Of a DNA stretch of 64,000 bases, positions 1-64,000 are shown in pieces (position 1 is the first letter of the stretch; each line of letters opens with the position of its first letter). Source of the DNA: Halorussus halophilus (GTDB taxonomy: Archaea; Halobacteriota; Halobacteria; Halobacteriales; Haladaptataceae); contig NZ_CP044523.1 of assembly GCF_008831545.1 (NCBI RefSeq), positions 3,348,001 through 3,412,000 of the forward strand, in the 5' to 3' direction. The notes below the pieces were generated by a model. That model ran no database searches. It was not told the origin of the DNA and worked only from the letters and a program-made list of their open reading frames with translations. The translations under genes were made by a program, and so were the position numbers.

Positions 1-60
1 CGACTGGCCCATTAGCGACTGACCCATTAGCGACTAACCCACTAGCGACTGACCCAGCAA
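1..60. repeat. 15-bp tandem repeat array, 4 units, cut by window edge
   Basis: Four head-to-tail 15-bp units occupy 1-15, 16-30, 31-45 and 46-60. They share the pattern CGACTRRCCCAYTAG; the last unit diverges at its 3' end. The array touches the window edge, so its full length is unknown. It lies on the left of the putative origin, roughly as far from the centre as a second 15-bp array at 901-975, but the two units are not related. Iteron-like function is possible but unproven. Confidence 0.85.
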
Positions 61-257
61 CGGTTCGAACAGTTCGTTCTCGTGGAATTTTCTCGTACGG
101 TACCGTCGCAGAGGGATTGTGTATTCGTGCGAACACCATATGTCGAGAATTCGGTATATCGGTGTTCGTACGTCTCGAAAACAGACCGATACCACGAAAG
201 TCCGTTCTGCACGAGATTTCGGCCACAATTATTCCCGGCGTGGGAGAGCGGTTGAGT

Positions 258-330
<73 letters not shown>

Positions 331-393
331 CAAGGGTGAGGAAAATGGTGAGAGGAATTGGTGAAGAGAGTTGGCGAGGGGAGACCACCCCTG

Positions 394-420
394 CCCCCCA
401 CCCCATTGTTTCGGGTGGAA
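394..420 (-). promoter_or_regulatory. Origin recognition box 1
   Basis: Read on the minus strand this has TTCCACCCGAAACAATGGGG followed by TGGGGGG. This is the haloarchaeal ORB layout: TTCCACnnGAAAC, a short spacer and a G-string. The G-string points away from the AT-rich core. Confidence 0.8.
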
Positions 421-458
421 CGTCGAGAAGGGCCGGGGAGGGGTGGGGTGTCTAGAGA

Positions 459-545
459 ACACGAAGATTTAATACAATCCCAATTAAACAATATCCGCGA
501 ACCAAAGAGAATAGTTATTTTTGAGTTGGGATAGTGTAGAATGAA
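459..545. other. AT-rich candidate DNA unwinding element
   Basis: This stretch is clearly richer in A and T than its flanks, with runs such as GATTTAATACAA, CAATTAAACAATAT and TAGTTATTTTTGAG. It sits centrally between the inverted ORBs at 394-420 and 594-620, the expected place for duplex opening. No melting calculation was done. Confidence 0.6.
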
Positions 546-593
546 TCGGCTACCCACCACTGCGTCCCCTCCCCACCCAGACGGTTCCACCGC

Positions 594-620
594 TCCACCT
601 GAAACGAAGGGGTGGGGGTG
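594..620 (+). promoter_or_regulatory. Origin recognition box 2
   Basis: This reads TCCACCTGAAACGAAGGGG followed by TGGGGGTG and is the best match in the window to the haloarchaeal ORB with its G-string. It is inverted relative to ORB 1, on the other side of the AT-rich core. Its core GAAACGAAGGGGT recurs at 10123-10135 and, on the minus strand, near 6682-6703. Confidence 0.83.
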
Positions 621-736
621 TCCCGGATTCGCCACCGCTCCGAGTTTCCACCTCGAATCTTACCTGAACGTTCCCTAGTTTTCTCGATATCGACCGTTCC
701 TTACCACCCCCACGGTAACGACTGCTCGTTTCTCCG

Positions 737-759
737 TCACCCCTCTGTTTCGAGTGGAA
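737..759 (-). promoter_or_regulatory. Origin recognition box 3
   Basis: On the minus strand this reads TTCCACTCGAAACAGAGGGG then TGA. It has the ORB dyad and a shorter G-string. It lies about 120 bp beyond ORB 2, in the opposite orientation. Confidence 0.75.
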
Positions 760-833
760 TGGCGATTCGCTGAAGTTGCGGACGAACCATGCCAGGGGTG
801 AACCCCTCCGGTCTTTGGTTTCGTCTGGTTGGT

Positions 834-993
834 GGTGCCGTCGGGTCGCTGGTGCCGTCGGGTCGTTGACCGGTCGGAGCCTCCCACTGGAATTGCATAC
901 ACGGTTACCACCTACACGGCTACTACTTACGCAGTTACCACCTACGCGGTTACCATCTCCTCGACTACCACTTACGGAGAAACTACCACTTAC
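834..993. repeat. Degenerate 17-bp and 15-bp tandem repeats
   Basis: Two nearly identical 17-bp units (GGTGCCGTCGGGTCGYT) lie at 834-867. They are followed by five 15-bp units of the type RCGGTTACCACCTAC (901-915, 916-930, 931-945, 946-960, 961-975) and an 18-bp variant to 993. The period of 15 does not shift, so reading frames stay open across it, but the encoded peptides are low-complexity and no promoter or start is convincing. I read it as origin-flanking repeat DNA. Confidence 0.75.
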
Positions 994-1271
994 GGGTGAA
1001 ACTCCACACGCGAGCGTGCGAAACAACAAACTAGATTTCCCAGCTTCAGATCCACAGAACCTTTGCTTTGTGTCCGATTTCCCACTCTCGAACCCCTCTT
1101 CTACGTCTCACGCTACCAGAGTCTCGGTTCGGGAATTCTTCCACGAAACTAGACACGTCATTTCCCCAGACTAATGTCTGACGTAGGTATTAAGTAGATG
1201 GGGTAAAGTGGTTCGGGCAACAGCCCCCTCACACCGGTTTTGACGCCGATAGTGGGGTCTGGGAGGTAAGG

Positions 1272-1913
1272 ATGGGATTGTTCACTGGACTCAAAGACAG
1301 CGTATCACGCGTTACGGACAAGCTCTTCTCCGCCCAAGAGCCCAAGCGCATCGGTATCTACGGCCCTCCGAACGCCGGGAAGACGACTCTCGCGAACCGC
1401 ATCGCCCGCGATTGGACTGGCGACGCGGTTGGCCCGGAGAGCCACATTCCACACGAGACCCGACGCGCTCGGCGCAAGGAGAACGTCGAAATCGAGCGAG
1501 ACGGTAGTACTGTCTCCATCGACATCGTGGACACACCGGGTGTCACGACGAAGGTCGATTACGAGGAGTTCCTCGACCACGACATGGAGAAAGAAGACGC
1601 CGTGCGTCGCTCGCGCGAGGCCACCGAAGGCGTCGCTGAAGCAATGCACTGGCTCCGCGAGGACGTGGACGGCGTTATCTACGTCCTCGACAGCACGACC
1701 GACCCGTTCACGCAGGTCAACACGATGCTCATCGGCATCATCGAGAGCCAAGACCTGCCGGTACTCATTTTGGCTAACAAGACAGACCTGGATGACTCCA
1801 GCGTCCAACGTATCCGGAATGCGTACCCGCAGCACGAGACGATTCCGCTCTCGGCACTGGAAGGGAGTAACATGGACGAAGTGTACGACAAAATAGCGAA
1901 GTACTTCGGGTGA
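1272..1913 (+). CDS. arvA: Era-like small GTPase OapA/ArvA
   Basis: This is a 213-aa Ras-superfamily GTPase. The P-loop GPPNAGKTT (about residues 31-39), switch-II motif DTPG (87-90) and base-recognition motif NKTD (169-172) are all present, so it should bind and hydrolyse GTP. In Haloferax the orthologue was named OapA (origin-associated protein) and later ArvA, a GTPase needed for extracellular vesicle formation. That role is literature-based. A Shine-Dalgarno-like GGGAGGT at 1261-1267 supports the start and a leadered mRNA. It is the first gene of a three-gene operon: arvB starts 4 nt after the stop. It lies directly beside the putative origin, as in other haloarchaea. Confidence 0.92.
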   Translation: MGLFTGLKDSVSRVTDKLFSAQEPKRIGIYGPPNAGKTTLANRIARDWTGDAVGPESHIPHETRRARRKENVEIERDGSTVSIDIVDTPGVTTKVDYEEFLDHDMEKEDAVRRSREATEGVAEAMHWLREDVDGVIYVLDSTTDPFTQVNTMLIGIIESQDLPVLILANKTDLDDSSVQRIRNAYPQHETIPLSALEGSNMDEVYDKIAKYFG

Positions 1914-1917
1914 TTCG

Positions 1918-2304
1918 ATGCCGGAAGTCAAACCCGACGGCTCGAACGGTGTACAAATCGACCTCATCGGTGCCAACCGAATGGAAGGCATGGCGTCGAT
2001 GGAGAAGATTCGAATGATACTCGACGGGGTGCGCGACGGCGACATCGTCATCCTCGAACAAGGGCTCTCCCCCGACGAGGAGAGCAAACTCATCGAGGTC
2101 ACGATGACCGAGATTAGCCCCGACGAGTTCAACGGCATCGAAATCGAAACGTACCCGCGCTCCGAGACGGCCGACCAAAGCTTCCTCGACCGCTTGATGG
2201 GCAAGGAATCGACGTCGAAGCTCACCGTCATCGGCCCGGCGAACCAGATAGAGACGCTTCACAAGGACGACAACCTCATCAGCGCACTCGTCTCCCGTAA
2301 ATAA
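1918..2304 (+). CDS. arvB: DUF2073 family protein OapB/ArvB
   Basis: This 128-aa soluble acidic protein matches the DUF2073 family always found beside the Era-like GTPase in haloarchaea. It has no enzyme motif that I can see; an expected role is as a partner or regulator of ArvA. It begins 4 nt after arvA ends, and its stop TAA overlaps the next ATG by one base (TAATG), so translation of the operon is probably coupled. The recurring KMRMSxxxIRMILD-type segment near residues 20-40 looks helical. Function beyond vesicle and origin association is unknown. Confidence 0.88.
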   Translation: MPEVKPDGSNGVQIDLIGANRMEGMASMEKIRMILDGVRDGDIVILEQGLSPDEESKLIEVTMTEISPDEFNGIEIETYPRSETADQSFLDRLMGKESTSKLTVIGPANQIETLHKDDNLISALVSRK

Positions 2305-3071
2305 TGCCCCACCAGTGTACCAACTGCGGCCGAGCGTTCGAGGACGGTTCGAAAGAGATGCTTTCGGGCTGTCCGGACTGCGGCGGGAACAAGTTCCAGT
2401 TCCTGCCCGCGGGAGCCGTAGGTGACTCGGGTGGATCTGGCGGAACAACGGGTGGAACCGCGCCGAAGAAGCAACCACAAGCCGCGAACACTGGAAACGC
2501 TGGGGGCACTGCGAACGCCGCCAGTTCCCCCGACGCACCCGAAACAGGGGGCGACACCGACAGCACTCCGTCGGGTGCCGTAGACCGAGCGGCCGCGACT
2601 GTCCGCGACTGGGTCAGCACGAAACGCGACCGAGGGGAGAGAGAACAGTCGGCGGCCGCGAGCGCGTCACAGTCGCGCTCGCAGACCCAATCACGCTCTG
2701 CGCCGAACTCCGGTTCGACTCGAAACGAAGGGCAATCGGCCGCCACCGATGCTGCGCCAGCCGCCGAATCGAACGAGGACAGCGCCCAGGCTAGTGCTCG
2801 CCGCGACCTCGTGAGCGAGGATGAACTCCCGGACGACCCACCTGCAGAAGACACGGATGACGCCAACGTCGTCAGTCCACCGGAAGAAGAGAGTCCGGGA
2901 CTCGACGAACTGCGCAAGGAACTGAACGACCAGTTCGAGAGCATCCGCATCGTCAACCCCGGCCAGTACGAACTCAACCTGATGGAACTGTACAACCGTG
3001 AAGAGTACATCATCGCGCTCAAACAGGACGGCAAGTACGTCATCGAAGTGCCGGACTCCTGGGAACAGTAG
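2304..3071 (+). CDS. arvC: OapC/ArvC zinc-ribbon protein
   Basis: This 255-aa protein has three parts. The N-terminal zinc ribbon has C5-x2-C8 and C23-x2-C26. A long low-complexity, Ser/Ala/Gly/Asp-rich linker (about 35-195) is probably disordered. A compact C-terminal domain (about 200-255) is rich in Tyr, Leu and Glu and contains QYELNLMELYN. This matches the OapC/ArvC family, the third gene of the origin-linked operon. The start overlaps the arvB stop. T-runs just after the stop (3076-3110) probably end the transcript. Confidence 0.88.
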   Translation: MPHQCTNCGRAFEDGSKEMLSGCPDCGGNKFQFLPAGAVGDSGGSGGTTGGTAPKKQPQAANTGNAGGTANAASSPDAPETGGDTDSTPSGAVDRAAATVRDWVSTKRDRGEREQSAAASASQSRSQTQSRSAPNSGSTRNEGQSAATDAAPAAESNEDSAQASARRDLVSEDELPDDPPAEDTDDANVVSPPEEESPGLDELRKELNDQFESIRIVNPGQYELNLMELYNREEYIIALKQDGKYVIEVPDSWEQ

Positions 3072-3075
3072 CGAC

Positions 3076-3110
3076 TTTTTGACGACCACCTTTTCGTCTC
3101 CACCTTTTTT
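3076..3110 (+). terminator. T-tract terminator of arvABC
   Basis: Runs of five, four and six T at 3076-3080, 3091-3094 and 3105-3110 follow the arvC stop by a few bases. Archaeal transcription usually ends at such U-tracts without needing a hairpin. Confidence 0.6.
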
Positions 3111-3126
3111 CTCGTCGGATGCCAGT

Positions 3127-3325
3127 GCGCGACTTCGTCGCGCTTCGGCACCGCTCTCTGCTCACGGCCGCAGGCCGTCTGCTCGCGGCTTCGCCGCTCG
3201 CACGGTCCGCGGAACGTCGTTCCGCGCTATTCGCATGGTTCGAGGGACGGAGTCCCTCGGCACTCAATAAATCTGGACCAAAAAAGCGACACTCGAAATC
3301 CGCGCGCAAAGCGCACGGATTTTTT
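3127..3325. repeat. Cluster of six short perfect palindromes
   Basis: Short stem-loops follow one another: GCGCGAC/GTCGCGC (3127-3143), CGGCC/GGCCG (3165-3177), GCGGC/GCCGC (3185-3197), CGCGGAA/TTCCGCG (3208-3226), CGAGGGAC/GTCCCTCG (3241-3259) and AAATCCGYGCGC with its complement (3296-3325), the last followed by a T-run. The rest of the 3111-3600 spacer has more palindromic text (for example near 3408-3440) but no credible gene. Similar clusters occur at 39149-39219 and 44328-44400. They may be transcript ends or mobile hairpins. Confidence 0.7.
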
Positions 3326-3600
3326 GCGTCTGCTGCGGTGTTGGTACGACTCCCACACCGCACAGCACTGCTCCGCACTGCGCGAGCCACACACCTCCCC
3401 AACCGACTCGCTCACGTTCGTTCGCTCATCCCCCGCGCGGACTGGTCGTACCACGAGGGTGTGACCGCGTGCGCCGGGTGTTCGATTCCTAAATTTCCGC
3501 GTACCACCGCCGTTCCACCCGAAACACTGCCCTTCGACCTCAGCAACCACTTCGCCATTCCAAAACTGTTTACGCGAGTCGCCGCTACGAATCGAAACGG

Positions 3601-5094
3601 ATGCTCGACGGTGCCAAGGAGCGCGCTCGCCGATTCGTCTTTCTCTTCCCCGCGGCGTTGGCACGTCTCGGCCTCCTCGACCGGGAGAAGGGCGAAGAGG
3701 CGTTCGACCTCGCAGTGCCAGTCATGGTCACCGGTGGGATGCGCACCTTGCTTCGCGCGGCGGACTTCCTCATGGTCGGCCGTGCGCTCGGCGACGAGGC
3801 AGTCGCCGCGCTCGAACTCGGCTTTCAGTACTTCTTCATCCCGTTCGGCCTCTCACTGGCGCTGACCAGCGGCACAATCAGCGTCGTCTCTCGGTTCGAA
3901 GGAGCGGACGAACACGAGAAGGCGAACTTCGCCATCAAGCAGTCGCTCTGGCTCGCGCTGGCCCTCGCGATTCCCATCACCGCCGCCACGTGGGTCTACG
4001 CCGTGCCGATGCTCGACGTGTTGACCGACGACCCGCGGACCATCGAACTCGGCGCGCTCTACCTCAAAATCATCATGCTCTCGGTCTCGTTTCGCTTCTG
4101 GAGCATGATTGCGGCCCGCGCGCTCGCTGGCGTCGGCGACACGCGCACCCCGATGTACATCCGCCTGCTCACACTGCCGACGAACATCGTGCTGAACGCT
4201 CTGCTCATCTTCGGCGTCGGGCCGTTCCCGGAACTCGGCGTCGCGGGCGCGGCGTGGGGAACCGCCATCGCCAACGTTCTCGCGGCAACGCTCTTCACTG
4301 GCGCACTGCTCTCTGGTCGTTACTCGGTGCGACTCCCGCTCGGCGGTAAGCAGTGGGACTGGGAGATTGCAGGCGAAATCGTCCGTGTCGGTGCGCCACT
4401 CGCGGGCACTCGACTTTCCAGAACGCTCGGCCGCTTCCCGTTTCTCATCGTCCTCACGACGCTCGGCACGCCTGTCGTCGCAGCCTACGCAATCGGTCGC
4501 CGAGTCATGCTCCTCGCGCTGATGCCCGCATGGGGCTACTCGACGGCTTCCAGCACACTCGTTGGCCAGTCCATCGGTGCCGGAGACGACGAGGAGGCCG
4601 ACGCCTACGGCTGGCAGACGCTCCGCATCGCGCTCGTCACACAACTGCTCATCGCTGCCGTACTGTTCGTCGCCGCGCGCCCACTCGCTCTCGCGTTCGG
4701 CACCAATCACGTAGACCTCACCGTCGAGTTCGTCCGCGTGTTCGGCCTCGGTGTCGCGGCGTTCAGCGTCTCTCGAACGATGCGAGGCGGCCTCCGGGGC
4801 GCTGGTGACACTAGCTGGCCCTTCTACGGCGCGTTCGCTGGCACGTACCTGTTCAAGCTTCCCGTCGCGTTCCTCGCAGTCGCGCCGGGTGTCGCGCTCT
4901 TTACCCTCGGCGGCGGGTCGTTTATCTCCGGTAGCTGGCAGTTCGCGCCCGGTCTCGGCTGGGGCCTGCTCGCCGTCTACGTCGCAATTCTGGGCGACAT
5001 GTACCTCCGAGCAGTCGTGAACGTCGTGCGGTTCTGGACCGGCGAGTGGAAGCGAATCGCCCGTGAGTCCAACGTCGGTGCAGGGGCCGACTGA
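3601..5094 (+). CDS. MATE family efflux transporter
   Basis: This 497-aa integral membrane protein has about twelve hydrophobic segments in two related halves, the layout of the MATE/NorM-DinF family. These proteins export drugs or other organic cations by Na+ or H+ antiport. The segments VMVTGGMRTLLRAADFLMVG near residue 40 and a matching GAPLAGTRLSRTLGRFPF motif near 265 mark the starts of the two halves. Length is slightly above the usual 450-480 aa. It stands alone on the plus strand. The substrate cannot be read from the sequence. Confidence 0.9.
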   Translation: MLDGAKERARRFVFLFPAALARLGLLDREKGEEAFDLAVPVMVTGGMRTLLRAADFLMVGRALGDEAVAALELGFQYFFIPFGLSLALTSGTISVVSRFEGADEHEKANFAIKQSLWLALALAIPITAATWVYAVPMLDVLTDDPRTIELGALYLKIIMLSVSFRFWSMIAARALAGVGDTRTPMYIRLLTLPTNIVLNALLIFGVGPFPELGVAGAAWGTAIANVLAATLFTGALLSGRYSVRLPLGGKQWDWEIAGEIVRVGAPLAGTRLSRTLGRFPFLIVLTTLGTPVVAAYAIGRRVMLLALMPAWGYSTASSTLVGQSIGAGDDEEADAYGWQTLRIALVTQLLIAAVLFVAARPLALAFGTNHVDLTVEFVRVFGLGVAAFSVSRTMRGGLRGAGDTSWPFYGAFAGTYLFKLPVAFLAVAPGVALFTLGGGSFISGSWQFAPGLGWGLLAVYVAILGDMYLRAVVNVVRFWTGEWKRIARESNVGAGAD

Positions 5095-5110
5095 GACAGC
5101 GACCTGAATA

Positions 5111-5173
5111 CAACCCGGAGTAGTGAGACTGCAACCCGAGGTAGTGAGACTGCAACCCGGAGTAGTGAGGTTT
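5111..5173. repeat. 21-bp tandem repeat x3 next to a promoter
   Basis: Three units lie at 5111-5131, 5132-5152 and 5153-5173. They share CAACCCGRRGTAGTGAGACT, and the last unit ends in GTGAGGTTT, so it runs into the TATA box of the next gene (TTTTAAACG, 5171-5179). The TATA is about 26 nt before the ATG at 5201, so the array occupies the place of upstream promoter or operator elements. Confidence 0.85.
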
Positions 5174-5200
5174 TAAACGCTCGCGCCCGAACGACCGGCT

Positions 5201-5293
5201 ATGAGCACGGCAACGAAAATCGTGGTCGGTACAGTCGCCATTACGTCAGTTCTCGCGGTCGTACTGCTGGCGAACTTCTGGCTGCTGGCCTGA
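5201..5293 (+). CDS. 30-aa single-span membrane peptide
   Basis: This small gene starts with ATG about 26 nt after a good TATA box, so the mRNA is probably leaderless. It encodes 30 residues: a short polar start with one Lys, then a continuous hydrophobic segment that can span the membrane once. Its TGA overlaps the ATG of the next gene (TGATG), so the two are probably translationally coupled. No family is recognised. The promoter spacing and the overlap are the reasons to believe it is real. Confidence 0.65.
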   Translation: MSTATKIVVGTVAITSVLAVVLLANFWLLA

Positions 5294-6075
5294 TGTTCGA
5301 ACAGCGCTCCCTCTCTGAAGAAGTCGCCACAGTTCGCGAGGAACACGCACCAGACGCACTCGTACTAGATTGCGAGACCGACTTCGAGTCGCTTCCACCG
5401 GGACGAGCCGAGGACCTCGGTCTGCTGGTGGATTCTCTCGACCCGCTCTCGTACCCCGACGAGTGGCTTCCCGAGGAGACTCCGGAACTACTCCGGCGGT
5501 TCGCCTCGACTGACTTCGTCGTCGGCATGCCCGGCGACGGCAGCGTCGCGTGGACTCGCCAGACGGTTCCACCGACCGTCTTCGTGAAGGCCCGAGTCGA
5601 AGGTTCACCCGAAGAGTTCGTCGATTTCCTCGTCGCCCAAGCACTCGTCGAGGTTGGCACGTGCGAACCAGAACACTTCCTCGGTTTCTTCGACGGGGAG
5701 TTCCGAGACCTTGCGGCCGCTCTCCCCTACGATTCGGGAAGCGTCTACCAGATAGCCGCGGCGCTCTACGACGCCTATCTCGGACTCCAGACTCGCCAGG
5801 TCTTCGGAGGATGGGCAGACACCAATCCACGACTCTTCGCAGCGTGGGAGGACGCAGGCGAGCGCATCGAACCGCGCGTAGACGGTCTCCCCTCGGCGAT
5901 GGCACGAGACGAGACGGACTTCGCCGACGCCACAGAACTGGCCTGCGCCGCGGTCAAACACGGTCTCGACCTGCCCGCGCCGTTCGCGGCACTCGACACG
6001 TCGGCCTACCGAGACCACGGCGCGGCGTACGCTGTCAAGTGGGCCGAGAAGACTTTTGAACACGAGTCGGAGTAG
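5293..6075 (+). CDS. Conserved haloarchaeal protein, unknown function
   Basis: This 260-aa, strongly acidic, soluble protein has no signal peptide or membrane segment. I recognise no catalytic motif. It has a probable alpha/beta N-terminal half and a helix-rich C-terminal half, with a possible conserved core around FLGFFDGEFRDLAAALPYDSG (near residues 135-155). The start overlaps the stop of a 30-aa membrane peptide, which suggests a two-gene unit with that peptide. It is probably a lineage-specific haloarchaeal family. Confidence 0.75.
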   Translation: MFEQRSLSEEVATVREEHAPDALVLDCETDFESLPPGRAEDLGLLVDSLDPLSYPDEWLPEETPELLRRFASTDFVVGMPGDGSVAWTRQTVPPTVFVKARVEGSPEEFVDFLVAQALVEVGTCEPEHFLGFFDGEFRDLAAALPYDSGSVYQIAAALYDAYLGLQTRQVFGGWADTNPRLFAAWEDAGERIEPRVDGLPSAMARDETDFADATELACAAVKHGLDLPAPFAALDTSAYRDHGAAYAVKWAEKTFEHESE

Positions 6076-6125
6076 CACACAATAGTTTTGTGGCTTCACG
6101 CATAACGTGTATCTGGTGTGTCGAA

Positions 6126-6236
6126 ATGAGTGATATCTGGAACGTTCGTGGTGAGGCGGACGGGTGGGAAGAACAGCTCTACCCCGACACCACGGAGAAA
6201 GAAGACACGACGGACGACGTACTGACGACCGAATAA
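6126..6236 (+). CDS. 36-aa acidic small protein
   Basis: This short ORF runs ATG to TAA and encodes 36 residues dominated by Asp, Glu and Thr. It has two Trp near the N-terminus (DIWNV, DGWEE). A weak TATA-like GCATAACG lies about 26 nt before the ATG, consistent with a leaderless transcript. Codon choice favours third-position G and C as in neighbouring genes. No family is recognised; it could be a small regulatory or structural protein, or a chance ORF. Confidence 0.45.
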   Translation: MSDIWNVRGEADGWEEQLYPDTTEKEDTTDDVLTTE

Positions 6237-6347
6237 CGATACGACGCAGACGAACGCGTCAACAGAACGGCGACGAAGCGCCAATCGACGCGATTCTCTA
6301 GATTCTCTCCGACGTAGCCGACTTTCAGACGCTCCATAACGATTCTC

Positions 6348-6370
6348 AACCCCCTCGTTTCAACTGGAAA
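6348..6370 (-). promoter_or_regulatory. ORB-like element outside the origin
   Basis: On the minus strand this reads TTTCCAGTTGAAACGAGGGG then GTT, close to the origin recognition boxes at 594-620. It lies just after the ferredoxin stop codon. A second similar site is at 6682-6703, upstream of the ferredoxin gene. Confidence 0.5.
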
Positions 6371-6381
6371 TCGCTGCCTAT

Positions 6382-6627
6382 TTACGGAATCAACTGCTCG
6401 CCGTCGTCGTCGTACACCCGGATAGCGTCCACAGGACAGACACGAGCGGCCATCTTCGCGTCGAATTCGGCGTCCTCGGGGACTTCGCGGACGAACGTGT
6501 CCTCGCTCTCTTCCTCGGCGTCGAGCAGGTCGGCTTTCCCCTCGTCGCGGTTCTCTTCGAAGGCGTCCCACTCGGCGGTACACTGGAACATGCCAGTGCA
6601 GGTGTCGCGGTCGAACTCGATTCGCAT
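6382..6627 (-). CDS. Single-cluster ferredoxin
   Basis: This 81-aa acidic ferredoxin carries electrons through one Fe-S cluster. The ligands visible are C10 and C16 in CTGMFQC and C64 in RVCPVDAI. The position that is Cys in a [4Fe-4S] CxxCxxC motif is Met here, so the cluster is probably [3Fe-4S], or a [4Fe-4S] with a non-Cys ligand. I chose the ATG at 6627 because the protein then starts with the conserved strand MRIEFDRDTC; the longer frame upstream is Arg/Ser-rich and not protein-like. The gene is divergent from hel308. The partner enzyme is unknown. Confidence 0.85.
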   Translation of the reverse strand: MRIEFDRDTCTGMFQCTAEWDAFEENRDEGKADLLDAEEESEDTFVREVPEDAEFDAKMAARVCPVDAIRVYDDDGEQLIP

Positions 6628-6681
6628 GGTTCGGGGTTGGCGGGGTGTCCCCAAAGCACTGACGGAGACTTCTCTTCCGCG

Positions 6682-6703
6682 AACCCCTTCGTTTCGGGTC
6701 GAA
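6682..6703 (-). promoter_or_regulatory. ORB-like element outside the origin
   Basis: On the minus strand this reads TTCGACCCGAAACGAAGGGG then TT, sharing the GAAACGAAGGGGT core of the origin boxes. It lies between the divergent ferredoxin and hel308 genes, so it could also serve as an Orc1/Cdc6 or transcription-factor site. Confidence 0.5.
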
Positions 6704-6806
6704 CGAGCGCTAACTCGGCGTCTCTCTGCACGACGGGCGTCTGACGGCAGTCCCGAGCACCCAGTCTCGCACTGCGTACCATCGACCCCGACGCCATCAC
6801 CCGACA

Positions 6807-6815
6807 GTTTAAACC
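6807..6815 (+). promoter_or_regulatory. TATA box of hel308 transcript
   Basis: GTTTAAACC is centred about 27 nt before the ATG at 6839. That spacing puts the transcription start at or next to the ATG of a 13-codon ORF, not at the hel308 start, so the mRNA would be leaderless for the small ORF. Confidence 0.65.
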
Positions 6816-6838
6816 AGAAGACGCGCCAAAGTCGGGTA

Positions 6839-6880
6839 ATGACCACCTACACTGCTCTCTCTCGGGGGTGGTCGCCGTGA
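6839..6880 (+). CDS. 13-codon leader ORF overlapping hel308 start
   Basis: ATG at 6839 opens 13 codons ([13 protein letters not shown]) and ends at TGA 6878-6880, which overlaps the GTG start of hel308 at 6877. The TATA spacing puts the mRNA 5' end at this ATG. A ribosome that loads on the leaderless end would finish at the overlap and could re-initiate on the GTG. This suggests translational coupling of the helicase. It is a positional inference; the peptide itself has no recognised function. Confidence 0.5.
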
Positions 6881-9114
6881 AAGTCGAGGAACTCACGGGC
6901 CTCCCCGAGGGCGTCGTGGACCACTTCCACGAGCAAGGAATCGAGGAGTTGTACCCGCCGCAAGCCGAGGCCGTCGAAGCGGGCGTCACAGAGGGCGACA
7001 GCGTCGTCGCCAGCGTCCCCACGGCCAGCGGGAAGACGTTCGTCGCGGAACTCGCCATGCTTTCCAGTATCGCCCGTGGCGGGAAAGCACTCTACATCGT
7101 CCCCCTGCGGGCACTCGCCAGCGAGAAGAAGGCCGAGTTCGAGGAATTCGAGCAGTACGGCGTCTCCGTCGGCGTCTCGACCGGCAACTACGACAGCGAC
7201 GGCGACTGGCTCGCCCAGAAGGACATTATCGTCGCCACCAGCGAGAAGGTGGACTCGCTCGTCAGAAACGGCGCGCAGTGGGTTGACGATCTCTCCTGTG
7301 TCGTCGCCGACGAAGTTCACCTCGTGGACGACTCTCATCGCGGTCCGACGCTCGAAGTCACGCTCGCCAAACTCCGGAAACTCAACGAAAATCTCCAAAC
7401 CGTCGCGCTCTCGGCGACGGTCGGCAACGCCGAAGTGATGGCCGAATGGCTCGATGCTACCTTAGTCGATTCGGACTGGCGGCCCATCGACCTCCGAGCG
7501 GGCGTCCTCTACGGACAGGCGCTCCACTTCGACGACGGCAGCAAGACCCAGATTTCGCGTGGCAACGAGAAGGCGACGGCCGCACTGGTCGAAGACACCC
7601 TGAGCGACGACGGGTCGTCGCTCGTCTTCGTCAACTCCCGGAAGAACGCAGAGGCGGCGGCGCGGCGACTCGCGGACGTGACTCGTGACTACCTCACCGA
7701 CGAAGAGCGAACCAAACTCCGGGATATCGCGGCGGAAATCCGGGACGCCAGCGACACCCAGACCAGCGACGACCTCGCCGACGCAGTGGCGAAGGGCGCG
7801 GCGTTCCACCACGCCGGACTCGCCAGCGAACACCGGGCACTCGTCGAGGACGCCTTCCGCGACAGACTCGTGAAGGTCATCTCGGCCACGCCGACGCTCG
7901 CGGCAGGCGTAAACACTCCCTCCCGGCGAGTCATCGTCCGCGACTGGCGACGTTACGACGGCGACGTCGGAGGAATGCAACCGCTCGACGTGCTGGAGGT
8001 CCACCAGATGTTCGGCCGCGCTGGCCGACCCGGACTGGACCCCTACGGCGAGGCGGTCCTCATCGCGAATAACCACGACGAGATGGACGAACTGTTCGAC
8101 CGCTACGTCTGGGCGGACCCCGAAGCCGTCCAGTCGAAACTCGCCGCCGAACCTGCCCTACGAACGCACATCCTCGCTACCGTCGCCTCCGGGTTCGCCG
8201 ACAGCGAAGACGAACTGCTGTCGTTCCTCGAACGGACGCTGTACGCGACCCAGACCACCGAATCCGGCCGACTGGCCGCGGTCGCAGACAACGTCCTCGA
8301 ATATCTGGAACGCAACGAGTTCCTTGAACGAGAGGCCGACGGCGGCCTGCGCGCGACAGGTCTGGGCCACCGCGTCTCGCAACTTTACATCGACCCGATG
8401 AGCGCCGCCGAAATTATCGACGGCCTACGCGCCGCCGAGGACCGACCGACAGCGATGGGGCTGTTCCACCTCGTCGCGCGCACGCCGGACATGTACGAAC
8501 TCTATCTGCGGTCGGGCGACCGCGAGGAGTACACAGAACTCGCCTACGAGCGCGAGACGGAGTTCTTGGGGTCGATGCCCTCGGAGTTCGAGGACCACGC
8601 CTTCGAGGACTGGCTCTCCGCGCTCAAGACCGCCCGCCTGCTCGAAGACTGGGCCAGCGAACTGGACGAAGACGATATCACCGAACGCTACGGCGTCGGC
8701 CCCGGCGACATCCGTGGCAAGGTCGAGACAGCTGAATGGCTCCTCAACGCCGCCGAACGCCTCGCTGGCGAACTCGACTTGGAGTTCGGAGCGGCAATCC
8801 GCGAAGCAAAGAAACGCGTCGAGTACGGCGTCGAAGACGAACTGCTCGACCTCGCGGGCGTTCGGAACGTCGGTCGAAAGCGCGCTCGCCGCCTCTTCGC
8901 TGCTGGTATCGAATCCCGCGCAGACCTCCGAGAGGCCGACAAGTCGGTCGTCCTCGGAGCGCTCCGTGGTCGGCGCAAGACCACCGAGACGATTCTGGAG
9001 AACGTTGGGCGCAAGGACCCCGACCTCGACGGCGTCTCGGCGGACGCAGAGGCCGAAGCGACCGCGACCAGCAGTAGCAACGACGGCCAGCAGAGCCTCG
9101 GTGATTTCCAGTGA
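6877..9114 (+). CDS. hel308: ATP-dependent DNA helicase Hel308
   Basis: This 745-aa superfamily-2 3'-5' DNA helicase acts at stalled replication forks. Visible motifs are Q-motif region LYPPQAEAV, Walker [10 protein letters not shown] (46-54), DEVH box (145-148), SATVGN (motif III) and [10 protein letters not shown] (motif VI). After them come the winged-helix and ratchet regions and a C-terminal helix-hairpin-helix around [14 protein letters not shown] chose the GTG at 6877, which gives [10 protein letters not shown] as in relatives; a GTG three codons upstream is possible. The stop overlaps the GTG of cgi121, as in other haloarchaea. The end LGDFQ resembles PCNA-binding or RPA-binding tails of archaeal repair proteins. 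Confidence 0.93.
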
Positions 9115-9626
9115 AAGTTGTCGAAGGCCACGCCGAAATCGAGGACCTCGATAGCTTCCTCGGGAACATCGAGGCAATCGGCGACGAGTACGACTGCGCG
9201 ATACAGGCGTTCGACGCGGACCTCGTAGTCGGGCGCGAACACCTCGAAACCGCCGCCCAACACGCCGACCGCGCCTTCGACCGCGGCGAGAACGTCGCCC
9301 GCGAGCGCGCCGTCGAAATTCTGCTGTACGCCGCCGGTCGCCGCCAAATCAATCGCGCGCTCCGGATGGGCGTCTCGGAAGGCGAGAATCGACTCGTCGT
9401 GGTCGTCCACGGAACTGGTGATGAAGACAACCAAGTGCGCGAGGGGGCGGCCGCAGACGCGGTGCGAGAGCTGGTCACGCCAGCGACGACGCTCGGAATC
9501 GACCACGCCGACCGCGAGGCAGTCAGGGAGTTCTTCGACGTTGGTGACGCCGAACTCGCCGCCACCGACGTGACGCTCGCTGACCTCGTCTGCGAGCGAG
9601 TCGCGCTGCTCGAAGTCGAAAAGTAG
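9111..9626 (+). CDS. KEOPS complex subunit Cgi121
   Basis: This 171-aa protein belongs to the Cgi121/TPRKB family. It is the tRNA-binding outer subunit of KEOPS, which makes the t6A base at position 37 of ANN-decoding tRNAs with Kae1, Bud32 and Pcc1. The family core is visible in [25 protein letters not shown] (about residues 63-90), where helices contact Bud32. The GTG start overlaps the hel308 stop by 4 nt. This pairing of a fork helicase with a tRNA-modification subunit is conserved in haloarchaea; Kae1-Bud32 are not in this window. Confidence 0.88.
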
Positions 9627-9681
9627 TCGCCCTGAATTGTAGGCCACCACGGTTACGTGGTTCATCGTTGCAGGATTGCGC

Positions 9682-10026
9682 ATGAGTGACGACCCCGACC
9701 CGGAGCGTGAACAGCGGAGCGCACGCGAACGTCAGCACGAACGAGCCGAAATTACCGAGGACTTGCTCGGTGAGGCCGGAGCGATGCTCGGCGAACACAA
9801 GTACCCGGCGACCAGCGAAGAACTCGCCGCGGAGTACGGCGACCAGCGACTCGACCTGCCGAACGAGACGGAGACGTTGGGGAGCGTCTTCGACCGCCTC
9901 GTGGACGAGCGATTCGAGTCAGCCGAGGAGGCACGAGAGGCTGTCTACGGTGAGATTACTGGTGAGGCCGCTGGCGAGGAGGAATACAACGACCAGCGGG
10001 AGTTGGACGAGTTAGACGAGACCTGA
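9682..10026 (+). CDS. Small acidic haloarchaeal protein (DUF5789-like)
   Basis: This 114-aa, very acidic protein has the segment ITEDLLGEAGAMLGEHKYP followed by SEELAAEYG, which resembles the haloarchaeal DUF5789 family. No catalytic or metal-binding motif is seen. I chose ATG 9682 over the TTG six bases upstream. It lies 55 nt after cgi121 on the same strand, without a clear own promoter, so it may be co-transcribed. Function is unknown. Confidence 0.65.
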   Translation: MSDDPDPEREQRSARERQHERAEITEDLLGEAGAMLGEHKYPATSEELAAEYGDQRLDLPNETETLGSVFDRLVDERFESAEEAREAVYGEITGEAAGEEEYNDQRELDELDET

Positions 10027-10112
10027 TTGCCTCGAAACTCTCCTCGCTAGACCGCAGTTTCGAATCGACCGCCGTCCCGTTTCGTGACTGCTATCTATCC
10101 CGAAAATAGCCC

Positions 10113-10135
10113 TTTTCCAATCGAAACGAAGGGGT
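10113..10135 (+). promoter_or_regulatory. ORB-like element near tRNA-Gln
   Basis: TTTTCCAATCGAAACGAAGG followed by GGT shares the 13-base core GAAACGAAGGGGT with origin box 2. It sits in the spacer between the DUF5789-like gene and the tRNA gene. The outer half of the dyad (CCAAT instead of CCACC) is weaker. Confidence 0.5.
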
Positions 10136-10174
10136 ACACAGGGGAACCGCTCACGATCAACGAGAGACGAAGAA

Positions 10175-10247
10175 TAGTTCCACCAGGATTCGAACCTGGG
10201 TCGTTGCCCCCAGAAGGCAACAGGATTGGCCACTACCCCATGGAACT
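10175..10247 (-). tRNA. tRNA-Gln (anticodon CTG)
   Basis: The minus strand folds as a 73-nt tRNA. The acceptor stem is AGTTCCA paired with TGGAACT, with discriminator A. The D-loop contains GGGGTAGTGG. The anticodon stem TTGCC/GGCAA closes the loop TTCTGGG, giving anticodon CTG at positions 34-36 (reads CAG, Gln). The T-arm is CCAGG-TTCGAAT-CCTGG. CCA is not encoded and there is no intron. An A/T-rich TTACAAACC about 30 nt upstream (near 10265-10275) may be its TATA box. Confidence 0.95.
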
Positions 10248-10433
10248 TCGCATAGTCTGGTACACTCTGGGGGTTTGTAAGCATTGCGTGTTGAATCGGT
10301 CGTGGTACTGTCCGACAGTCGAATCTCTCCGAGTCGGACTGCACTGGCAGTCTTACATCGACATCGACCGGTCCAAACAGTCAACCACGACTGATTTTCC
10401 GTTGCTGTATAGCTATCACTTCGCTAAGAGAAC

Positions 10434-10492
10434 TGTTTCACGAAGTTTATCGGTCTGCTAACTCTGTTTCATCGGTCGGTTCTCGTGAAACA
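10434..10492. promoter_or_regulatory. 10-bp perfect inverted repeat upstream of arylsulfotransferase gene
   Basis: TGTTTCACGA (10434-10443) and TCGTGAAACA (10483-10492) are perfect reverse complements separated by 39 bp. They lie 45-100 bp before the ATG at 10537, with another TGTTTCATCGG between them. The rest of the 10248-10536 spacer shows no gene. It could be a paired operator. Confidence 0.55.
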
Positions 10493-10536
10493 CATCTATG
10501 TGTTAATGAGAAAATCCTTTGTAGAATAATACCAGG

Positions 10537-12018
10537 ATGGTTAGCGATAGCGGCGATTCGAGAAGAAACAAGCTCGCGAGTTCGGTACGAAAGCACGCGC
10601 CCTCACGTCGAACACTCCGCGTTCTCATGGTCGTGGTCATGCTCGGCCTCATGGTCCCCATCGGGAGTGCCTACATGCAGAGCGGCGACAAGTGGACCGA
10701 ATCGCGGATGGAGAACCGTTCGGTCGAACCCACCAACAGCGGGATAACCGTCGTCACGACCGACGCGTACGGTGGCGGCCAAATCGCGGCGTACGATTCC
10801 AACGGCGACACGATATACTACAACAACACGTACGAGTACTACCACGATGTGGACCCGAGCGACGAGGGGAAAACGACCGTCTTCTACGTCGCAACGAAAG
10901 AAGTGTCGAAAGAAGAGTGCCACTCGGAAGTGAAATGCCGCATCAGCGTGGCCGAGCGGCTCAATCTTACGACCGGTGAAGTGACTCGCCTCTGGTCGGA
11001 CACTCGACCGAAGCGCGGTTCGAGCGCGATTCACGACATCGACTACGTCGGCGACGGCAAGATTCTCGTCGCGGAAATCGGCTACCCCGACGGCGTCACG
11101 CTCTACAATACGACGACCGGCGACATCGAGTGGAAGTGGCGCGCAGAGCAGGACTACAAACTTTCGAGCGGCGGCAAGTATCCGGGCGACTGGACACACA
11201 TCAACGACGTCGAACTGCTCGACGACGGCCGCATCATGATCAGCGTCCGAAACCAAGACCAAGTCGCGTTCGTCAAACCTGGTGAAGGCGTGCTGGACAA
11301 CCAGACGCTTGGCGAAGACGACAACCACGATATTCTCTTCGAAGCGCACAACCCCGACTACATCAACGAGTCGAACGGCGGCCCGTCGGTTCTCGTCGCC
11401 GACAGTGAGAACAATCGGGTCATCGAGTACCAGAAGAAAGGAAGCGAGTGGAAACAGTCCTGGGTCTGGCGAGACGCGAAGATGCAGTGGCCCCGCGACG
11501 CCGACCGCCTCCCGAACGGCAACACGCTCATCACCGACACGAACAGTGACCGCGTCCTCGAAGTCAACGAGAAAGGCAAAATCGTCTGGTCGATGAAGTT
11601 CCCCGGCCCGTACGAAGCAGAGCGTCTGGGTACCGGTGACGAGAGTACGGGCGGGAAGAGCGCGGCCGCGCTCGGATTGTCGTCGCGTAACTTCGGTAGC
11701 GGAACCGCCGCCGAGTCGGCCGAAGCCGACTACTCGCTCGCAGAGACCCTCGTCTACGGGTTCCTCGACTTGCTTCCGACGCAGGCACTGCACGCACTGC
11801 TGTACGTGTTCCCGGCGTGGGTCGGCCCGCTGAGCGCCATCGCTATCCTCGGCATGGCGGGTCTCTTGCTGTTCTGGCTGCTCCTCGAACTCCGCTGGAG
11901 CAAGTACACGCTCTCGTTCGCGAAACCGGTGCGACTCGGCACGCACGACGCGTCCAGTGGGCCGACAGCGTCGAACACGATGGACAGCACACTGAGCGGG
12001 GAGTCGGACGACGACTGA
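10537..12018 (+). CDS. Membrane-anchored arylsulfotransferase-like beta-propeller protein
   Basis: This 493-aa protein has an N-terminal signal or anchor helix (about 28-46), then an outside beta-propeller domain (about 70-375). Blades carry repeated motifs such as HINDVELLDDGRIMISVRN, SVLVADSENNRVIEYQ and DADRLPNGNTLITDTNSDRV. These fit the arylsulfate sulfotransferase (ASST) propeller family. Two further membrane helices follow near 405-460. Bacterial ASST moves sulfate between phenols using an active-site His; I cannot confirm that residue here, so enzyme activity is unsure. Many N-x-S/T sites suit surface N-glycosylation. It stands alone behind a promoter region with an inverted repeat. 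Confidence 0.75.
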   Translation: MVSDSGDSRRNKLASSVRKHAPSRRTLRVLMVVVMLGLMVPIGSAYMQSGDKWTESRMENRSVEPTNSGITVVTTDAYGGGQIAAYDSNGDTIYYNNTYEYYHDVDPSDEGKTTVFYVATKEVSKEECHSEVKCRISVAERLNLTTGEVTRLWSDTRPKRGSSAIHDIDYVGDGKILVAEIGYPDGVTLYNTTTGDIEWKWRAEQDYKLSSGGKYPGDWTHINDVELLDDGRIMISVRNQDQVAFVKPGEGVLDNQTLGEDDNHDILFEAHNPDYINESNGGPSVLVADSENNRVIEYQKKGSEWKQSWVWRDAKMQWPRDADRLPNGNTLITDTNSDRVLEVNEKGKIVWSMKFPGPYEAERLGTGDESTGGKSAAALGLSSRNFGSGTAAESAEADYSLAETLVYGFLDLLPTQALHALLYVFPAWVGPLSAIAILGMAGLLLFWLLLELRWSKYTLSFAKPVRLGTHDASSGPTASNTMDSTLSGESDDD

Positions 12019-12121
12019 ACGCGATTCACGTTTTCCGCTCGTCTCTTCGTCCACTCCTCGATATCTGCTCGACCATGCCTAAATCAACACCTACTTGCCG
12101 GTGAACTACGCACGTTCGTGT

Positions 12122-12754
12122 ATGTACGTCGGACGCTTCGTCGTCGTCGGTCCCGAAGTCGCGGCCTACCGCGTCTCCTCGCGGTCGTTCCCGAACCGAA
12201 AGATAATCGAGCGCGACGGTGCCCTGACCGTCGGGCCGACTGAAGACGCTCCGGAGACGGACAACCCCTACATCTCGTACAACTGCGCGCGTCGGGTCGA
12301 ACGCGACTCGACCGAACGCGCTCGCGATGGTCAACCGCGAGCGGACGCCGCTGTCGTCGGCAACGGGTCGCACGTAGACCCCATCACCGAGAAACTGCAA
12401 CTAGGCTACCCCGCGCGTGACGCGCTCGCAGAGAGTCTGCTCGCACTCGACTACGAGAAGGACGACTACGACACGCCCCGGATTGCGGGCGTGGTCGGTA
12501 GCGAGGAGAACGGCGGCGCCTACGTCGGCACTGTCCGCAAAGACGCCTTGCTCGTCCGCGAAGTCACCGAACCGACGCTCGTGGCGACCTACGAGAAAGA
12601 CGCGCCGGAGCCGTTCGACTTCGCTGCCGAAACCGCTTCCGTCGCCGCGACCGCGGCGTACGACCTCGACTTCGAACACGCAGTCTGTGCCGCGGGCGTC
12701 GCTCGAACCGACGACGGCTTCGAGTTCGCCGTCGAGAACGGCGACGGAAACTAA
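12122..12754 (+). CDS. purO: IMP cyclohydrolase, archaeal PurO type
   Basis: This 210-aa enzyme closes the second ring of purines, making IMP from FAICAR, the last step of de novo purine synthesis. It belongs to the archaea-specific PurO family, unrelated to bacterial PurH. The family start [10 protein letters not shown] and later motifs [15 protein letters not shown] and NGSHVDPI are visible. ATG 12122 is chosen because it gives the family N-terminus; the TTG upstream adds nine unlikely residues. Length is typical. A metallophosphoesterase gene follows 24 nt later on the same strand, perhaps in one transcript. Confidence 0.93.
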
Positions 12755-12778
12755 GGCCTGGGCGTCCTATCACCCGGC

Positions 12779-13438
12779 ATGAAAGTCGGGGTCCTCTCGG
12801 ACGTTCACTCGAACAGGGTCGCACTCGACGCAGTGTTGGCCGACATGCCGGACGTGGACGCGCTGGTCTGTGCGGGCGACGTGGTCGGCTACAACCCGTG
12901 GCCCGGCGACTGTATCGATACGCTTCGCGAGCGCGAGATTCCGACAGTGATGGGCAACCACGACCGAGCGGTCGCCAGCGACTCTGGATTCCGGTTCAAC
13001 GACATGGCGGCCGCGGGGGTCGAACACGCCAAGCAGCGACTCTCCGAGAGTCAACTCGCGTGGCTCGAATCCCTACCGACGACCCGTCGGGAGTTCGGCG
13101 ACCGCGTCTACGTGGTCCACGGTCACCCCAACGACCCGGACCACTACACCCGGCCCGAGGAGTTCTCGCCGGACCTGCTCGGCGACGAGGACGTGCTGAT
13201 TATGGGTCACACGCACATCCAACATCACGAAGTGTACGACGAGGGAATCGTGATGAACCCCGGTAGTGTTGGCCAACCACGTGATAGAAACCCCGAGGCC
13301 GCCTACGCCGTGCTGGACTTGGACGACCTGTCTGTGGAGGAACAGCGAGTGAGCTACGACGTCGAGGACGTCCAGCGAGCAGTCGAGGACGCTGGGCTCC
13401 CGGAACAGATCGGGAGACGTCTCTCTGCTGGTCGGTGA
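12779..13438 (+). CDS. Calcineurin-like metallophosphoesterase
   Basis: This 219-aa soluble enzyme has the metallophosphoesterase motif set: SDVHSN (about 7-12), GDVVGYNP (38-45), GNHD (60-63), VHGHP (about 113) and GHTHIQ (about 141). These residues bind two metal ions, often Mn2+. The size and the YNPWP segment match the YfcE/DR1281-like group of cytosolic phosphodiesterases. The natural substrate is unknown. It lies 24 nt after purO. Confidence 0.9.
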   Translation: MKVGVLSDVHSNRVALDAVLADMPDVDALVCAGDVVGYNPWPGDCIDTLREREIPTVMGNHDRAVASDSGFRFNDMAAAGVEHAKQRLSESQLAWLESLPTTRREFGDRVYVVHGHPNDPDHYTRPEEFSPDLLGDEDVLIMGHTHIQHHEVYDEGIVMNPGSVGQPRDRNPEAAYAVLDLDDLSVEEQRVSYDVEDVQRAVEDAGLPEQIGRRLSAGR

Positions 13439-13503
13439 AGAGTGTCTCGGTGCTCTCTACAGCCACGAAAACCCGTTAATACGACTGCAGAGCCAGTTTC
13501 TGT

Positions 13504-14322
13504 ATGGCGAACCAGGTATCGAGAGCGTCGATTCCCGCGCCCGTCGGGCAGGCGATGCTGAACGCGGGCGAGTACGAACTCTACGCGGCACTCTCTGCGA
13601 CGAGCCGACAGATTGCGGTGCCCGCCGGACCCGAGTTCGAACTGACGGTTCTCCGCGACAGTTGGCTCTCTCAGGTCGCCGACGACACCGGTTTCTACGA
13701 ACCGCTGACGACCGCCACGCTACTGGACGAACTCGGCCCAAGTTCGACGTTCCTCGACGTTGGCGCAGGACAGGGCTACTTCTCCTTCCTCGCAACCCAC
13801 GTAACAGACGCGAGCGACGTTCACGCCTTCGACCCGCACCCGGTTCGAAGCAAAGTGTTCGAGCGTAACGACGCGGACCTCACGGACAGTCGAGTGAACT
13901 TCCACCCAACGTGGGTCGGCGAGGACACGAGTGACGACCCACCGGACGACCACACGACCAACGTGCAGTCGCTCGAAAAATACCCGAAAGCGACGACCGA
14001 CCAGACGACGTTGGACCGCTACTGCGTCGAACGGAACGTGTCTCCGTCGCTGGTCAAAATCGACGTGGAGGGTGGCGAGTCGTCTGTTCTTCGGGGACTG
14101 TCGAGCGTCCTCGAACGCGACGCACCGGCGCTCCTCGTGGAACTCCATCCGGGCGAACTTCGGGACCGCTTCGACACCGACCCATGGAGTCTGGTCGAGC
14201 GACTGGAGGCATTCGGGTACGACGTTCGTTACACCAACGACTACAACGACCCGGTCGCCGAGTGGTGCGAGGACCCACCCGAGAAGTTACGCTGGACTTC
14301 GATGCTGTACTGTACCATCTGA
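13504..14322 (+). CDS. FkbM family SAM-dependent methyltransferase
   Basis: This 272-aa protein has a Rossmann-type methyltransferase domain of the FkbM family. Motif I is FLDVGAGQGYFSFLA (about 78-92), the acidic SAM-ribose ligand is in VHAFDPHP (about 105) and the family motif SLVKIDVEGGE is near 180. FkbM enzymes O-methylate sugars and other secondary metabolites; the substrate here is unknown. A TATA-like GTTAATACG about 26 nt before the ATG suggests its own leaderless mRNA. It converges with mdh. Confidence 0.88.
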   Translation: MANQVSRASIPAPVGQAMLNAGEYELYAALSATSRQIAVPAGPEFELTVLRDSWLSQVADDTGFYEPLTTATLLDELGPSSTFLDVGAGQGYFSFLATHVTDASDVHAFDPHPVRSKVFERNDADLTDSRVNFHPTWVGEDTSDDPPDDHTTNVQSLEKYPKATTDQTTLDRYCVERNVSPSLVKIDVEGGESSVLRGLSSVLERDAPALLVELHPGELRDRFDTDPWSLVERLEAFGYDVRYTNDYNDPVAEWCEDPPEKLRWTSMLYCTI

Positions 14323-14367
14323 AAAACGCGAGGAACCGCAAGAGTCCGTAAAAGCCGCAGAATCGGT

Positions 14368-15282
14368 CTATTCTATCTTCTCGTACTGCTCGGAGAGCTT
14401 GTCGGAGGCCTCGCCGAGCTGTTCGCGCTCGAACTCGGTGAGGTCCCACTCGACGACCTCTTCGACGCCGTTGGAACCGAGCTTGATCGGGACGCCGAGC
14501 GCAACGTCGTCGTGGCCGTACTCGCCGTCGAGTTTGACCGACCCGGGCAGCACTTCGCCCGTGTCGCGGACGATGGCTTCGACCATGTGGCCGACGCCCG
14601 TCGCCGGACCCCACTGAGTCGCGCCCTTCTTCTCGATGACGTTCATCGCGCTCGTCTTGAGTTCGTCCAGAATCTCGGTCTTCTCGTCGTCGCTGAACTC
14701 GGGGTCCTTGCCGTTGACTCGGACCTTCGAGAACACGGGCACCTGTGCGTCGCCGTGTTCGCCGAGAATCGTCGCTTCGACGTTCTGGACCGGCTCGTCG
14801 AATCGCTGGCTCAGGACGTAGCGGAACCGCGCGGAGTCCAGACGGCCGCCGAAGCCGACGACCTTCTCGCGCGCTCGGTCGCCCGTCTCGTAGAGGTGGC
14901 GGTTGAGCAGGTCCACCGGGTTCGACGTGGTGACGGTCACGAAGTCGTCGTTGTACTCCGCGATGGAGGAGCCGATGTCCTCCATGATGGGCGCGTTGTC
15001 GCCCGCGAGGTCGATGCGGGTCTGGCCAGGCTGGCGCGGAATGCCCGCCGTGATGACGACGACGTCCGAACCCTCGGTAGCGGAGTAGTCGCCCTGTCGG
15101 ACGACAGTGTTCGCGTCGTACGCCGCCCCGTGGTTCACGTCTGCGGCCTGTCCGATGGTGTCGTCTTCCTTGTCCGGAATGTCTACGAGTACCAACTCGT
15201 CCGCGATGTCCCGAAGCGCGATGTTGTACGCCGCCGCGGCCCCGACGGTGCCTGCCGCGCCGACCACGCTGATTTTCGTCAT
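14368..15282 (-). CDS. mdh: Malate dehydrogenase
   Basis: This 304-aa NAD-dependent enzyme interconverts malate and oxaloacetate in the TCA cycle. It is the lactate-dehydrogenase-like type known from haloarchaea. The dinucleotide site [15 protein letters not shown] (8-22), NAD-selecting acid in VLVDIP, substrate arginines in the loop region [10 protein letters not shown], and catalytic [12 protein letters not shown] (near 175-186, with the proton-relay His) are visible. Length matches the family. The divergent gene at 15453 shares its upstream region; CATTTAACG about 30 nt before the start is the likely TATA box. Confidence 0.95.
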
Positions 15283-15452
15283 ACCACGTAAATCACCGCC
15301 CGCAACACCGTTAAATGCTCCGGAACGGCCGAAAAACGGCCTCTTGAAACGGCAGACGACGTGCGAAACTTCGACAGTTGCCGAACAAACGCCGGAGAGA
15401 CGACGCGCTGGGTCGAGTAGCTTTTTTCCGCTCTGCGTGCCTTCTTGGTGGT

Positions 15453-16193
15453 ATGAGCGACGAGTTCGACAAAGAGGCCGAGCGAGAGAAACTTCGAGAG
15501 AAGTACGAGGCCGACCAGAAGGACCGCGAATCTACCCAGCGGATGAGCGAACTCCTCCTGCAAGGCGCGACGATGACGGGCAAACACTGCAACAACTGCG
15601 GCGACCCCATCTTCCGCTACGACGGCCAAGAGTTCTGTCCATCCTGCCAGAACGCCGCACAAGAAGCCGCCCAAGCCGAAACGACAGAGACGACACCGAC
15701 GGCAGAATCTGCCGAAGCGAGTGGCGGTACCGAAACCACCCGACCAGCCGAAACTGACGACGCCTCCCAAGTAACGCCAAAACAGGACCCGGAGACGAGA
15801 GCAGCGGCGGAACCTGCCACCGGGGGCGACTCTGGCGACGGCGAACCCCGCGTCGAAATCAACGACGTTCGTGTCGCTGGTCAGCACTCCCACGACACTC
15901 ACCGCCGACCGCCGTCACAGCAGGACGACCAGTCTCACGGTGGCCGAGAGTCTGGGAAGAACCGAGAATCCGTCGGAGAGCGCGGTCGCGGCCGCCGAAC
16001 TGCTCGCAGTCGTTCGCACGGAGCGACCACCGACGGCGACCTCGCCGACGCACGTGACTCGCTCGTCCGCAAACTGACCGACCTCGCCCGGCAGGCCGAG
16101 CAGACCGACGACGTCTCCCGCTCGCGCGAACTGCTCGCGGCGACCCGCGAAGCCGCAGAGGCGCTGGACGCCCTCGACCGGGCGAACCGTTAA
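15453..16193 (+). CDS. Sjogren-scleroderma autoantigen p27-type zinc protein
   Basis: This 246-aa protein has an N-terminal domain of the autoantigen p27 (SSSCA1) family. That domain includes helical [16 protein letters not shown] and a zinc ribbon CNNCGDP...FCPSCQ with two CxxC pairs (about residues 47-70). A long Thr/Glu/Asp-rich disordered linker and a helical C-terminal segment (about 190-246, rich in Arg and Ala) follow. The function in archaea is not established. The start is set at ATG 15453, which gives the family N-terminus [11 protein letters not shown]; upstream frame is not conserved-looking. It lies 26 nt before a stress-protein gene. Confidence 0.85.
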
Positions 16194-16218
16194 ACTCTCT
16201 TCGCTCGTCGTCTGTGGT

Positions 16219-16611
16219 ATGCAGATTCTCGTCCCCATCGACGGTTCGGACTGTAGCTTCCGCGCGCTCGAATTCGCCACCGAGTTCGCCCGCCGGTATG
16301 AGGCGTCGCTCCACGTCGTTCACATCACCGACGCCGAAACCGACGCCACGGACGACATCGCAGACCGCGCCCGCGAACTACTCGCGGAGGCTGGTATCGA
16401 AGACCAACCGGAGGTCTCGACCGACGTAGAACTCACGTTTCGGCCCGCAAACAGGGTCGGCGAAGGGATTCTGGAACTCGTCGAGGAACGCGGCTACGAC
16501 CACGTCGTCATGGGACACCACGGTTCCGGCGCTGTCGAGCGAGCGATTCTCGGCAGTGCCGCACACACCGTCATCGAAGAAGAGGCGGTTCCAGTGACTA
16601 TTGTTCCGTAG
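16219..16611 (+). CDS. Universal stress protein (UspA family)
   Basis: This 130-aa protein has the single-domain UspA fold. The start MQILVPIDGSDCSFRAL and the nucleotide-binding motif GHHGSGAVERAILGSAAHTV (about 98-117, G-x2-G-x9-G-S/T type) suggest ATP binding. It ends in the usual PVTIVP strand. USP proteins respond to stress, but the target is unknown. Its stop overlaps by 14 nt the end of the convergent repeat protein gene. Confidence 0.92.
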   Translation: MQILVPIDGSDCSFRALEFATEFARRYEASLHVVHITDAETDATDDIADRARELLAEAGIEDQPEVSTDVELTFRPANRVGEGILELVEERGYDHVVMGHHGSGAVERAILGSAAHTVIEEEAVPVTIVP

Positions 16612-16900
16612 TTTTCGCACGGGGTTCCGTCGGCGAGACGGTCGTTCCGGGACTCACTACCCGGTCGGCGAGCGACTGGACGAAGACGAGGTCGGGGTCG
16701 AACGATTCGTCCTGCGTGACCTCGTGCTGTGGGTCTCCGTACAGGCGCTGTTCGTCGTCGTCCTCGATTCGGTTGTCGTGACAGGGGCTACCGTACAACT
16801 CCTTTTCGTCTCCTGATTCGGGCGTCTCGTGAAGCGGCGACCCGTACAGCGAGTCCGGAGTATCGGTCGTGTCTTCGCCGGAGGGTTGCTCGATTCTCAT
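16598..16900 (-). CDS. Small acidic protein with three LYG(S/D)PxH repeats
   Basis: This 100-aa protein is not recognised. It is acidic and probably disordered, with three copies of a motif spaced 17-18 residues apart: LYGSPLHE (about 18-25), LYGSPCHD (35-42) and LYGDPQHE (53-60). Each motif has Tyr-Gly, Pro and His in the same places, which suggests repeated short binding sites. The last third has FDPDLVFVQSLADRVV, a possible helix. The ATG at 16900 has an unusual upstream region with imperfect inverted repeats and AATTAAGGG elements. The gene overlaps the USP gene tail to tail. Confidence 0.6.
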   Translation of the reverse strand: MRIEQPSGEDTTDTPDSLYGSPLHETPESGDEKELYGSPCHDNRIEDDDEQRLYGDPQHEVTQDESFDPDLVFVQSLADRVVSPGTTVSPTEPRAKTTEQ

Positions 16901-16919
16901 TTACTCTCTACCTAATGGT

Positions 16920-17005
16920 CGTTACACGCACCCTTAATTGCCGACCCCCGTTTCACTGGGTTTTCGACACGGAAAGGTGCGTAAGTGTCCCCTTAATTTA
17001 AGGTA
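16920..17005. promoter_or_regulatory. Palindrome-rich upstream region of the LYG-repeat gene
   Basis: GTTACACGCACC (about 16921-16932) and GGTGCGTAAGTG (about 16976-16987) form an imperfect inverted repeat. AATTAAGGG occurs twice on the minus strand, within CCTTAATTTAAGG (near 16991-17003) and CCCTTAATT (near 16931-16939). Between them, GACCCCCGTTTCACTGGG (minus-strand core GTGAAACGGGGGTC) looks like a degenerate origin box. The layout suggests a regulated promoter. Confidence 0.45.
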
Positions 17006-17102
17006 ATGGAGATATTATGCACCCTGAAACACGGAAATCGTTGGAGCGTAACGGCGGATTTCGACCCGACTGTTCACGACCGTTCACGATTCGACCGCTC
17101 CG

Positions 17103-19565
17103 CTACGCTTGGTAATCACTACCAACCACTTCTCGAATCCGCTCGGCGGTCACTTCGCCGACGCCTTGGACTTCCAGCAAATCGTCTTTCCGGGCGGTCA
17201 TGACTGCTTCGACGCTCCTGAACTCCTCTAGCAGTGCGCGGGCGGTGACCGGGCCGATGTCCGCGATGGACCCGACGACGTACTCCTGTTGCTCGGTGAG
17301 CGTCTTGCTCTGCTTTTCGCCGTGGACCGACACTTCACGGTCGTCGGTCTCCTGTTCGCGGGTGGCGATGACCTCCAGCAAGTCGGCGGTGTCCGCTTCG
17401 TCGGTCGTTCGGAGGACGCTCGCACCGAAATCGACGGCCAGCGAGGAGAGCGCGCCTCGAATCGCGTTCGGGTGGACGTTGCGCTCGCCGTAGAGGTCTT
17501 CGCCCTCCAGAATCACGACTGGCCGCGAGTAGTGGCGGGTCGCGTCGCCCACCTGTTCGAACATCGAGCGGTCGCCGCCGGTCAGCGTGTCGAGGAAGTC
17601 GCTCACGGACTTGCGCTCGACCACGACGCGGTCGGACAGCACGTAGTCGCCGACTTCGAGGGTTTCCAGACGTGTCTCGACACCCTCGCGAGTCGAGAGG
17701 TCTCGCGCGATGTTAGAGTCGAGTTCGCGCTGGTCGGCGACGATTTCGACCGTTTCGTCGTCCGGTTCGGCGGTGGCGACGACGGCTTTGTCCGCGTCGG
17801 ACTCGGTCGGTTCGCCTGCCGCGGCAGTCTCGCTGTCGGATTCGGACGCCTCGTCTGCTGTCTCGCTCGCCGGTTCGTCGCCTTCCGTTTCTTCGACCGT
17901 CTCCACTTCGTCGCCGCCTGCGTCGAACTCCTGCAATCCGTGTTCGACTTCGCGCTCGTCGCCGCCAGCGTCACTCCCGAAGTCGCCCAACTGGCGCTGG
18001 GAGTCGTCTAGCTCTTCTTCGACCTCGGCGGCGACGCCCTTCAGTTTCTTCATCTCCTCTTCCATCTTCCCCTCGCGGCGTTTGGAAATCCAGAAGTAGG
18101 CTTCGTCGCGGGTGTCTTCGGCGAGGAGAACCGCCACGCGCCCTTTCGCCTGACGGCCTGTTCGGCCCTTCCGCTGAATCGACCGAATCGCGGTCGGTAC
18201 CGGTTCGTAGAACAGCACGAGGTCCACTTCGGGCACGTCGAGACCCTCTTCGGCGACGGACGTGGAGACTAGAACCTCGAACTCCGCGTTCCGGAACTTG
18301 TCCAAGGTCTCCTGTTGCTGTTTCTGGGTCATCCCGTCGCTTCCCTCCTTGTTGCCCTGCCCGACGAACCGGTGGGTGTCGAAGTGGTCGCCGAGGAAGT
18401 CGGTGAGGGCCTCTGCGGTGTCCCGGGACTCGGTGAAGACGATGACGCGCTGTCCTCCCTCGATGCCGAGCGTCTCGGCCAGTCGAATTCGCGTACGGGA
18501 GTATTTCGGGTGGAGACCGTCGTAGTCTTCGGCTCTGCGCATCGCCTCCTTGACTTTCGGCTCCGAGACGAACCGCTGGCTGGCTTTCGACGCCCCCGAG
18601 GAGCGCGCGGCGTTGCGTTGGCGCTCGAAGTACCGTCTGAGTGCTTCGACGCTCTGGGTCTCGACGTAGGTCACTGCCGTCCGAAGCTTCCGAATCTCTG
18701 CGAGTGCGGACATTCCCTTGAACCCCTCCGACTGGTCGTTGTCGATGAGTTTCTGGAGCTCGGCCTGTATCTTGCGGATGTCCTTCTCCGAAATGTCCGC
18801 ACTGGTCTTGTTCGTGATGCCGAGTTGTTTGAGCTTCTCCAGTCGGTCGCTGATGACCTCGTTCAGCGCGTCCCGAATCTCCATAATCTCGTCGGGGAGT
18901 TCGACGCGCTCCCACTCGACTTCCGTGTCGTGGGTGAACTCCGCCACGTCGCTGTCCTCCTCGGTCATCACTTCGACGTTTCGAATGCCGAGGTTCTCAC
19001 ACACGTCCAGAATCTCTTCCTCGTCGCCGCCGGGAGACGCGCTCATCCCGGTGACGAGCGGATTCTCCGCGTCCTGATGATAGCGCTCGGCGATGTAGTT
19101 GTACGCGTAGTCGCCGGTCGCGCGGTGGCACTCGTCGAAGGTCAGGTGCGTGACGTTCGCCAAACTGACGCGACTGCCGACGAGGTCGTTCTCCACGACT
19201 TGTGGTGTGGCGATGACGATTTTCGCTCGCTCCCACAGTTCCGCGCGGTCGTCGGGCGACACTTCGCCCGTGAACACTACGATGTCCTCGTCGGGAAGGT
19301 TGAGTGCCTCTCGGTAGAACTCGGCGTGTTGCGTGACGAGCGGCTTCGTCGGAGCGAGAAACAGCACTTTCCCGCCTATGCTCGCCAGTCTCTCGGCGGT
19401 CACGAGTAGGCTCACGGTCGTCTTCCCCAACCCCGTCGGGAGGGTGACGAGCGTGTGTTGGTCTTTGGCCGCACCGGCCAACTGCAACTGATACATCCGC
19501 CGCTCGATGAACTCCGGGACGAGAAGTTCGTGTTCGACGTAATCGGGCTCCCCGGTCGTCGCCAT
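17103..19565 (-). CDS. hef: Hef helicase-nuclease
   Basis: This 820-aa protein joins a superfamily-2 helicase to an XPF/Mus81-type nuclease and processes stalled forks. The helicase has Walker A LPTGLGKTT (42-50), DECH box (144-147) and motif VI QRKGRTGRQ (about 497). A long acidic, disordered linker (about 535-620) joins it to the nuclease, whose signature ERKSVSDFLDTLTGGD gives the metal site. Tandem helix-hairpin-helix motifs end the protein (IADIGPVTARALLEEF and VQGVGEVTAERIREV). ATG 19565 gives the family start; the longer frame upstream is not protein-like. Haloarchaeal Hef can be needed when other repair is missing. Confidence 0.95.
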   Translation of the reverse strand: MATTGEPDYVEHELLVPEFIERRMYQLQLAGAAKDQHTLVTLPTGLGKTTVSLLVTAERLASIGGKVLFLAPTKPLVTQHAEFYREALNLPDEDIVVFTGEVSPDDRAELWERAKIVIATPQVVENDLVGSRVSLANVTHLTFDECHRATGDYAYNYIAERYHQDAENPLVTGMSASPGGDEEEILDVCENLGIRNVEVMTEEDSDVAEFTHDTEVEWERVELPDEIMEIRDALNEVISDRLEKLKQLGITNKTSADISEKDIRKIQAELQKLIDNDQSEGFKGMSALAEIRKLRTAVTYVETQSVEALRRYFERQRNAARSSGASKASQRFVSEPKVKEAMRRAEDYDGLHPKYSRTRIRLAETLGIEGGQRVIVFTESRDTAEALTDFLGDHFDTHRFVGQGNKEGSDGMTQKQQQETLDKFRNAEFEVLVSTSVAEEGLDVPEVDLVLFYEPVPTAIRSIQRKGRTGRQAKGRVAVLLAEDTRDEAYFWISKRREGKMEEEMKKLKGVAAEVEEELDDSQRQLGDFGSDAGGDEREVEHGLQEFDAGGDEVETVEETEGDEPASETADEASESDSETAAAGEPTESDADKAVVATAEPDDETVEIVADQRELDSNIARDLSTREGVETRLETLEVGDYVLSDRVVVERKSVSDFLDTLTGGDRSMFEQVGDATRHYSRPVVILEGEDLYGERNVHPNAIRGALSSLAVDFGASVLRTTDEADTADLLEVIATREQETDDREVSVHGEKQSKTLTEQQEYVVGSIADIGPVTARALLEEFRSVEAVMTARKDDLLEVQGVGEVTAERIREVVGSDYQA

Positions 19566-19669
19566 TCGTGGCGAGGTTGGTCGCCAAGTGATTAAAGGGT
19601 TCGCGTTGCAGGGTGAAAGTAGAACGCGAGTCACCTACATTTTTACAAGGACACTGAGATGACGGAGCT

Positions 19670-20107
19670 GTGACCAAACGACGTGCATTCGCAACCGTCG
19701 GCGCGTTCGCAGTACTCGGACTGCTGAGTGCTGGACTCCTGCTCGTGCCGCTCCTCGCGGCGGGGGTCCCTTCGGGGTACGCCACAGTGGTCGGCCTCGG
19801 AATAGCGGTCCCAGCAGTCGCGCTCTTCGGCTACTCGTGGACCGAGACGTTCGACTCCGAAGCGTACTACGAGGATGGAACTGTGCTGGCCGATAGTCTC
19901 GTTACCGCACTCGGCGGCATCGTCGGCGGTGTCGTCGGCTTTACGATTCTTTCGACGGTCGCACCCGGCGCGTCGTGGACTCGCTCGCTCGGCGTCGGCT
20001 GTGCCTTGCTCGGCGGCTACGCCGTTTTCATCCACCGGAACCGCGAGCACTTCGCCGAGGAGGCCAATCCCTGGGTCGCCGGTAAACTCGGCGAATGGCT
20101 GAATTGA
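19670..20107 (+). CDS. Small multi-pass membrane protein, unknown function
   Basis: This 145-aa protein has about four hydrophobic segments (near 7-30, 37-54, 75-97 and 105-122) and a short charged C-terminal tail ending in WVAGKLGEWLN. No family is recognised. The start is GTG at 19670; TTTTTACAAGG about 27 nt upstream is a plausible TATA box. It is divergent from hef and precedes a DsrE-like gene by 67 nt. Confidence 0.7.
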   Translation: MTKRRAFATVGAFAVLGLLSAGLLLVPLLAAGVPSGYATVVGLGIAVPAVALFGYSWTETFDSEAYYEDGTVLADSLVTALGGIVGGVVGFTILSTVAPGASWTRSLGVGCALLGGYAVFIHRNREHFAEEANPWVAGKLGEWLN

Positions 20108-20174
20108 GACGTTCTCGCCGGAATTTCGACCCTTCGACCGCGGTTTTTTCTCACTTCGACGCCTCTCGCCCGGT

Positions 20175-20513
20175 ATGAAAGCCGTGTTCCACCAATCGAC
20201 TGACGACCCAGGCCTTCACGACCGCGTTCTCGGTAACGTCGCCAATCTGCTGGACGACGAGACAATGGAACTCGATTCGGTTGCACTCGTCGCCAACAGC
20301 GGTGGTCTCGAACTGCTGTTGGAGGACTCACCGTACCGAGAGCGAGTCGAACGACTACGGGAGCGAGGCGTTCAGTTCAAACAGTGTGAGAACACCATCG
20401 AAGGAACCGATATTAGCGAATCGGACCTTGTATCGGGAGTCGAACTGGTTTCCTCCGGCGTCGGGGAACTCACCCGACTCCAGTCGTCGAGGTACGCTTA
20501 CATCACCCCCTAA
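20175..20513 (+). CDS. DsrE/F-like family protein
   Basis: This 112-aa protein fits the DsrE/DsrF-like fold: an N-terminal strand MKAVFHQS, a helix with NVANLLDD, then a strand VALVANSGGLELLL and a later segment ERGVQFKQCENTI. Some family members carry sulfur on a conserved Cys; here the single Cys in QFKQCEN (about residue 76) is at a plausible position. It converges with a TauE-type exporter gene only 7 bp away, which hints at sulfur-compound handling but does not prove it. Confidence 0.75.
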   Translation: MKAVFHQSTDDPGLHDRVLGNVANLLDDETMELDSVALVANSGGLELLLEDSPYRERVERLRERGVQFKQCENTIEGTDISESDLVSGVELVSSGVGELTRLQSSRYAYITP

Positions 20514-20520
20514 CCTCGTA

Positions 20521-21444
20521 TTAGAAGAACAGCGCCGGAACCGTGTTCCGGAAGATGTTGAGCGAGATGACGAACAACAGCGCCACGACGAACCAGTTGA
20601 ACTTCCGTTCGTCTATTTCGAGTCGGCGCAGATACGTCCCCACGAGCAACCCGACGACGGTGACGACGGCGATGACGCAACCGAGCCAGAGGCGATACGT
20701 CGTCAGCAGGTCCGTGAACAGCGCCATTTGGATGATTCGAACCGTGAAGATGGTTCCCAGAACCATCGAGAGACCGCCGATGTATCGTTCGGTGTCGCGT
20801 TCGAACGTGTGGAAGTACGCCGGTAGCAGTGGACCGAGATTCGCCACTGCCAGCAGGAACCCTTCGAGGGCACCCGCGACGCCGAGAGCGACGGGATGAT
20901 GGGCCTCCTCGATTCGGACGAAATTCTGTCCGACTTGGAAGAGGACGTAGCCGAAGATGACGATGCCGATGAGGAACGGCACGATAGGGCCGGTGGAGAA
21001 CTCCGCGAGAAAGCCGACGCCCACGACGGAACCCACGACGGCCAGAAGCATCAACGCCCACTCTTCGCGGACAAATTCGAGCCCCGTGTCGGTCTCGCCT
21101 ATCTGGAACATGTTTATCATCCACGGCGGGATGGCGAGGACGACGACGGCGAGCGTCGGGTCGATGACCGACGCGAAGATGGGCGTCGTGATGAGTGCGT
21201 ACCCGAACCCGATCATTCCCTTGACGGCGCCAGCGACGACGGCGACGAGGACGAACAGCGCGAGCAATCCGGCCGAGACGTTCGACTGGAGGCCCTTCGT
21301 GACGTTCTCCGCTCCGGGGTACAGCAGTACCGACCCAGCGACCACGGCAAGCGTCGCGAATACCATCATCACCTCACGGTACTCGAACGACCGGAGGTTC
21401 GTGAGAAACTGTTCGACGTCTATCTGTGACTCACTCGTACTCAT
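20521..21444 (-). CDS. TauE/SafE family anion exporter
   Basis: This 307-aa membrane protein has about eight or nine hydrophobic segments and the TauE/SafE family motif GAVKGMIGFGYALITTPIFA (about 68-87) with a second copy-like GALEGFLLAVANLGPLLPAY near 190. Members export sulfite, sulfoacetate or other organosulfonates. The N-terminal 20 residues are cytoplasmic and polar. Substrate is unknown. Confidence 0.85.
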   Translation of the reverse strand: MSTSESQIDVEQFLTNLRSFEYREVMMVFATLAVVAGSVLLYPGAENVTKGLQSNVSAGLLALFVLVAVVAGAVKGMIGFGYALITTPIFASVIDPTLAVVVLAIPPWMINMFQIGETDTGLEFVREEWALMLLAVVGSVVGVGFLAEFSTGPIVPFLIGIVIFGYVLFQVGQNFVRIEEAHHPVALGVAGALEGFLLAVANLGPLLPAYFHTFERDTERYIGGLSMVLGTIFTVRIIQMALFTDLLTTYRLWLGCVIAVVTVVGLLVGTYLRRLEIDERKFNWFVVALLFVISLNIFRNTVPALFF

Positions 21445-21660
21445 TGGTTGACCTCGCCTCGCTCGACCCCGTCCGAACTCGGCTCGTGCCCAAAATATGC
21501 GTATCCGCGCTTATTCGTCTGTAGCCGTCGGTAATTCGTGTTGAAAGATGAGTCGAGCAAAGCGGGGCCGAATAGCGTCCGAATACAGTCTATGGGCTCC
21601 TGAACGTACGATACGTGACTGGAACTGTGTCCGAGAAATCGGCAAGAAATTCGACGGCGG

Positions 21661-22236
21661 TTACACCACGGGGGGCACGAACTGCAACGAGAGATAAATC
21701 ACTACTGCTGCACCGACCGGAATCGTCAGGTTGTCGTCGATGACGTAGCCCGCGATGACCGGTTTCGCGCCGTCGGCCAACGTCGCCGCGAGCGCGCCCA
21801 AAATCGCCGTGACCACCGGAAGTCCCGACAGACTGGCGATGAGCATGCAGACTCCGAAGGTCAGCAGCAAGGTATGAGTCGCTTTGACGCCTAAGTCTCC
21901 GGAACTCGCTAGCCCGCTGATGGGGTCGGCGATAGTCAGCATCAGCATCGCCGGAATCGCTACGCGTGGTTCGAACGCCAGCGCGGCGAGGGTCATCCCG
22001 AACAGGTACAGCGCGTAGCCAGCGAGGTTGTCCTGCTCGTACTCGCGGGTCAGTTCGTCGAAGATACGCCAGTCGAGTCCGACGAACAGCCTGACGACTT
22101 CGAGCGCGAGCGCGACCAGCGAACTGAACACCAGCAGGTAACGCAGTTGCTCGTAGGTCGCCAGTCCGAGCAAGTACAGCGCCGGATAGCCCGTCCCGGC
22201 GACGTGTACCAGTCGGCGCTTGACCTCGCTCGTCAC
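21661..22236 (-). CDS. Dolichol kinase-like membrane protein
   Basis: This 191-aa multi-pass protein resembles the CTP-dependent dolichol/phosphatidate kinase family. The motif RRLVHVAGTGYPALYLL at the N-terminus, LTREYEQDNLAGYALYLFG (about 60-78), IADPISGLAS (about 103) and ATLADGAKPVI (about 150) match family signatures. Such enzymes phosphorylate polyprenols used as glycan carriers for N-glycosylation. It lies 3 nt upstream of glyS (same strand, glyS downstream is separated by its own stop), and the 21445-21660 spacer above TauE holds no gene. Confidence 0.75.
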   Translation of the reverse strand: MTSEVKRRLVHVAGTGYPALYLLGLATYEQLRYLLVFSSLVALALEVVRLFVGLDWRIFDELTREYEQDNLAGYALYLFGMTLAALAFEPRVAIPAMLMLTIADPISGLASSGDLGVKATHTLLLTFGVCMLIASLSGLPVVTAILGALAATLADGAKPVIAGYVIDDNLTIPVGAAVVIYLSLQFVPPVV

Positions 22237-22239
22237 GGT

Positions 22240-23991
22240 TTACTGTTCGGGTGCTGGCGCGTCGAGGTTCTCGAAGGTGGTCTCGCCGGTCTGGAGGTCC
22301 GCGAGCATGTCCGGCACCTCCGAAATCGGAACTCGAACTTGTTCTGTCGAGTCGCGCTCGCGGAGCGTCACGGTGTCTTCCTCTAGAGAGTCGTAGTCAA
22401 CCGTCACGCAGAACGGCGTGCCGACTTCGTCCTGTCGGCGGTAGCGCCGACCGATGTTGCCCGAGTCGTCGTAGGTTACATCGAAGCCAGCCTCACGCAG
22501 GGTCGCGGTAATCTCGCGGGCCTGCTCGCCCATGCCGTCCTTGTCCATCAGCGGGAAGACACCGACGAACGTCGGCGCGACGCTCGGTTCAAGCGAGAGA
22601 CGCGTTCGGGTCTCGCCTTCGACTTCGTCCTCTGCGTAGGCGTGGTCCAGCACGGTGTAGATGACGCGGTCGATACCGATAGACGGTTCGACCACGTGGG
22701 GCATGACGTGTTCGCCGGACTCTTTCACCTCGTCCACGCTGAACCCCGTCTTTTCGACTGGAATCGCGTACTCCTCGCCATCGACTTCGACGGTCACGTC
22801 CTCACCGTCGAATGCGGCTCTGTCACGCTCGGCCAGCGTTTCGAGTGCCTCGCCGATGTCGGCGGCTTTGCCGCCGAACTCCGGACCCAGGTAGCTCATG
22901 TCCGGGTCCACCGTCGCGCGCTCGACGACCTTCGGTTCGTCGTACTGCTTGAAGATGGTGAAGTCGTCGTCGGAGTAGTCGTCGTGTTTGCTCAGGTCGT
23001 AGTCGCTCCGGTAGGCAAAGCCGGTGATTTCTATCCAGTCGCCATCGACTTCGCTCTCGGCGTCCCAGCAGTCTGCGGCGTAGTGAGCGAGTTCGCCCGA
23101 GAGGTGCTGTCGGAAGCGGAACCGGTCCATGTCCACGCCGATTGACTCGTACCACTCTTTGCCGACGCCGAGGTAGTAGGCGACCCAGTCGTTGACGACG
23201 CCTTCCTCGACGGCTTGCTCGACCGTCATCTCGACGTAGTCGCCGCCCTCTTTCTCCTGCTCGTCGGCGGGGTAGAGTTTGAGTTCCACGTCGGCGACGC
23301 GCTCGATGGGCGGTTCGTCCTCGGTCGGGTCGATGAAGTGTTCCAGTTCGGCCTGCGTGAACTCTCGCGTGCGGACGATGGACTTCCGGGGGCTGATTTC
23401 GTTGCGGTAGGCCTTGCCGATTTGCGTGATACCGAACGGCAACTGGTTGCGCGCGTACTCCGCGAGTTGCGGGAACTCCACGAAGATACCTTGGGCCGTC
23501 TCGGGCCGCAGATACCCCGGCGAGGAGTCGCCCGGCCCGATGTTCGTCTCGAACATCAGGTTGAAGTCCTCGACTTCGACGCCAGCGAGTTCGGCGTCGC
23601 AACTCGGACAGCGCAGGTCGTTCTCTTCGATGAGGTCCATCACTTTCTCGGGGGCGAAGCTCTCGGCCTCTTCGATGTCGGTGTTGTCCTCGATGAGGTG
23701 GTCCGCGCGGTGGCTCTCGCCACACTCGGGACACTCCACGAGCATGTCGTCGAACGTATCGAGGTGGCCCGACGCCTCGAAGACGGGTTCGGGCATCACG
23801 GTCGGGGCGTCGATTTCGCGGTGGCCCTCCTGCACTTGGAACCGGTCGCGCCACGAGTCTTCGACGTTCTGTTTCAGCGTCGCGCCCTCCGGACCGTAGG
23901 TGTAGAACCCCGAGACGCCGCCGTACGCGCCCGCGGACTGGAAGAAGTAGCCGCGCCGCTTGGCGAGTTCCACGAGGTCCGCACGACTCAT
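22240..23991 (-). CDS. glyS: Glycyl-tRNA synthetase
   Basis: This 583-aa class II, archaeal/eukaryotic-type alpha2 enzyme charges tRNA-Gly. The start MSRADLVELAKRRGYFFQSA is the conserved N-terminus, chosen over an upstream extension in the same frame. Motif 2 is near RNEISPRKSIVRTREFTQAE and motif 3 near EPSIGIDRVIYTVLDHA. A zinc-finger-like CPECGESH...RCPSCDAEL lies near 115-170, and the anticodon-binding domain fills the C-terminal 110 residues. Its ATG overlaps the stop of the upstream CBS gene (ATGA), and the dolichol-kinase-like gene follows 3 nt after its stop, so the three form one operon. Confidence 0.95.
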   Translation of the reverse strand: MSRADLVELAKRRGYFFQSAGAYGGVSGFYTYGPEGATLKQNVEDSWRDRFQVQEGHREIDAPTVMPEPVFEASGHLDTFDDMLVECPECGESHRADHLIEDNTDIEEAESFAPEKVMDLIEENDLRCPSCDAELAGVEVEDFNLMFETNIGPGDSSPGYLRPETAQGIFVEFPQLAEYARNQLPFGITQIGKAYRNEISPRKSIVRTREFTQAELEHFIDPTEDEPPIERVADVELKLYPADEQEKEGGDYVEMTVEQAVEEGVVNDWVAYYLGVGKEWYESIGVDMDRFRFRQHLSGELAHYAADCWDAESEVDGDWIEITGFAYRSDYDLSKHDDYSDDDFTIFKQYDEPKVVERATVDPDMSYLGPEFGGKAADIGEALETLAERDRAAFDGEDVTVEVDGEEYAIPVEKTGFSVDEVKESGEHVMPHVVEPSIGIDRVIYTVLDHAYAEDEVEGETRTRLSLEPSVAPTFVGVFPLMDKDGMGEQAREITATLREAGFDVTYDDSGNIGRRYRRQDEVGTPFCVTVDYDSLEEDTVTLRERDSTEQVRVPISEVPDMLADLQTGETTFENLDAPAPEQ

Positions 23992-24836
23992 CGCAGTGCC
24001 TCCAGCAAGTTGATGTCTCGGACGATGCCGGTGAGTTCGTCGCCGGTGACGAGCGGAATCTGCTCGATGTCCTCGCGGAGCATCTGCTGTGCGGCCTCTT
24101 GGGCGGTCTTGTCCGTCGAGACGGTCACCACGTCGGTGGTCATGAACGACTCGACCGGTTCTGCGGGAATCTCGACGTTCCGCGTCGGCAGATAACGGTT
24201 GCCGACGGCCTTGATGCCCTCCCACATCCACTCGTCGTCTTCGTTGGCGAGGCTCTCACCGGTCTCTTCCTCGCCTTCCACGACGCGCGCTACGTCGATG
24301 ATGTCCACTTCCGTCAGCACGCCGCTCATGTCGCCTTCCTCGCCCAAGACGACTGCGTAGGGGACGTTCGCGTAGTACAGTTCGCGCTCGGCGACGGTCA
24401 GCGGCGTTTCGAGATACGTCGTGTTCACGTCTCGCGCGGCGAGGTCACCGACTCGCGTCCCGCCGTCTGCGTCGCCGTCCGCGATGGCTCGCACGACGTC
24501 CGTGACGGTGACGATGCCCTCTAACTCGCCATCGACGATCGGCACGCGACGGGTCCCCTCTTCGACCATCAGCGCGGCGACTTCTTCGATAGTCGCGTCC
24601 TGCGTCGTGGTCGGAACCTCGCGCATCAGTAGCGCGAGTTGGTCTTCGTCGGGGTTCTCGATGAGGTCGTCGCGGGAGATGAGACCACGGAACTGCTCGT
24701 GGCCGTCTTCTTCCTTGACGACAGGTACGGACGAGAACGACCGCTCCTGAAGGTATTCGAGTACGTCGTCGCGTGTGCCCGGAAGTTCGACCGTAACGAC
24801 CTCCGAACGTGGCGTCATGGCTTCGCCGACTTTCAT
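23988..24836 (-). CDS. Four-CBS-domain protein
   Basis: This 282-aa protein consists of two CBS pairs. Starts of single units are visible at MTPRSEVVTVELPGTRDDVL, MREVPTTTQDATIEEVAALM, LAARDVNTTYLETPLTVAE and MTTDVVTVSTDKTAQEAAQQ. CBS pairs bind adenosine nucleotides and sense energy status. With no attached catalytic domain it is a stand-alone regulator or sensor. Its stop overlaps the glyS start by 4 nt, suggesting coupled expression with protein synthesis, but the target is unknown. Confidence 0.9.
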   Translation of the reverse strand: MKVGEAMTPRSEVVTVELPGTRDDVLEYLQERSFSSVPVVKEEDGHEQFRGLISRDDLIENPDEDQLALLMREVPTTTQDATIEEVAALMVEEGTRRVPIVDGELEGIVTVTDVVRAIADGDADGGTRVGDLAARDVNTTYLETPLTVAERELYYANVPYAVVLGEEGDMSGVLTEVDIIDVARVVEGEEETGESLANEDDEWMWEGIKAVGNRYLPTRNVEIPAEPVESFMTTDVVTVSTDKTAQEAAQQMLREDIEQIPLVTGDELTGIVRDINLLEALR

Positions 24837-24928
24837 GTCCGGCGGATACGTGTTGGGCCTTCTTGTACTCTACGAAGCCGCGGGTCTCGGTCCCACGGAC
24901 GATTCGCTCCGAGCAGGCCAAAAATCAG

Positions 24929-25540
24929 CTACGCTTCGTCGTCGTACACTTCGTCCTCGTAGTCCTCGCCCACTGCTTCCGCACCGATTTCGAAGTCCAC
25001 TTCGTAGTCCTCGTAGCGCTGTGGGTTCGGGAAGAACGTCTCGACGTCTTCGTGACGGAACGACCCGAGGTGGGTCTGGTCGAGCGTCTGGACGTGCGTG
25101 TACATCTCGTCTCTCTCTAAGGCGGTCTTGACCATGCCCGGCGCGTGGCGCAGTTCGTAGCTCCCGGCGAGCAGTATCGCCTGCTCGGTCTCCGGGTCGA
25201 GTAGTTTCGTGACTTGGAACACGCGCCCCTGCATCTCGTTGCGGAACACCTGATACTGGGGGAACGACCCCGTCTCCACGGCCTGCTCGAACTCGTCGGC
25301 CATGTTGTCCGGAATCACGTAGACGAGACCGAACCGGTCGCTCCCGCCAGCGTCCGGATTCGTCGGTGCGACGTGACCCGCGCCGATGGTCTGGACGTCC
25401 CAGCCCTCCGACTCCAACTCTTCGCCCAACGCCTTCATGTCGTCTAGCGTCTGTTGCCACGCGTTCTTGTGCACGTCCGCGTTGGCCGCGATCTGCTCGG
25501 CGTAGTCTGGTTCGTCGTCCCCGGCTCCCGTCTCTGGCAT
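24929..25540 (-). CDS. Conserved haloarchaeal protein, unknown function
   Basis: This 203-aa acidic, soluble protein is not recognised. A helical N-terminal part (NAWQQTLDDMKALGEELESEG) leads to an alpha/beta region with GLVYVIPDNMADEFEQAV and QYQVFRNEMQGRVFQVTKLL, and the C-terminus is a run of acidic residues. There is no Cys and no clear catalytic cluster. It lies upstream of the CBS-glyS operon on the same strand, 92 nt away, and downstream of the peptide transporter genes. Confidence 0.75.
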   Translation of the reverse strand: MPETGAGDDEPDYAEQIAANADVHKNAWQQTLDDMKALGEELESEGWDVQTIGAGHVAPTNPDAGGSDRFGLVYVIPDNMADEFEQAVETGSFPQYQVFRNEMQGRVFQVTKLLDPETEQAILLAGSYELRHAPGMVKTALERDEMYTHVQTLDQTHLGSFRHEDVETFFPNPQRYEDYEVDFEIGAEAVGEDYEDEVYDDEA

Positions 25541-25616
25541 ACCTGTGTCTCTCGGCCTACGAGCGGTAAAAGCTGTTGTTCGTACGCTCGGGCTACTCCG
25601 TGACCTACCAGCCCAA

Positions 25617-26081
25617 CTACACCCTGACGCCGAAGACGAACTCCATCGTGAACGACGTCAGCAACACGACGAGACTGGCGACGAACAGTTTCGCGCCGAC
25701 CGACCACCGCTGGTCCGGGGGCAACGAGTACCACGACAACGGTGGTATCCGCTGAATCGTCGCCTGAAACGTCGTCTCCTCGCGCGCCCCGACGACTTCG
25801 CCTTTCGGCTCTGTCCGAGTCACTTTCAGCTTCCCGTCTTCGCCTTCCTCGGTCTTCCACGGCCGCGACGGCCGAAGTTGGAACGTCGAGTAGCCGAACA
25901 TGAGAATGCCGACGAGGAACAGCCAGAACTTCACGGTGATGAGAACGTCTCCTCCCCCGAAGACGAGCACGAATCCGAGTCCGAGGGCCGCACCGACGAC
26001 GAACATGACCGCGGTGACCGCGAGACCGTACATCACCGCGTCGAGCAATCGTCGGAGTCGTCGGGAGAGGGGCGCCGTCAT
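25617..26081 (-). CDS. Small membrane protein at the end of the dpp operon
   Basis: This 154-aa protein has three to four hydrophobic segments (about 14-40, 46-65 and 130-150) around a polar loop of about 60 residues that contains RPSRPWKTEEGE and YSLPPDQRWSVG. It starts directly after the stop of the ABC ATPase gene (TAGATG), so it is very likely translated from the same mRNA. I do not recognise the family with confidence; a role linked to the peptide importer is only suggested by position. Confidence 0.7.
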   Translation of the reverse strand: MTAPLSRRLRRLLDAVMYGLAVTAVMFVVGAALGLGFVLVFGGGDVLITVKFWLFLVGILMFGYSTFQLRPSRPWKTEEGEDGKLKVTRTEPKGEVVGAREETTFQATIQRIPPLSWYSLPPDQRWSVGAKLFVASLVVLLTSFTMEFVFGVRV

Positions 26082-27416
26082 CTACCGCTCGGTGTACGGC
26101 GTGAACTCGTCCGGTTCAGTGTGTTCGTTCTCGTGACGGTGACAGTGGCTGAATCGCCCGCTGGCGCTGACCTCGTGGTCGCTCGGCGACTCTCTGTCAC
26201 AGACGCTGCCGAACTCCTCGAAGAGGTAGTCGCGCGCCCCTTGCTCGTCGTTGTTTTCGACTAAGGTCGCCGCCTTCTCGATGTGCTGTTGCACCTCGGA
26301 CGGCACGTTCAACTCGGCGAACAGTTCCTGCTGAATCTCGCCGATGTCGGAGTACCGCGTCTCCATCCCGAGCATCTCCTTCGCTTGGTCGGTCAGGGAC
26401 TTCTCGGCCCGCGAGCGCTCGCGCAGTACTTCGCGGAACACCTCGATGGCGACCCAGAGCTCCGGGTCCATGTTCTGGTACTTCTCCGGCCGAATCTTCA
26501 TCGGACAGCGTGTCGTGAACGGACAGCCCTGTGGCGGGTCGCGCGGACTCGGCGGCGTCCCGCGGAGCGTGATGCGGTCCTTGTTCGCGGTCGGGTCTGG
26601 TTCCGGAATCGCCGACAGCAGCGAGTGCGTGTATGGGTTCTTCGGATTCTGGAACAGCTCTTCGGTCTCGCCCAACTCCATGACGTGACCGAGATACATC
26701 ACGGCCACGCGGTCGCAGATGTGGCGAACGACCGAGAGGTCGTGAGCGATGAACAGGTAGGTGAGTCCGAACTCCTCCTGCAAGTCTTCGAGGAGGTTCA
26801 GAATCTGCGCCTGCACGGACACGTCCAGCGCACTCACCGGTTCGTCCAGCACGACGAACTCCGGTTCGAGTGCCAGCGCCCGGGCGATGCCGATGCGTTG
26901 GCGTTGCCCGCCGGAGAACTGGTGGGGGTACCGGTAGTAGTGTTCCGGTTGGAGTCCCACTACGTCGAGCAGTTCCCGAACCCGTTCGCGCCGTTCCTGT
27001 GGCGTGTTCCAGTCGTGAACGTCGAGCGGTTCGCGGATGATTTCCCCGATAGTCAGCCGGTCGTTGAGGCTGGATTCGGGGTCCTGGAACACCATCTGGC
27101 TGTTGCGTCGCCAGTCTTTGAGGTCCGACCCGGACAGTTCCGTAATGTCGGTGCCATCGAACAGCACTTCGCCGTCGGTGGCGTTTTCCAACTGGATGAG
27201 CGTCCGGCCGAGGGTCGTCTTCCCACAGCCAGATTCGCCGACGAGACCCAGCGTCTCGCCGCGCTTGATGTTGAAGTCTACGCCGTCAACCGCTTTGACG
27301 GGGTTGGAGTCGATGATGCCGCCATCGCCGTAGTACGTCTTGAGTTCGTTGATCTCGACGAGCGTCTCGCCGGTCGAGACGCTTACCGACTCTTGTTCCT
27401 GAATTTGCTCGCTCAT
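26082..27416 (-). CDS. Peptide ABC transporter ATPase, DppF/OppF type
   Basis: This 444-aa ATPase drives import of di- or oligopeptides. Walker [14 protein letters not shown] (about 59-71), the ABC signature [15 protein letters not shown] and Walker B FVVLDEP are all present, and the oligopeptide-transporter C-terminal motif (with Cys in [10 protein letters not shown]) follows near 305. The protein continues about 120 residues beyond the usual end with a helical, acidic extension. The start overlaps the stop of the upstream DppD gene by 4 nt. It pairs with DppD in the same complex. Confidence 0.93.
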
Positions 27417-28492
27417 TGCTCGCTCACCTCTCGCTGACTCTCACGCTCTTTGTGCAACTGGACTGCCTCCTGTTCCGAACTGTCCTCGGGGTAGAGCAGG
27501 CAGGCGGCCGTGTGGTCGTCCGCGGAATCGTTCACGTCCACGGACACCGGGTGGACCTTCGTACAGTCTTCGAAGGCCTTCGGACACCGCGGCTCGAACC
27601 GGCAGTAGGTCGCCGGTTCGTTCGGCGTCGGCACGTCACCCTCGATAGTCTGGAGTCGCTCGCCCTCGGCTTGGTTGCCCGGAATCGATTTGAGTAGCCC
27701 CTCGGTGTAGGGGTGTCGCGGGTTCTCGAACAACTCCTCGACGGGTGCGCTCTCGATGACTTCGCCCGCGTACATCACGTTGACGCGGTCGGAGACTTCC
27801 GCGATGACGCCCATGTCGTGCGTGATGAACATGATGGCGAGGTCGCGCTCCTCCTGCAAGTCGTCGAGCAGTTCCAGAATCTGTGCCTGAATCGTCACGT
27901 CGAGCGCTGTCGTCGGCTCGTCACAGATGAGCAACTCGGGGTCGCACGCGAGTGCCATCGCGATGACCGCGCGCTGGCGCATTCCGCCACTGAACTCGTG
28001 GGGGTACTCTTTGACGCGTCGCGACGCGTCGGGAATACCGACCGCTTCCAGCAGGTTGACTGCCTCTTCGGTCGCCTCCGAACCCTTCAAGTTCTGGTGG
28101 AGACGCAGCGCCTCTTTGATCTGGTTACCGACGGTGTACACCGGGTTGAGCGAGGTCAGCGGGTCTTGGAACACCATCGCGATGTCGCCACCGCGGATGT
28201 TTCGGTACTGTCGCTCGCTCTTCTCGGTCAACTCCTCGCCGCGGAACTGGATGCTACTGCCGTCCAGCACTCGGCCGGGCGAATCGACGAGTCCCATGAT
28301 GGACCGGGCGGTCACGCTCTTGCCCGACCCGGACTCGCCGACGATACCGACCGTCTCGCCGCGGTGGATGTCGAAGTTGACGCCGTCTACCGCACGGATG
28401 ACCTCCTTGTCGGTGAAGAACGCCGTCTGTAGGTTCTCCACGGACAGCAGGGCCTCTTGCTCGCTTCGTATCGTGGACTGCTGTTGGGACAT
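27413..28492 (-). CDS. Peptide ABC transporter ATPase, DppD/OppD type
   Basis: This 359-aa ATPase has Walker [14 protein letters not shown] (about 53-65), signature [15 protein letters not shown] and Walker [15 protein letters not shown]. The oligopeptide C-terminal region has [14 protein letters not shown], whose Cys residues in related proteins can bind an Fe-S cluster. It overlaps both neighbours by a few bases (dppC upstream, dppF downstream), as expected in a tightly coupled operon. Confidence 0.93.
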
Positions 28493-29892
28493 CAGGCACC
28501 ACCTCCGGATGCGGCGGCTGCTTCGGCACCGTCGCCGTCACCCTCGCCTGCACTCTGCGGGTCGATGGCGTCGCGGATGCCGTCACCGAGTGCGTTGAAC
28601 GCGGTCACGACCAGCACGATCATCACGCCGGGGATGAACGAGATGTGCCACGACGACGTGGTGACGTACGACTGGCCTGTGTTGACTGCGCGGCCCCACT
28701 CTGGCGTCGGCGGGTTCACGCCGAGACCGAGGAACGACAGGCCTGCGACGGCGATGATGTAACCGCCGAGGCTCATCGACGCGTACACCAGCAGATAGCC
28801 GAGGATGTACGGCGCCATGTGTTTCTGCATGGTCACGTGCGGACGCTGTCCGAAGCTCCTCGCGGCGTCGATCCACTCTTGCTCCGCGACTTGGAACGCG
28901 GGGCCACGGACCGAGCGCCAGAGGAACGGCCACCCGGTCCCCGCGAAGATGACCGCTAACAGGAATCCGCCGTTGTAGAGGTTCGCTATCCACGTGTTAC
29001 TCAACACGACTGAGAGGAGCATCACGAACAGTAGTCTGGGTAACGACATTATCGAGTCACCCGCGATGACCACCGCGAGGTCTACCAGCCCCTTGTAGTA
29101 CGCCGTCAACAGCGCGAACCCTGCGGCGATGAATCCGCTCACCGCGATGGCCGTGACGCCGATGAACAGCGAGACGCGCGCCCCCGCCATCATGAACGTG
29201 AACATGTCTTTCCCGGTCGGTAACGTCCCGAACGGATGCCACCGCCCGTACTGGTCGTAACTCATCGGAGCCACGTTTCGGTCCGGAGTCCCCTGCGAAC
29301 GGGACCCGAGATTCGCCGCACCGACGGTGATGTTCTCGACGCCACCGCTAGAGTTCGTGTACTCGATGTAGTGCGAGTATGGGTCCTGAATCGTCCGCTC
29401 GACAGTCGTCGGACCGAGCGCTGGCGCGAAGACTGCCATCACGACGAACGCGAAGACGATGACTGCACCGAACTGGCCCCAGCGATGACCGCGAAGGCGG
29501 TCCACCATGTCGTCGCGTGGCGTCCAATCGGCGTAGCGGTAGTGTTCTCGGAAGACCTCGTAGCCCTTCCAGAGCCACCACAGGCAGGCGAACGCGTACG
29601 CGTAGATGAGGGTCACGCGAATCGCCCACGCGTAGGCGGCGGGCAGTCCGAGGAACGTCCCCTTCCACGCGCCACTCGGGGCCTTGAACCCGTTGTTCGG
29701 CATCAAGTCTCGGGTCAACAGCGTCGGAATCTCGACGCCGGGACCGAAGAACCCAGTGATGAAGTTGATGACTGCACCCGCTTCGAGCAGGAACAGCAAC
29801 AGTGCGCCCGCGAACCACATCATGGCCGGGCGGGGATTCTCTGCGACTCGTTCACGTAACGTCGCTTCGGCTTCGTCAGGTTGACGACTCAT
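28492..29892 (-). CDS. Peptide ABC transporter permease, DppC type, extended
   Basis: This 466-aa permease is much longer than the usual 280-300 aa. The classical DppC core is in the second half, with the coupling motif EQEWIDAARSFGQRPHVTMQ (about 345-364) and LSFLGLGVNPPTPEWG near the end. An N-terminal region of about 110 residues adds two further membrane helices (MMWFAGALLLFLLEAGAVI and a Trp-rich helix around ACLWWLWKGY). ATG 29892 is chosen because it lies 1 nt past the dppB stop and an earlier ATG in frame would overlap dppB. The C-terminal tail is Gly/Ala-rich. Confidence 0.9.
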   Translation of the reverse strand: MSRQPDEAEATLRERVAENPRPAMMWFAGALLLFLLEAGAVINFITGFFGPGVEIPTLLTRDLMPNNGFKAPSGAWKGTFLGLPAAYAWAIRVTLIYAYAFACLWWLWKGYEVFREHYRYADWTPRDDMVDRLRGHRWGQFGAVIVFAFVVMAVFAPALGPTTVERTIQDPYSHYIEYTNSSGGVENITVGAANLGSRSQGTPDRNVAPMSYDQYGRWHPFGTLPTGKDMFTFMMAGARVSLFIGVTAIAVSGFIAAGFALLTAYYKGLVDLAVVIAGDSIMSLPRLLFVMLLSVVLSNTWIANLYNGGFLLAVIFAGTGWPFLWRSVRGPAFQVAEQEWIDAARSFGQRPHVTMQKHMAPYILGYLLVYASMSLGGYIIAVAGLSFLGLGVNPPTPEWGRAVNTGQSYVTTSSWHISFIPGVMIVLVVTAFNALGDGIRDAIDPQSAGEGDGDGAEAAAASGGGA

Positions 29893-29893
29893 A

Positions 29894-30925
29894 TTAGGCT
29901 CCCCCATCGTAACCGACACGCGGGTCGATTATCGTGTACAGGAAGTCCTGTAGAATGTTGATTAGCACGACGAGCAGGATGAAGATGAACATCAGCGAGC
30001 CGACGAGCGGCATGTCCCCGTTCTTGACCGCTTGGAAGAACAGGAAGCCGATTCCGCTGATGTCGAAGACGGTCTCGACGAGAACGGACCCGCCGATGAG
30101 GATGAACGCCTCACCCGTGATGACCGGCACCAGCGGGATGAGCGCGTTGCGGAAGATGTGTTTCCACACGAGCGACCGCGGCGGGACGCCCTTCGCCTTC
30201 GCCGTCTCGATGAAGTTCGAGTTGACCGTCTCCAAGACGGCGGTTCGACCGATACGCATCTCGTTACCCATCGACGCCGACCCCAGCACGAGTGCGGCCG
30301 GGGCTATCTTCTTGAGCGCCTTCATGAACTGCGTCGGGTCGGTGAACAGTCCCCAAATCGGGTCGGGGAGCGGTGGTGGACCAGTGACGATGACCGGCAC
30401 TATCCAGTTCTCCCAGTTGAACCCGAAGAGGAACTTCTCGGACTGCGAGAGGAGGCTCATCAGAATGACGGCGAGCCAGAAGTTCGGCATGGCGCGCCAG
30501 ACGATACCACCGAACGAAGCGATGTAGTCGCTGAACGTGTTCGGGTTGAGTCCCGCGTAGAAACCGAGCGGGATGCCGACGAACAGCGCGATTAGCACCG
30601 ACCAGAAGCCCAGCCAGATGGTTCGTGGCGCGTAGTCCACGACGAGTGAGTAGACGCTCGTGTCAGGCTGGACCACCCACGACTCGCCCAAGTCGAAGGT
30701 GAAGAGGTTGATCATGTAGTCGATGTACTGTTGCCACAGCGGCTGATTCAGACCGAGTTGCCGCCGAATCGTGTTGTACGATTGGGGGTCTCCTTTCGGT
30801 CCGAGGATAGCCGACACCGGGTCTAGTGGCCCGGCGCGAATCACCAAGAACGTTATCGACGCTCCGAAGAGCAGAATCGGTACTGACAATAGCAACCGCC
30901 GTGCGAAGTAACGCCACCGACTCAC
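29894..30925 (-). CDS. Peptide ABC transporter permease, DppB type
   Basis: This 343-aa permease has an N-terminal helix (RRLLLSVPILLFGASITFL) followed by the periplasmic-side loop and five more membrane segments. The DppB motif FIETAKAKGVPPRSLVWKH (about 242-260) is the coupling helix that touches the ATPase, and DPRVGYDGG ends the protein, as in many relatives. It is the second gene of the operon, 184 nt after the binding protein. Confidence 0.92.
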   Translation of the reverse strand: MSRWRYFARRLLLSVPILLFGASITFLVIRAGPLDPVSAILGPKGDPQSYNTIRRQLGLNQPLWQQYIDYMINLFTFDLGESWVVQPDTSVYSLVVDYAPRTIWLGFWSVLIALFVGIPLGFYAGLNPNTFSDYIASFGGIVWRAMPNFWLAVILMSLLSQSEKFLFGFNWENWIVPVIVTGPPPLPDPIWGLFTDPTQFMKALKKIAPAALVLGSASMGNEMRIGRTAVLETVNSNFIETAKAKGVPPRSLVWKHIFRNALIPLVPVITGEAFILIGGSVLVETVFDISGIGFLFFQAVKNGDMPLVGSLMFIFILLVVLINILQDFLYTIIDPRVGYDGGA

Positions 30926-31109
30926 GGTGACTCACCGCCGCTACGGCTGCGTTCAAATTCTCCGTTCCCAAACTGGACCGCGCACATATCTGTTGAATTT
31001 GCGGGTCCTCTCATTATGTCTTGCGCTTTTCCGCATACTCATTCGTGTGAAAACGGATGGAGATGCCACTAACGAATAGGCGTATCGAAAGAAAGAACCG
31101 GGAACCGCG

Positions 31110-32960
31110 TTACTTGCGGTCGCCGATTTCGACGGTGTTGTACATCTGGCGACTGTAGCCAGCGCCGCCGAACTTCGGTCGGGTGATCCAGTTGTAGGTG
31201 AACCGCTCGTCGATGCGGTGGTAGGCTGGCAGGAAGCCGACGTCCTCCCAGTTTGCCTCTTCGATGGCGACGTACGCCTCGTTGCGGGCCTTCTGGGCCT
31301 CGTCGGTCGGTGCGGCGTTGTCCTGGACCGTCTTCCACGCTTCTGCCGCCTGCTCGGCTCCCTCGGTGCCCGACCAGTTGATGTAGGAGGTCGGTGCGGC
31401 CTTCGAGGTGTCAGTTTGCGGCGGGTTCAGCAGCTGGAGGAAGTTGTCCGGTGCCGGCCAGTCCATGATCCAGCCGAGCGAGTAGGCTTCGAGTTTGCCG
31501 TTGCGACCGCGCTTGAGGAGGGTCGAGAACGGCGCTTTCTCGACCTTCATGTTGATGTGCGCGCTCTGGAGCTTGTCACGCAGGAGCTTCCCGGCCTCTG
31601 CCCACGTCGGCGAGGACTCGTAGACCGTGAAGGTGAAGCTGGCCTTGTTGTCCGGGCCGTAGCCTGCGTCTTCCATGACCTTCTTTGCCTGCTGGAGGTC
31701 CTGCTCGTTGTAGCCGTACGGGTAGTTGTTCTTCGCGTGGCTGGTGTACTCTTTCGCGCCGTTCGGGTAGATCGACGGCGGCGTGAAGTGGTAGCTCGGC
31801 TTCACGCGACCCTTGAAGATCTTGTCGGCGAGCTCCTTCTGGTTCAGCGCGTAGGCGGCCGCCTGTCGCACAGGCTTCTCGACCGAGTTCATGTTGAACC
31901 CGATGTAGAAGGCGTTGATGGTCGGGACGGCCTCGTACTTCATCGTCGCGCCACCCTTGGTCTTGCCGTAGGTACCGATCTTGCGGCCGAGCTTGTCCGT
32001 CTTATCGACGCTGACCTTGTTGGGGTCGTACTTCGGCGTCGGGAACGACGTGACCATGTCGGCGTTCTTGTTGACGATACCGTAGGTGAACCGCGCGTCG
32101 GAACTGGACGAGATGCGCCAGTGGATGCCGTCAACCTTGGCTTTCTTGCCGTGGTAGTCGTCGTACTTGTTGACGCGGCATTCCGTGTTGCTCTCCCACG
32201 TCTCGAACGTGAACGGACCTGCGCCGACGGGGTTCTTCGTGGCGAAATCCTTGTGCTTCTTGCTGTCGTCCTTGGAGCCTTTGTCGCCGATGCTGCCCTT
32301 CGGGATGACCGCGAACGACGTGTACGCGAGCATCGGGAGCGTCGAGTGGAACGGGGCCGACAGCTCGATCTTCAGCGTGTAGTCGCCTTCCGCCGACACG
32401 CCGAGCGTGCCGGGCTTGTAGACCTCGCTCTCCTCGCCGTCTTGCGTGACCGTCTTGGTCTCGTGTTTGACGCCGATGGAGTCGAGGATGAAGTAGGCAC
32501 GGCGGGAGTTCTCGGAGGCTGCGAGGCGTTCCCACGAATAGACGAAGTCGTCAGCCGTGACTTCGTCGCCGTTGTGGAACTTGACGCCTTCCTTGAGCTT
32601 GAAGGTGTACGTCTTGTAGTCGTCGGAAACCTGGTGGCTCTTGGCGATTTGGGCCTTCGGTTCGACGGTACCGTTCGGGTAGTTCATCAGGCCGTCGAAG
32701 ACCTGCTGAATGACCGTCCCGGACGCGGTGTCGGTCGCCTTGATCGGGTCCATCGTACTCATCGTGGAGTTGATCAGGCGGAGGACGTTCGCGTCGTCGC
32801 CCGGTTTGTTGACCTTATTTCCTTTCGACTTGTTGCCACCCGAAGTAGTCGTACTTTGACCGCCTTCGCCGCCAGTACAGCCAGCGAGAGCTACAGCCGA
32901 TGCCGCACCGCCAGTCGCTTGCAGGAAGCGACGACGGCTGAGATTGTCAGTATCTGTCAT
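31110..32960 (-). CDS. Peptide ABC transporter substrate-binding lipoprotein, DppA type
   Basis: This 616-aa solute-binding protein of family 5 captures peptides outside the cell. It starts with a Tat signal (SRRRFLQATGG) and a lipobox (LAGC) at about residue 29, then a Ser/Thr/Gly-rich linker, so it is exported folded and tethered by lipid. The family signature around YTFKLKEGVKFHNGDEVTADDF (about 130-150) is clear. I prefer ATG 32960: a TATA-like GGTTTATCC at 32986-32994 puts the mRNA start a few bases before it, while the ATG at 32978 lies upstream of that point. It is the first gene of the operon. Confidence 0.93.
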   Translation of the reverse strand: MTDTDNLSRRRFLQATGGAASAVALAGCTGGEGGQSTTTSGGNKSKGNKVNKPGDDANVLRLINSTMSTMDPIKATDTASGTVIQQVFDGLMNYPNGTVEPKAQIAKSHQVSDDYKTYTFKLKEGVKFHNGDEVTADDFVYSWERLAASENSRRAYFILDSIGVKHETKTVTQDGEESEVYKPGTLGVSAEGDYTLKIELSAPFHSTLPMLAYTSFAVIPKGSIGDKGSKDDSKKHKDFATKNPVGAGPFTFETWESNTECRVNKYDDYHGKKAKVDGIHWRISSSSDARFTYGIVNKNADMVTSFPTPKYDPNKVSVDKTDKLGRKIGTYGKTKGGATMKYEAVPTINAFYIGFNMNSVEKPVRQAAAYALNQKELADKIFKGRVKPSYHFTPPSIYPNGAKEYTSHAKNNYPYGYNEQDLQQAKKVMEDAGYGPDNKASFTFTVYESSPTWAEAGKLLRDKLQSAHINMKVEKAPFSTLLKRGRNGKLEAYSLGWIMDWPAPDNFLQLLNPPQTDTSKAAPTSYINWSGTEGAEQAAEAWKTVQDNAAPTDEAQKARNEAYVAIEEANWEDVGFLPAYHRIDERFTYNWITRPKFGGAGYSRQMYNTVEIGDRK

Positions 32961-32985
32961 CCAACGCCTCATTATCAATGAGCGC

Positions 32986-32998
32986 GGATAAACCTACC
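32986..32998 (-). promoter_or_regulatory. Promoter of dpp operon
   Basis: On the minus strand GGTAGGTTTATCC has a TATA-like core about 28 nt before ATG 32960. The rest of the spacer up to 33294 is AT-richer than average, has the palindrome TACCATGGTA near 33098-33107, and no gene that I can support. Confidence 0.55.
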
Positions 32999-33263
32999 GC
33001 TTATTACTTTGAGAAACAATAGCTTAATGGCCGAATGCATTCATAACTAGATGAGTTCCCCAACTTCTTTTTACTCGAATTCGAATTTCGGCCCTTGTTA
33101 CCATGGTACATGAAAATTCGAGTCATCCGACGTTTCCGACTCCAAACCTGCCTCGAAACGCCGTGATGCCCCGGAAACGTGTCTTCCTGCAGGTAGTATT
33201 GTTTCACGGTCCCCGATAACACTGAAGTATGCTTCGATTTCCAACGGATCTGCCGTTTCGGAG

Positions 33264-33274
33264 CGTTTATAACC
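33264..33274 (+). promoter_or_regulatory. TATA box of the 55-aa gene
   Basis: CGTTTATAACC is centred 26 nt before the ATG at 33295, the standard distance for a haloarchaeal leaderless mRNA. Confidence 0.65.
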
Positions 33275-33294
33275 CATGATACCAAGTGACACGT

Positions 33295-33462
33295 ATGGTC
33301 ACCGATACGGCCACCCCGTCGGAAGCGGCAGAGTGCGAGGTCATGGCCTCGCTGGACGACGATGGACGCACGGAGCGTTTCATTATCGCAGACACGACAG
33401 CCGACGACGCGTGGCTCTCGATGCCAGCCTCCAAGAGTTCCGCACTCCCGAGTTGGCGGTGA
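33295..33462 (+). CDS. 55-aa acidic haloarchaeal protein (DUF7556-like)
   Basis: This short gene encodes 55 residues with a strand-rich centre: EVMASLDDDG, ERFIIADTTADDAWLSM and a C-terminal LPSWR. The DDAWLSMP and ALPSWR pattern resembles a small haloarchaeal family I associate with DUF7556; the name is from memory and unverified. A good TATA box 26 nt upstream supports the start and a leaderless mRNA. It precedes the PPC-domain gene by about 100 nt. Function is unknown. Confidence 0.65.
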   Translation: MVTDTATPSEAAECEVMASLDDDGRTERFIIADTTADDAWLSMPASKSSALPSWR

Positions 33463-33560
33463 GTTGCAGTTCCCCCATTCTTCGATTCCTATCGAACTTG
33501 CACTCCGCGCCCCGTAGCGCAAGTGAAATTTTTTAGTCGTACCTCTCCATTGACCGCAGT

Positions 33561-33980
33561 ATGAACTATCGGGAGGTGTCCGGGGACCGCGAGTTCGTCG
33601 CTCGACTCGGTCACGGCGAAGACTGGCGCGCGGAAATCGAGTCGCTGGCGGACGACGAGGAAATCGACGCCGCGTGGTTCGTCGCCATGGGTGCCGTACA
33701 GGACGCGACGATCTGGTTCTACGACCAGACCGACATGGAGTACAAAGACGTCGAGTTCGACGAACCGCTGGAAGTCGCCGCCTGCGTCGGGAACGTCTCG
33801 TGGTTGGACGGCGAGCGATTCGCACACACCCACGCGGTCCTCTCGCGTCGGAGCGGCCAGACCCTCGCGGGCCACCTCGACTCGGCGACGGTGTTCGCCG
33901 GAGAACTGTACGTGCGCTCGTTCGAAGAAGAACTCGCCCGAGAACACGACGAACCCACCGACTTGGACCTCTGGCTGTAA
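33561..33980 (+). CDS. PPC/DUF296 domain protein
   Basis: This 139-aa protein is a single PPC (plant and prokaryote conserved, DUF296) domain. Visible features are EFVARLGHGEDWRAEIESLA, the glycine strand WFVAMGAVQDATIWFYD (about 39-55) and the conserved histidines in RFAHTHAVLSRRSGQTLAGHL (about 85-105), which in structures cluster around a metal. Bacterial and archaeal members are often annotated DNA-binding, but the biochemical role is not established. It ends 1 nt before polC and is probably co-transcribed with it. Confidence 0.9.
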   Translation: MNYREVSGDREFVARLGHGEDWRAEIESLADDEEIDAAWFVAMGAVQDATIWFYDQTDMEYKDVEFDEPLEVAACVGNVSWLDGERFAHTHAVLSRRSGQTLAGHLDSATVFAGELYVRSFEEELAREHDEPTDLDLWL

Positions 33981-33981
33981 C

Positions 33982-36900
33982 ATGCGCGAGGAAGACGAAC
34001 GATACTTCGAGCGACTCGAAAGCGGACTGGACGAAGCGTTCGACGTCGCAGAGACCGCCCGCGCGAACAGCGGCGACCCGAAACCCGAAGTCGAGATTCC
34101 GGTCGCGAAGGACATGGCCGACCGCGTCGAGAACATTCTGGGCATCGACGGCGTCGCCGAACGTGTCCGCGAACTGGAGGGCGAAATGTCCCGCGAGGAG
34201 GCCGCCCTCGAAATCGCGGAGGACTTCGCAGAGGGCCGTGTCGGCGACTACGAGTCGAAAGCCGGGAAAGTCGAAGGTGCGGTCAGAACTGCAGTCGCGC
34301 TCCTCACGGAGGGTGTCGTCGCCGCGCCTATCGAGGGAATCGACCGCGTCGAAATTCTGGAGAACGACGACGGCACCGAGTTCGTCAACGTCTACTACGC
34401 GGGCCCGATTCGCTCCGCGGGCGGGACCGCCCAAGCACTCTCGGTCCTCGTGGCTGACTACACTCGCGCGCTCGTCGGGATGGAGCAGTACAAAGCCCGC
34501 GACGACGAAATTGAACGCTACGCCGAGGAGATAAACCTCTACGACAAGGAGACCGGACTTCAGTACTCGCCGAAGGACAAGGAGTCGAAGTTCATCGCGA
34601 AGAACATGCCCATCATGCTCGACGGCGAGGCGACGGGCGACGAAGAAGTATCCGGATTCCGCGACCTCGAACGCGTCGATACAAATAACGCCCGCGGCGG
34701 CATGTGTCTCGTCCTCGCAGAGGGTATCGCGCTCAAGGCTCCCAAGATTCAGCGGTACACTCGGAATCTGGACGAAATCGACTGGCCGTGGTTGCAGGAC
34801 CTCATCGACGGCACCATCGGCAAAGACGACGGCGACGAAGACGAAGTGGAGGAAGCCGAGGACGCCCAAACCGAGGACGGCGACGAAGACGCTGACGACG
34901 CAGAGGACGCCGAACCAGAGGCAACCGGACCACCACGCGTCGAATCCGCCACGAAGTTCCTCCGGGACCTCATCGCCGGTCGTCCCGTCTTCGGCCATCC
35001 GAGCAAGGCGGGCGGCTTCCGACTGCGCTACGGGCGAGCGCGCAATCACGGGTTCGCAACCGCGGGCGTCCACCCCGCGACGATGCACCTCGTAGACGAC
35101 TTCCTCGCCACAGGAACCCAAATCAAAACCGAGCGCCCCGGCAAAGCCGCCGGTGTCGTCCCCGTCGATTCCATCGAAGGACCGACGGTGCGACTCGCCA
35201 ACGGCGACGTTCGCCGCATCGACGACCCGAAAGAAGCCCTCGAACTCCGCAACGGCGTCGAGAAAATCCTCGACCTCGGCGAGTACCTGGTCAACTACGG
35301 CGAGTTCGTGGAGAACAACCACCCGCTCGCCCCTGCCTCCTACACCTTCGAGTGGTGGATTCAAGAGTTAGAAGCCGCGGGTGCGGACGTGCAGGCCTTG
35401 CAAGACTCCCCACGAACCGACCTCGAATCGCCGTCTGTCGAACAGGCAATCGAGTGGGCGACGGAGTTCGACTGCCCGCTCCATCCGGAGTACACCTACC
35501 TCTGGCACGACGTATCCGTCGAAGCCTTCGAGACGCTGGCCGAGGCAGTCGTCGCGGGCGAAATCCAAAATACTGACTCCGACCACGGCACGCTCGTCCT
35601 TCCGAACGACGACGCAGTTCGCCAGACGCTCGAACATCTGCTCGTCCCCCACGTGCAGGGCGAAGAACGCATCCGCGTTTCGGAGTGGCGACCGCTCGCG
35701 CTCTCGCTCGGCCTGACCGAGGACCGCGAGAAGACGTGGAAAAAGTTATCTTCGCGCGCACGCGAGTGGGGCGAAGACGAACCGGGCGACAACGCGATGA
35801 AAGCCGCCCAAGAAGTCGCGCCGTTCGAACTCCGCGAGCGCGCACCCACCAGAATCGGTAACCGGATGGGCCGCCCCGAGAAGTCAGAGAAGCGCGAACT
35901 CTCCCCAGCGGTCCACACGCTGTTCCCCATCGGCGAAGCGGGCGGGAGTCAGCGCGACGTGTCCGCGGCCGCTTCGTGGGCACCGGACATGTCCAGCACC
36001 CCCGGTGAAGTCGATATGCAAGTCGGTCGCCGAGAATGCGAAGACTGTGGCGAGCACACCTTCAAGACGAGGTGCCCAGACTGCGGGGGCAACACCTTCG
36101 CGCACTTCGAGTGCCCTGACTGTGGCTCTGTAGTCGAACTGGACGAATCCGGGCGCGCGATTTGCGACCGCTGTGAAGTCGAAGCCTCCTGCGTCGAGTG
36201 GCAAACCATCGACATCAACGACGAGTTCCGGTCGGCGATGAAGTCAGTCGGCGAGCGCGAAAACGCCTTCGACGTACTCAAAGGCGTCAAAGGGCTCTCC
36301 TCGTCGTACAAGACGCCCGAACCGATGGAGAAGGGCGTCCTGCGAGCCAAGCACGGTGTTTCCTCGTTCAAGGACGGGACGGTCCGCTACGACATGACCG
36401 ACCTGCCCGTGACCGCAGTTCGGCCGAGCGAACTCGACGTGACTGTTGGGCAGTTCCAAGCACTCGGCTACGAGGAGGACGTACGTGGCGACCCCCTGCG
36501 CCACGACGACCAACTGGTCGAACTCAAAGTGCAGGACATCGTCCTTTCCGATGGGGCGGCCGAACACATGCTCAAGACTGCCAACTTCGTGGACGCCCTG
36601 CTGGAGCAGTACTACGGACTGGAACCGTACTACGAGATGGACGAACGCGAAGAACTCGTCGGCGAACTCGTCTTCGGGATGGCACCCCACACCTCCGCCG
36701 CAGTCGTCGGCCGAATCATCGGCTTCACGAGCGCGGCGGTCGGGTACGCACATCCCTACTTCCACGCCGCGAAACGACGCAACTGCTTCCATCCCGAGAC
36801 GAAGGTCTGGTTCGAAGACGAAGCAGGCGAGTGGCACTACGACGAGATTGAGCAGTTGGTCGAAGAGCGACTGGACGACCCACGGGAAGACGACTTCGGC

Positions 36901-39018
36901 GCGTTAGTCGAAGAGTTAGATGGCGAAGTTAGAGTTCCGTCGATTGACGAAGATGGCGAAGTCATGCAGAAACCCATCGAAACGGTGTCGAAGCATCCTT
37001 CGCCGGACCATCTCCTCAAAATCGAGACGCGGAGCGGGCGCGAGATTACGGTTACGCCGGACCACTCGATGCGTCGTTGGTCTTCCAATGGTGTCGAGGA
37101 AGTTGAAGCTCGATGCTTAGATATTGGCGACGAAATACCGTCCCCAAAAGAGGTGGCCTTCGAGGGCGAGTATACATCGATTGACCTTCTCGAAGAGTTC
37201 TTACATCTCGACTCAATCCTAAATACGGACTTGATGATCCGAGGACTTGGAGCAGAACGAATAAAGGCTATTTTCGACTCTGCTACCGAGGGGAGTGGCT
37301 ACCTCAAACCAGTGGCTGAAAAACTCGGAAAGAGTGATTCATCTGTCTATAATTGGGTTAACCGAGACAGCGTTCCGGCATCGGTGTTCGTTACGCTTCT
37401 CGGAACAAAAGAAACTCTGGAAACACTCTCACAAGATGTCGAACTCGGTGTCAGACGGGATACCGCGTCGGTGAGTCGAACTCTCACTATCGGGGAGGAC
37501 ATGGCGAAAGTCCTCGGCTACTACGCGGCTGAGGGCTTCAGCCGCTTCGAAGAGGGCGAATTCTATCAGACGACTATTTGCACGCCTGATAAAGAGCCAC
37601 GACAGCACATCATCGAAACTGTCGAAGACAAACTCTCGGTAACACCCTACGAGGAAAACGAGTGGAAAGTCACGACTTCAAGTCGTCTTGTCGCCCTACT
37701 GTTCAACGAAGTCCTCAACGCTGGCAGTTCTGCTGAGAGTAAGCAAATTCCGAACTGCGTTGTGAACTCTCCAAAATCGGTCGTTCGGGAGTTCCTTCGC
37801 TCCTACTTCAGTGGGGATGGAAGTGTAGCAAGCGATAGGGTGGAAATTCGAGCGCACACGATTAGTGATGAGCTGAAAAACGATCTCGTTGGGATGCTGA
37901 AGCGGTTTAGTGTTGCGAGCAAGGTCTATACGGAACTCCGTAGGCCTTCGACTGGAGCAATCGCGGAGTTCTACGACGATGAACCGGTACCAGAGTTTGA
38001 ATCTTGGGTTCTCAAAGTAACATCAGAAAACGTTGCTCTCTTTGCTGACCAAATCGGATTCGATCTACAGAGAAAAACCGAAACGCTGGAAAACGCTCTC
38101 GAAACGGTTCCTGTGCGGTCGCAACGTATTTTCGGTGATGGAGGCGACCTTTGGCTTGACGAAATAGAATCAATTGAAATCGTAGAAAGCGATGTGGAGA
38201 ATACCTACTGCGTAACTGTCGAAGACACCCACACGCTCGTCGCAAACGACCTCTTCGTCGGTCAGTGCGACGGCGACGAGGACTGCGTGATGCTCCTGAT
38301 GGACGGCCTACTCAACTTCAGCAAGGAGTTCCTCCCCGACAAGCGCGGTGGGCAGATGGACGCACCGCTCGTCATGTCCTCGCGCATCGACCCCTCGGAA
38401 ATCGACGACGAGGCGCACAACATGGACATCGTCCGGCAGTATCCCCGCGAGTTCTACGAGGCGACTCGCGAGATGGCCGACCCCGGCGAGGTCGAAGACG
38501 TGATGAAAATCGCCGAGGAGACGCTGGGCACCGACCGCGAGTACACCGACTTCCACCACAGCCACGACACCAGCAACATCGCGCTCGGCCCGGACCTCTC
38601 GGCGTACAAGACGCTCGGGTCGATGATGGACAAGATGGACGCCCAACTGGAACTCGCCCGGAAACTCCGGGCCGTCGAAGAGACGGACGTGGCAGAGCGG
38701 GTTATCGAGTACCACTTCCTGCCGGACCTCATCGGCAACCTGCGGGCGTTCTCCCGACAGGAGACGCGCTGTCTCGACTGCGGCGAGAAGTACCGCCGGA
38801 TGCCGCTCACTGGCGACTGCCGTGAGTGTGGCGGGCGCGTCAACCTGACCGTCCACCAAGGGTCGGTCAACAAGTACATGGACACCGCGATTCAGGTGGC
38901 CGAGAAGTACGACTGCCGGGAGTACACGAAACAGCGACTCGACATCATGAACACCCGCTTAGAGAGCATCTTCGAGAACGACAAAAACAAGCAGTCAGGT
39001 ATCGCGGACTTCATGTGA
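33982..39018 (+). CDS. polC: DNA polymerase D large subunit (DP2), intein-containing precursor
   Basis: This 1678-aa precursor is the catalytic subunit of archaeal replicative polymerase PolD; removal of a 494-aa intein leaves 1184 residues. The N-terminal domain has the family motif NVYYAGPIRSAGGTAQALSV (about 130). Zinc fingers follow (CEDCGEHTFKTRCPDCGG, then CPDCG and CDRCE). The active-site segment is split: KRRN lies before the intein, and CDGDEDC with the metal-binding Asp residues lies after it. A C-terminal zinc module (CLDCGEKYRR...CRECGG) and a basic end follow. ATG 33982 gives the conserved MREEDERYFERLE; the frame upstream overlaps the PPC gene and is spurious. The small subunit is not in this window. 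Confidence 0.95.
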   Translation: MREEDERYFERLESGLDEAFDVAETARANSGDPKPEVEIPVAKDMADRVENILGIDGVAERVRELEGEMSREEAALEIAEDFAEGRVGDYESKAGKVEGAVRTAVALLTEGVVAAPIEGIDRVEILENDDGTEFVNVYYAGPIRSAGGTAQALSVLVADYTRALVGMEQYKARDDEIERYAEEINLYDKETGLQYSPKDKESKFIAKNMPIMLDGEATGDEEVSGFRDLERVDTNNARGGMCLVLAEGIALKAPKIQRYTRNLDEIDWPWLQDLIDGTIGKDDGDEDEVEEAEDAQTEDGDEDADDAEDAEPEATGPPRVESATKFLRDLIAGRPVFGHPSKAGGFRLRYGRARNHGFATAGVHPATMHLVDDFLATGTQIKTERPGKAAGVVPVDSIEGPTVRLANGDVRRIDDPKEALELRNGVEKILDLGEYLVNYGEFVENNHPLAPASYTFEWWIQELEAAGADVQALQDSPRTDLESPSVEQAIEWATEFDCPLHPEYTYLWHDVSVEAFETLAEAVVAGEIQNTDSDHGTLVLPNDDAVRQTLEHLLVPHVQGEERIRVSEWRPLALSLGLTEDREKTWKKLSSRAREWGEDEPGDNAMKAAQEVAPFELRERAPTRIGNRMGRPEKSEKRELSPAVHTLFPIGEAGGSQRDVSAAASWAPDMSSTPGEVDMQVGRRECEDCGEHTFKTRCPDCGGNTFAHFECPDCGSVVELDESGRAICDRCEVEASCVEWQTIDINDEFRSAMKSVGERENAFDVLKGVKGLSSSYKTPEPMEKGVLRAKHGVSSFKDGTVRYDMTDLPVTAVRPSELDVTVGQFQALGYEEDVRGDPLRHDDQLVELKVQDIVLSDGAAEHMLKTANFVDALLEQYYGLEPYYEMDEREELVGELVFGMAPHTSAAVVGRIIGFTSAAVGYAHPYFHAAKRRNCFHPETKVWFEDEAGEWHYDEIEQLVEERLDDPREDDFGALVEELDGEVRVPSIDEDGEVMQKPIETVSKHPSPDHLLKIETRSGREITVTPDHSMRRWSSNGVEEVEARCLDIGDEIPSPKEVAFEGEYTSIDLLEEFLHLDSILNTDLMIRGLGAERIKAIFDSATEGSGYLKPVAEKLGKSDSSVYNWVNRDSVPASVFVTLLGTKETLETLSQDVELGVRRDTASVSRTLTIGEDMAKVLGYYAAEGFSRFEEGEFYQTTICTPDKEPRQHIIETVEDKLSVTPYEENEWKVTTSSRLVALLFNEVLNAGSSAESKQIPNCVVNSPKSVVREFLRSYFSGDGSVASDRVEIRAHTISDELKNDLVGMLKRFSVASKVYTELRRPSTGAIAEFYDDEPVPEFESWVLKVTSENVALFADQIGFDLQRKTETLENALETVPVRSQRIFGDGGDLWLDEIESIEIVESDVENTYCVTVEDTHTLVANDLFVGQCDGDEDCVMLLMDGLLNFSKEFLPDKRGGQMDAPLVMSSRIDPSEIDDEAHNMDIVRQYPREFYEATREMADPGEVEDVMKIAEETLGTDREYTDFHHSHDTSNIALGPDLSAYKTLGSMMDKMDAQLELARKLRAVEETDVAERVIEYHFLPDLIGNLRAFSRQETRCLDCGEKYRRMPLTGDCRECGGRVNLTVHQGSVNKYMDTAIQVAEKYDCREYTKQRLDIMNTRLESIFENDKNKQSGIADFM
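36784..38265 (+). mobile_element. PolC intein with HTH and LAGLIDADG endonuclease
   Basis: The insert of 494 aa interrupts the strictly conserved KRRN/CDGDEDC site of DP2. Splicing block A begins at Cys (CFHPETKVWF) and block B is ITVTPDHSM with the TxxH catalytic pair. A helix-turn-helix-like segment (SDSSVYNWVN) comes next. The endonuclease core has both LAGLIDADG helices (KVLGYYAAEGF and LRSYFSGDGS) with acidic metal ligands, so it may still cut DNA. Block F is TYCVTVEDTHTLVAND. The last intein residue is Gln, not Asn, and the residue before it is Gly, not His; the first downstream residue is Cys. Codons from about 37100 to 38230 are visibly richer in A and T than polC, which suggests recent transfer. 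Confidence 0.93.
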
Positions 39019-39081
39019 ACCTTTTCCTGCGGGGTGGGCACAGAGCGCCCACCCACTGGCAAAACGTTCATGAAAACCACC
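39019..39081 (+). repeat. Dispersed hairpin element, copy A
   Basis: The element starts on the base after the polC stop. It has a 5' box ACCTTTTCCTGCGG, a hairpin GTGGG/CCCAC type stem (GGTGGGC...GCCCACC) and a 3' box CTGGCAAAACGTTCATGAAAA. Copy B at 44240-44311 has the same two end boxes around a different stem, and copy C at 63961 is cut by the window end. The fixed ends with variable stem suggest a conserved RNA or a mobile hairpin. Confidence 0.7.
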
Positions 39082-39354
39082 GGAAGACAAACCGCGTCTT
39101 CCGAGCAATCGGTCGCTACGCTCCCGATGACACGTCGTCACCCCCTCTGGCGCGGCGAAGCCGCGCCGACGAGGGTCCCTCGGACGCGCTCACTTAGCGA
39201 GATTCCGGAGGAATCTCGCGTCGCTCGCGGTAGCGTAACTCGACAGCAACCACACGAGGTCCACCGGCCGACTCGGGTGTGGTTTCGGCTGGCGAAACAT
39301 TCCTCCTGGTCGGCCTCCGCCTTTATCTTCCATGCCGGTGTATCTCTGTCCCGT
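39082..39354. repeat. Palindrome-rich spacer between polC and rubredoxin-like gene
   Basis: The spacer has no credible gene. Short stems include CGGAAGAC.../GTCTTCCG (about 39079-39102), GGCGCGGC/GCCGCGCC (39149-39167) and GCGAGATTCC/GGAATCTCGC (39197-39219). GCCTTTATC at about 39320-39328 is the probable TATA box of the gene at 39355. Confidence 0.6.
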
Positions 39355-39693
39355 ATGAGTGGACACGGCGAAACTCCGGCCGAGGAAGGAGACGAGGAAG
39401 CAGTCGAAGCGGTACTCGAAGTCAACTTCGGCCAGACCGTCTACGACGAAGATGGCAACGAAATCGGTCGCGTTCGAGGCTTGGAGAAGGGCGGGTTCTT
39501 CGTCTCGACGCGAGAAGGCGTCGAGAGCATGAGCATCGAACACTCCCGCGCTGGCCACGACTTCGGCGAAGCCGAACTCATGTGGCGCTGCACCCAGTGT
39601 GGCGAGATGGGCGAAATCGACGAGGGGATTCCGGACGTCTGCCCGAACTGCGACGCCCCGAAGACCGACCTGATGTACTGGACCGAGGACTAG
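39355..39693 (+). CDS. Rubredoxin-like zinc-ribbon protein (DUF7130-like)
   Basis: This 112-aa protein has an acidic N-terminus, a small beta domain with FGQTVYDEDGNEIGRVRGLE (about 28-47, PRC-barrel-like turn) and a C-terminal rubredoxin-like metal site: CTQCGEMGEIDEG...CPNCDAPK (about 80-102). The four Cys can hold Fe or Zn. It resembles the haloarchaeal family I know as DUF7130, rubredoxin-like. ATG 39355 follows a TATA-like GCCTTTATC by about 30 nt. Electron transfer or metal-sensing roles are possible; neither is shown. Confidence 0.85.
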   Translation: MSGHGETPAEEGDEEAVEAVLEVNFGQTVYDEDGNEIGRVRGLEKGGFFVSTREGVESMSIEHSRAGHDFGEAELMWRCTQCGEMGEIDEGIPDVCPNCDAPKTDLMYWTED

Positions 39694-39783
39694 CAGAACG
39701 CAGATTTGGGGCATCTTCTGACTGCTTTTCGGGCTGTGAGAGTTGTAGAGCCATTTCGACTGTGACAGTCTCGAAAGCCCCCA

Positions 39784-39872
39784 CCTGCTCGCGGCCGCTC
39801 AGTGACACATCCGCGCAAACCGCACGCGGATAGTGGTCACTGAGACGACCACGCCCTTCGGGCGCGAGCAGG
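39784..39872. ncRNA. Candidate structured element with three nested stems
   Basis: Three perfectly paired stems nest inside one another: outer CCTGCTCGCG/CGCGAGCAGG (39784-39793 with 39863-39872), middle CTCAGTGAC/GTCACTGAG (39798-39806 with 39836-39844) and inner ATCCGCG/CGCGGAT (39809-39815 with 39825-39831). An alternative stem CGCCC/GGGCG lies at 39852-39864. There is no open reading frame of interest. The remaining spacer (39694-40068) shows no gene. I think I have seen similar text between genes of other haloarchaea, so it may be a dispersed element or a small RNA; strand is undetermined. Confidence 0.5.
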
Positions 39873-40068
39873 CGGCCTCTTTCATTCCCACCCATGGTGA
39901 ATGTGGCACCGGGCGTTGCCGTCGGTTCGCCGGTCGGGTATTTCGGTGGTTTGTCTCGCTGGGCGTCACTAGTCAATGCGTCACCGGCCGTTTCTGCCAT
40001 CCGGCCAGTCGCCGACCAACCCCACCAACAACTAACCCCTTTTCAACCCCCGGTCCCAAGGTCGAGAT

Positions 40069-40971
40069 ATGAACGTCGTCGTGTTCGGTGCGGGAAGCCT
40101 CGGCAGCCTGGTCGGTGGCCTCCTCGCACGCGAACACTCCGTCACGCTGGTCGGCCGAAACCCCCACGTCGAGGAAATCCGGAACTCCGGCCTGCGCGTC
40201 TCCGGCGAGTTCGACTTCGAAGTCACTCCCGAGGCGACGATCGACGGGACCGGCCTCGCCGCAGAACTCGCCGTCGTCACGGTCAAGGCCTTCGACACCG
40301 AGTCGGCCGCCCGCGACCTCTCGACCGGCAACTTCGACGCAGTCCTCTCGCTCCAGAACGGCATGGGCAACGAAGAAATCCTCGCCGACTATCTCGACTG
40401 CCCGGTTCTCGCAGGCACTGCAACCTACGGCGCGGTATGCCTCGACCCCGGCACAGTGGAGTGTACGGGGGAAGGTCGCATCGTCCTCGGCGCACGCGAG
40501 GGTGGCGATTCCGAGACGGCCGACCGCGTCGGTACTGCTTTCCGAACCGCCGGGTTCGACGCCACCGTCGCCGCCGACATGCCGCGCAGGCTCTGGAAGA
40601 AACTCGCGGTGAACGCGGGCATCAACGCGACGACTGCGCTTGGGCGCGTCGAGAACGGTGCGCTCCTCGACGGACCTGCCCACGAAGTCGCGGTCGAAGC
40701 GGCCCGGGAAACCGCTCGCGTCGCTCGCGCCGAAGGAATAGAACTCGACGAGAAGACGGCCGCAGAAGCCGTCGAGCGCGTCGCCGAGGAGACCGCCGCC
40801 AACACCTCTTCGATGCACCAAGACGTGCTGGCGGGCCGCCGAACCGAAGTCGGCGCAATAAACCAATATCTTTGCGCACGCGCGGAGGCGAACGACGTCG
40901 CCGTCCCGACGAACCAGACGCTGACCAGACTGCTCCGTGCGTGGGAGCGTGAGAACGTCTCGGAGAACTGA
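40069..40971 (+). CDS. panE: 2-dehydropantoate 2-reductase (ketopantoate reductase)
   Basis: This 300-aa NAD(P)H-dependent enzyme reduces ketopantoate to pantoate on the way to coenzyme A. The nucleotide-binding motif is VFGAGSLGSLVGGLLA (4-19). The catalytic Lys/Asn region KKLAVNAGINATTALGRVENG (about 183-203) and the C-terminal Ser/Glu region NTSSMHQDVLAGRRTEVGAIN (about 243-263) match the family. Length is typical. It lies alone; a TATA-like CTTTTCAAC lies about 28 nt before the ATG. Confidence 0.9.
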   Translation: MNVVVFGAGSLGSLVGGLLAREHSVTLVGRNPHVEEIRNSGLRVSGEFDFEVTPEATIDGTGLAAELAVVTVKAFDTESAARDLSTGNFDAVLSLQNGMGNEEILADYLDCPVLAGTATYGAVCLDPGTVECTGEGRIVLGAREGGDSETADRVGTAFRTAGFDATVAADMPRRLWKKLAVNAGINATTALGRVENGALLDGPAHEVAVEAARETARVARAEGIELDEKTAAEAVERVAEETAANTSSMHQDVLAGRRTEVGAINQYLCARAEANDVAVPTNQTLTRLLRAWERENVSEN

Positions 40972-41160
40972 GTCCGTCTCCGCCGAACTGACCACGCCTC
41001 CTCTGAACTGTGCTGGTCTCCTTAGGCTCGAACTAGCGCCGCGAAACACCTCGATACCGACTCTATCTGTCTTCGTCGGGCATCTTACCACGTTCTAAGT
41101 CGAATCGTTCCGGGCCCGACTTCCGACATACTGATTAACGTAGACGAAGCAGAAAGTCGC

Positions 41161-42198
41161 ATGAACGGCAAGCAACTGCGGACTACTCTTCTGGGGTTTG
41201 TCGGCACGTTCTCCATCTTGGGGCTGCTGCTGTACTTCGTCGGGGTGGACGGGTTTATCGGAGAACTGAGGCGGGCCGACAACGGGACGGTCGCGCTCGT
41301 CGTTTTGGTCACGCTCGGCTGGCTTTCGGCGTGGGGGTTCTCGCTCCAGACGGTCCTCGACGTACTCGGCGTTGACGTCTCCCTCCCGCAGTCTTTCTTC
41401 ATCCTCAACGGCGCGATGTTCTCGAACAACATCACACCGTTCGGGCAGGCGGGCGGCGAACCGGTGACCGCGTTGCTCATCTCGAAGGTAGCTGACACCG
41501 AGTACGAGCGAGGACTGGCCGCTATCGCCAGTGTTGACTCTCTCAACTTCATCCCCTCTATCTCGCTCGCACTGGTCGGTGCCGCGTTCTACGCAACTCA
41601 GAGCTCCCTCGGTCGTCGCCTCCGAATCGCGACGGCGGCCCTCGTCGCGCTCTCGGTCCTCGTTCCGTCGGTTGCATACGTCGGATGGCGAAAACGCGAC
41701 AGCATCCAACGGAGAATTACGGGCGTCGTCGCTCCGATAATCAAATACCTCACCCGAATCTTGCCGGTCAGTTCGTCGCTGAACAGAGAGGAAATCCGGT
41801 CGCGCATCGGTCACTTCGTGGACTCCATCGAGCGCGTCGCCACCAACCGCCGCGGAATCACGCTCGCACTCACTGCTTCGACGGCGGGGTGGGCGTTCCA
41901 GATGGTGGCGCTGTGGTTGGCGTTCGCCGCCATTGGCAAGTCCGTTCCGCTCTCTATCATGCTATTCGTCGTGCCGGTGGGCGCTATCGCCGGAATTACG
42001 CCACTCCCCGGTGGCGCGGGCGGTATCGAAGCGGTACTGGTCGCGCTGTTGTCGAGTCTTCCGGGAACGGCCATCGGCGTGGAAGCCGCACTCGCCGCGG
42101 TTATCATCTACCGCGGTGCAGTGTACTGGGTCCCCGTCGTTATCGGCGGCGGCGTCCTCAGTGTGGTCGGCGTCGATACCGTGCAACAGGGGTCCTAA
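41161..42198 (+). CDS. Flippase-like membrane protein (UPF0104, LPG-synthase TM family)
   Basis: This 345-aa protein has about eight membrane segments and the motifs of the lysylphosphatidylglycerol synthase transmembrane family: PFGQAGGEPVTALLIS (about 99-114) and ITPLPGGAGGIEAVLVALL (about 280-298). It lacks the aminoacyl-transfer domain of bacterial MprF, so by analogy it may move lipids or lipid-linked sugars. GATTAACG about 30 nt before the ATG is a likely TATA box. It converges with a sulfatase-fold gene. Confidence 0.85.
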   Translation: MNGKQLRTTLLGFVGTFSILGLLLYFVGVDGFIGELRRADNGTVALVVLVTLGWLSAWGFSLQTVLDVLGVDVSLPQSFFILNGAMFSNNITPFGQAGGEPVTALLISKVADTEYERGLAAIASVDSLNFIPSISLALVGAAFYATQSSLGRRLRIATAALVALSVLVPSVAYVGWRKRDSIQRRITGVVAPIIKYLTRILPVSSSLNREEIRSRIGHFVDSIERVATNRRGITLALTASTAGWAFQMVALWLAFAAIGKSVPLSIMLFVVPVGAIAGITPLPGGAGGIEAVLVALLSSLPGTAIGVEAALAAVIIYRGAVYWVPVVIGGGVLSVVGVDTVQQGS

Positions 42199-42238
42199 AG
42201 AACGCAGAAAAAACTCGTTCGCTTTTACGACCGGCGAC

Positions 42239-43744
42239 TCAGTCGATGTAACCGAGGTCTTGCAGTCGGTCTTTCGCGTCGTCGCTCATCTCGTCCAACA
42301 CGTCGTCGTCTTCGACTTCGTTCCACTCGCCGCCGACGCTCTCCTCGAACGCAGAGAGCGCCTCCTCCAGTTCGACTTCCTCGTCGCTCCCTTCGCCCCA
42401 CGCGTCGTCTTCTTCTTCGGGGTCCTCGTCGAGGTGGTAGAACTCGTCGCCGATGCGCTCGTTCCGGATGTACTTCGCGTCGGGTCGCCGTGCGGCCCGC
42501 ATGCGCGAGTAGAACCGCGAATCGGTGTCGAGCGAGATGCCCGCGTCGCTCGCCTTCTGTTCGAGTTGCTTCAGTTCCACGACCGGCCGGTAGTACTCCA
42601 CGAAGGCGTACTCGCCGCCCTGCACTTGGTCGTCCGCGAACTCTCGATAGTCCGCGTCGAGTAGTGACCGAACCGACTCGAACGGCTTGGTCGAACGCTC
42701 CGCTTCCACGCCCGTGTGGTCGAGGACGGTGTGGTAGAGGTCGATGAGTTCGACCTGCTGGTCCTCGCGGGTCCCCGGTTCCATCTCGGGGTGTTTGACC
42801 ATCAGTGGAACGTTCACGAGTGGGTCGTAGATGCAGAACTCGTGGCCGTACAGGTCGTGTTCGCCGTGGAGTTCGCCGTGGTCAGCACAGACGACGACCA
42901 TGGTGTCGTCCCACTCGTCGTTCTCCTTGAGCCAGGAGAACAGTCGCTGGAGTTGGTCGTCGATGTGGCGAATCTCGGCGTCGTACAGCCCTTCGATTGC
43001 GCCCCACTCTTTGTCGCTGATGTCGCGCGCGCCGCAGTTGTACTCCTTGGAGTTCTGGCACACCTTGGTCGAATCGACGTTCGGAGCGAACTCTTTGCGG
43101 TACTCCTCGGGCGGGTGGTACGGCAGGTGAGCGTCCATCAGGTTGATGAACGCGAAGTACTCAGAGTCGGCGTCGTCGATGAAGTCGATGGTTCGGTCGA
43201 TGACCTGCGGGGTCTTCGAGTCGGCACCTTCGCCGGAGGCCGTGTACTCGTGAATCTTGTTGCCGACGCTCACGAGGTAGTCCGCGACCTTCCGCAGTTT
43301 GTCGTTGTCGTTCATCGCCTTCCAGGCCTTCGCGAGCGGTCCCGACAGGAAGTCGCCGGGCATCACTTCGAAGAAGTTGTCCTGGTCGTCGAACCCGTCG
43401 GTCAGGTGCGTGTACGGCGTAATCCACGCGTTCGAGGAGTAACACGCAGTGTCGTACCCCTCGGCCGACAGCGACTCGGCGAGGGTGGTCGCACCTTCGA
43501 GATACGGATTCTCTTGGCTCGCGCCGTGTTCACTCGGGTACATTCCCGTGAACAGCGACGCGTGTACCGGAAGGGTCCACGGAGCGGGCGAAACCGCCTG
43601 CTCGAAGACGGCCGCCTCCTCGGCGAACCGTTCGAGACCGGGCGTCGTCGGTTTGTCGTAGCCATAGACGGAGAGGTGGCTCTTGCGAACCGTGTCCATG
43701 ACCACGAACACGACGTTTCCCACGCCGTCGTCGTCGTTGGTCAT
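42239..43744 (-). CDS. Sulfatase-fold (alkaline phosphatase superfamily) hydrolase
   Basis: This 501-aa protein has the sulfatase/phosphodiesterase fold. Metal ligands are visible in VVFVVMDTVRKSHL near the N-terminus and VVVCADHGELHGEHDLYGHE (about 290-310). The nucleophile segment reads APWTLPVHASLFTGMYPSEHG (about 53-73). It lacks the CxPxR or SxPxR formylglycine motif, and a Thr sits in the nucleophile place. So it is more likely a phospho- or phosphoglycerol-type hydrolase or transferase than a true sulfatase. There is no signal peptide, and the C-terminal 70 residues are very acidic. ATG 43744 gives MTNDDDGVG. Confidence 0.85.
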   Translation of the reverse strand: MTNDDDGVGNVVFVVMDTVRKSHLSVYGYDKPTTPGLERFAEEAAVFEQAVSPAPWTLPVHASLFTGMYPSEHGASQENPYLEGATTLAESLSAEGYDTACYSSNAWITPYTHLTDGFDDQDNFFEVMPGDFLSGPLAKAWKAMNDNDKLRKVADYLVSVGNKIHEYTASGEGADSKTPQVIDRTIDFIDDADSEYFAFINLMDAHLPYHPPEEYRKEFAPNVDSTKVCQNSKEYNCGARDISDKEWGAIEGLYDAEIRHIDDQLQRLFSWLKENDEWDDTMVVVCADHGELHGEHDLYGHEFCIYDPLVNVPLMVKHPEMEPGTREDQQVELIDLYHTVLDHTGVEAERSTKPFESVRSLLDADYREFADDQVQGGEYAFVEYYRPVVELKQLEQKASDAGISLDTDSRFYSRMRAARRPDAKYIRNERIGDEFYHLDEDPEEEDDAWGEGSDEEVELEEALSAFEESVGGEWNEVEDDDVLDEMSDDAKDRLQDLGYID

Positions 43745-43838
43745 ACCAGTACCGTGCAACCCCCGTCGGGATAAATATCCTGATGTTAAGTCCGCGATAG
43801 CCGAAGAAGTAGTTGGTTTAGGGTGTGGAAAGTCGGAC

Positions 43839-44198
43839 TTAGAAGGGTGCCTGTGGCCCTTCGTCGTCCTCGCCGTCGTCGCTCGTCTCGCCGGGGAACG
43901 ACGGACTCATGCCGCCGCCGTGACCGCCACCGCCGTCCATGCCGGTGTCGGCGTGGACCTGCTCGATTTCGGGAATCTCCTTGACCATGCGGCTCTTGAT
44001 GGCCTGAATCGTCATCGGCGAGATGCCACAGCCACTGCACGCGCCGCCGAGTTGGATGTGTACTTCGCCCGTCTCTCGGTCGATGTTCTGGATGGCCGCG
44101 CTACCTCCGTGCATCTGAATCTGCGGGAAGTTGCGCCGCAGGAAGTTGCTGACGCGCTCTTCGAGGTCGTCTCCGTCGTCCTGTGTGTCCGTGCTCAT
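43839..44198 (-). CDS. NifU-like iron-sulfur scaffold domain protein
   Basis: This 119-aa protein is a stand-alone NifU C-terminal (Nfu) domain. The helix VSNFLRRNFPQIQMHGGSAA leads to the cluster-binding motif GGACSGCGISPMTIQ (about 63-77) with the CxxC that holds an [4Fe-4S] cluster between two subunits. The Gly/His/Met-rich tail (GGGGHGGGMSP) may bind metal. ATG 44198 gives the conserved start; the upstream extension is basic and not family-like. It probably delivers Fe-S clusters to apoproteins. Confidence 0.9.
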   Translation of the reverse strand: MSTDTQDDGDDLEERVSNFLRRNFPQIQMHGGSAAIQNIDRETGEVHIQLGGACSGCGISPMTIQAIKSRMVKEIPEIEQVHADTGMDGGGGHGGGMSPSFPGETSDDGEDDEGPQAPF

Positions 44199-44239
44199 GA
44201 ACCGAGGTTGGGTTCGAGACGGCTTAGGCCTTTGGTTCA

Positions 44240-44311
44240 ACCTTTTGTTGCGGTCGGTCGGTGGAAGCCGTCGGCTTCTACACGACCTCGCTGGCAAAAC
44301 GTTGATGAAAA
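44240..44311 (+). repeat. Dispersed hairpin element, copy B
   Basis: The element begins with ACCTTTTGTTGCGG, has a stem GAAGCCG/CGGCTTC (44264-44278) and ends with CTGGCAAAACGTTGATGAAAA (44291-44311). Both end boxes match copy A at 39019. Unlike copy A it lies upstream of minus-strand genes, so it is not bound to a plus-strand gene end. Confidence 0.65.
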
Positions 44312-44694
44312 GCCTGCGTCACCCGCGCCAGAGCGCGCGGAACGCGCTCTTCTGCGGGTTCCTTGGCCCGCTCGCTCGGCGGCGCGCCCTGCGCGCCGCC
44401 TCCGCTCGCGGTGAACATCCATCGACTTTCAGCGGGGTACCCGACTACCGCACGAGGCCAGTCGGGCGATACAGGTGACTGTCGCCGAACTGCGACACTC
44501 CTCATTCGATATATCGGAATATAATTTATCTTGGGCTATCTTATAAACCCTCGAAGGCAGGAATGCACCCCACCAATCGTTGGTTTTGCACCCTGACTGC
44601 TCTGTCGCGTAGATTCCAAGAAAAATCGCGGTTTCGGGATGACGTTCGGCCCGCTGTGGACTTCGAAACCGAAGAGTTGTGTCGCCGCGTGTTT
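44312..44694. other. Spacer with palindromes and an AT-rich promoter-like patch
   Basis: Stems include GAGCGCG/CGCGCTC (about 44330-44349) and GGCGGCGCG/CGCGCCGCC (about 44381-44401). An AT-rich patch (about 44503-44550) holds the palindrome CGATATATCG and a TATA-like CTTATAAACC. No gene is supported; a plus-strand ORF from 44563 runs into the antisense of the next gene. A small RNA from this patch is possible. Confidence 0.45.
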
Positions 44695-45936
44695 CTATTC
44701 GCCGCCAGTGATGATGCTGGCCACCTTCTTCCGGTCGAACAGCCACTCATCCTCCGGAATTTCCGGGTACGGGTTGCCGTCCTCGTACTCGGGCCATTCG
44801 CCGAACTGCTCGGGGTAGAGCTGTTTCGCGCCCATCTCTAGCTGGAACAGGTTCATGATGGGACCTTGGTACCGCATTCCGCCGGGGTAGACCCGGTCGT
44901 TCTTCACGGCCTTCAGCTGACTGCCTGCCGAGTTGTCCTCGAGCTTCTTCATCGTCTCGCTCATGCTGTAACTCGGTGTGAGGCCCCAGAGGTGGAGAAT
45001 TACGTCCGGGTCGGCTTCGAGCATCGTCTCGTAATCGACGGTCCCCCAGAGGTTGCTCCAGTCCTCGTCTGCGAAGGCGTCGTTCGCGCCGAGCGGCCGG
45101 GTGTCGGCCAGCCAGTACCCCGGCTTGTTCAGGTGGTAGGTGTAGAACGACTGGCCATCGGCCGCGAGCGTGACCCGGACTGCGGTCGGACGCTCCTCCT
45201 TCGGCGGCAGGTCCGCCTGAATCGTAGAAACGAGGTTCGCGTGTACCTCCGCGAGCGCTTCGTACCTCGCTGTCTGCTGGAACACTTCGGCGACCTTGCC
45301 GAACATGTCCCACAGTGTGTAGTACTCGTAGTCGCTGTACTTCTCGGGCGGGTTCGCCTGCGTCCCGCTGTAGAAGTTCCCGAACCACGGCGCGATTTGG
45401 GAGTTCACTTCCTCAACGTCCGACTTGTTCCAGTTCTTCTGGGTCGTGGCCCACGCCGGGTCAGCGAAGTGTACGTCACTGTCGAGTTGGAACAGCAACT
45501 CCTTGGTGAGTCCACCGCTCAACGGGTCCTCGAGGTCCTTCCACTCGAAGGAGACACCGTCGAGGTGGTGGCAGTAGTGGTTTAGCGTCGTTCCGGTCAT
45601 CTCCGGCACGTACACCGAGTTAAGCGAATCACTGTGACCGAGCGCGAGCGCCATGTCCGCGTACTGCGGGAATACGGTGAAGACGCTCTCGGGAACCGTG
45701 TCGAATTCGACTTCGCCCATCGGAGACATCGAGACCGAGTACGGCCCGTCTGACTGCGCGGTCTGGGTAGTTGAGTTGCCCCCGTTCGTCGTCTTCGACG
45801 GACTCGAAGTCGTGGTCCCGTTCGCGCCACTGTCGCTATCTCCCATGCAACCAGCGAGGACGCTACCTGCACCGACTGCTCCCGCACCTTTCAGAAAGTT
45901 GCGCCGCGTGAGAAACGGCGTCGAGGTTCTACGCAT
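44695..45936 (-). CDS. Iron-siderophore/vitamin B12-type ABC substrate-binding lipoprotein
   Basis: This 413-aa protein has a Tat signal (TRRNFLKGAGAVGAG), a lipobox LAGC near residue 30 and a Ser/Thr/Asn-rich linker. The mature part fits the FepB/BtuF-like periplasmic-binding fold with a rigid helix: VPESVFTVFPQYADMALALG (strand-helix start) and YETMLEADPDVILHLWG. It probably delivers ferric siderophore, heme or cobalamin to a permease that is not in this window. Two DtxR-like operators over its promoter favour iron. The gene is a single unit on the minus strand. Confidence 0.85.
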   Translation of the reverse strand: MRRTSTPFLTRRNFLKGAGAVGAGSVLAGCMGDSDSGANGTTTSSPSKTTNGGNSTTQTAQSDGPYSVSMSPMGEVEFDTVPESVFTVFPQYADMALALGHSDSLNSVYVPEMTGTTLNHYCHHLDGVSFEWKDLEDPLSGGLTKELLFQLDSDVHFADPAWATTQKNWNKSDVEEVNSQIAPWFGNFYSGTQANPPEKYSDYEYYTLWDMFGKVAEVFQQTARYEALAEVHANLVSTIQADLPPKEERPTAVRVTLAADGQSFYTYHLNKPGYWLADTRPLGANDAFADEDWSNLWGTVDYETMLEADPDVILHLWGLTPSYSMSETMKKLEDNSAGSQLKAVKNDRVYPGGMRYQGPIMNLFQLEMGAKQLYPEQFGEWPEYEDGNPYPEIPEDEWLFDRKKVASIITGGE

Positions 45937-45940
45937 ACGA

Positions 45941-45985
45941 TTTAGGTTTACCTAAACGCGACTTAGATATTTTGGTCTGCCTAAA
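45941..45985. promoter_or_regulatory. Two DtxR/IdeR-like operator sites
   Basis: TTTAGGTTTACCTAAA (45941-45956) is a near-perfect palindrome right upstream of the binding-protein start, and TTTGGTCTGCCTAAA (45971-45985) is a second, weaker one. Both match the TTAGG...CCTAA form used by DtxR/SirR-type metal-dependent repressors. They flank AAAATATCTAAG (minus strand, about 45964-45975), the likely TATA box, so binding would block transcription when iron is sufficient. Confidence 0.72.
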
Positions 45986-46079
45986 CTAATGGCATATATT
46001 TGCCGTTTAGTAGTATCTGAACAGTCACTGTCCAACCAGTGGATCCGACGATTCCTCTCGAACTGGCGCTATAACTGCG

Positions 46080-46412
46080 TTACTCCTCTCTTCCCGACTC
46101 GAACCCGAACACTCGCCGCAACTCGGTCTCTATCTCCTCGACGTAGATGTCGAGAATCTCTTCGAACTTCTCGTCGTCTACCAGCACGCCCGTCACTCGG
46201 TCGGCCGGATTCTCCGGCAGGTCCACGCGAAACTCGCCGTCTCCCTCGTAGAACGGTTCGCTCTCGTTCAGTACCTGTTGGTCGATTGCGTGGATGAGCT
46301 GGGAGTCGTATCGCTCGTTCAGTCGGTTGAACGCGTTCTTGTACGCGCGCTGGAGTTCGTTGAAGTAGTGGACGTACTTGTCCTCGAACTTCTCGGCGTC
46401 GAAGTCGGTCAT
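46080..46412 (-). CDS. DUF5783 family protein
   Basis: This 110-aa acidic, helical protein matches the haloarchaeal DUF5783 family: MTDFDAEKFEDKYVHYFNEL at the start, then AYKNAFNRLNERYDSQLIHA and a C-terminal FEEILDIYVEEIETELRRVFG. No catalytic motif is visible. ATG 46412 gives the family start; the longer frame upstream is Arg-rich and not conserved-looking. Function is unknown. Confidence 0.82.
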   Translation of the reverse strand: MTDFDAEKFEDKYVHYFNELQRAYKNAFNRLNERYDSQLIHAIDQQVLNESEPFYEGDGEFRVDLPENPADRVTGVLVDDEKFEEILDIYVEEIETELRRVFGFESGREE

Positions 46413-46651
46413 ACGAGAGCGAAGGTGTGGCCCGGACAAAAGTGAGGCGGTCTGTCTGATTCGGCGCTCTCTGCTCGACCGATACTGCTCGTTCCGGCAC
46501 TTGGGGCCTTTTCGGCGTTTCTCGACAGCCTCGCCGTTCTGGCGACAGTTGGGCGCACTTCGCCGATAAACCAACAACGACGATATCAATACTGCTCCTC
46601 GTTTCTGTACCGGACGTTCGAAAAACGAAGACTGTTGATGCAATCTCCGGA

Positions 46652-46792
46652 ATGGTTAATGTTCCAACCGAATGCCTCGAAGCGGGACGCTGGGCCTGCG
46701 AAACCATGAAAGACGACGATTCCGCCGAGGCAGCACCGGAGTATGGTGACGGCGAAACGACTGTAGACGAAGACGACCGCGACGACTCCTAA
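46652..46792 (+). CDS. 46-aa Cys-containing acidic small protein (putative)
   Basis: This short ORF encodes 46 residues. The first half has two Cys nine residues apart (ECLEAGRWACETM) and the second half is almost all Asp, Glu and small residues, as in haloarchaeal proteins. Its TAA overlaps the stop of the convergent RecJ-like gene by 3 nt. Two other frames in the same place also open with ATG but give non-acidic peptides. No TATA box is obvious. It is a candidate only. Confidence 0.4.
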   Translation: MVNVPTECLEAGRWACETMKDDDSAEAAPEYGDGETTVDEDDRDDS

Positions 46793-48225
46793 CCGAGTTG
46801 TTCGCCGACGAGCGCGTCCGCGCGCTCGACAAACTCTTCCTCGGTGCCTTTCGGTACCGTCGCACCGGCAGCGACGTTGTGGCCGCCACCGTCGCCGCCG
46901 ACTGCTTGTGACGCCTCGCGCATCACTACCGAGAGGTCCAATCCCTGCCGGGTGAGCGACGGCGTCCCGCGTGCGGAGACTTTGACTTCGTCGTCGTTCT
47001 TCTCCGCGAAGGCGAGAATCGGCGTCCCGCGGTCGATGCCGTCCGCGCCCACGGCCATGCCCGCGATGATGCCGACAATGGTCTCGCGGATTCGGTCCTC
47101 GGCGTGGAACCACTGCAAATTATCTTCCTTCGTGACGCCCTCGCGCTTGACCAACTGAAGTCCCTCCGAGAGATTGCGTCGGTGGTTGCTCAGCAGTTTT
47201 CGAGCACGTTCGAGCGCTTCGTCGCGGTCACCGAGACAGACCGCGAGTCCAACGTCCGCTCGTTCGTAGCGCGCCGTCGCGTTGAGGAGCGTCGAAAACT
47301 CACTCACGTCGCGCAGTTCCGTGCCGGTCGGTTCTTCGACGAGCGTGTACGCCGTCCCCACGAGGCCGTCGATTTTGTCGGGCGAGACACCCTTGCTCAG
47401 CGCGCGCTGGACCAGCGCACTGGCGACGGTCTGGCGCTCCGCCGAATTGAGGTCCACCCAGCGCCGCCACTCGCCGCTCGTTCCCTCCTCGCCCTGCGAT
47501 TTCAACTCTACGTCCAGTCCGTCCAGAAACCGCAGTGCGCCGTTCTGGTCGTTGGTGATGCCGGGGATGTACACGTCGCTGGCGTACTCCAGCAACTTGG
47601 GAAGTGGGCGCGTCTGCTTGCCGTACACCGCGAGGTCGGTGGCCGTGTCGAGAACGCCCGCTTCGACGCCTTCGTCCACGATTTGCTGGTTCGCGCCGAC
47701 CAGTTCGCCGCCCGAGGTCTGCATGTCGCCGACTGCGCCGACGACGGCGAGCCCGGCGAGGTCACGATTGTCTCCACCTTCAGGTTCTAACGCCCGCGCG
47801 AGAACGTAACTCGCGCCCGCGCCGGACAACTCCGAAGAGCCGTCGATGTCGAACAACAGCGGATTGAGGTGGAACTCGGTATCTGGGTCCGCTGGCTGGT
47901 GGTGGTCGGCGATGACCGGTGTGAAATCGCCTGCTTGCTCGTGGTCCGCGATGATGTCTAACTGGCCGCTCCCGAAGTCGGTGAACAGAACTGTCTCGTA
48001 CTCTGTTTCGGCAATCGACGCCACTTCCTCGGCGTCCAGTTGCTTGCTGAACACTGTCTCGAACGGAATCTCAGCGCGTTCGAGGGCCGAGGCGGCGACC
48101 GCTGCGCTGGTCAGTCCGTCGGCGTCGATGTGGGACGCCAACAGCACTTCGTCGGCGTCGCGCAGTCGGTCGGCACACGCCGCGGCACGCTCTGTGAGTT
48201 CGGGGACGGGACCAGCACAAGCCAT
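46789..48225 (-). CDS. DHH-family phosphoesterase, RecJ-like
   Basis: This 478-aa protein has the RecJ-like motif order: HIDADGLTSAA (about 32-42), VLFTDFGSGQ (about 78), the DHH motif as VIADHHQPAD (about 103-112) and the C-terminal DHHA1 site GGDGGGHNVAAGATVP (about 443-458). Such archaeal proteins are single-strand exonucleases of DNA or RNA, some tied to the replication helicase complex (GAN) or to mRNA decay. The exact substrate is not clear. Asp and His clusters for two Mn2+ ions appear intact. Confidence 0.9.
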   Translation of the reverse strand: MACAGPVPELTERAAACADRLRDADEVLLASHIDADGLTSAAVAASALERAEIPFETVFSKQLDAEEVASIAETEYETVLFTDFGSGQLDIIADHEQAGDFTPVIADHHQPADPDTEFHLNPLLFDIDGSSELSGAGASYVLARALEPEGGDNRDLAGLAVVGAVGDMQTSGGELVGANQQIVDEGVEAGVLDTATDLAVYGKQTRPLPKLLEYASDVYIPGITNDQNGALRFLDGLDVELKSQGEEGTSGEWRRWVDLNSAERQTVASALVQRALSKGVSPDKIDGLVGTAYTLVEEPTGTELRDVSEFSTLLNATARYERADVGLAVCLGDRDEALERARKLLSNHRRNLSEGLQLVKREGVTKEDNLQWFHAEDRIRETIVGIIAGMAVGADGIDRGTPILAFAEKNDDEVKVSARGTPSLTRQGLDLSVVMREASQAVGGDGGGHNVAAGATVPKGTEEEFVERADALVGEQLG

Positions 48226-48295
48226 TCGCCGAGGAGTTGGTCGCTATCGGTTATAAAGTATCGCTCTCGACCGAGGACTCCTCGAATTCGCCGCT

Positions 48296-48472
48296 CTATT
48301 CGAGGTTACAGACCGTCCCAGTCGCCAACTCTTCCGCTTCGACGTGTGCCGAGAGACAACCGTAGTTGCAAAACTGTCCTGTCTGCTCGCGCGCCCCTTC
48401 GACTCGCTCTTCGACGTACACCGGGTCGTGGGCTTCTACGTCACAACCGCAGTACGTGCAGTCGAGTCCCAT
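48296..48472 (-). CDS. 58-aa zinc-finger-like protein
   Basis: This small protein begins MGLDCTYCGCDVEAHDP and continues to QFCNYGCLSAHVEAEE. The two pairs C5-x2-C8 and C35-x3-C39 can hold one zinc ion in a treble-clef-like or MYM-type site. I chose ATG 48472; the longer frame is basic and overlaps the hemD region. It lies between the RecJ-like gene and hemD, all on the minus strand. Related small Cys-rich proteins are common in haloarchaea but their roles are mostly unknown. Confidence 0.75.
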   Translation of the reverse strand: MGLDCTYCGCDVEAHDPVYVEERVEGAREQTGQFCNYGCLSAHVEAEELATGTVCNLE

Positions 48473-48539
48473 GATTCGACAGAGGACGTCAGGAGTGAAA
48501 GGTTCACCGCTCGAAATTTCGCCGTCTCTAATCCGTCGC

Positions 48540-49283
48540 TTACTCGTGATACGTCGGTGCGGCTTCCTCAACCACTTCGCAAGCCAGTTTCTCGAAGTCT
48601 GCGATTTCAGGCACGACATCCACCTCGATACCTTCGGCCTCGGCCGTCTCGCGGGTCGGTTCGCCAATCGTCCCGACGATCGCCTCGTTCAATCCCCCAA
48701 TCGCCTCCTCGCGGACGCCTCGCTCCTCGGCGGCCGCCAAGAAATGTTCGACTGTCAGCGAGGAAGTGAAGAGAGCGGCCTCAATCTCCCCGTCTGCGGC
48801 GGCCGTCGCAGAGTCGCCCGAGTCGGCGGGGCGGACCAATTCATATAGCACTGTTTCGTTTACGACCGCGCCTGCGTCAGCGAGGCCATCCGTGAGAACT
48901 GCGCTCCCGTGGTCGCTACGGGCGACTTCGACTGGTTTCCCCTCGACTTCGGCTTCGAGGGCTTCGACGAGTCCTGCGGAGGAGAATTCCTCGGGCACGA
49001 CATCGACTTCGTAGCCGTGGTCCCGAAGCGCGTCGGCGGTCGAATCACCGATTGCGCAAACCGTCGCCGAACCCGGGTCCCAGCCTGTGTCTGCGGCTAA
49101 TTCGACGCCGGTCTTACTCGTCAGAATCACGTACTCGCCGTCCTCGGGGGCATTCCCGGTGGGTCTCACTTCGAGCATCGGGTCGGCGATTGGTTCCGCA
49201 CCGAGCGAGTCCAGCAGTTCGACTGCGTCGGCGAGTCGTTCGTCGTCCGGGCGGAAGACGGCGACTCTCACGTCTTGGGTCAT
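48540..49283 (-). CDS. hemD: Uroporphyrinogen-III synthase
   Basis: This 247-aa enzyme closes and inverts ring D of hydroxymethylbilane to make uroporphyrinogen III, the branch point to heme, siroheme and cobalamin. The two-domain pattern is visible: VAVFRPDDERLADAVELL at the start, YVILTSKTGVEL (about 59-70), VCAIGDSTADALRDHGYEV (about 81-99), then the second-domain strand ALFTSSLTVEHFLA and IVGTIGEPTRETAEAEGIE. ATG 49283 lies 13 nt after the hemC stop (49297), so hemC-hemD are one operon. Confidence 0.88.
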   Translation of the reverse strand: MTQDVRVAVFRPDDERLADAVELLDSLGAEPIADPMLEVRPTGNAPEDGEYVILTSKTGVELAADTGWDPGSATVCAIGDSTADALRDHGYEVDVVPEEFSSAGLVEALEAEVEGKPVEVARSDHGSAVLTDGLADAGAVVNETVLYELVRPADSGDSATAAADGEIEAALFTSSLTVEHFLAAAEERGVREEAIGGLNEAIVGTIGEPTRETAEAEGIEVDVVPEIADFEKLACEVVEEAAPTYHE

Positions 49284-49296
49284 TCGAAGTTCCTCC

Positions 49297-50430
49297 TCAC
49301 TCTCGCTTCGCTTCCCGCGGTTCGTCGGCGCGCGCTTCTTCGATGAGCTCGGCCGCGCCCTGCTTTCGCAGTTCCTGCGCCACGTCCTTGGCACCGCTTA
49401 CGTGGTGTTCGACGGACACGTCGCGGGAGAGCTCGATTTTCTCGGTGCCGTCTTGGGAGAAGACTTGGACATCGACGTGGACGTTCTCGCCTTGAATCAG
49501 ACCGTGGACGCCGATTGGCGCGACGCAACCGCCGTTGAGTTCGGCCAGAATCGTCCGCTCGACGGTCGTCTCGACTCGGGTTCTGGGGTGGTCCAGCACG
49601 GTGTTGACGTTCTGTGCCGTCTCGGTGTCGAGGCTCGTCACCGCGAGCGCGCCCTGTCCGGGTGCGGGGACGAACTCGTCTTTCGGCAGTTCTTCGTACT
49701 GGAGGTGGTGGGCGAGGCCGCTCCGTTCGAGTCCGGCCTGCGCGAGGACGATAGCGTCGTACTCGGTCTCGACCTCTCGCTCCATGGCGCGGCGTTCGAT
49801 TTCCGCGAGGTCGTTGAACCACTCTTCGACGGTGCGGTCGAACTCCGCGTCGAAGTCCTTCTTGTGGCCCTTCCGCTGAATCTCCTCGGCGGCCTTCTCG
49901 TCTTTCTCTGCTTCGGTTCGGGCCTCGTGTTCCGCTTGGAGCGCTGGCGCGAGGAGTTTCTCTGCGCGCGTGTCCACGTTCCCTCGGAGCGGCTCGACGT
50001 TCAGGTCCGGCCGGGCGGCCAGTAGTTGTGCCTTCCGGCGGAGACTCGACGTACCGACCGTAGCTCCCTCGGGGAGTTCGTCGAGCGTCGTCCCGTCGGG
50101 CGTGACGAGTACGTCCCCCGCACTCGCTCGCTCGGGAATCGCCGCGACGATGAGTTCGTCGGGGTGGTCGGTCGGCATGTCCTTCATCGAGTGAATCGCG
50201 CCGTCTACCTCTTCGTCCAGCACTTTCCGGTCCAAGTCGCGGACGAACGCGCCGGTCTTGCCCAAGTTCGTGATGAGTGCGTCTTCGAGTTGGTCGCCGG
50301 TCGTCTCGACTTCCACGAGTTCGACGTCGAACCGGCGGTCCTCCAAGGCGGCTTTCACTTCTCCCGACTGCCGAAGCGCGAGGTCGGACCCGCGCGTGGC
50401 GAGACGGAGTTGTATCCCACGTGTGCTCAT
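49297..50430 (-). CDS. hemC: Hydroxymethylbilane synthase (porphobilinogen deaminase)
   Basis: This 377-aa enzyme joins four porphobilinogen units. It has LRLATRGSDLALRQSGEV at the start, the active-site DLDRKVLDEEVDGAIHSMKDMP (about 68-89), VGTSSLRRKAQLLA and the dipyrromethane-cofactor Cys in LNGGCVAPIGVHG (about 307). It is longer than the usual 310 aa because about 60 extra charged residues sit after RGNVDTR (roughly 155-215); the insert is acidic-basic and helical, probably a haloarchaeal surface insertion. ATG 50430 gives the conserved start. It leads the hemC-hemD unit. Confidence 0.93.
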   Translation of the reverse strand: MSTRGIQLRLATRGSDLALRQSGEVKAALEDRRFDVELVEVETTGDQLEDALITNLGKTGAFVRDLDRKVLDEEVDGAIHSMKDMPTDHPDELIVAAIPERASAGDVLVTPDGTTLDELPEGATVGTSSLRRKAQLLAARPDLNVEPLRGNVDTRAEKLLAPALQAEHEARTEAEKDEKAAEEIQRKGHKKDFDAEFDRTVEEWFNDLAEIERRAMEREVETEYDAIVLAQAGLERSGLAHHLQYEELPKDEFVPAPGQGALAVTSLDTETAQNVNTVLDHPRTRVETTVERTILAELNGGCVAPIGVHGLIQGENVHVDVQVFSQDGTEKIELSRDVSVEHHVSGAKDVAQELRKQGAAELIEEARADEPREAKRE

Positions 50431-50515
50431 ACCCAAATCTGGGCGGTGGAAGTTGAAACACTTGTCCGTTTTTCGGGCGCGTCGTCGCTGGGCGCGCCGT
50501 CGTCTGCAGGACGAA

Positions 50516-50989
50516 TTACCACGGGACGTCGGGTACCCCGACGCGAGCGCGTCGGCGGTAGATGTAGTACGTGGCGAACGGGACGCTAACGAGGAAGCCA
50601 GCGATGACCGGCAGTGAAAACTGGGAATTACCGGAGATGACGACGATGAAAGCGACGAGAATCGCGACGACTAGCCCCGGTGCCGCCAACAGTGCCTGTC
50701 GCATCGGGTTCGGAGCCCACTGCCCGCTCGTTCGGTCGATGTAGCTCGCGTCCCGATACACCGCCAGCGGGAAGTACGCCGTGAGGAAGGCGAACGGAAT
50801 TCCGAGAGCGACCAGCGACAGTTGGACCGTGCTCCCGCCGAACCCGAACGACGACTCGAACTGAGACGCGACTGCGAGCCACGCCAACGCCACCAGCCAG
50901 AGCAAGAACGTGACGGGAATCGCGGCGACCCAGTACCAGTGGTGGTGGTCGTGGCTCCGTCGTACGTAGCCCGACTCGGAACTGCTCAT
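50516..50989 (-). CDS. Four-helix membrane protein, unknown function
   Basis: This 157-aa protein begins with a polar, His-rich segment (SHDHHHWYW) followed by four hydrophobic segments (about 19-42, 52-75, 100-120 and 123-140). The C-terminus carries RRRARVGVPDVPW. No family is recognised. The His-rich start could bind metal, but that is speculative. It lies 85 nt upstream of hemC on the same strand. Confidence 0.68.
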   Translation of the reverse strand: MSSSESGYVRRSHDHHHWYWVAAIPVTFLLWLVALAWLAVASQFESSFGFGGSTVQLSLVALGIPFAFLTAYFPLAVYRDASYIDRTSGQWAPNPMRQALLAAPGLVVAILVAFIVVISGNSQFSLPVIAGFLVSVPFATYYIYRRRARVGVPDVPW

Positions 50990-51064
50990 AGCGAGTCGTT
51001 AGGACTCCGGGATAATACGGGTGTCGTACTCTGGTAGCAGGTCGTCGCTCGACTCCCCAGTCGC

Positions 51065-51718
51065 TCAGTAATCGACCCCAGACGAGCCTGTCGTCGTATC
51101 GTCTCCCATCGCGTCACCTCCTGTCGTCGTCTCCTCTTCCGACGTGGTGGTCTCCGTTGCCGTCGTAGTCATCGACCCCGGCTTCACCACCGACCCCTCC
51201 GCGTCCAGAACCCACCAGATGTCGTTCACTCCCTGCCCCTTCGCGTCACCGGGTTCCTCGTCGGAGGCGAAATAGTAGAGCGGCCAGCCGTTCGCCGTCA
51301 CCTGCGTCGAACCGTCTGCCCGCTCGATGGTGCCCAACTCGGCCGAAACGTCCTCTTCTGCCGAGACAGCATCCGCACTCTCCACGGTCAGTGGCGGCCA
51401 CGCTTCGGCACACGAGTCGGTGCAGACGCTCTCGCCTGCACCCTGCGTGTCGCTCTCGAACATGTAGAGAGTCATCCCGGCCGAATCCACGAGGATGGTG
51501 CCCAACTCGGCGTGCGAGCGCGTTCGAACCGTCGCGTCTCCGGCCATCGTAGTGGTCGCTCCTGCTGTCGTCGTGGATTGTCCTTCCGTCGGTGCCGCTG
51601 TGGTCGTCTCTGTCGTTTCGTCGTCACTCTGGCTCCCCGTGTTTCCGGTACAACCAGCGAGTCCAACCGAGAGCGTACCGGCCGTCACGGCGAGGAAGGT
51701 TCGTCGGGTCGAATCCAT
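51065..51718 (-). CDS. Secreted lipoprotein with two Lipoprotein_15-type repeats
   Basis: This 217-aa protein has a Tat signal (TRRTFLAVTAGTLSVG), a lipobox LAGC (about 20-23) and Thr-rich linkers at both ends. The folded part has two copies of the secreted repeat of unknown function (Lipoprotein_15, PF03640-like): LGTILVDSAGMTLYMFESD with CTDSCAEAWPPL, and ADGSTQVTANGWPLYYFASD with GVNDIWWVLD. In some bacteria such proteins sit with redox or heme genes. It follows a small membrane-protein gene and a regulator gene on the same strand. Confidence 0.85.
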   Translation of the reverse strand: MDSTRRTFLAVTAGTLSVGLAGCTGNTGSQSDDETTETTTAAPTEGQSTTTAGATTTMAGDATVRTRSHAELGTILVDSAGMTLYMFESDTQGAGESVCTDSCAEAWPPLTVESADAVSAEEDVSAELGTIERADGSTQVTANGWPLYYFASDEEPGDAKGQGVNDIWWVLDAEGSVVKPGSMTTTATETTTSEEETTTGGDAMGDDTTTGSSGVDY

Positions 51719-51811
51719 GACAGGAGCGACGACGCTCCGGGGAAAGAACGTTTTCCGAAGTTAGTCCAAAATTCGTCCAAGGTTCGCGGCTTCGGAGATT
51801 TCGAACTGGTG

Positions 51812-52114
51812 TCACTGCCACGTGATGCGAGCGAGGAAGACGAGCGCGACGAGTTCGAGACCGCAGAGGAACGTCATGCCGACCTGGACGTCCGTGCCAG
51901 CGTTGACGAACCAGCCGACGAAGTCTGGGTGGAGAACGTAGTAGTAGAGCCAGAGGAGGTTCTCCACGAGGAGAAAGCCACCGAACACCAGCAAGCCCAG
52001 CGTGTGAGCGGCACCGTGTCGTCGATAGTTCCGGAGCCAGACCGAACCGAGGGCTACCAGCAACAGGACGTTCACGCCTGCGGCGGCCCTCGCCACGTCA
52101 AGCCAGACTGCCAT
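51812..52114 (-). CDS. Three-helix membrane protein, unknown function
   Basis: This 100-aa protein has three hydrophobic segments (about 8-24, 36-58 and 74-95) and few charged residues. No family is recognised. It lies between a winged-helix regulator gene (54 nt upstream) and the secreted lipoprotein gene (94 nt downstream), all on the minus strand, so the three may work together in an envelope response. Confidence 0.7.
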   Translation of the reverse strand: MAVWLDVARAAAGVNVLLLVALGSVWLRNYRRHGAAHTLGLLVFGGFLLVENLLWLYYYVLHPDFVGWFVNAGTDVQVGMTFLCGLELVALVFLARITWQ

Positions 52115-52168
52115 CGGTTCCTCCTCGGAGCGCGTCGGTAATATGTACTGTCCAAATTTCGTCCATAG

Positions 52169-52465
52169 TTACTCCTCTTCCTCCGCATCCGCTTCCACGG
52201 TGTCCAGAATCTCCTCGACCGTCGTCCAGTTCGCCTTCGTCTGGTCGGTGAACAGGTAGACAGCGCCGTACTCGTCGGCGCTCTGCTTCACGACGTTGTT
52301 GTCACCCAGAACGTCCAGATGGTGGCGTATCGTCGTGTAGTCTAAGTCCAACTCCTCGGCCAGTTCGTTGGCGTTCCGCGGCCGCTGGTCGAGCGCCCGG
52401 ACGATGCGGACCCTCGTGGGTCCACCGCGGGAACTCGCCAGCACGTACCAGAGAACGCCGTCCAT
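52169..52465 (-). CDS. Winged-helix transcription regulator
   Basis: This 98-aa DNA-binding protein has an ArsR-like winged helix: TRVRIVRALDQRPRNANELAEEL, then recognition helix DYTTIRHHLDVLGDNNVV (about 42-59) and wing residues GAVYLFTD. The acidic C-terminal helix could serve dimerisation. ATG 52465 gives the usual short N-terminus; the frame upstream is Ser/Arg-rich and overlaps the divergent cinA gene. It probably controls its own operon (membrane protein and lipoprotein) or the divergent gene. Confidence 0.85.
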   Translation of the reverse strand: MDGVLWYVLASSRGGPTRVRIVRALDQRPRNANELAEELDLDYTTIRHHLDVLGDNNVVKQSADEYGAVYLFTDQTKANWTTVEEILDTVEADAEEEE

Positions 52466-52553
52466 CGTCCGTGACGATGGGTAGGGGGTTGAAAATAACC
52501 TCGGTCGGCGGAGGGCGCGCCTCTTTTCCCCGCGGCACCCGTCGTATTTCTCG

Positions 52554-53288
52554 ATGGAAGTCGCCATTCTCACCGTCGGCGACGAGGTGCTGGCCGGTGA
52601 CACCGAAAACACCAACGCGACGTGGCTCGCGCGTCGGTTGACCGAGCGCGGCGCGACGGTCGTCCGCATCCTCACAGTGCCCGACGACCGCAACCTGCTG
52701 GCAGAAACGGTCGCAGAGTGGGCAGACGCCTTCGACGCCGTAGTTGTGACCGGCGGCCTCGGGGGCACCCACGACGACGTGACCGTGGACGCGTTGGCAG
52801 ATGCCTTCGACCGCGAACTCACAGTCGAAGACGCCGTCCACCGAGACGTCCTCCAGACCGTGGCCGCCTACCGGGATGCGAATCCCGAGACGGTCGAAGC
52901 GCACGAACTAGACTTAGACGTCGATGCGTGGGCGTCGCTGCCCGAGGGGAGTCGCGCGCTGGTGAACTCCGAGGGGCTGTGTCCAGGGTGCGTGCTGGAG
53001 AACGTCTACGCGTTCCCGGGAGTCCCGGCCGAGATGAAGGCCCTGTTCGAACAGGTCGCGGCGGAGTTCGAGGGAGACGCCGTCTCCACGACGCTGTACA
53101 CGCCGCAACCGGAAGCATCGTTGCTAGACGCGCTCACGGGTGTCCGCGAGCGGTTCGACGTGACGGTCGGTAGCTACCCCGACGCGGCGGCCAGCAATCG
53201 CCTGAAGGTGACCGGAACCGACCCCGAGACGGTCGCCGACGCCGTCGAGTGGTTGCGCGAGCGCGTCGAGGTCACCCGCGAAGCGTAG
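52554..53288 (+). CDS. CinA-type molybdopterin-binding domain protein
   Basis: This 244-aa protein is the MoCF-biosynthesis/molybdopterin-binding (COG1058) domain of the CinA family without the C-terminal amidohydrolase. It starts EVAILTVGDEVLAGDTENTNATWLARRL and has VVVTGGLGGTHDDVTVDALA (about 63-82). In CinA this domain is linked to ADP-ribose pyrophosphatase activity in nucleotide salvage; other family members bind molybdopterin. The exact role here is open. It is divergent from the winged-helix regulator. Confidence 0.88.
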   Translation: MEVAILTVGDEVLAGDTENTNATWLARRLTERGATVVRILTVPDDRNLLAETVAEWADAFDAVVVTGGLGGTHDDVTVDALADAFDRELTVEDAVHRDVLQTVAAYRDANPETVEAHELDLDVDAWASLPEGSRALVNSEGLCPGCVLENVYAFPGVPAEMKALFEQVAAEFEGDAVSTTLYTPQPEASLLDALTGVRERFDVTVGSYPDAAASNRLKVTGTDPETVADAVEWLRERVEVTREA

Positions 53289-53307
53289 TCCGCGCGGCGA
53301 CGCGGCA

Positions 53308-54648
53308 CTACAACGCTTCTTTGTACGCTTCCAGCGTCTCCTCTACGTCCTCGTCGGTGTGGGCGTAGCTGAGGAACTGCGACTCGTACTGGTTCGCGGT
53401 GAGGAAGACGCCCTGTTCGCGCATCGCGGGCCAGAACAGTCGCTCCCAGCGTTCTGTCTCGGCACTGTTTATGTCGCCCTTGTCCTTCGGACAGTACTCG
53501 AATCGCGGGCACTCCGGTCGCTGGCGGCAGCCTGCTTCGCACTGGCCGTCCAAGTCGCGCGGTCCACGGCGGGTGAACGCGACCTTGAACATGCTGTCGT
53601 AGCCCAGCACGGTGTACTCCGGCGCGTGGTCGGCCAGAATGTCGGTCAGCCCGGAGCGAAGTTTCTCGCCGAGTCGGTTCACGTGGTCGTACACGTCGTT
53701 CTCGGCGGCGTAGCGAAGCATCTCCAACCCGGCCGTCAGCGAGAGCGGGTGGCCCGAGTACGTTCCGGCTTGGAACACGTCGCCGACCGGCGTGAGATTC
53801 TCCATGATTTCGGCTGGGCCGCCGACCGCACCGACGGGGAACCCACCGCCGATGACCTTGGCGAGCGTCGTCAAGTCCGGCGTGACGCCGAACTTGCCCT
53901 GCGCGCACTGCAAGCCGCCGACGCGGAATCCGGTCATCACTTCGTCGAAAATCAGGAGCGCGCCGTGGTCGTTCGTCACTTCACGCAAGGTTTCGAGGTA
54001 GCCCGAGACAGGGCCGACAGACGCGCAGTTGCCCAGAATCGGCTCTACGAGAATGCACGCAATCTCGTCGCCGCGCTCCTCGAACACTGACTTCACTGCC
54101 TGCTCGTCGTTGAACGGTACGGTGATGGTCTCCTCAGCGAACGCCGCCGGAATGCCATCGGAACTCGGCGCGCCGACGCCGCCCGACTTCCCTTCCACGA
54201 GCGTCGAGTCCTGCGCACCGTGGTAGCCGCCCTGCATGACGACGATTTTGTCTCTGCCGGTGTGCCCGCGTGCGAGTCGCACTGCCGAAACGGTTGCTTC
54301 GGTCCCCGAATTCACGAACCGCACCATCTCGATGCTCGGCACGTGGCGCGCGATGAACTCGCCCAACTCGACTTCGACTTCGGTGGGCGCGCCGTACATC
54401 GGTCCGTCGGCCAGTTGCGACTGAATCCTACTCTGGACCTCTTGGGGCAGGTCGTGGCCCAGAAGCAGAGGACCGTAGCCCATCACGTAGTCGATGTACT
54501 TGTTGCCGTCCGCGTCGATGACGTGCGCGCCGTCGCCGCGCTGGACGAAGAAGGGGTACGGTCGCGTCGCCCGCACCGGGGAGTTGACCCCGCCCGGCAA
54601 GACGGAGAGTGCCCGGTCGTAGAGTTCCCGCGAGTTCTCGTGGTTCAT
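53308..54648 (-). CDS. hemL: Glutamate-1-semialdehyde 2,1-aminomutase
   Basis: This 446-aa PLP enzyme makes 5-aminolevulinate, the first committed tetrapyrrole precursor in the C5 pathway. The N-terminus [19 protein letters not shown] and the PLP-lysine motif [19 protein letters not shown] (about 259-277) are clear. A Cys-rich insertion not usual for the family lies near 365-395: [11 protein letters not shown] then PRFEYC, followed by [13 protein letters not shown]. The four Cys could bind a metal. It lies on the minus strand beside the other hem genes. Confidence 0.94.
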
Positions 54649-54732
54649 GCACGGGGGTTCAGTCGCGGGCTTCTTAGCATTGGCTCATTCGGCGCGCGCG
54701 GCGGTTCCCGCGACTCCCGCGACGGCTTCGGG

Positions 54733-54750
54733 GACCGTAAAAAAGGACCG
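54733..54750 (-). terminator. T-run terminator after amt-PII gene
   Basis: On the minus strand CGGTCCTTTTTTACGGTC follows the transporter stop by about 40 nt and contains six T flanked by repeated GGTCC-type halves. It lies between the amt-PII and hemL genes and would separate their transcripts. Confidence 0.5.
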
Positions 54751-54788
54751 TGACGATTGTAGTTCTATCTGCTCCCGTTACCAGACGT

Positions 54789-56453
54789 TCAGACCGCTTC
54801 CGGGCCGCGCATGCCCGTGCGAACCTGACAGGCGTCCTCGACCGGCAGGACGAATATCTTGCCGTCGCCCGGTTCGCCGGTGTCTGCGGCCTCACGAATT
54901 GCTTCGACCACCTCGTCGGCGGGCACGTCGGCGACGACGCACTCGACTTTCACCTTCTGGTGCAAATCGACGGTGTACTCCTCGCCGCGCCACTGTCCGG
55001 TCTTCGCGGGCTGACTGCCGCGGCCCGAAACGTTCGTCACCGTCAGACTCGGCGCACCGACCTGTGCGAGTGCGGTCTTGACGTTGCTCAGACGGTCGGG
55101 GCGAATTACTGCGGTGACCATCTTGATGCCCCCGTCGTTGGGCGGGCCTCCGCCGTCCGTGCGAACCGCGCCAGCCTCGACTTCCGGTTGGCCGAACTCG
55201 GGGTAGGTGTCCACGCCGTGTTCGGAACTGTCCAGTCCGTCGCGCTCGTGGTCCGCCGTGACGCGGGCCTGTCCGAGACTCTTCGCGATACCGAAGACAA
55301 GGTAGGTCGCCGCAATCGTCCAGACTGCGATGAGCGCGACGCCTGCGACCTGTGCGACCAGCGAGGAGACGCTGAAGCCTTCGACTGCGACGAAGGGGTA
55401 GGCGAGCGCGCCCAGAACGCCAGCGGAGCCGTGGACGGGGAACACCGCACACACGTCGTCTATCTTCAGGCGCTTCTCGACAAACTCGAAGACCACGGGC
55501 AACTGTGCGCCAGCGAGCAGTCCGACGGCAATCGCGCCGGGCCAGACGATGGCGTCGGCGATGCCAGTGATGCCGACTAGACCGGCCAGCATGCCGTTGG
55601 CGACGTAGAGCGTGTCTACCTTGTCGGTCTTGTACATCGACACCGCACCCGCGCCGATTGCTCCGGCGGCCATGCCGAGGGTCGTCACCAGTGCGACGCG
55701 GCCGACGTAGCTGAACGCGTCGAGTTGCAGGCTGCCGTTCTCCACGACGAACACCGTCGCGGCGGTGCCGACGTTGAAGCCGTACCAGCCGAAGGCGAGG
55801 ATGAGGGTGCCGAGGACCGCGAACGTCAGCGAGTGACCGGGGATGACGTTGACCGTACCGTCGTCGTTGAAGCGGCCGAGACGCGGGCCGATGACGTAGG
55901 CGGCCGTCAGACCGGCGATGCCGCCGAGTCCGTGGACGATCATCCCGCCCGCGAAGTCGTGGAAGCCGAGTTCGGCGAGGATGCCGCCGCCCCACGTGAA
56001 GCCGACGACGACGGGGTAGATGATGCCCGCCAGCAGGATGGTGTAGGTCACGTAGGCGCGGAGTTTCGCGCGGCCCGCGACTGCGCCGGAGACGATGGTC
56101 GCGGCGGTCATGGCGAACACCGCGCCGAAGAGCCAACTCACCCATCCGGCCGACCCGCCGTTGATGTAGGCGAACGACTCGGCGATGGTGGTCGATTCGG
56201 GGCCGGTCAAGCCACCGACGAGCGAGGAGACGCCCGCGCCGACGAGGAAGTACAGCAGGACGCCGACACTCCACGTCAGCAGGTTCTTCGTCAACTGGTT
56301 GGCGACGTTCTTCGAACGCACCTGTCCGGCTTCGAGCATAGCGAACCCGGCGTGCATGAAGAAGATGAGGAACGTCACGACTAACACCCACATCAGGTTC
56401 ACACCCTCCGCGAGGGTTTGCAAGTCGGTCGCCTGTAGCAACGTCGCCTTCAC
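54789..56453 (-). CDS. Ammonium transporter with fused PII signalling domain
   Basis: This 554-aa protein has two parts. Residues about 15-415 form an Amt channel of about eleven helices, with the twin pore histidines in [16 protein letters not shown] and [16 protein letters not shown] linker follows, and residues 445-554 are a full PII (GlnK) domain: [19 protein letters not shown]-loop [20 protein letters not shown] and the end signature [19 protein letters not shown]. Normally PII is a free trimer that plugs Amt; here the two are one chain. The GTG start at 56453 has a GGAGGTG ribosome site about 9 nt upstream. The Tyr at the uridylylation position is kept (EEY). Confidence 0.93.
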
Positions 56454-56843
56454 GAATCGTCCACCTCCGCTAGCTCGACGAGATCATCTGGACAACTGTT
56501 CACGATTACGGAGTATTCATCCGCGTTCGTACTCTGGCTCACGGTATATCGTGATGACGGAGTGCTACATAAGCTTGTGTGTTGACAAAAGAAAATTTTT
56601 CAAGCACCTATTAGACGGCCGTCCGATTTAAAAGCAGGTAATATCGATATAAGGTTGTATACCGTCCAGAAACCGGACGTTCGACAGCTCTATTTCTGGA
56701 CGGACGGTCACCGATGTTAGCAAGTGACAACGTCCGCGCCGAACCCCCACTGCGCGCAAAAATCGACCGCTCGGACGGCAGATTTTCGCATCGACTTCGA
56801 AACTGCAAACCAGCGGCAAACGACCGCGAAAACGCCGACGTGT
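56454..56843. promoter_or_regulatory. Upstream region of amt-PII with hairpin
   Basis: No gene is seen here. CCGTCCAGAAA (56662-56672) and TTTCTGGACGG (56693-56703) form a perfect 11-bp inverted repeat with a 20-nt loop. A GGTATATCG palindrome-like site lies near 56551-56560, and GCTTATGTAG (minus strand, near 56560-56570) may be the amt TATA box. The hairpin may end hemB transcripts or control amt. Confidence 0.5.
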
Positions 56844-57830
56844 CTACAGCGCGTATGCGACGTCCTCTGCGAAGTACGTCAGAATCAGATCCGCTCCAGC
56901 ACGTTTCATCGACAGCAACGATTCGAGTGCTACTTCCTCCAAGTCGAGCCAACCCTTCTCGGCGGCGGCGTGGAGCATCGCGTACTCGCCCGAGACGTTG
57001 TACGCCGCGATGGGGTGGTCGAACTCCTCGCGCAAGTCACGCACGATGTCGAGGTAGGGAAGCGCGGGCTTGACCATCAGCACGTCCGCGCCCTGCGCCA
57101 CGTCGAGTTCGACCTCTCGAATCGCCTCGCGGCGGTTCGCGGGGTCCATCTGGTAGTGTCGCCGGTCGCCGAACGCTGGCGCGCCGTCCGCGGCGTCGCG
57201 GAACGGCCCGTAGAACGCCGACTCGTACTTCGCGGCGTAGCTCATGATGGGCACGTCCGAGAACTCCGCGGCGTCCAGCGACTCCCGAATCGTGCCGACC
57301 ATCCCGTCCATCATTCCGGACGGCGCGACCATGTCAGCGCCTGCCTCGGCGTGCGAGACGGCGATTTTGCCGAGCAGGTCGAGCGTCTCGTCGTTCTTCA
57401 CCGTGAGTCGAGCTTCGGCTTCGTTCCGAGCGTCGTCTTCTAACACGCCGCAGTGACCGTGACTCGTGTATTCACACAAGCACACGTCGGTGAGAACGTA
57501 GGCGTCCGTTTCTGCTGCCACGCGGCGGGTCGCCTCCTGTACGACGCCGTCTTCGGCCCACGCGCGACTTCCTCGCTCGTCCTTCGACTCGGGGATGCCG
57601 AACAGCATCACCGCCTCTACACCCGTCTCAAGCACTTCTTCGACGCGCGCGACTGCCTGCTCGACGGGCACGCGCTCGTGGCCGGGCATCGTCTCGATTG
57701 GCGTCCGTTCGTCTGTCGTCGCGTCCACGAAGACGGGCGCGATGAGGTCCGAGGCGTCCACGTCGGTCTCGCTGACCATCTCGCGGATGCCGTCCCGGCG
57801 CAGTCGCCGTGGCCGGTCGATGGGATTCAT
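56844..57830 (-). CDS. hemB: Porphobilinogen synthase (5-aminolevulinate dehydratase)
   Basis: This 328-aa enzyme joins two 5-aminolevulinates to make porphobilinogen. Catalytic lysines lie in [18 protein letters not shown] (about 190-207) and [14 protein letters not shown] (about 243-256). The metal-site Cys-rich loop is [16 protein letters not shown] (about 118-133), the zinc-type form. ATG 57830 gives [13 protein letters not shown], the family start; the longer frame upstream is less likely. It runs on the minus strand, in the same direction as hemL, hemC and hemD. Confidence 0.95.
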
Positions 57831-57935
57831 GCGTGAGTGTTCCTGCGCGACTGGCAAAACCGCGTCGCTCCCAGCACCGAGAGCGACCTCCGTGTGACAC
57901 AACGCCTTTAGCGGTTCCTGTTGATACACCAGCCA

Positions 57936-58697
57936 ATGACACTGTCCGCGCTCGTCGGTTTTTCATCGGCGACGAACTCGGCCCTCGCGGTACCGCTGGT
58001 AACTGTCGCCGACGTGACTCCGCTCGTTGGCCTTCTGACGCTCTGTCTGACTGGTGTCTTGCTATCCTCGGCGACTGCTAGTGGTCGGGTCCGGGAGTTC
58101 TTCGCGGACAATGGCGTCCTCATGCTCGTGGGCGCTGTAATGGTCGCGGCCATCCTCGGCATCTACCTCTTTTTCACCGCGGACCAAGCGGTTGCAGAGC
58201 GGTGGCTTAACCAGTACGGACTCGTCGCGCTCTTTCTGATCCTCATCTTGGAGGGCGCGATGTTGCTGTATTTCGCACCGAGCGAGATACTAGTCCCGAC
58301 CGGTGTCACCCTGATTGCCGACTCGCTGAACGACTGGGGAACCATCGCCGCCGTCATCCTCGTCGCCGTCGTCGGGGCGACTATCGGCCAGTACGCGCTG
58401 TTCCTGCTCGCCAAGCGCGGTGGCCGCGAGTACCTCCTCGAAAAGCGTTGGTTCCGCGTGGACGAATCGACGCTCGACCGCTTCGACGGGTGGTTCCAGA
58501 AGTGGGGCCGCGTCATCGTCCCGGTCAGTAACGCGCTCCTGTTCACGCGCGGGATGCTGACGGTCCCTGCGGGCTTCGCGGAGATGCGCGACTGGGAGTT
58601 CGTGGTCCTCTCAGCGATTGGCACTCTTATCTTCCAGTCGTGGCTCACCGTGGCGACGCTGTATCTCACTAAATCTGGCTATCTCGGGTTCCTCTGA
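57936..58697 (+). CDS. DedA/VTT family membrane protein
   Basis: This 253-aa protein has an N-terminal pair of hydrophobic segments, then a DedA (VTT/SNARE-associated) core with [27 protein letters not shown], the family arginine/glycine motif [15 protein letters not shown] (about 199-213) and a final helix [12 protein letters not shown]. DedA proteins help move phospholipids or polyprenyl phosphate across the membrane. ATG 57936 is preferred to a TTG 15 nt earlier. Confidence 0.85.
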
Positions 58698-59028
58698 GTC
58701 GTTCTTGACTGCTTTCGAGCTCGGTGTGTCCAAAGTTAAATTATTCTGAAACAAATGTTTCTCCCGTCTATCGGTCGTCTGACCCGCCACCGGGCCTGAT
58801 ATCGATTTGACTCGACGCACTGTGAGGCGACAAACCTAACAACTTCCGTAACGTACCTAACTGTGCGCTCGCGTGCTAACTTCATCGCGTGCCATGCAAT
58901 GAACATCACCACGCGAGCGCGTTTCTGTAAGTAACTACTTCCACGAGCGCCAGTTGTATCCCTGTAAGCCAGTCGCGTTTTCGTGAGCAACGGCCACTCT
59001 CGAACGGAAAAATAGCGTACTTAGCCGC
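58698..59028. other. Convergent spacer with an 11-bp hairpin
   Basis: Between the ends of the DedA gene and the Fe-S oxidoreductase gene there is no supported ORF. GCGCTCGCGTG (58865-58875) and CACGCGAGCGC (58910-58920) form a perfect stem around a 34-nt loop. It could be a two-way transcript end or part of a small RNA. Confidence 0.5.
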
Positions 59029-61146
59029 TCAGAGTTCGACCTGTTCTTTCCGACCGATAGCTTCCACGAGCAGCTCCGACACGTCAATCACGTCGATGTC
59101 CTCCTCGTAGCCACCGGTCTTGCGGCCGTCCTCGTACATCGTCATGCACATCGGGCAGGCGACGACGAACTTCTCGACGCCGGATTCGGCGTCAGTGTCG
59201 TTCAGGGCTTCACGAAGTCGCTCTTCGCTCGGCTTGGGGTCTTCTTCGAAGTCCATCCAGAGGCCGCCACCGCCGCCGCCACAGCAGAAACTGTTGTCGC
59301 GGTTGCGCGGCATCTCGTCTAAGGTGCATCCCGTCGCTTTCACGATTTCGCGCGGGGCCTCGTACTCGTCGTTGTACCGTCCGAGGTGACACGGGTCGTG
59401 GTACGTGACGGTGTAGTCGAGTTCAGTTCCGTCGAGGCCGAGCAGGTCCGAGCGGAAGATTTCCTCGACCACCTGCGTGTAGTGGAAGACGTCGCCCTCG
59501 GTCCAGTCGCAGGCGTCGAACTCCGGATACTCGTTCTTGAAGGTGTTGTAGCTGTGGGGGTCCGTGCAGACGATTTTGTCGTAGTCGCAGTCTTGAATCG
59601 CCGCGGCGTTGTCCTCGACCAGCATCTCGTAGAGGCCTTCCTCACCGACGCGGCGAACGTCGTTGCCGTCGTTCTGCTCGTCGTCGTAGAGGATGCCGTA
59701 GGAGACGCCCGAGGCGTCGAGAATCGTCGCCAGCGAGCGCGCGACTTTCTGGTTGCGCTCGTCGAAACTCGGATAGTCGCCGACGTACCAGAGGAACTCC
59801 ACGTCTTCCTCGCGCGCGTCGGGAATCTCGAAGTCCAAGTCCTCGGTCCAGTCGGCACGTTTACGCTGTGGGTCGCCGAAGGTGTTGCCCTTCTGGAACA
59901 CGTCCATCATTCGGTCTTGGACGTTGGCGTCCATCTGACCCGATTCGGTGAGTCGGCGGTTCATCTCGGTGAACTGCGGGACGTGTTCGATTTCGACCGG
60001 GCAGGCGTCCATGCAGGCCATGCAGGACATGCAGGACTCCATCGTCTCGGAGTTGATAACGGAAGTTCCGCCATCAGCCACAATCGCCTTCTCTTCGGTT
60101 TCGCCCGCGTCCAGTTCTTCCCGGTATTTTTTGAGGTCGAGAATCACGTCGCGCGGGTCGAGGGGTCGCCCGGACGCCTTCGCCGGACAGACCGACGAAC
60201 AGCGACCACACTTCGTGCAGGCGTCGTGGTCGAGCAGTTGCTTCCACGAGAAGTCCTCGATGCTCGATGCACCGATTTCCTCGGGACTCGCGTCCTCGGG
60301 AACGCCTGGCAGTCGCTTGCCAGCCTTCTCGTCGCGGGTGACGACGTTCGCAAAGGAGGAAATCATGTGGAACGGCTTGGCGTACGGAATCGCGGCGACG
60401 AACGCCAAGGCCAGAATCGCGTGAGACCACCAGACCACGGGGTAGGCCGCCGTCGCAATCTCGGGGGTCACACCTGCGACTTGCATCACGTCGTAGAGGA
60501 ACCAGCCGACGAAGCTAACCGTCTCGAAGGAAACGTCGCGGGTCGCGCTGGTGCCCAGAATTCGGACGCCCTCGGTGACGTAGCCACCGACGCCCAGCAG
60601 GAACAGCGTCCAGATGAACAGGTCGTCCTCTCTGCTGGTGTGTTTACCCCAGAGTCGCTGGTTGCGGACCCAGTAACGTCGGTAGATGGCCATGCCGACG
60701 CCGACGACGAACAACAGGCCCATCGCGTCCATCACGAGCGAGTACGAGAGATAGAACGCACCCGTGAAGAACGACTCTCGGCCCAGTGCCTTCGTCCAGA
60801 TGTCCATGTCGATGGCGAGGATGGTCGTCCCGATGAGCAGGGTCAGGAAACCCCAGAGGATGAACGCGTGCATCACGCCGCCGTAGAAGTCCCTGTTGAA
60901 CTGCTTCTCGTTCGAAATCACTATCTTCGCGGACGAGGCGACTCGACTTCCGAGGTCGTCGAGTCGCTCGAACCAGTCTTCGCCGCCCTGCGAGTAGCGA
61001 GCGAACCGCTGGTAGACGCCGAAGACGAAGAAGGCGATGGCCACCGCCGCGAGGTAGTAGAAGATAAGCTCACCGAGGTGGCCTATCTTCCAGAACGTCG
61101 GGCGGGTCGTCTCGGCCCCCGCCTGTGAGAGCACAAATGTTGCCAT
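59029..61146 (-). CDS. Membrane-bound Fe-S oxidoreductase, HdrD/EtfD type
   Basis: This 705-aa protein joins a membrane cytochrome-like (NarI/HdrE-type) N-terminal domain of about six helices (20-280) to a soluble Fe-S part. Two [4Fe-4S] motifs are CTKCGRCSSVCP (about 315-326) and CMSCMACMDACP (about 375-386). The CCG half-domain HDPCHLGRYN and CCGGGGGGLW (about 590-640) would hold a non-cubane cluster; the first CCG copy has lost its Cys. Such proteins pass electrons from ETF or another donor to menaquinone. The partner ETF genes are not in this window. It is a single gene on the minus strand. Confidence 0.88.
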   Translation of the reverse strand: MATFVLSQAGAETTRPTFWKIGHLGELIFYYLAAVAIAFFVFGVYQRFARYSQGGEDWFERLDDLGSRVASSAKIVISNEKQFNRDFYGGVMHAFILWGFLTLLIGTTILAIDMDIWTKALGRESFFTGAFYLSYSLVMDAMGLLFVVGVGMAIYRRYWVRNQRLWGKHTSREDDLFIWTLFLLGVGGYVTEGVRILGTSATRDVSFETVSFVGWFLYDVMQVAGVTPEIATAAYPVVWWSHAILALAFVAAIPYAKPFHMISSFANVVTRDEKAGKRLPGVPEDASPEEIGASSIEDFSWKQLLDHDACTKCGRCSSVCPAKASGRPLDPRDVILDLKKYREELDAGETEEKAIVADGGTSVINSETMESCMSCMACMDACPVEIEHVPQFTEMNRRLTESGQMDANVQDRMMDVFQKGNTFGDPQRKRADWTEDLDFEIPDAREEDVEFLWYVGDYPSFDERNQKVARSLATILDASGVSYGILYDDEQNDGNDVRRVGEEGLYEMLVEDNAAAIQDCDYDKIVCTDPHSYNTFKNEYPEFDACDWTEGDVFHYTQVVEEIFRSDLLGLDGTELDYTVTYHDPCHLGRYNDEYEAPREIVKATGCTLDEMPRNRDNSFCCGGGGGGLWMDFEEDPKPSEERLREALNDTDAESGVEKFVVACPMCMTMYEDGRKTGGYEEDIDVIDVSELLVEAIGRKEQVEL

Positions 61147-61230
61147 GTCTTACCCCGCGGACAGGATTCGCTTAAGTTTTACCGAGTAGCGACGCCTCCC
61201 TCTCCCGAGAACGAACAATCTGTTTACAAT

Positions 61231-61938
61231 TTATAAGAGCGCCCACGCGCCCAGCGCGAACACACCGACGAACACTGGGACGTCTGCTCTCGAAAACGAC
61301 AACGGCGGCAACGTCGGGTTCCACGCGAAACAGCGCGCGCGAAGCGCCAAGGCGAATCTGTCCGCCCTACCCAGCGCACGCGAGAGACCAGCAGTACCGA
61401 CCAACTGGATTCGCTCGACCAGTCCTCGCTCGTCGCCCAACCGCGCGACCGAGGCGTCCCGAATTCGGCGCAAGTCGGCCTGCAACACGGGGAAGAACCG
61501 GAAGACGAACCCCACTCCTAACCCCAAAAACTGCCCGACTTTCCCCGGAACCAGACGCTGAATCGCCGCGCGCGAGTCTCGAACCGGCGTCGTCCGGAGG
61601 TACGCGGCACTGACGAGCAACACCAGCACCACGCGATAACTCGCCAGCGCGGTGTCGATGCCTGCCGAGACGCGAATCCACGGCGGTCCGAGCGTCAACG
61701 CCGACAGAAACGGTCCGCCGACCAAGAAGGGGAGCGCGAATCGGTACTCGTAGAGCGTTTCGCGCACGGGAACTTTTCCGGCAACGAGAACGGCCCCGAC
61801 CACGCCAGTCAGCGCGAGCAGGCCGCGCGGCGTCGTGTGCGCGAACGCCGCGGCCGCGAAGACGACCTGAAACAGCAACTTACTCCGGGGATCAAGTCGG
61901 TGTGCGAACGAGTCGCCCGGCCGGTACGCGAGCGTCAC
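61231..61938 (-). CDS. bioN: ECF transporter transmembrane subunit (BioN/EcfT)
   Basis: This 235-aa membrane subunit joins the ATPase to the substrate-binding subunit. It starts with LAYRPGDSFAHRLDPRSKLLFQ, the EcfT opening, and has the coupling arginines in RRIRDASVARLGDERGL (about 157-173) and the later RADRFALALRARCF. The GTG at 61938 is chosen because it overlaps the bioM stop by 4 nt (GTGA) and the residues upstream are not family-like. It is the last gene of bioY-bioM-bioN. Confidence 0.9.
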   Translation of the reverse strand: MTLAYRPGDSFAHRLDPRSKLLFQVVFAAAAFAHTTPRGLLALTGVVGAVLVAGKVPVRETLYEYRFALPFLVGGPFLSALTLGPPWIRVSAGIDTALASYRVVLVLLVSAAYLRTTPVRDSRAAIQRLVPGKVGQFLGLGVGFVFRFFPVLQADLRRIRDASVARLGDERGLVERIQLVGTAGLSRALGRADRFALALRARCFAWNPTLPPLSFSRADVPVFVGVFALGAWALL

Positions 61939-62633
61939 GGCACTCGAATCCCCAACTCCGCGAGTCGTTCGGGGGCCGATTCCGGCGGAGCATCCACCGC
62001 GACACTTCCGTCTCGAAGCGCGACCACGCGGTCGGCCAACTCCCACACGTCCCGCAGGTCGTGCGTGACGACGATGACGCTCGTGCCGTCTGATTTCAGC
62101 CCCGCGAGTCGCTCGACTACCGAGTCGCGTGCCGGACCATCCAGTCCTGTAAAGGGTTCGTCCAGCACCAGATGGTTCGGCTCCATCGCCAGCGCGCCAG
62201 CGATGGCGACTCGCTCGCGCTCGCCGCCGGACAGCGAGTCGATGCGCTCGTCGCGTCGGCCAGCCATGTTCACGGCGTCGAGTGCTTGCTCGACGCGGTA
62301 GTCGATTTCGTCGTGCGAGAGACCCAAATTCTCCGGGCCGAACGCTACGTCCGCGCCGATTGTCGCGGCGACGAACCCGTCGCGCGGTTGCTGGAACACC
62401 ATCCCGACGTTGGTGCGGGCGGCCACGAGGTCCTCGTGGACTGGCGTGCCATCGACCAGCACCTCGCCCGAATCGGGTTCGAGCAGACCGTTGAACTGCC
62501 GGACGAGACTCGTTTTTCCGGAGCCGTTCGGTCCTGCGACGAGGACGAACTCGCCGTCATCGATGGCGAGGCTGACTTCGTCGAGTGCCACGAAATCGCC
62601 GTAGCGATGCACCAACTCGCGCGTTTCGATCAT
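61935..62633 (-). CDS. bioM: ECF transporter ATPase (BioM)
   Basis: This 232-aa ABC ATPase powers biotin uptake. Walker A AGPNGSGKTSLVRQF (about 33-47), Q-loop in VGMVFQQP, signature LSGGERERVAIAGALA (about 133-148) and Walker B LVLDEPF are present. It lies 19 nt after bioY and overlaps bioN. With BioY and BioN it forms a complete biotin-specific ECF complex. Confidence 0.92.
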   Translation of the reverse strand: MIETRELVHRYGDFVALDEVSLAIDDGEFVLVAGPNGSGKTSLVRQFNGLLEPDSGEVLVDGTPVHEDLVAARTNVGMVFQQPRDGFVAATIGADVAFGPENLGLSHDEIDYRVEQALDAVNMAGRRDERIDSLSGGERERVAIAGALAMEPNHLVLDEPFTGLDGPARDSVVERLAGLKSDGTSVIVVTHDLRDVWELADRVVALRDGSVAVDAPPESAPERLAELGIRVP

Positions 62634-62652
62634 CTGAATTGCTACTCACTCT

Positions 62653-63234
62653 TCACTCGGCGGCGATTTGGTCGCTGTTGACGATGCCGACTGCGGCGGC
62701 GATTTTGAACGCTTCGGCGGGGATGAACGCCAACGCGCCCGCGACGAACGCTTTCTGGAGGCTCATGCCCAGGACGAGCGAGAGACCGACGACGCCGAAG
62801 GCGTAGATGACGGCGGTACCGACGACCATTGCTCCGACGAGTCGAACCACGTTGCGCTCTCCCGGATTCGTCAGTCGGAGGCCACCGTGAACGATGACGC
62901 CGACCAGAAACGCGGCGACGGGATACGACCAGAGATAGCCACCCGACTGACCGAACAGTACACCGACACCACTCGACCCGCCAGCGAAGATTGGCGCACC
63001 GACCGCACCCGCGACCAGATACAGCCCCATCGACGTGCCGCCCCAGATAGGGCCGAGCAGAATCCCGGCCAAAAAGACCCCAAGTACCTGCAAACTGATA
63101 GTTACTGGCGACACTGGATTGGGGAACGACACGTACGCGAACGCGCCAGTGAGCGCGGCCAGCAGTGCCGCGCGAGCGACGTTCTCGACGGCTTCCTCGC
63201 CAACTAACTCGACGGTTTCCGTTTCGGTACTCAT
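62653..63234 (-). CDS. bioY: Biotin ECF substrate-binding subunit BioY
   Basis: This 193-aa membrane protein has six helices and the BioY motif set: ALLAALTGAFAYVSFPNPVSPVTISLQVLG near the start, GPIWGGTSMGLYLVAGAVGAPIFAGGSSG (about 81-110, biotin pocket loop) and the later LVLGMSLQKAFVAGALAFIPAEAFKI. It binds biotin with high affinity. It is the first gene of the operon and starts 14 nt after the inner edge of a BirA-like inverted repeat. Confidence 0.93.
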   Translation of the reverse strand: MSTETETVELVGEEAVENVARAALLAALTGAFAYVSFPNPVSPVTISLQVLGVFLAGILLGPIWGGTSMGLYLVAGAVGAPIFAGGSSGVGVLFGQSGGYLWSYPVAAFLVGVIVHGGLRLTNPGERNVVRLVGAMVVGTAVIYAFGVVGLSLVLGMSLQKAFVAGALAFIPAEAFKIAAAVGIVNSDQIAAE

Positions 63235-63247
63235 ACAGTCTCGTCGC

Positions 63248-63279
63248 TCGTCAACGGAAATGAAAACTTCGGTTGACGA
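63248..63279. promoter_or_regulatory. BirA-like biotin operator over bioY promoter
   Basis: TCGTCAAC (63248-63255) and GTTGACGA (63272-63279) are perfect inverted 8-mers separated by 16 bp. The arms resemble the BirA box form (T-T-G-T-A-A-C-C, spacer, G-G-T-T-A-C-A-A) reported for biotin genes of bacteria and some archaea. The minus-strand segment GTTTTCATTTC between the arms is the likely TATA box about 30 nt before the bioY start, so a bound repressor would block initiation. Confidence 0.6.
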
Positions 63280-63313
63280 CGCAGTCGCGTGGTGGTCGTT
63301 CTCATCGCCGACA

Positions 63314-63322
63314 GGTTTAAAT
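63314..63322 (+). promoter_or_regulatory. TATA box of the cmi4-like gene
   Basis: GTTTAAATC is centred about 37 nt before the ATG at 63355, predicting a short leader of about 10 nt. The 63235-63354 gap is shared with the divergent bioY gene. Confidence 0.55.
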
Positions 63323-63354
63323 CACACCGTCACGTGGGGCCAAAACCATAGAGC

Positions 63355-63957
63355 ATGGACGAGAAGACTGAGGAACTGCGTGACATCTTCATGGACGTCA
63401 CCGACGAATCCACCGTCACCGAACGACAAGAGGAGTCCCACGGCTCGCTCAGTTCGGAGGCGGAGGTCGAGGAACGACTCCGCGAAGTCGTTGCTCGGAT
63501 GCGCGACCGGTACGACTTCGGCACGACGCTGACCGACGAGGAACTCGTAACCGTCGTCCGCGGCTTCTACGCCGGGGACTCCGACGCCGACATCGCCCGC
63601 GAGCTAGACGACGAATCGCTCGGCAAGACCGTCTCGCGCGCCCGTATCGACTTACATCTACTCCGCGAGACTGACTTCGACGCGCCGTTCGACCTCGACG
63701 AACTGCGAGAACTGCTGGAGGACGAGGTCACGAACGCCGAGGCCGCCGAGCAACTGGACGTGAGCGAATCGACCGTTCGGAAGTACCGCCGCGTAGTCGA
63801 AACCGAACAAGAACGCCTGACGGTCAGCGACCAGTTCCGCGACGAGTTCGAGAACATCCTGAAAGACCGCGAACTCACCGACCGAATGACCGAGGAGGCC
63901 CAAAAAGACGGGTTAGAGGACGCGACCGAGGGCATGGAGACGAACGTTTCCTTCTAG
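63355..63957 (+). CDS. cmi4: Conditioned-medium-induced protein 4-like HTH protein
   Basis: This 200-aa acidic protein resembles the haloarchaeal conditioned medium-induced protein 4 (cmi4) family. Two helix-turn-helix-like segments are visible: YAGDSDADIARELDDESLGKTVSRARIDLHLL (about 68-99) and EDEVTNAEAAEQLDVSESTVRKYRRVV (about 119-145). The second looks like a typical response-regulator or sigma-type HTH. The first 45 residues are polar. The family name points to a cell-density or medium response, but the role is not shown in this sequence. A dispersed hairpin element follows the stop. Confidence 0.72.
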   Translation: MDEKTEELRDIFMDVTDESTVTERQEESHGSLSSEAEVEERLREVVARMRDRYDFGTTLTDEELVTVVRGFYAGDSDADIARELDDESLGKTVSRARIDLHLLRETDFDAPFDLDELRELLEDEVTNAEAAEQLDVSESTVRKYRRVVETEQERLTVSDQFRDEFENILKDRELTDRMTEEAQKDGLEDATEGMETNVSF

Positions 63958-63960
63958 ACG

Positions 63961-64000
63961 ACCTTTTCCTGCGGGGTGGGCGCAGAGCGCCAACCCGCTG
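63961..64000 (+). repeat. Dispersed hairpin element, copy C, cut by window end
   Basis: The last 40 bases match 39019-39058 with three differences: 5' box ACCTTTTCCTGCGG, GGTGGGC and its near complement GCCAACC, then CTG where the 3' box begins. It starts 4 nt after the cmi4-like stop, the same position copy A has after polC. The 3' box is outside the window. Confidence 0.7.

Follow-up and report, generated by a model that had tools for sequence, protein, structure and literature searches.

The locus studied here raises the question of whether the nested, mirror-like arrangement of boxes and tracts at a haloarchaeal replication origin reflects selection on a common centre, and of what lies in the AT-rich region that these elements enclose. 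Haloarchaeal origins have so far been described as ORBs, the predicted Orc1/Cdc6 binding sites, together with an unspecified AT-rich region. We considered both points in a window of 64,000 nucleotides (C1:3348001-3412000) from the 4.45 Mb, four-contig genome of Halorussus halophilus, and in the origins of other haloarchaea. What this analysis adds to existing knowledge of oriC1 is a reinterpretation of its symmetry and a directional core element, the rest being mostly known.

Identity and layout of the origin

The feature at the left end of the window is very probably oriC1, the replication origin of the main haloarchaeal chromosome, built as published. The earlier note had made its reading depend upon an orc1/cdc6 gene just left of the window, and that gene is indeed present there (Table 1), its adjacency being a hallmark of haloarchaeal oriC1. 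Since orc1/cdc6 lies directly to the left and oapA-oapB-oapC directly to the right, the locus can be assigned to oriC1 on its neighbourhood. The gene order published for haloarchaeal oriC1, namely GTP-binding protein, cdc6, signal peptidase and DNA polymerase (PMC4010727), is matched at this locus, and the OapA protein shares 94-96% identity with its Halorussus counterparts. The two signal-peptidase-like genes (L083:4521-5282 and 5300-6064) are alike and stand in tandem between DP1 and orc1. Short tandem repeats (cgactgacccattag, gggcgaat and gagtgagagtga) are found between orc1 and ORB1, at window positions 1-60 and 240-345.

We infer that the window copy of oriC1 fires. The GC skew across C1:3248001-3465000 has a mean close to zero on the left side of the origin and of about -0.03 on the right side, a weak sign of a change near oriC1. 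The genome carries 12 cdc6-family genes, and so other origins may dominate.

Table 1. Features at and around the origin. Positions are those of the window unless prefixed L083; negative numbers lie to the left of the window.
Feature	Position	Strand	Remarks
DP1 (DNA polymerase D small subunit) and two signal-peptidase-like genes	left of window, beyond orc1		
ORB-like site	L083:2683-2702		3' of DP1
ORB-like site	L083:4050-4069		inside DP1 coding region (linker)
orc1/cdc6	ATG at L083:7618 (window -382)	-	Cdc6_lid and Cdc6_C domains; immediately left of window
orc1-leader ORB	L083:7628-7647 (window -372 to -353)		about 10 bp upstream of orc1 ATG
ORB1	394-420	-	predicted Orc1/Cdc6 binding site TTCCACCCGAAACAATGGGGTGGGGGG; halophile G-string leftward, away from core
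Left inner G-rich tract	430-448	+	GGGCCGGGGAGGGGTGGGG
AT-rich core	461-540	.	probable duplex unwinding element; 60-75% AT in 20-nt steps
Conserved directional core element	463-503	+	GAAGA and TTTAATA (468-474, BRE/TATA-like), AAACAATATCCGCG (486-499)
Right inner C-rich tract	566-578	-	
ORB2	593-620	+	CTCCACCTGAAACGAAGGGGTGGGGG; inverted relative to ORB1; G-string rightward, away from core
ORB3	740-759	-	third ORB
oapA	1272-1913	+	GTPase gene flanking oriC1 in haloarchaea; MMR_HSR1
oapB	1918-2304	+	origin-associated protein; PF09846, 2.5e-44
oapC	2304-3071	+	origin-associated protein; PF09845, 4.9e-28
Satellite ORB-like site	6350-6369	-	3' of ferredoxin gene
Satellite ORB-like site	6684-6703	-	about 60 bp upstream of likely ferredoxin start
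Satellite ORB-like site	10115-10134	+	about 90 bp 3' of gene 9676-10026

Inverted ORBs with the extended halophile G-string surround an AT-rich region, as is characteristic of oriC1, and ORB1 agrees with a consensus built from one sequence per genus (GTTCCACCCGAAACGAAGGGGTGGGGGG). Much of the anatomy proposed in the earlier note is borne out: the two inverted ORBs lie where it had placed them, their common centre at about 507 is arithmetically right, both inner tracts are real and the AT-rich core does lie between them. Its remark that the inner tracts are not exact complements holds over their full length, but overlooks an exact 9-bp inverted repeat formed by GGGGAGGGG at 435-443 and CCCCTCCCC at 566-574, which is centred at 504.5.

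The oriC1-cdc6A of Haloarcula hispanica (PMC3936714, PMC3528665) resembles the window in its adjacent orc1/cdc6 and gene neighbourhood, in having an AT-rich core between inverted ORBs that bear halophile G-strings, and in a G-rich inverted repeat, GGGGAGGGG(G), immediately internal to the ORBs. It differs in the spacing of the ORBs (about 250 bp in Haloarcula, compared with 172 bp here), and the window departs from it further in that its inner repeat is imperfect over its length and a third ORB lies to the right of ORB2. Dissection of the H. hispanica origin, which has the same layout, established that mutating either ORB G-string abolishes activity, and that the G-rich inverted repeat directly inside the ORBs (GGGGAGGGGG/CCCCCTCCCC) is an enhancer, the mutation of which reduces activity; most haloarchaeal oriC1s carry this repeat, some of them possessing just one half (PMC3936714). 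Given that the inner repeat of the window shares the GGGGAGGGG core with that enhancer, the inner tracts correspond to this already published element. Of the two identities offered for them in the earlier note, independent G-strings therefore fits, as the published enhancer (PMC3936714), whereas partial ORBs does not, there being no conserved GAAAC core upstream of the G run.

It has also been suggested that the G-rich motif of haloarchaeal oriC1 is quadruplex-prone (PMC7565180), and the plus strand of positions 430-448 fits a four-run G4 motif. That the inner tracts function as G-quadruplexes nevertheless seems improbable to us, given that, among 67 haloarchaeal oriC1s, no more than 12 left arms and nine right arms contain a four-run G motif; as a conserved property of the tracts we rejected it, the motif not being kept in relatives.

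Composite half-sites and the question of symmetry

The 9-bp inverted repeat is only mildly unusual when the window is considered alone (P 0.038, with each flank shuffled), and the case for the inner tracts consequently rests on conservation. We therefore compared 67 haloarchaeal oriC1s, consisting of the window copy and 66 others recovered via oapA. An inner G-tract starts 8-18 nt from its ORB in 81% of these origins for the left arm and 49% for the right, compared with 2.1% and 1.2%, respectively, in the shuffled control. The offset between a tract and its own ORB is tight (SD 2.2 nt on the left and 3.7 nt on the right), whilst the distance between the ORBs ranges from 158 to 404 bp with an SD of about 54 nt. 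From these tight offsets and varying ORB-ORB distances, the conserved unit appears to be a composite half-site, made up of an ORB, 8-18 bp and a G-rich tract, which is present in two inverted copies.

If, instead, the two layers formed a true dyad with one functional centre, all four elements would have to be correctly spaced about it, so that, for instance, a symmetrical double MCM hexamer could be seated. In the window the centre of the ORBs and that of the inner tracts do agree to within about 2 bp, and among the 37 relatives carrying both tracts the left and right offsets are equal in nine. The remainder have unequal offsets that differ by up to 11 nt, the inter-ORB distance varies across the range given above, one arm is absent in many origins (the right inner G-tract is missing in around half) and the core element described below follows ORB1. 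We consequently regard a true dyad as very unlikely indeed, and the nested symmetry about one centre that the earlier note had proposed is not conserved. The apparent nesting would arise because the origin comprises two inverted copies of one composite half-site, rather than through selection on a centre, such that the mirror symmetry of oriC1 is mostly incidental. The dyad itself is ordinary, confirming oriC1 and the known enhancer in another haloarchaeon.

A directional element in the AT-rich core

A Gibbs search of 36 oriC1 cores, roughly one per genus, returned one strong motif, scoring 14.7 bits against 8.1-8.5 bits in shuffled sets. In the motif a BRE-like GRAAG precedes TTTAWTA, which is followed by AACMAWAYCCGYA; the start of CCG lies 27 nt beyond the first T. 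In the window, where the two parts read TTTAATA and AACAATATCCG, the first T likewise stands 27 nt before CCG (495-497), and the position weight matrix score is 42.1, compared with 9.8 for the best of 205,160 background positions. This element, which was absent from the earlier note, lies inside ORB1 at a distance of about 74 nt and is directed to the right. Across 33 origins the distance between CCG and ORB1 is 72-91 nt (SD 6.4), whereas that between CCG and ORB2 has an SD of 59; judged by these distances, the core of oriC1 is directional and anchored to ORB1. No description of such an element was found in the literature searched, and an earlier description in older papers is possible.

The core pattern was derived from oriC1 cores only and then searched for elsewhere. 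Two perfect matches occur in the Halorussus halophilus genome, one being oriC1 itself and the other lying in the spacer that precedes the cdc6 gene of contig C2. Matrix scores of 27-33 are reached at cdc6 loci at C1:1.74 Mb, on C2 and on C4, where the inverted ORBs differ; of the genome's other cdc6 loci, only three (L101, L102 and L106) have a clear core. Across 21 genomes, allowing at most one mismatch, there are 48 core matches, of which 43 fall within 3 kb of a Cdc6-lid gene, and 35 of those 43 point away from the cdc6 gene. We counted oriC1 itself 15 times among the 43. Outside oriC1, 28 of 33 matches are at other cdc6 genes (around 1.5% expected), and these include origins with unrelated ORBs. 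One further case concerns the orientation of the element: in genome G018 (C2:239684-239939, within L097) the oriC1 core points towards orc1, as if the cassette had been inverted relative to the gene, yet 77 nt still separate the element from the ORB behind it. This combination argues that the core element belongs to the origin and not to the expression of cdc6.

Plasmid origins extend the comparison. Among nine cdc6 loci on plasmids, those of Haloferax mediterranei pHME505, H. larsenii and Halarchaeum reach matrix scores of 31-34. Low scores were obtained for the remaining six, namely the plasmid origins of H. hispanica pHH400, the oriP of which is proven active (PMC3936714), Halorientalis, Natrinema, Halobellus, H. 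marismortui pNG700 and Halobaculum. In all six we nonetheless recognised, by eye and with a simple pattern, a TTTA with CCGYA or CCGAA 25-26 nt further on, the pair lying as far from the cdc6-proximal ORB as would be expected; the AACMAWA part is therefore not universal, and the strict pattern misses variants. Of 14 origins, 10 have a TTTA/CCGYA-type pair at the right place, whereas 0.16 would be expected by shuffling, a comparison to be read as descriptive because the simple pattern was picked after the sequences had been viewed. Taken together, we lean towards the view that an ORB-independent directional core (TTTAWTA, 25-27 nt, CCGYA, set 72-91 nt inside one ORB) is common to the Orc1/Cdc6-linked origins of haloarchaea, irrespective of replicon and ORB type, and that this core would be needed for initiation, as either a dedicated promoter or a site for an origin protein.

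With regard to the first of these roles, a BRE/TATA-like sequence lies 25-27 nt from the conserved CCGYA, as it would at a haloarchaeal start site, the promoter elements of these organisms having been described (PMC4983044). If the element is a promoter, transcription is predicted to start near G497 and to read right into the core, where the transcript may melt the AT-rich region or prime synthesis, a form of transcription-assisted initiation. An ordinary promoter would also drive a downstream gene, and here none starts within about 770 bp of the core, oapA beginning about 775 bp downstream. The plasmid origins checked are similar, in that the annotated gene that follows is nearly always convergent or far away; the exception, L118, has a codirectional next gene, but one about 770 bp away. 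Such gene arrangements would suit a transcript made for the origin itself. The conservation of AACMAWAYCCGYA is, however, greater than a generic promoter requires, and an Rfam search gave no match to a known RNA in the core, its sole match being sub-threshold and outside the core. We consider a real promoter quite possible, at somewhat less than an even chance.

The alternative role is that of a protein-binding site which, like ucm in Sulfolobus, could place MCM or a nucleoid protein within the unwinding region whatever the ORB type. The Sulfolobus ucm, located between inverted ORBs, occurs at each of the three origins; its binding protein, UBP, makes contact with MCM (PMC12141716). At the ORB2-ORB3-ucm region of Sulfolobus oriC1 (PMC12141716), as in the window, inverted ORBs flank an AT-rich element, and in both lineages the region of unwinding holds a conserved motif that is shared by origins whose initiators and ORBs differ, although we claim no homology. 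The likeness is one of position and recurrence. The haloarchaeal motif differs in having a TATA-like half, in being directional and in being anchored to one ORB; a protein site leaves the TATA-like half and the promoter-like spacing unexplained. We give this role close to an even chance.

These considerations suggest how the origin might work. Orc1, encoded just to the left, would bind as a monomer to each of ORB1 and ORB2, in opposite orientations, and would load MCM into the AT-rich core between them, with the inner G-rich repeat boosting firing. Within the core, the BRE/TATA-like TTTAATA followed by AAACAATATCCG, with CCG 27 nt on, forms a promoter-like, rightward arrangement, which may act as the start site of an origin transcript that helps to open the core or as the binding site of an origin protein. 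Anatomy, synteny, conservation, spacing and the recurrence of the core at other cdc6-linked origins were established in this analysis; Orc1-ORB binding, the need for both ORBs with their G-strings and the enhancer role of the inner repeat are taken from published work on relatives (PMC3936714). A shared directional core, if confirmed, would tell us where melting begins and in which direction, and would predict functional origins better than ORBs alone. It also raises the question of whether archaeal origins start by transcription or through a ucm-like protein.

ORB-like sites around the origin

ORB-like sites are not confined to the origin pair. When one mismatch is allowed, the ORB pattern matches the whole genome at 12 places, 10 of which lie within 15.5 kb around oriC1 and the remaining two at about +96 and +107 kb; a reversed control pattern gave no matches genome-wide. 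An ORB pattern derived from Haloarcula places 9 of its 10 genome matches within 10 kb of oriC1, and chance clustering was rejected on this ground. Across 16 genomes, 68 of the 96 ORB matches besides the origin pair are within 20 kb of oriC1 where around 1% would be expected, although close relatives among these genomes are not independent.

Positions are also conserved within the genus, with syntenic ORBs immediately 5' of the orc1 start codon, 3' of DP1, inside DP1 (in most genomes), right of ORB2 and 3' of the 9676-10026 gene. ORB3, which the earlier note did not include, is at its syntenic place in 12 of the 12 same-genus genomes examined (at most two mismatches), the orc1-leader ORB is kept in all 12, and the site at 10115-10134 is near the same gene in every one of them. 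Some other families have two inverted ORBs within DP1, separated by about 55 bp.

It is plausible that these satellites serve in orc1 autoregulation and Orc1 titration, and the conserved sites would then add such a regulatory layer at oriC1. Extra initiator boxes near an origin are likewise known from the oriC2D ORB cluster of H. hispanica and from bacterial datA-type titration sites (PMC3936714); in contrast to the oriC2D cluster, the ORBs here are single and scattered over around 15 kb, in and between the genes around oriC1, at conserved positions. The sites might instead be operators through which Orc1 controls neighbouring genes, with no part in replication control by titration. The orc1-leader site right at the start codon throughout the 12 genomes and the site upstream of the ferredoxin gene would suit such operators, but several others are found between convergent genes or within DP1, places in which one would not expect a promoter, and we view this alternative as possible but rather doubtful.

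A second origin at the ORB-like sites between +83 and +112 kb was considered and rejected, as there is no Cdc6-lid gene there, the nearest other one lying at about +174 kb. The sites at about +83 kb (L099:6538 and L099:6672) form a weaker, intergenic ORB-like pair on the same strand, 134 bp apart, and pairs with a spacing of 134-135 bp are also found in genomes G003 and G012.

Follow-up and report, generated by a model that had tools for sequence, protein, structure and literature searches.

We have found that a small open reading frame (ORF) beside hef in Halorussus halophilus belongs to an unnamed haloarchaeal protein family, which is real and new and whose function we infer. We established the gene, its family, the pattern of selection, the spacing of the conserved motifs and the position beside hef. 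In our judgement, the protein has about an even chance of being a small intrinsically disordered adaptor that docks a conserved protein partner via two spaced linear motifs. We rate the family as new but of a known type, that of the disordered motif proteins.

The gene and its family

The stretch of DNA analysed, here called the window, comprises 64,000 nucleotides of a genome of 4.45 Mb in four contigs. The ORF and its neighbours are as follows.

16598..16900, minus strand: YGxPQHE-family ORF encoding a small acidic protein (ORF list, homologues, codon-level selection)
17103..19634, minus strand: hef nuclease/helicase gene, upstream and codirectional (NF010337, Hef nuclease, in NCBIfam; 1103.8 bits, cut-off 610)
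16219..16611, plus strand: universal stress protein (Usp) gene (PF00582, E 6.6e-26)
15450..16193, plus strand: Auto_anti-p27 zinc-ribbon protein gene (PF06677, E 2e-16), convergent and the usual next neighbour
14368..15282, minus strand: malate dehydrogenase gene, mdh (NF041314), syntenic

The ORF starts with ATG, encodes 100 residues with a single cysteine, and follows hef on the same strand after a gap of 202 nt. The initial annotation had placed here an ORF with three LYG(S/D)PxH boxes, overlapping the Usp gene tail to tail; we recovered exactly these coordinates and boxes, and the stop ends of the two genes overlap by 14 nt. Homologues occur in all 17 other genomes of the genus, with E values from 1.1e-18 to 5.7e-8, and in each of these genomes one adjoins hef. 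Therefore, the ORF is a gene, beyond chance. At E values up to 1, the window protein found a match in 41 of 59 genomes searched.

The window protein matched no family in Pfam, NCBIfam or PHROGs, and the family members tried had no match in the PDB, which agrees with the earlier statement that no described family carries this motif. Ten relatives likewise matched none of the three family collections, and among five further relatives, four had no family match and one a sub-threshold match (E 0.24). The YGxPQHE motif strings were absent from the open-access literature searched, so that publication elsewhere is possible, and to our knowledge they correspond to no known linear motif.

A profile built from 24 members matched 26 of the 391 genomes of the class (E up to 0.001). 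A DNA pattern for YGxPQH[DE] was found at 62 places in 40 of the 391 genomes, and the reversed control pattern gave 26 matches, so isolated matches can be due to chance; lone matches in three genomes (G090, G329 and G409, the last with no hef found nearby) were set aside as probably of this kind. When pattern and gene context are taken together, the ORF adjoins hef in at least 37 of the 391 genomes, and the carriers are spread over five numbered families (f1, f5, f7, f15 and f17). Outside the boxes, the proteins scarcely align; the boxes are retained amid unrelated flanks across several families and gene contexts. We rejected a viral origin, as the two-box pattern, which requires two full boxes with TAC first and therefore undercounts, had no match in viral contigs, a search of phages found none, and PHROGs gave none. 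A spread beyond Halobacteria was also rejected: two of 21 pattern matches were bacterial (Bifidobacterium, L069; Micromonosporaceae, L073) and lay in longer, repeat-like frames that look like chance.

Two boxes under selection

The three boxes of the window protein, which begin at residues 18, 35 and 53 with LYGSPLH, LYGSPCH and LYGDPQH, are the following.

16826..16849, minus strand: box 1, LYGSPLHE, residues 18-25; lacks conservation across the family, pN/pS 0.83 (18 orthologues)
16775..16798, minus strand: box 2, LYGSPCHD, residues 35-42; pN/pS 0.16 (alignment)
16721..16744, minus strand: box 3, LYGDPQHE, the canonical box, residues 53-60; pN/pS 0.07 (YGxPQH[DE] pattern)

The pN/pS values come from a codon-by-codon comparison of 18 sequences of the genus, the window included. 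Over the whole ORF the value is 0.61, and selection is concentrated on boxes 2 and 3, with values elsewhere of 0.64 to 0.83 (linkers 0.72 and 0.76, C-terminal helix 0.64, box 1 as above). Since box 1 differs so clearly from the other two, we conclude that selection at the protein level maintains boxes 2 and 3 but not box 1. The codon comparison thus indicates strong purifying selection on boxes 2 and 3 and a box 1 that drifts as the linkers do. Of the 18 sequences, only that of the window and one other (G013, L018) have an intact box 1; the rest have lost it in part or entirely. Box 2 reads LYGEPCHE in most orthologues. Judged from these alignments, members of the family typically have two boxes rather than three. 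Accordingly, the three spaced motifs described earlier are present in the window but do not make the family rule, and the loss of repeats in homologues, which had been named as grounds for rejecting the idea, was found for box 1 only.

Tyr, Gly, Pro and His are invariant in two boxes across 20 aligned members. We also tallied the boxes of 80 collected proteins after removal of C-terminus duplicates. In the best box, Tyr, Gly and Pro occur in all 80 proteins, Gln in 77, His in 79 and Glu or Asp in 78, counts that are partly circular because members were chosen by the pattern YG.[PA].H. In the second box (n = 72), found by a looser rule that requires an aromatic first residue, Gly is present in 66, Pro in 49, Gln in 36, His in 60 and Glu or Asp in 56. 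The claim that Tyr-Gly, Pro and His are fixed is supported: the Tyr-Gly-x-Pro-x-His core is kept by selection while the flanks drift. The distance between the two boxes is 16-19 residues in 65 of the 72 pairs, a few second-box assignments being doubtful (distances 15, 24 and 27), and the window protein, at 18, falls within this range. On the one hand, the linkers do drift in sequence, as the initial annotation had it; on the other hand, they are not free to change in length, which is nearly constant. Some members have a single clear box (the 38-codon ORFs of L054 and L116, and also L211 and L214), and the best box of L172 has decayed to PQYD.

These counts bear on two other readings of the boxes. 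In the first, the His and Glu of the paired boxes, together with the Cys of the LYGEPCHE box, would bind Zn, Cu or Ni. His is nearly universal in the best boxes, most Halorussus orthologues have a Cys-His pair in their middle box, and one paralogue encoded by this genome is just upstream of a putative P-type ATPase gene (described below). However, the second boxes lose His more readily than Gly, which disfavours metal as the common purpose, and the decayed box of L172 has no His. The conserved Tyr, Gly, Pro and Gln seldom serve as metal ligands. We therefore do not retain the earlier suggestion of metal binding as the shared function, since 12 of the 72 second boxes have no His; we consider this reading rather improbable. 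In the second, the boxes would serve as marks for a post-translational step, such as phosphorylation of the Tyr in its acidic surroundings or targeting to the proteasome. The invariant Tyr often has an acidic residue four or five positions ahead of it, which is in favour of this reading, but the Gly, Pro, Gln and His that flank the Tyr are no less fixed, and no linked kinase or protease gene was seen at the loci examined. We hold such a mark to be improbable.

Predicted structure and the adaptor model

AlphaFold2 models were of low confidence both for the window protein (20 sequences, mean pLDDT 65.6, pTM 0.23) and for a Haladaptatus orthologue (18 sequences, mean pLDDT 67.3, pTM 0.23), each from a shallow alignment. 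In both models, short helices lie over or before some of the boxes, and a further helix follows the last box.

16655..16696, minus strand: predicted helix after the boxes, residues 69-82 (AlphaFold2, pLDDT 82 for residues 71-80, the rest low-confidence)

These models suggest that the window protein is mostly disordered with local helix, a result that a shallow alignment could also give.

Conserved boxes, a fixed spacing, drifting acidic flanks and the absence of a confident fold together lead us to a disordered two-motif adaptor. In this model, an acidic chain would display two Y-G-x-P-Q-H-E motifs with a spacing of about 17 residues, and in members of the Halorussus and Haladaptatus types the short predicted helix would come after them. 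The boxes probably dock in grooves, either at two sites simultaneously or with one box for each half of a dimer, and docking of either kind would explain why the spacing is fixed while the linker sequence is free. The disorder, which we take from the low-confidence models, the docking and the bivalency are the inferred parts of the adaptor model. Linear-motif adaptors likewise carry short conserved motifs in flexible, fast-drifting chains, and selection on the motifs with drift of the linkers is what the pN/pS values of the separate regions display here. The selection pattern also fits the docking motifs on a flexible acidic chain that the initial annotation had pictured as a tethered chain with repeated binding sites, although its metal-binding variant is less likely. 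Against the adaptor, single-box members exist, so two boxes are not always needed. Candidate partners are Hef, the partners of Hef, and a zinc-ribbon protein.

A further comparison can be made with the haloarchaeal C(P)XCG zinc-finger micro-proteins such as HVO_0758 of Haloferax volcanii, which are also small with a paired short motif (PMC11241148, PMC10716476, PMC6562870). The window protein differs from these in having no CPXCG pair and one Cys, in its fixed Tyr, Gly, Pro and Gln, and in being predicted as mostly unstructured.

Gene order and the relation to hef

In 54 of 55 tabulated carrier genomes, the window's included, a box ORF is found on the same strand as hef, at most 1.5 kb from the hef 3' end; these loci were chosen for holding a box ORF, and the same-family genomes G023 and G024 were left out. 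The gene convergent with it is in most cases that of the Auto_anti-p27 zinc-ribbon protein, with mdh next. Usp is found in some carriers only; since several carriers have no Usp here and retain hef, the link to UspA is weak. The exception among the 55 (G098, L109) keeps the ORF with the zinc-ribbon gene and mdh and has no adjacent hef. In at least four non-carriers (L138, L140, L165 and L176) the zinc-ribbon ORF ends a few tens of bases from the hef match, so that the box ORF is absent there and not merely diverged; other non-carriers have an unrelated gene at the corresponding place.

This conserved neighbourhood bears on the possibility that the protein is a peptide precursor of the multi-core type, cut and modified at its repeated boxes. 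The short repeated cores and variable acidic spacers resemble such a precursor, but the conserved neighbours are hef, Usp, the zinc-ribbon gene and mdh, and no modifying enzyme, protease or exporter is conserved nearby. We regard this as highly improbable.

The same gene order raises the question of a dedicated Hef cofactor, a special case of the adaptor in which the protein would bind either Hef, through the Hef nuclease half or disordered linker, or a partner of Hef, and thereby tune fork repair. The ORF stands directly downstream of hef on the same strand in nearly all tabulated carriers, and this adjacency persists at L046, where a gene is inserted on the other side of the ORF. In Thermococcus, Hef has a disordered region that serves as a platform for docking (PMC5717133). 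Docking on a Hef-connected disordered region is an established mode; the Hef-associated nuclease HAN, however, is a RecJ-like nuclease (PMC5717133).

However, Hef occurs in 389 of the 391 genomes while the ORF does not, G098 keeps the ORF away from hef, and paralogues are located far from it. The whole segment is also syntenic, so the adjacency may be inertia. Because of this synteny and the near-universal presence of hef, the link drawn from gene order alone is at most suggestive, and a dedicated Hef cofactor seems to us unlikely. Set against 21 non-carriers, 41 carriers and the window differ in nine Hef columns, a comparison confounded by lineage. The Hef linker encoded in the window (17103-19634) contains a stretch SQRQLGDF, which we take to be PIP-like; its Ser column holds Ser in 88% of carriers and in none of the non-carriers compared, and here too lineage confounds.

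Additional small ORFs accompany the box ORF in places. Some f15 genomes have two consecutive box ORFs, and some genomes have an additional mini-ORF of 38 or 54 codons. The 38-codon, one-box form lies behind the main box ORF and starts with MQ[VP][TN]YYGPPQHED (L054:6686-6802, L116:6293-6409); the 54-codon form lies between hef and the main box ORF and carries YGPPQHE and a decayed second box, LYGGSE (L107:5899-6063, L110, L112). A small ORF is also found on the 3' side of hef at a locus with no box ORF (L168, genome G163), and another adjoins a plasmid-borne box ORF (L078:836-1111); both presumably resemble the halobacterial output domain.

Paralogues and zinc-ribbon loci

Contig C2 of the source genome carries a paralogue of 105 codons (236313-236630, minus strand; L039:6314-6631) with the boxes YGPPQHE and YGDPQHD. 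It lies 35 nt upstream of the putative P-type ATPase gene, and a membrane protein gene and a pyroglutamyl-peptidase-like gene come next, all recognised by eye. A related copy in G013 (L119) is likewise near a pyroglutamyl-peptidase-like gene.

At one Haladaptatus locus (L047:5872-6404, L053:5498-5904, L058:6451-6974), the box ORF overlaps the gene of a DUF7835 zinc-ribbon protein (PF25205) by 4 nt, an arrangement as in translational coupling, and at L052 and L124 the two genes stand side by side. We rejected the DUF7835 protein as a general partner, since a box ORF was seen at only one (L246) of 30 DUF7835 loci examined; the association is thus largely confined to the Haladaptatus locus and a few others. 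No paper on DUF7835 was found in the open-access literature searched.

The upstream region

16901..17102, minus strand: intergenic region after hef, putative promoter region (alignment of 17 upstream regions; repeats)

In 17 aligned upstream regions, GAAACTCGRTARAACGGCC is followed by CGACTTAAG and then by GAGTAA directly before the ATG, a layout that would suit a haloarchaeal promoter whose leader is short. In the window, the counterpart of the orthologues' GAAACTCGRTARAACGGCC element in this alignment is the segment 16945-16965. The window's version of this element, GAAAACCCAGTGAAACGGGGG, had been taken for a degenerate ORB core. The literal CCCAGTGAAACGGGGG does occur at 16945-16960 (minus-strand reading), but it is not conserved: the aligned segment in 16 orthologous upstream regions is mostly GAAACTCGRTARAACGGCC, with neither CCAGTG nor a G-run, and CCAGTGRAAAC (up to one mismatch) had no match at 16945-16960. 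We therefore dropped the ORB reading. The upstream inverted repeats reported earlier are represented by an imperfect inverted repeat with 19-nt arms that are 74% complementary. The pattern GAAACTNNNTARAACGGC (up to one mismatch) was found at 12 places in eight genomes, upstream of this ORF in seven of the eight, with five places elsewhere, and the element may be a regulatory site.

Implications

We can envisage that YGxPQHE is a haloarchaeal docking code, in which the protein encoded with hef would recruit a common partner to stalled forks via its two boxes, duplicates would carry the code to zinc-ribbon, transporter and plasmid loci, and one receptor would read them all; we think this wider scheme doubtful. 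A motif that several families of Halobacteria preserve with hardly a letter changed, while its surroundings drift, implies an equally conserved receptor, which is not named as such in the literature found. The motif would be usable as bait for this receptor, and the position of the gene beside hef may offer a cheap and testable entry to haloarchaeal fork repair.
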